Shown here: piece after piece, positions 1 through 10,160 of the stretch | Layout: each line of letters begins with the position of its first letter | How positions within the stretch are numbered: the stretch's first letter is position 1 | NCBI GenBank assembly: GCA_003245395.1 | Contig: QKDF01000047.1 | Span: 1 to 10,160, forward strand | Direction: 5' to 3' | From: Clostridia bacterium | GTDB lineage: Bacteria; Bacillota; Clostridia; Oscillospirales; Oscillospiraceae | DNA: 10,160 bases | Position numbers and translations under genes: made by a program | Notes under the pieces: model-generated | What the model saw: only the letters and a program-made list of their open reading frames with translations | Database searches by the model: none | What the model was told of the DNA's origin: nothing

Positions 1-39
1 GGAACAGGAGCGTGCCGCGCGTTGAAAACAAGGACGGCA
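1..39. other. Short flank downstream of znuB-like gene
   Basis: These 39 bases follow the permease stop codon on the minus strand. I see no hairpin with a T-run and no recognisable start of another gene, so nothing shows whether the operon ends here or continues leftwards, for example into a znuA-like gene. Confidence 0.4.
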
Positions 40-849
40 TTATCCACGGCGGAGCTTGCCAAGCACACACGCGGCCAGAAATACCAGCAGGTTTGCCGCC
101 ACCACTGTGGCGCCCACGGGCGTGGATCGGACGAAGGACACCGTCAGACCCGCGCAGAAGCAGAGTACGGAGGTTGTGGCCGCACAGATCACCACGCCCC
201 GGAAGCTGCGCAGCAGCCGCATGGCGGTCAGCGCAGGGAAGATCACCAGGGAGGAGATCAGCATCGCGCCCATCATGCGCATACCCAGCACGATGGTCAA
301 AGCGGTAAGAATTGCCAGCAGGGTGTTGTAAAGTCCCACCCGCAGCCCGGTGGCCCGGGCAAAGCTCTCGTCAAAAGTGACGGCGAACAGCTTGTGGTAA
401 AATACCACGAACAGCACCAGCACCGCAGCGCACAGCGCCACAGAGAGGATGACATCCGCCTTTGTCATGGCCAGCACGCTGCCGAACATGTAGTTGTCCA
501 CGTCGGTGGTCATGCCCGTGGTCAGCGAGATGACCAGAATACCGATTGCCAGAGACGAGGCACTGAGCACCGCGATGGCGGCGTCGCTGCCCCACCGCCC
601 GTCGGCAATGCGCAGCAGAAAGAATGCCGCCAGAATGACCACGGGAATCGAAAAGGTCAGGGGAGCGGCCCCCACAGCCACGGCGACCGCCAAAGCGCCG
701 AAGGAGACGTGGCTGAGTCCGTCACCGATCATGGAGTACCGCTTAAGCACCAGCGGCACGCCAAGCAGTGCCGCACACAGGGAAACCAGAATGCCCGCAA
801 TCAGCGCCCGCTGCATGAACGGGTAGGAGAACATCTGAAAAAGTTCCAT
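40..849 (-). CDS. znuB: Metal (zinc-type) ABC transporter permease, ZnuB/ABC-3 family
   Basis: A 269-residue polytopic membrane protein, the usual size for the ABC-3 (ZnuB/MntB/TroC) permease family. It would form the membrane channel that moves a divalent metal, most likely zinc, into the cell using the ATPase encoded just upstream. The sequence is almost entirely hydrophobic helices (about 8). It carries the family motif near residues 38-51 (YSMIGDGLSHVSFGA), where the cytoplasmic loop contacts the ATPase, and a typical C-terminal helix with GATVVAANLL. The ATG overlaps the ATPase stop by one base (TGATG), and a GGAGGA ribosome site lies in the end of the ATPase gene, which indicates translational coupling. 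Metal specificity (Zn versus Mn or Fe) cannot be read from the permease; zinc is inferred from similarity and from the linked Fur-family regulator. Confidence 0.88.
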   Translation of the reverse strand: MELFQMFSYPFMQRALIAGILVSLCAALLGVPLVLKRYSMIGDGLSHVSFGALAVAVAVGAAPLTFSIPVVILAAFFLLRIADGRWGSDAAIAVLSASSLAIGILVISLTTGMTTDVDNYMFGSVLAMTKADVILSVALCAAVLVLFVVFYHKLFAVTFDESFARATGLRVGLYNTLLAILTALTIVLGMRMMGAMLISSLVIFPALTAMRLLRSFRGVVICAATTSVLCFCAGLTVSFVRSTPVGATVVAANLLVFLAACVLGKLRRG

Positions 850-1565
850 CAGTCCTCCTCCTTTTTACAGAACCGGCAGCCGGCGGGGGAGTGAAGAAAC
901 TCCTGAACCGTACCGTAGAACCACCCGGTTTTCCCAATGTGAAGCACGGTTCCGGCCTGTTCCAGCGCAGCGCTCAGATCGTGCGTAACCATAATGACTG
1001 CCATGCCCTCCTGCTCGTTGAGATACCGCAGGGTTTTGTAAAGGTCCTGCGCCGCGGCGGGGTCCAGCCCGGTGATGGGCTCGTCCAAAATCAGCAGGCG
1101 GCTGGCGGCGCACAGCGCCCTGGCCAGCAGAACCCGCTGCTGCTGCCCGCCGGACAGATCGCGGTAGCACCGGTCCTTCAGCTCTAAAATGCCTAGCTTG
1201 CCAATGTTCATCATCGCCGCGGATTTCTGTGCTGCGGAGTAGAAAAAGCGGGTTCCTTTTTGATTCAAGCATCCCGAGAGCACCACTTCGTACACGGTGG
1301 CGGGAAAGCCCTTCTGGGCGCGGGTTTGCTGAGGCAGATACCCCAAGGCACCGCGGCTGAGCTCCGGAGCGCGCTCAATGGTGCCGGACAGTGGCGGCAA
1401 AAGCCCCAGAAGCCCCTTCATGAGGGTGGATTTGCCGGAGCCGTTGTCGCCCACTACGCACAGATAATCTCCGGTATGAACGGTCAGGCTCAGGTGCTCC
1501 AGTACCGACTGTCGCTCATAGCCCAGCGACACGTCCCGGACGGCGATCAGTTCATTCGCTTGCAT
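849..1565 (-). CDS. znuC: Metal (zinc-type) ABC transporter ATP-binding protein, ZnuC-like
   Basis: A 238-residue ABC ATPase that powers the adjacent permease at the inner face of the membrane. All nucleotide-binding motifs are present: Walker A GDNGSGKST (residues 39-47), Q-loop Gln79, signature LSGGQ (137-141), Walker B LLILDEP (157-163) and H-loop His195. The frame is open further upstream, but I chose the ATG at 1565. It has an AGAGGAG-like ribosome site just before it, the ABC homology begins there (MQANELIAVRDVSLGY), and the upstream extension only reads the regulator gene in another frame. The start lies inside the end of the regulator gene (14-base overlap), and the stop overlaps the permease ATG. 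The extreme C-terminus has a small His/Cys cluster (H225, C230, C233) that could bind metal; this is speculative. Confidence 0.9.
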   Translation of the reverse strand: MQANELIAVRDVSLGYERQSVLEHLSLTVHTGDYLCVVGDNGSGKSTLMKGLLGLLPPLSGTIERAPELSRGALGYLPQQTRAQKGFPATVYEVVLSGCLNQKGTRFFYSAAQKSAAMMNIGKLGILELKDRCYRDLSGGQQQRVLLARALCAASRLLILDEPITGLDPAAAQDLYKTLRYLNEQEGMAVIMVTHDLSAALEQAGTVLHIGKTGWFYGTVQEFLHSPAGCRFCKKEED

Positions 1566-1968
1566 GGCGCTCCTCTCTGGCACGGCAGTCGGCGCAAAGG
1601 CCGGTAAACAGCGTTCTGCGCCGGTCGACCGTAAAATGATGCTCCTGCTCCAGATGCTCGTAAAGAGGCTGAAGATAGGAACAATCCAGATGCACAATCC
1701 GTCCGCAGCCCTCGCATTTGAGCAGCAGACAGCCCGCGCCGTCCTCGGCGTGGGTGCAGTATTGGAAATAGGAACCCTGCTCCGTATTAATTTTATGGAT
1801 GCAGCCGGTTGATTCCAGCCGCTCCAGCTGACGGTAGATGGTAGCCAGTCCCACGGGACTGCCGTCCTGACGCAGCTCCGCCGCCAGATCGGCGGCAGAC
1901 AGCGGCTGTCCCTGCTTCCGTTCCAGACAGGCCAGAATCGCCTGCTGCTGTTTGGTTGTATAGGGCAT
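1552..1968 (-). CDS. zur: Fur-family metal-responsive repressor (probable Zur)
   Basis: A 138-residue Fur-superfamily regulator. It has an N-terminal winged helix with recognition helix near residues 40-51 (GLATIYRQLERL) and a C-terminal dimerisation domain. Two CxxC pairs (C85/C88 and C125/C128) form the structural zinc site, and His-rich stretches (H73, H93, H110, H111) could serve the sensory metal site. The ATG at 1968 is preferred because an AGAGGTG ribosome site sits six bases upstream. An in-frame ATG at 2007 would lie upstream of the expected transcript start. The gene leads an operon with znuC and znuB, and a Fur-type box covers its own promoter, so it probably represses itself and the transporter when metal is plentiful. 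Zur rather than Fur, Mur or PerR is inferred from the transporter context only. Confidence 0.85.
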   Translation of the reverse strand: MPYTTKQQQAILACLERKQGQPLSAADLAAELRQDGSPVGLATIYRQLERLESTGCIHKINTEQGSYFQYCTHAEDGAGCLLLKCEGCGRIVHLDCSYLQPLYEHLEQEHHFTVDRRRTLFTGLCADCRAREERHASE

Positions 1969-1991
1969 CGACAGCACCTCTTTTTGAGAAA

Positions 1992-2006
1992 TGAGAATCA
2001 TTTTCA
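1992..2006. promoter_or_regulatory. Fur/Zur-type 7-1-7 operator
   Basis: TGAGAATCATTTTCA is an inverted repeat of two seven-base arms around one base, with six of seven arm positions symmetrical. It resembles the Fur-superfamily box TGATAATnATTATCA. It begins two bases downstream of the -10 element of the zur promoter and covers the expected start site, a classic repression position. Fur-family boxes of different specificity look alike, so the cognate metal cannot be read from it. Confidence 0.75.
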
Positions 2007-2007
2007 C

Positions 2008-2035
2008 ATTATAAACCTGTGGGGAAAATTGTCAA
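2008..2035 (-). promoter_or_regulatory. Sigma-A promoter of the zur-znuCB operon
   Basis: On the minus strand a perfect TTGACA (2030-2035) is followed after 16 bases by a perfect TATAAT (2008-2013). Transcription should start near 2001, inside the Fur-type operator, about 30 bases before the zur ATG. A consensus promoter under a repressor fits an operon that is strongly on when metal is scarce. Confidence 0.8.
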
Positions 2036-2051
2036 GCCCTCCGTTTTAAGG

Positions 2052-2080
2052 TTGCAAAAAACGGTGGATGCGTGTATGGT
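2052..2080 (+). promoter_or_regulatory. Possible sigma-A promoter of the nucleotidyltransferase gene
   Basis: TTGCAA (2052-2057) and TATGGT (2075-2080) are separated by 17 bases and point towards the gene starting at 2149. The -10 match is only moderate. A leader of about 60 bases would follow, with no clear regulatory fold. Confidence 0.45.
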
Positions 2081-2148
2081 TAAGGTACGTAAAAATGCGC
2101 AAAAAAACCGGCCGGAAAAATCAGGCCGAGTAATACGGGAGTTTCGAT

Positions 2149-3066
2149 ATGAAAGTATCATTGGTTATCATGGCGGCAGGGCTGGGGTCCCGGTACGGCG
2201 GCAGCAAGCAGGTGGACGGGATCGGCCCTAATAACGAGATTTTGATGGAATACTCCATTTACGATGCCCTTCGCGCCGGGTTCAATAAAATCGTTTTTAT
2301 CATCAAGCCGGAGATGGAAGAGCTGTTGCACCGCATCTGCGGGAACTATCTGGCAAAAAAGACCGCCGCAGACGGAAGCCCGGTTGAGGTAGCCTATGTT
2401 TTCCAGGATTTTTCCTCCGTGCCGGAGTTTTATCATATCCCCGAGGGACGGACGAAGCCCTTTGGCACGGTTCATGCGCTGTTGTGTGCCGAGAGCGCGG
2501 TGCATGAACCCTTCTGCGTGATCAATGCCGACGATTACTACGGTATTGACGCCTACCGGACAATTTACAAAGAACTGGTGACGCTGCCGGAGACCGGCAG
2601 GGGCACCATGGTCGGCTATCTTCTGAAGAACACGGCCAGCCTGCACGGCACGGTCTCCCGGGGCGTGTGCACCGTGGCGGACGGCAAGCTGCTCTCTGTA
2701 CGGGAGGCGCTGAAGGTTCAGCTATATCCCGACGGATCATTGAAGGATCTGGCGGAGGATGTTTCCCTGGACCCGGACACGGTGGTGTCCATGAATTTCT
2801 GGGGCTTCATGCCCAGTATATTCCCGGAATTGCGGGCGTATTTTGAGCAGTTTCTGCGTACAGAGGCGGGCGAAAACCTCAAGGCTGAGTGCCTGCTGCC
2901 GGTGATGGTGGGCGGCCAGCTGAACAAGAATCAGATGGAAGTCTCCGTTCTTCATTCCGCCGATCGCTGGTTTGGAATGACCTACCGGGAGGATCGGGAG
3001 ATTGTGGCACAGGAACTGCGCAGACTCCACGCCGGCGGCGATTATCCCGCGACCCTCAAGGGCTGA
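2149..3066 (+). CDS. Sugar-phosphate nucleotidyltransferase-like protein
   Basis: A 305-residue protein of the NTP_transferase fold (GT-A-like Rossmann fold), expected to couple a nucleoside triphosphate to a sugar or polyol phosphate in the cytoplasm. The N-terminal signature MAAGLGSRYGGSKQ (residues 8-21) supplies the nucleotide-binding glycine loop and Lys20. INADDYYG (125-132) gives the metal-binding Asp pair, and VSMNFWGF (213-220) and DRWFGMTYREDRE (272-284) are later conserved blocks. The start is supported by GGGAG seven bases upstream. The gene stands alone between a divergent metal operon and a terminator, with no kinase, epimerase or glycosyltransferase next to it, so the substrate cannot be assigned. 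It resembles the orphan 'nucleotidyltransferase family' proteins common in Clostridia more than canonical RfbA or GalU. Confidence 0.8.
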   Translation: MKVSLVIMAAGLGSRYGGSKQVDGIGPNNEILMEYSIYDALRAGFNKIVFIIKPEMEELLHRICGNYLAKKTAADGSPVEVAYVFQDFSSVPEFYHIPEGRTKPFGTVHALLCAESAVHEPFCVINADDYYGIDAYRTIYKELVTLPETGRGTMVGYLLKNTASLHGTVSRGVCTVADGKLLSVREALKVQLYPDGSLKDLAEDVSLDPDTVVSMNFWGFMPSIFPELRAYFEQFLRTEAGENLKAECLLPVMVGGQLNKNQMEVSVLHSADRWFGMTYREDREIVAQELRRLHAGGDYPATLKG

Positions 3067-3137
3067 GAAATATTTATCTGCGCCGGTGGTCTTTGAAACG
3101 CTGACGAACAGACTACAGTCCGCAAAAATCATAAAAG

Positions 3138-3165
3138 AAAAGCACGGCCCATGGGCCGTGCTTTT
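3138..3165. terminator. Bidirectional intrinsic terminator
   Basis: A perfect palindrome with stem AGCACGGCCC / GGGCCGTGCT around a central AT is flanked by A-rich sequence on the left and a T-run on the right (to 3167). It can end transcription of the nucleotidyltransferase gene from the left and of the XRE regulator gene from the right, which converge here. The fully self-complementary core leaves only a tiny loop in RNA once the innermost pairs open. Confidence 0.85.
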
Positions 3166-3201
3166 TTAGTGGGTTCAAAAGACTTCGGAATGACCCTTGG
3201 T

Positions 3202-3786
3202 CTACAGCTTTTGTGCATATAGCCCGTGGCGGTTGCAAAAAGCATACAGCACGCCGCCGGAGACGGGCTTGAAGCGACCAGCTGCCGTCTGCTCCGGATA
3301 CAGCTTGAGCTGCTGGAGCCGGTCGCCGGAGACCAGGGCCAGAAAGGACAGATAGTGGCTTTTGGTCATGGGATGGGGGACGGTGACATACAATTCATCT
3401 TCCACCGGTTCCACGGTGAACAGATGCGCTTCGTCGGGCTCCTCGGCCTCCAGGGGCGGCAGTGTCACGCCGCAGCAGGAAAATGATCCCTCGCCGGCGG
3501 AAAAAATAACGTTTCCGCACACGGGACAGACGTAAAATTTGCCCCGCAGCAGATTGCCCGCCCGGTTGCGGTTTTCGGTGCAGTCGCCTGAGAGCAGCTC
3601 CGCCACTGAGACACCCAGCGCTTTAGCCAGTGGCTCCAGAAGCGTCACATCCGGCAGACCGCGGCCTGTTTCCCACTTGGAGACGGCTTTATCGCTGACG
3701 GCCAAGCGTTCAGCCAGCTGCTTTTGCGTATAGCCTCGCTTTTCACGGAGCGCCTTCACGGCGGCTCCCGTCACATAGTTATCCAT
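3202..3786 (-). CDS. XRE-family regulator fused to a desulfoferrodoxin/superoxide-reductase-like domain
   Basis: A 194-residue two-domain protein. Residues 7-65 are a Cro/C1-type helix-turn-helix (LREKRGYTQKQLAERL, then SDKAVSKWETGRGLPD). After a short linker, residues 84-190 match two-iron superoxide reductase (desulfoferrodoxin). Four cysteines for the rubredoxin-like Fe(Cys)4 centre are present (C87, C90, C104, C105). The Fe(His)4Cys centre is also complete: H121, H138 and H144 (HPMTKSHY), C184 and H187 (FCNRHGLY). The Glu-Lys-His loop of the enzyme reads Glu-Ala-His (119-121), so the lysine that helps catalysis is missing. The likely role is a redox- or superoxide-responsive transcription factor; no target is visible. 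The start is fixed by AAGGAG seven bases upstream. The gene is monocistronic and convergent with the nucleotidyltransferase gene. Confidence 0.85.
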   Translation of the reverse strand: MDNYVTGAAVKALREKRGYTQKQLAERLAVSDKAVSKWETGRGLPDVTLLEPLAKALGVSVAELLSGDCTENRNRAGNLLRGKFYVCPVCGNVIFSAGEGSFSCCGVTLPPLEAEEPDEAHLFTVEPVEDELYVTVPHPMTKSHYLSFLALVSGDRLQQLKLYPEQTAAGRFKPVSGGVLYAFCNRHGLYAQKL

Positions 3787-3807
3787 GGGATCACTCCTTC
3801 TCCTGTG

Positions 3808-3836
3808 AGCATAACGTATCTTTCGGGGGAGAGCAA
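3808..3836 (-). promoter_or_regulatory. Sigma-A promoter of the XRE-SOR regulator
   Basis: On the minus strand TTGCTC (3831-3836) and TATGCT (3808-3813) are 17 bases apart. The transcript would start near 3801, giving a very short leader before the AAGGAG at 3794-3799. I could not see a convincing inverted repeat for self-regulation. Confidence 0.5.
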
Positions 3837-3852
3837 CCTACGAGACGTAGAG

Positions 3853-3888
3853 CGGAAGCCCGACGGGACGAATCCTGCCGGGCTTCCG
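3853..3888 (-). terminator. Hairpin after ftsH, possible terminator without a clear U-tract
   Basis: Six bases past the ftsH stop, CGGAAGCCCG (3853-3862) pairs perfectly with CGGGCTTCCG (3879-3888), and extra pairs can form inside the loop. No T-run follows on either strand. A second small hairpin (CTACG / CGTAG, 3838-3850) comes next. It could be an atypical terminator or an mRNA 3'-end stabiliser. It also lies just upstream of the XRE promoter. Confidence 0.5.
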
Positions 3889-3893
3889 ATTGG

Positions 3894-6023
3894 TTATGCC
3901 TGCGTGTCGTTTTCGGAGGAAGGCTGGGTTTGCTCCGCATCCTGCGGCGCGGAAGACCCGCTGCTTTCGTCCGCTGCCTCGGAACCGGTATCCTCGGACG
4001 CAGGAAGTCCCTCCACAGGGGATTCAATTTTCTGGGAGATCATATGAACCTTTTTTGCGGGGGCTTCAATTTCTTCCGGACGGGTGGAAGCGTACTCGTC
4101 TTCCACCAGATTCGGATCGCGGCCCTCCAGAATGGCCACCATTTCGCCGCCGGTGATGGTCTCCTTCTCCAGCAGATAGGCAACCACCTTGTCCATGTCA
4201 TCCCGGTTTTCCTTCAGAATCTCCACGGCCTTTTTGTAGCACTCGTCCAGAATCTCCCGCACGGCCTTGTCCAAGGTGGCGGCGGTGTCCTGTGCGCAGT
4301 CCATGCCGTAGCCGCCTTCCAGGTACTGGTTGCGCCGGGAGGCCAGAGCCATCATGCCGAATTCATCGCTCATGCCGAACATGGCGACCATGTTCCGGGC
4401 GACGTTGGTGGCGTCCTGAATATCCTGAGAGGCGCCGTTGGTCATGGTGTTCATCACCACTTCCTCTGCGGCACGGCCACCCATGGACACGGTGATCTTG
4501 CCCAACAGCTCGTCCTTGGTGCGCAGCTCGGTCTTATCCTCATCAGGCATCAGCAAAGTATAACCCAGAGCGCCTTGCGTGTGGGGGACGATGGTGATTT
4601 TCTGTACCGGCTCGGTGTTTTTCTGTTTATAGGCCACCATCGCGTGGCCCACCTCATGATAGGCCACCAGCTTTTTCTCAAACTCTGTCAGCACGGAGCC
4701 TTTTTTCTCCGTACCGGCGATGACCAGCTCGAACGCGGCCAGCAGGTCGCTCTGGTTGACGGCTTTGCGGCCCAAACGGACGGCCCGCAGAGCTGCCTCG
4801 TTCACCAGGTTGGCCAGATCCGCGCCCACGGAGCCGGCGGTGGCCAGCGCCACCTTCTTCAGATTTACGTCCTCGGCCAGGCGGATGTTGCGGGTGTGAA
4901 CCTGCAGCGTTGCAAGCCGCCCTGCCAGGTTGGGCCGATCGATGATGATGCGCCGGTCGAAGCGGCCGGGGCGCAGCAGCGCCTGATCCAGCACCTCGGG
5001 TCGGTTGGTGGCGGCCAGGAGGATGACGCCCTTGGTGGGGTCGAAGCCGTCCATCTCCGCAAGCAGCTGGTTGAGGGTCTGTTCGCGCTCGTCGTTGCCG
5101 CCCATGCGGTTGTCTCGGGATTTACCGATGGTGTCGATCTCGTCGATAAACACGATGCAGGGAGCCACTTTGCTGGCCTCTTTAAACAGGTCGCGGACAC
5201 GGGAGGCGCCCACGCCCACGAACATCTCCACGAAGTCGGAACCGGAGATGGAGAAGAAGGGCACGTTGGCTTCGCCGGCGACAGCCTTGGCCAGCAGCGT
5301 CTTGCCGGTGCCCGGAGGGCCCACCAGCAACGCACCCTTTGGCAGCTTGGCGCCGATCTCGGTGTATTTCTGAGGATTATGGAGGAAGTCGATAATTTCC
5401 GTCAGGGACTCCTTGGCCTCGTCCTGACCGGCCACGTCCCGGAAGGTGACGCCGGTGGATTTTTCCATATAGACCTTGGCGTTGGCCTTGCCCACGGTAC
5501 CGATGCCGCCGATGCCGCCCATTCCGCCTTTTTTCGCCATGATCCGCGTTACCAGCGAGAACATCAGCATGATCAGAGCGAAGGGCAGGATATAGGAGAT
5601 TAAAAACGTCAGCAGAGGATTGAGCGGCGGCGTATAGGGCTTGTCAAAGTCCGGGACATATTCCTCCAGCAGCGCCATCAGGGAGGGGTCGTCCGCGGAA
5701 ATAGGATTGGTGTAAAACTGATGGTCTTTACTGCTGTATTGCTTGCCGTCCTGATCGGTGTAGGTATAGTCATCCTTGGCGGTGATCATCAGCAGCCCCG
5801 TGCTGGCATCCTTGGAGACCTTTGTGATCTCACCGGCCTTGGCAATCTGGACAAACTCGCTGTATGGAATTTCCACCGCTGACTTGTCCGCGGTGCCGGA
5901 AAGATAGGTGCCGGCCCAGCTGACCACAATGGTCAGCAGCAGCGCCCAGCTGATAAGGGTTGCAATGCCCCGCCAGTTGTCGTTGCGGTTGTTCCGGTTT
6001 TTTTTATTGTTATTTTGATTCAT
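3894..6023 (-). CDS. ftsH: ATP-dependent membrane zinc metalloprotease FtsH
   Basis: A 709-residue AAA+ protease anchored in the cytoplasmic membrane that degrades misassembled membrane proteins and selected regulators. Order of parts: an Asn/Lys-rich N-tail (1-17), TM1 (about 18-40), an extracytoplasmic domain (about 42-134), TM2 (about 136-160), a Gly-rich linker, the AAA module and the protease domain. AAA motifs are Walker A GPPGTGKT (235-242), Walker [10 protein letters not shown] (289-297) and a second region of homology with R351 and R354. The protease domain has HEVGH (456-460), glutamate 457 and the third zinc ligand D534 in [14 protein letters not shown] replaces the common HEAGH, which keeps HExxH intact. 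The C-terminal 60 or so residues are Ser/Glu-rich and probably disordered. An AAAGGAG ribosome site lies eight bases before the ATG. It appears monocistronic and divergent from rlmB. Confidence 0.97.
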
Positions 6024-6068
6024 CCAATGAACTCCTTTGCATGTTCCACCGCATCGCGGCGCGGCGAA

Positions 6069-6111
6069 AAGCCGGGAATATTACAGTGGAGTATACCATA
6101 AAACCCGGCTT
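6069..6111. repeat. Inverted repeat enclosing the ftsH -10 region
   Basis: AAGCCGGG (6069-6076) and CCCGGCTT (6104-6111) are perfect eight-base arms 27 bases apart. They flank the -10 hexamer of the ftsH promoter and the right arm touches the spacer. The layout could suit a regulator binding site, but it may be chance. The left-arm sequence recurs as AAGCCGGGAA at 6206-6215 in the rlmB leader. Confidence 0.35.
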
Positions 6112-6118
6112 GTCACAA
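6090..6118 (-). promoter_or_regulatory. Sigma-A promoter of ftsH (extended -10)
   Basis: On the minus strand TTGTGA (6113-6118) and TATACT (6090-6095) are 17 bases apart, and TGG directly precedes the hexamer, giving an extended -10. The leader to the ftsH ATG is about 60 bases. Confidence 0.7.
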
Positions 6119-6161
6119 GGATACACGTCGGTTTTTCTATGAAATTTCTGTGAATTTCGCT

Positions 6162-6189
6162 TTGATTGATCTTGCTTTCGTGGTATACT
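6162..6189 (+). promoter_or_regulatory. Sigma-A promoter of the rlmB operon (extended -10)
   Basis: TTGATT (6162-6167) and TATACT (6184-6189) are 16 bases apart, again with TGG before the hexamer. The nine-base core TGGTATACT is identical to that of the divergent ftsH promoter. Transcription should start near 6196, leaving about 43 bases before the rlmB ATG. Confidence 0.7.
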
Positions 6190-6238
6190 ACAGAAAAGTG
6201 TAGGAAAGCCGGGAAACCGGCCGAAAAAGGAGAAGACT

Positions 6239-7006
6239 ATGGACAGCGAAAAGAAGGATAGCCTGACCGCAGAGGCGGACGGACTGATCGAGGGGCGCAA
6301 TGCCGTTATCGAGGCTCTGCGCGCCGGCGAAACAATTGACAAGATTTATATCGCGAAAGGCGAGACAGATAAAACCCTGGGGCATATTGCCTCCCGTGCC
6401 CGCGCCGCCGGCGTGGTGGTGGTGGAGGCGGATCGGCGCAAGCTGGACGGCATGAGCCGCACCCATGCCCATCAGGGCGTCATCGCGCTAGCTGCGGTTC
6501 GGGAGTATGCCACGGTGGAGAGTATTCTGCAGACCGCGGCGGATCGGCAGGAAGCCCCATTGCTGGTGGTGTGCGACGAGATTTCCGATCCGCATAATCT
6601 GGGCGCCATCATCCGTACAGCTGAGTGCGCCGGAGCGCACGGCGTGATTATTCCCAAGCGGCGCAGCGCGGGCCTGACCGCCATTGTGGCCAAGACCTCC
6701 GCCGGAGCGGTGGCCCATCTGCCGGTGGCCAGAGTACCGAATATTCCGGCTCTGCTCAAGGATTTGAAAAAGCAGGGCGTGTGGGTATTCGGCACGGCGG
6801 CCGACGGAACCACGCCGCTTTACAGCGCCGATCTGAAAGGCCCTGCGGCCATCGTCATCGGCAGCGAGGGAGAGGGAATGACGCGTCTGGCTGCGGAAAA
6901 CTGCGACTTCTTGGTGAGTATTCCCCTGAAAGGCAAGCTGAATTCGCTCAACGCCTCCGCGGCGGCAGCGGTTTTACTGTATGAGGCTGTGCGCCAGCGC
7001 GGCTGA
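6239..7006 (+). CDS. rlmB: 23S rRNA (guanosine-2'-O-)-methyltransferase RlmB, TrmH/SpoU family
   Basis: A 255-residue SPOUT methyltransferase that would transfer a methyl group from S-adenosylmethionine to a ribose 2'-OH of 23S rRNA (G2251 in E. coli numbering) in the cytoplasm. An N-terminal RNA-substrate-binding domain (IEGRNAVIEALRAG, residues 17-30) is followed by the knotted catalytic domain. Motif 1 is DPHNLGAIIRTAECAG (117-132) with N120 and R126, motif 2 is IVIGSEGEGM (205-214), and motif 3 is IPLKGKLNSLNAS (228-240). Length is normal for RlmB. The start is supported by AAGGAG six bases upstream. It heads a likely two-gene operon, with only 14 bases before the next gene. Other SpoU-type targets (tRNA) cannot be wholly excluded, but the N-terminal domain favours RlmB. 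Confidence 0.9.
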   Translation: MDSEKKDSLTAEADGLIEGRNAVIEALRAGETIDKIYIAKGETDKTLGHIASRARAAGVVVVEADRRKLDGMSRTHAHQGVIALAAVREYATVESILQTAADRQEAPLLVVCDEISDPHNLGAIIRTAECAGAHGVIIPKRRSAGLTAIVAKTSAGAVAHLPVARVPNIPALLKDLKKQGVWVFGTAADGTTPLYSADLKGPAAIVIGSEGEGMTRLAAENCDFLVSIPLKGKLNSLNASAAAAVLLYEAVRQRG

Positions 7007-7020
7007 GGAAGCGAGGGAAC

Positions 7021-9156
7021 ATGGCGAAGGAGTTTGACCCGCTGGAGGATCTGACCGCCGATCCGGAGGATGAGGCATTTTCTCTGGAGGAGATCCTGGC
7101 GGAATATGGAATCAGCCGGGAGCAGAGGCTGCTGGCGGAACTGAATCAGGCGGAGACTCCGCTGCCTGCATCCGTCCCCGATGGGCCGGTGCAGCCGGAA
7201 ACGGTGCCCCAGCGGGAGCTGCCGAGTGATCCCGAAACATGCGAAAGCGAGACGCCGCCCCCGCTTTCAAGCGAGGAAACTGCCGCTCCCGAGGCTGAAG
7301 AAAGTGTTTCCGAGCCGGAGGAAGTGCTCCCGCAAGAGGAATTGCCCGCCCCGCCCCGCCCGGTCTCTGTGGAGCAAGCTGTGGGGATGACGGTGGACGG
7401 CGTGATGAAAGAGCAGGAGGCACAGCCGGAGAAAAAACCACGCCGCGGCCTGTTTTCCCGCAAAAAATTCGAAGAGACCGAACAGCTTTATCAGCCTCCT
7501 GCGCCCGAGCCGGAGCCGGTGGAGGAACCCATCGGAGAGGAAGAACCGCTGGAAGAGGCGGCTGCCGCGGCCCGTGCCGCCTGGCGCCGTCAGAAAAAGC
7601 CGCTGCCAATCGCGGCGGCGCTGCTGGTTCTGCTGGCGATCCCTCCTGCGGCGGAATACGCGGGATATGCCGTCCCTATCTGGACGGGAAGCCCGATGGT
7701 GCAGACGGGCGTATCGATCATTTTTTTGATTTTAGAGTGCATCCTGTGCCGGAGCGTATTTACCCGGGGGGTGCGGCTGCTGCGGCACAGGCAGTTTTCC
7801 GCGGGTTTTCTGGCGTCCGCCGCGGCATTGGTGGCCGGAGCGGACGGAGTGGTTCGCCTGCTGAGCACGACGCGCAGCGATACGGCGACCTATGCGCTCA
7901 CCGCCTGCGCAGCGCTGGTGTTCGCCCTGTGGGGAGACGCCAGCACCCAGCAGGGACGATATGACCTCTATCGCGCGGCCTCCATGGATAATTCCCCGCC
8001 GTATCTGGTTACGGATCTGGAGCGGGGCGCATGCAAGCAGACGGGCAAAATCCTCGGATTTTATACCGCGGCGGAGCGGGATTCCGCGGCGGTTCAGTGG
8101 CAGACAGCCCTGCTGCCGGTGTTTTTTGTAGCGTCCATGATATTTGCGGGCCTGGGCTCTCTGGGCCGGGATCGGGGGACGGATTTCATGCTCAACTGGT
8201 CTGCCATTCTCTGCGCCGCGTCTTCGCTGGCTCTGCCGCTGGCAGAAGCACTTCCATCCTCGCGGCTGGCGCTGCGGCTGCACAAAGCCGGCTGTGCCTT
8301 GGCGGGGTACGCCGGAGCGGAGCGCATCGGATGCAAGCGGTGCATGATCGTCACGGACGCGGACTTATTTCCGCCCGGCACCATTACATTCAACGGCATT
8401 AAGACCTTCGGGGAAGAAATGGGCAGAGCCGTATCCTATGCGGCCACACTGGCCCGGGCCTCGGACTGCGGGCTGCGGCGGCTGTTTGACAACCTGCTGG
8501 TGAGCGAAGGTGTTCATGCGGAGCCGGTGACGGACTTCAGTTTCTATGAAGAGGGCGGATTTTCCGGCAACATCCGGGGTGAAACGGTGATTTTGGGAAC
8601 GGCCTCCTTCATGCGCAAGATGGAGGTACAGATGCCGTCCGGCCTGAACCTTCGCACGGGAATTTTTCTGGCGGTGGACAGACAGCTGACAGCGGTGTTC
8701 GCGGTGAAATACAAGCCCTCCGAAAATGTGGAGTGGGCGCTGCGGATCATGCGCCGCAGCCATATCACACCGGTTCTGGCCTCTCGGGACCCCAATGTCA
8801 CGCCCGCGCTGATCAAGCGGAAATTCGGCGTGAAGATTAAAATGGAATACCCGGATCTCTCCAACCGTTTGGCTTTGTCCGAACAGGAGGGCTGGAAGGG
8901 GCTGCCTCGGGCGCTGCTGTTCCGGGAGGGTTTGCTGCCCTACGCCGAGACGGTAGCCGGAGCCCGTCGGCTGTGCCGGGCTGTCCGCCGGGGGACCGCC
9001 ATTGCGCTGTTGGGCAGTACGGCGGGGATATTGTTGACGTTTTATCTGACGTTTCTGGGGAGTTACAGCCTGATGCCGCCGCTGCTGCTGATGGTATTTT
9101 TGCTGCTGTGGACGCTGCCGATCTTTTTGCTCAACGACTGGGCGGGCCGGTATTAA
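7021..9156 (+). CDS. P-type ATPase-like membrane protein lacking catalytic motifs (probable pseudo-ATPase)
   Basis: A 711-residue protein I do not recognise by name. Residues 1-185 are acidic, Pro/Glu-rich and probably disordered, starting with a short conserved-looking helix (SLEEILAEYG, 21-30). Eight membrane segments follow at about 196-212, 225-248, 260-281, 289-305, 361-382, 390-412, 656-680 and 683-704. This 4+2+2 layout is that of heavy-metal (P1B) P-type ATPases. Residues 438-607 align by eye with their P and N domains: MIVTDADLFPPGTITFNG (442-459) sits where DKTGTLT belongs, GTASFM (526-531) where GNxxFM belongs, and TPVLASRDPN (583-592) where the TGDN loop belongs. The actuator region between TM4 and TM5 is only about 55 residues and lacks TGE. 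CPC is ALP (404-406), and GDGxND is not found. ATP-driven transport therefore looks unlikely. It follows rlmB by 14 bases (weak GAGGG site) and ends before a terminator. Confidence 0.65.
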   Translation: MAKEFDPLEDLTADPEDEAFSLEEILAEYGISREQRLLAELNQAETPLPASVPDGPVQPETVPQRELPSDPETCESETPPPLSSEETAAPEAEESVSEPEEVLPQEELPAPPRPVSVEQAVGMTVDGVMKEQEAQPEKKPRRGLFSRKKFEETEQLYQPPAPEPEPVEEPIGEEEPLEEAAAAARAAWRRQKKPLPIAAALLVLLAIPPAAEYAGYAVPIWTGSPMVQTGVSIIFLILECILCRSVFTRGVRLLRHRQFSAGFLASAAALVAGADGVVRLLSTTRSDTATYALTACAALVFALWGDASTQQGRYDLYRAASMDNSPPYLVTDLERGACKQTGKILGFYTAAERDSAAVQWQTALLPVFFVASMIFAGLGSLGRDRGTDFMLNWSAILCAASSLALPLAEALPSSRLALRLHKAGCALAGYAGAERIGCKRCMIVTDADLFPPGTITFNGIKTFGEEMGRAVSYAATLARASDCGLRRLFDNLLVSEGVHAEPVTDFSFYEEGGFSGNIRGETVILGTASFMRKMEVQMPSGLNLRTGIFLAVDRQLTAVFAVKYKPSENVEWALRIMRRSHITPVLASRDPNVTPALIKRKFGVKIKMEYPDLSNRLALSEQEGWKGLPRALLFREGLLPYAETVAGARRLCRAVRRGTAIALLGSTAGILLTFYLTFLGSYSLMPPLLLMVFLLLWTLPIFLLNDWAGRY

Positions 9157-9190
9157 ACAATCAACCGGACGTATACCATATTTTCAAAGC

Positions 9191-9227
9191 AGGAGCCACG
9201 GTGCAAAACCGTGGCTCTTAGCTTTTT
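9191..9227 (+). terminator. Intrinsic terminator of the rlmB operon
   Basis: GAGCCACGGT (9193-9202) pairs perfectly with ACCGTGGCTC (9208-9217) around a five-base loop. The stem can extend by two more pairs and is followed by TTAGCTTTTT. It separates the rlmB operon from the germination gene. Confidence 0.88.
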
Positions 9228-9280
9228 CACTGCATAAGAACGGAACTCGCTGATACCGGCTGGTTAAATGGGAGTTTCTG

Positions 9281-9309
9281 GTATAAATCCACGCGGCGGG
9301 CCCATACTA
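9281..9309 (+). promoter_or_regulatory. Probable forespore (sigma-G-type) promoter of the germination gene
   Basis: GTATA (9281-9285) and CATACTA (9303-9309) are 17 bases apart. This resembles the sigma-G consensus as known in Bacillus (GYATA or GMATA near -35, CATnnTA near -10). The start site would be near 9316, giving a short leader that begins close to the TTGGAGG ribosome site at 9317-9323. GerA-type receptors and SpoVAF are made in the forespore, so gene type and promoter agree. The match was judged by eye. Confidence 0.55.
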
Positions 9310-9328
9310 CCGGAGATTGGAGGTATGT

Positions 9329-10160
9329 ATGGAACAACTGACGGACGATTTTATGCAGAATGTCGGGGGGATGGACACTCTGCTGGGTGTCGGCAAAAAC
9401 TATGACATCATCAGCCGGTATCTGATCATCGGCGGACGAAAGTCGAAATTCTGGGTGGTGGATGGTTACGGCACCGATGCGGTGCTGGAGCATATCAACA
9501 CCACGCTGCTGAAGGTAGACTCCGCCGTCATGTCGGAACTGAATACTATGGAGCAGTTTGCCGAACAGTTTGTCACCTTCTGCGAAACCGATGTAGACCG
9601 GAACTGCGAGGAGATCACCACCTCTGTCCTGATGGGCAAGACCCTGCTGCTGGTGGAGGGGCTGGACGGAGGCGTTTTGATGGACGCCAAGGGCTATCCC
9701 ACCAGAGGCGTGAAGGAGCCGGAGAGCTCCAAGGTCCTGCGGGGCGCGCACGACGGTTTTGTGGAAACGCTGATGTTCAACACCGCTTTGCTCCGCAGGC
9801 GGATACGGGACCCCAAGCTAATTATGGAAAGCCACCGGGTGGGAACACGGTCAAAGACCGACGTTGTGGTATGCTATCTGGAGGACAAGGCGGACCAGCA
9901 GATGCTGGACGATCTGAGGGAAAAGCTGGCGAAGATCGATGAAAACTCCCTGTCCATGAGCCAGGAGAGCGTGGCGGAAGCCATGATGCGGCGAAAATGG
10001 TACAACCCATTTCCAAAGGTGCGCTATACGGAGCGGCCCGACGTGGCCACCGCCTGCGTCATGGAGGGGAACATTTTGCTGCTGGTGGAGGGGCTGGACG
10101 GAGGCGTTTTGATGGACGCCAAGGGCTATCCCACCAGAGGCGTGAAGGAGCCGGAGAGCT
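9329..10160 (+). CDS. Spore germination protein, GerA/SpoVAF family (partial, runs off right edge)
   Basis: The first 277 residues of a GerA-superfamily protein with no stop before the window end. Family members of about 450-550 residues help spores sense nutrients in the inner spore membrane: a soluble N-terminal domain of about 250 residues precedes several membrane helices. The opening LLGVGKNYDIISRYLIIGGR (18-37) is SpoVAF-like. GerA hallmarks follow: RGVKEPES (126-133), RGAHDGF (138-144), NTALLRRRIRDP (151-162) and NPFPKVRYTERPD (226-238). TTGGAGG five bases before the ATG fixes the start; an ATG four bases earlier is out of frame. After residue 249, where the hydrophobic strand before the membrane domain is expected, the sequence repeats residues 106-133 exactly at DNA level. 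The 3' part of this reading is therefore suspect (see repeat entries). SpoVAF versus a GerA A-subunit cannot be settled from the N-terminus. Confidence 0.85.
   Translation, partial: MEQLTDDFMQNVGGMDTLLGVGKNYDIISRYLIIGGRKSKFWVVDGYGTDAVLEHINTTLLKVDSAVMSELNTMEQFAEQFVTFCETDVDRNCEEITTSVLMGKTLLLVEGLDGGVLMDAKGYPTRGVKEPESSKVLRGAHDGFVETLMFNTALLRRRIRDPKLIMESHRVGTRSKTDVVVCYLEDKADQQMLDDLREKLAKIDENSLSMSQESVAEAMMRRKWYNPFPKVRYTERPDVATACVMEGNILLLVEGLDGGVLMDAKGYPTRGVKEPES
9645..9728 (+). repeat. 84-bp direct repeat, copy 1
   Basis: This copy encodes residues 106-133 of the germination protein and fits the family at this position (LLLVEGLDGG, then YPTRGVKEPES). It is identical base for base to 10077-10160, 432 bases downstream (144 codons, in frame). 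The base before it differs (C here, T in copy 2). Confidence 0.97.
10077..10160 (+). repeat. 84-bp direct repeat, copy 2, ending at the window edge
   Basis: This copy is identical to 9645-9728 and is cut off by the end of the window, so its true length is unknown. It begins inside a Leu-Leu-Leu-Val-Glu-Gly coding stretch, where the family normally moves on towards its first membrane helix rather than back to the RGVKEPES motif. Tandem duplication or misjoining are both possible. Confidence 0.97.

Follow-up and report, generated by a model that had tools for sequence, protein, structure and literature searches.

A P1B-type ATPase relative without the pump motifs, encoded behind rlmB across one bacterial order

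The locus and its neighbours

The window, by which we mean the whole 10,160-nucleotide stretch of DNA that was analysed, carries on its forward strand rlmB and a 711-codon frame that begins 14 bases behind it and is the subject of this report; a gerA-type gene lies further downstream. Sources that name the family call it a hypothetical protein. The features assigned to these two frames are as follows.

6239..7006, + strand: rlmB, 23S rRNA 2'-O-methyltransferase, operon partner (TIGR00186, E 4.3e-72)
7021..9156, + strand: pseudo-P1B-ATPase gene, 711-codon frame, 711 aa
7021..7575, + strand: N-terminal tail (residues 1-185), rich in acidic residues and proline and for the most part disordered (composition, model)
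7078..7110, + strand: conserved tail motif FSLEEILAEYG, residues 20-30 (family comparison)
7576..7986, + strand: membrane helices MA, MB, M1 and M2, residues 186-322 (model helices between 194 and 320)
7987..8085, + strand: actuator domain remnant, two short strands, no TGE loop (model; median 38 residues versus 115-116 in true P1B pumps)
8086..8292, + strand: membrane helices M3 and M4; CPC column at S401-S402-L403, 8221-8229 (model, alignment)
8293..8385, + strand: pseudo-P domain, first half; phosphorylation loop now T445-D-A-D-L-F-P-P-G (catalytic Asp column at T445, 8353-8355)
8386..8715, + strand: N domain; HP gone, G513 (second Gly of GxG) and G526 (VGN Gly) retained (alignment, structure matches)
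8716..8928, + strand: pseudo-P domain, second half; D590-P-N592 loop conserved, GDGxND stretch deleted (alignment)
8929..9153, + strand: membrane helices M5 and M6; YN pair of M5 replaced by G665-S666 (model, alignment)

The position behind rlmB, taken as an operon in the sequence-only reading of the window, recurs elsewhere: rlmB precedes the family gene in the same orientation at 94 of 99 loci, and at 89 of 93 distinct loci once six duplicate fetches of the same place are removed. Three of the four distinct loci without rlmB (L013/L127, L107 and L125) meet a contig edge, and L017 is the real exception; L025, in which the gene was missed by tblastn, stands outside these counts, and rlmB adjoins the gene there too. 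The distance from the rlmB stop to the first start codon has a median of 24 nt, with larger values at L027, L030 and L102 (the latter two being one place) that may reflect frame breaks or start choice. The linkage itself may signify only shared transcription.

Upstream of rlmB, and divergent to it, lies an ftsH homologue (3894-6023, minus strand), an arrangement found at a similar distance in many named loci. Also on the minus strand are an HTH regulator (3202-3786), the C-terminal part of which matches desulfoferrodoxin (E 8e-5) in an unusual domain pairing, and, at 40-2007, three genes that resemble, from their translations alone, a zinc-type ABC permease, its ATPase and a Fur-family regulator. 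At the opposite end of the window, the gerA-type gene contains an exact 84-bp direct repeat (9645-9728 and 10077-10160), the second copy of which extends into the contig end and stands where GerA sequence would be expected, and the last bases of the window are therefore probably an assembly artefact.

Fold and lost motifs

The family descends from the P1B-type ATPases. Neither the window protein nor any one of 21 diverse members has a Pfam match, and a PDB sequence search with the single window protein returned no match. NCBIfam gave sub-threshold matches only, and these are to heavy-metal P-type ATPases, with E 7.5e-5 for the window protein and, among the 21 members, matches to the CopA model in 12 and to the heavy-metal model in 12 (best 4.4e-13). 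The predicted fold has the P1B-like membrane helices and the split P domain with inserted N domain of the P-type ATPase superfamily, so that the heavy-metal P-type homology proposed earlier is supported by sequence and fold together. Helices MA, MB, M1 and M2 are followed in the model by M3 and M4 and then by M5 and M6, which agrees with the 4+2+2 layout read from the sequence, and the suggested comparison with pump structures identified five N-domain structures that match the model with rmsd values of 1.9-2.8 Å, the fold being shared with CopA- and ZntA-type pumps.

Motifs were counted in a family set of 258 proteins (158 from two sets, 80 from named loci and another 20 taken from the first alignment, including duplicates; 85 representatives at 80% identity) and in a joint alignment of 30 family members with ten true pumps, one of which (P0166) has a gap at DKTGT itself. 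The defining motifs used here follow the excerpted text of PMC3573892. DKTGT, SEHP and GDGxND are each found in none of the 258 proteins, and the GDGxND stretch is deleted across the 30 aligned members. None of the 30 retains CPC, which is replaced by S401-S402-L403 in the window, or has Y or N at the YN columns of M5, whilst the middle proline of CPC is kept in 10 and a single cysteine at the CPC columns in two. TGE is likewise absent from its columns in all 30; the letters TGE[SPA] do occur somewhere in nine of the 258 proteins. The segment from TGE-75 to TGE+40 is reduced to a median of 38 residues (range 38-66), compared with 115-116 in the pumps. The loss of catalytic and metal-site motifs and the shortened actuator without TGE had both been described from the sequence, and both descriptions hold.

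Two of the earlier placements required correction. All 30 members have 44 residues between the CPC column and the Asp column of DKTGT; in the pumps this distance is 29-44, where the value of 29 fits the gap of P0166. The spacing places the nucleophile position at T445 in the window. D446, the position assigned earlier to the phosphorylated aspartate, is rejected on this spacing and was one residue off; CPC, previously placed at ALP, was three residues off. The nucleophile column is occupied mostly by T, S or R, with D in only 4 of 254 proteins and 2 of the 30 aligned members. As the motifs for phosphorylation, for dephosphorylation by the TGE loop of the actuator, for Mg binding at GDGxND and for the membrane metal site are all lost, a P-type pumping cycle should be impossible, and on sequence and predicted fold the loss of this cycle appears near certain.

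Compared with the P1B-1 copper ATPases (CopA of Legionella pneumophila, 3rfu/4bbj, and ATP7B), the family has in common the helix layout, the split P domain with its inserted N domain, two N-domain glycines and the M5/M6 hairpin, but it is without the HMA domain (Pfam), CPC, YN, TGE, DKTGT, HP and GDGxND, its actuator is reduced to approximately 38 residues, and the window protein has a long disordered tail. The ZntA-type P1B-2 ATPases (4umw, 7qbz) have the same fold, 5 and 7 of the 21 members giving weak NCBIfam matches, and the family differs from them by the same losses. The FUPA families (functionally uncharacterised P-type ATPases) are likewise P-type relatives whose substrate is not known, according to the excerpted text of PMC3573892; CtpH, assigned there to FUPA 24, keeps DKTGTL(T/S), however, which is absent from the present family.

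Conservation, selection and distribution

The former catalytic head bears a family signature, DxD[LI]FPPG together with D-x-N. In column counts over 254 proteins of more than 500 residues (four shorter pieces being excluded), the first loop is represented by D446 (246), D448 (247), F450 (242), P451 (252) and G453 (246), and the second by D590 (252, the other two being gaps) and N592 (246); G513 (252), G526 (253), Y564 (250) and W697 (252) are similarly constant. G513 is the second glycine of GxG, kept in 29 of 30 aligned members, and G526 is the VGN glycine, kept in 30 of 30, whilst the first glycine of GxG (E511 in the window) is present in 3 of 30 and lost in 27, and the HP pair of the N domain is lost. 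In ATP7B, the GxG and VGN residues G1099, G1101, G1149 and N1150 are reported to lie near ATP (PMC3203118, excerpted text). It is possible, from this pattern of residues, that the pseudo-pump N domain has a residual nucleotide site; the conserved head residues could also be purely structural. Conservation of the altered D-loop among homologues, which had been suggested as a check, is evident from the D446 and D448 counts, and the family is under purifying selection.

The DxD at 446-448 also invites the proposal that the head is a live but different HAD-type enzyme, a phosphatase or phosphotransferase to which these residues would supply the nucleophile and the acid/base. HAD phosphatases use DxD, which the head matches at two highly conserved positions. 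The spacing, however, sets the nucleophile column at T445, the stretch that carries the last acidic motif in the pumps has been deleted, and D446 is absent in some members (L021, L022), such that we regard this proposal as very unlikely.

Selection was assessed in 31 disjoint pairs of named loci, taken from the 400 most similar pairs below 98.5% identity with dS of 0.05-1.8. The NG86 dN/dS ranges from 0.081 to 0.470 with a median of 0.20, by a simple method and with some pairs near saturation, and dN for the P domain is lower than for the whole gene in 30 of the 31 pairs. A test that spans the best match to the stop revealed no broken frame among the 80 named loci; one in-frame stop lies within the matched stretch in each of five genomes (G003, G007, G046, G076 and G088), and in G035 the gene is divided between two frames (L027, 4221-6448, query matches 343-535 and 531-705). 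The missing catalytic motifs and these few interrupted members might be taken to indicate a decaying pseudogene, but the family-wide purifying selection, the conservation across the order and the intact frames of the named loci rule this out, its probability being virtually nil. Family-wide loss of catalytic residues combined with purifying selection is instead the pattern of a pseudoenzyme, and the earlier argument for a real, retained gene is sustained by the order-wide distribution and by dN/dS values of 0.08-0.47 in the 31 pairs.

The same analysis bears on the membrane domain, which might still act as a passive conduit, either a channel or a secondary carrier, gated by the head. Both models retain the membrane helices, W697 is nearly invariant and the middle proline of CPC persists in a third of the aligned members, all of which would suit such a role; the absence of CPC, the scarcity of even one cysteine and the empty YN columns would not, nor would the dN of residues 186-322, which often exceeds that of the P and N domains. 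A passive transporter is in our judgement unlikely.

A match was obtained in 38 of 40 relatives' genomes, the two non-matching genomes being 65% and 55% complete. Within the host order, which we take to be Oscillospirales in GTDB, 147 genomes from 88 genera show bimodal scores: in 142 the match reaches 186 bits or more, and the remaining five (G049, G079, G102, G114 and G137) have weak matches only, below 77 bits, like those of true P-type ATPases. A second high match occurs only in G096, on another contig, and seems to be a single gene interrupted by contig ends; the gene is essentially single-copy per genome across the order. The five genomes indicate that it is dispensable somewhere or missing from those assemblies, and, as G079 and G137 belong to the same genus and both lack a high-scoring copy, some of the loss may be real. 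In a class sample of 196 genomes, 9 from the order and 187 from other orders, 188 gave some match at E 0.001, with scores of at least 198 bits only in the 9 order genomes; none of the other 187 has a high-scoring family match, and their scores do not exceed 98 bits, which corresponds to true P-type ATPases. Among the best 80 of 179, the named records belong to Oscillibacter, Dysosmobacter and other Oscillospiraceae.

Active relatives are often regulated by pseudo-enzymes, and true heavy-metal P-type ATPases are present in all 20 genomes searched, both of which would be in keeping with a protein that regulates a genuine P-type ATPase in its own cell, by pairing or competition. P-type ATPase matches are class-wide, however, whereas the family is confined to one order, and in the loci examined the gene is linked to rlmB and not to metal genes; such a partnership is quite unlikely.

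The gerA-type gene downstream in the window, and a PepSY/YPEB-domain gene 3' of the family gene in L029, raise the alternative of a spore germination or sporulation component. The annotated downstream genes vary, however (EF-G, a GTPase with a KH domain, YebC, GMP synthase and others elsewhere), no conserved partner is seen among them, and the window gerA query has no match in any of 99 other loci; at 92 of these the downstream sequence available is at least 800 bases. The gerA-type neighbour is incidental. The sporulation gene spoIVA (TIGR02836) matches 137 of the 147 order genomes, and the family gene is present in 133 of these and in 9 of the 10 without spoIVA, a weak test, since so few of the sampled genomes are without spoIVA; a single genus accounts for four of the ten, and these may for that reason be true spoIVA losses. 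The gene is therefore independent of sporulation in this sample, subject to that weakness. A germination operon is rejected on the gerA query and the nine spoIVA-less genomes that keep the gene, and a sporulation component of any kind is highly improbable.

The tail and the proposed role

The 185-residue tail contains 48 D/E, 14 K/R and 29 P, and its mean pLDDT is below 60 in 16 of the first 18 ten-residue blocks. A motif of the FSLEEILAEYG kind is found within the first 260 residues of 207 of the 258 family proteins and is missing, by the pattern used, in 51; a search of the loci gave 70 matches, with 10 distinct motif strings among the matches listed, all in family genes. The shortest member read (L024) has no tail and begins approximately 20 residues before its first hydrophobic stretch, from which it follows that what stays constant is the membrane domain together with the pseudo-P/N head, and that any docking by the tail is not general.

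Since the pump parts are lost and the gene is nevertheless strongly preserved, its product probably has a non-pumping membrane job. Our preferred explanation, with a probability of roughly 0.6, is that a pseudo-P1B-ATPase has been kept behind rlmB across the order as a membrane-anchored regulatory scaffold or sensor, of which we infer the head to be the working part. The use as sensor, scaffold or regulator put forward in the sequence-only reading fits these results and, like ours, is a proposal. The head, which is under the strongest constraint, would offer a ligand or protein a rebuilt pocket composed of the DxD[LI]FPPG and D-x-N loops, with the two N-domain glycines retained; in the long members, short conserved motifs of the acidic tail could dock a partner; and binding would shift the position of the head relative to the membrane helices, and so affect the partner. 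A more specific version, possible but doubtful, is that of a core protein defining one order, in which the head of a metal pump would have become a nucleotide or ligand sensor, the N-domain glycines holding a nucleotide, the DxDLFPPG/D-x-N pocket reading it, and the membrane helices signalling to an envelope or ribosome-biogenesis partner, encoded together with rlmB.

Pseudo-kinases and pseudo-proteases are well studied; among the matches listed in a search of open-licence papers, a weak form of absence, there was no pseudo-P-type ATPase family of this kind that is selected for. The present family is a pseudoenzyme derived from a P-type ATPase, near-universal within its order and confined to it in the genomes sampled. 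It offers the order a candidate marker and is a natural experiment in what stays useful in a pump that does not pump, and a concrete target in a common and poorly understood group of gut bacteria.
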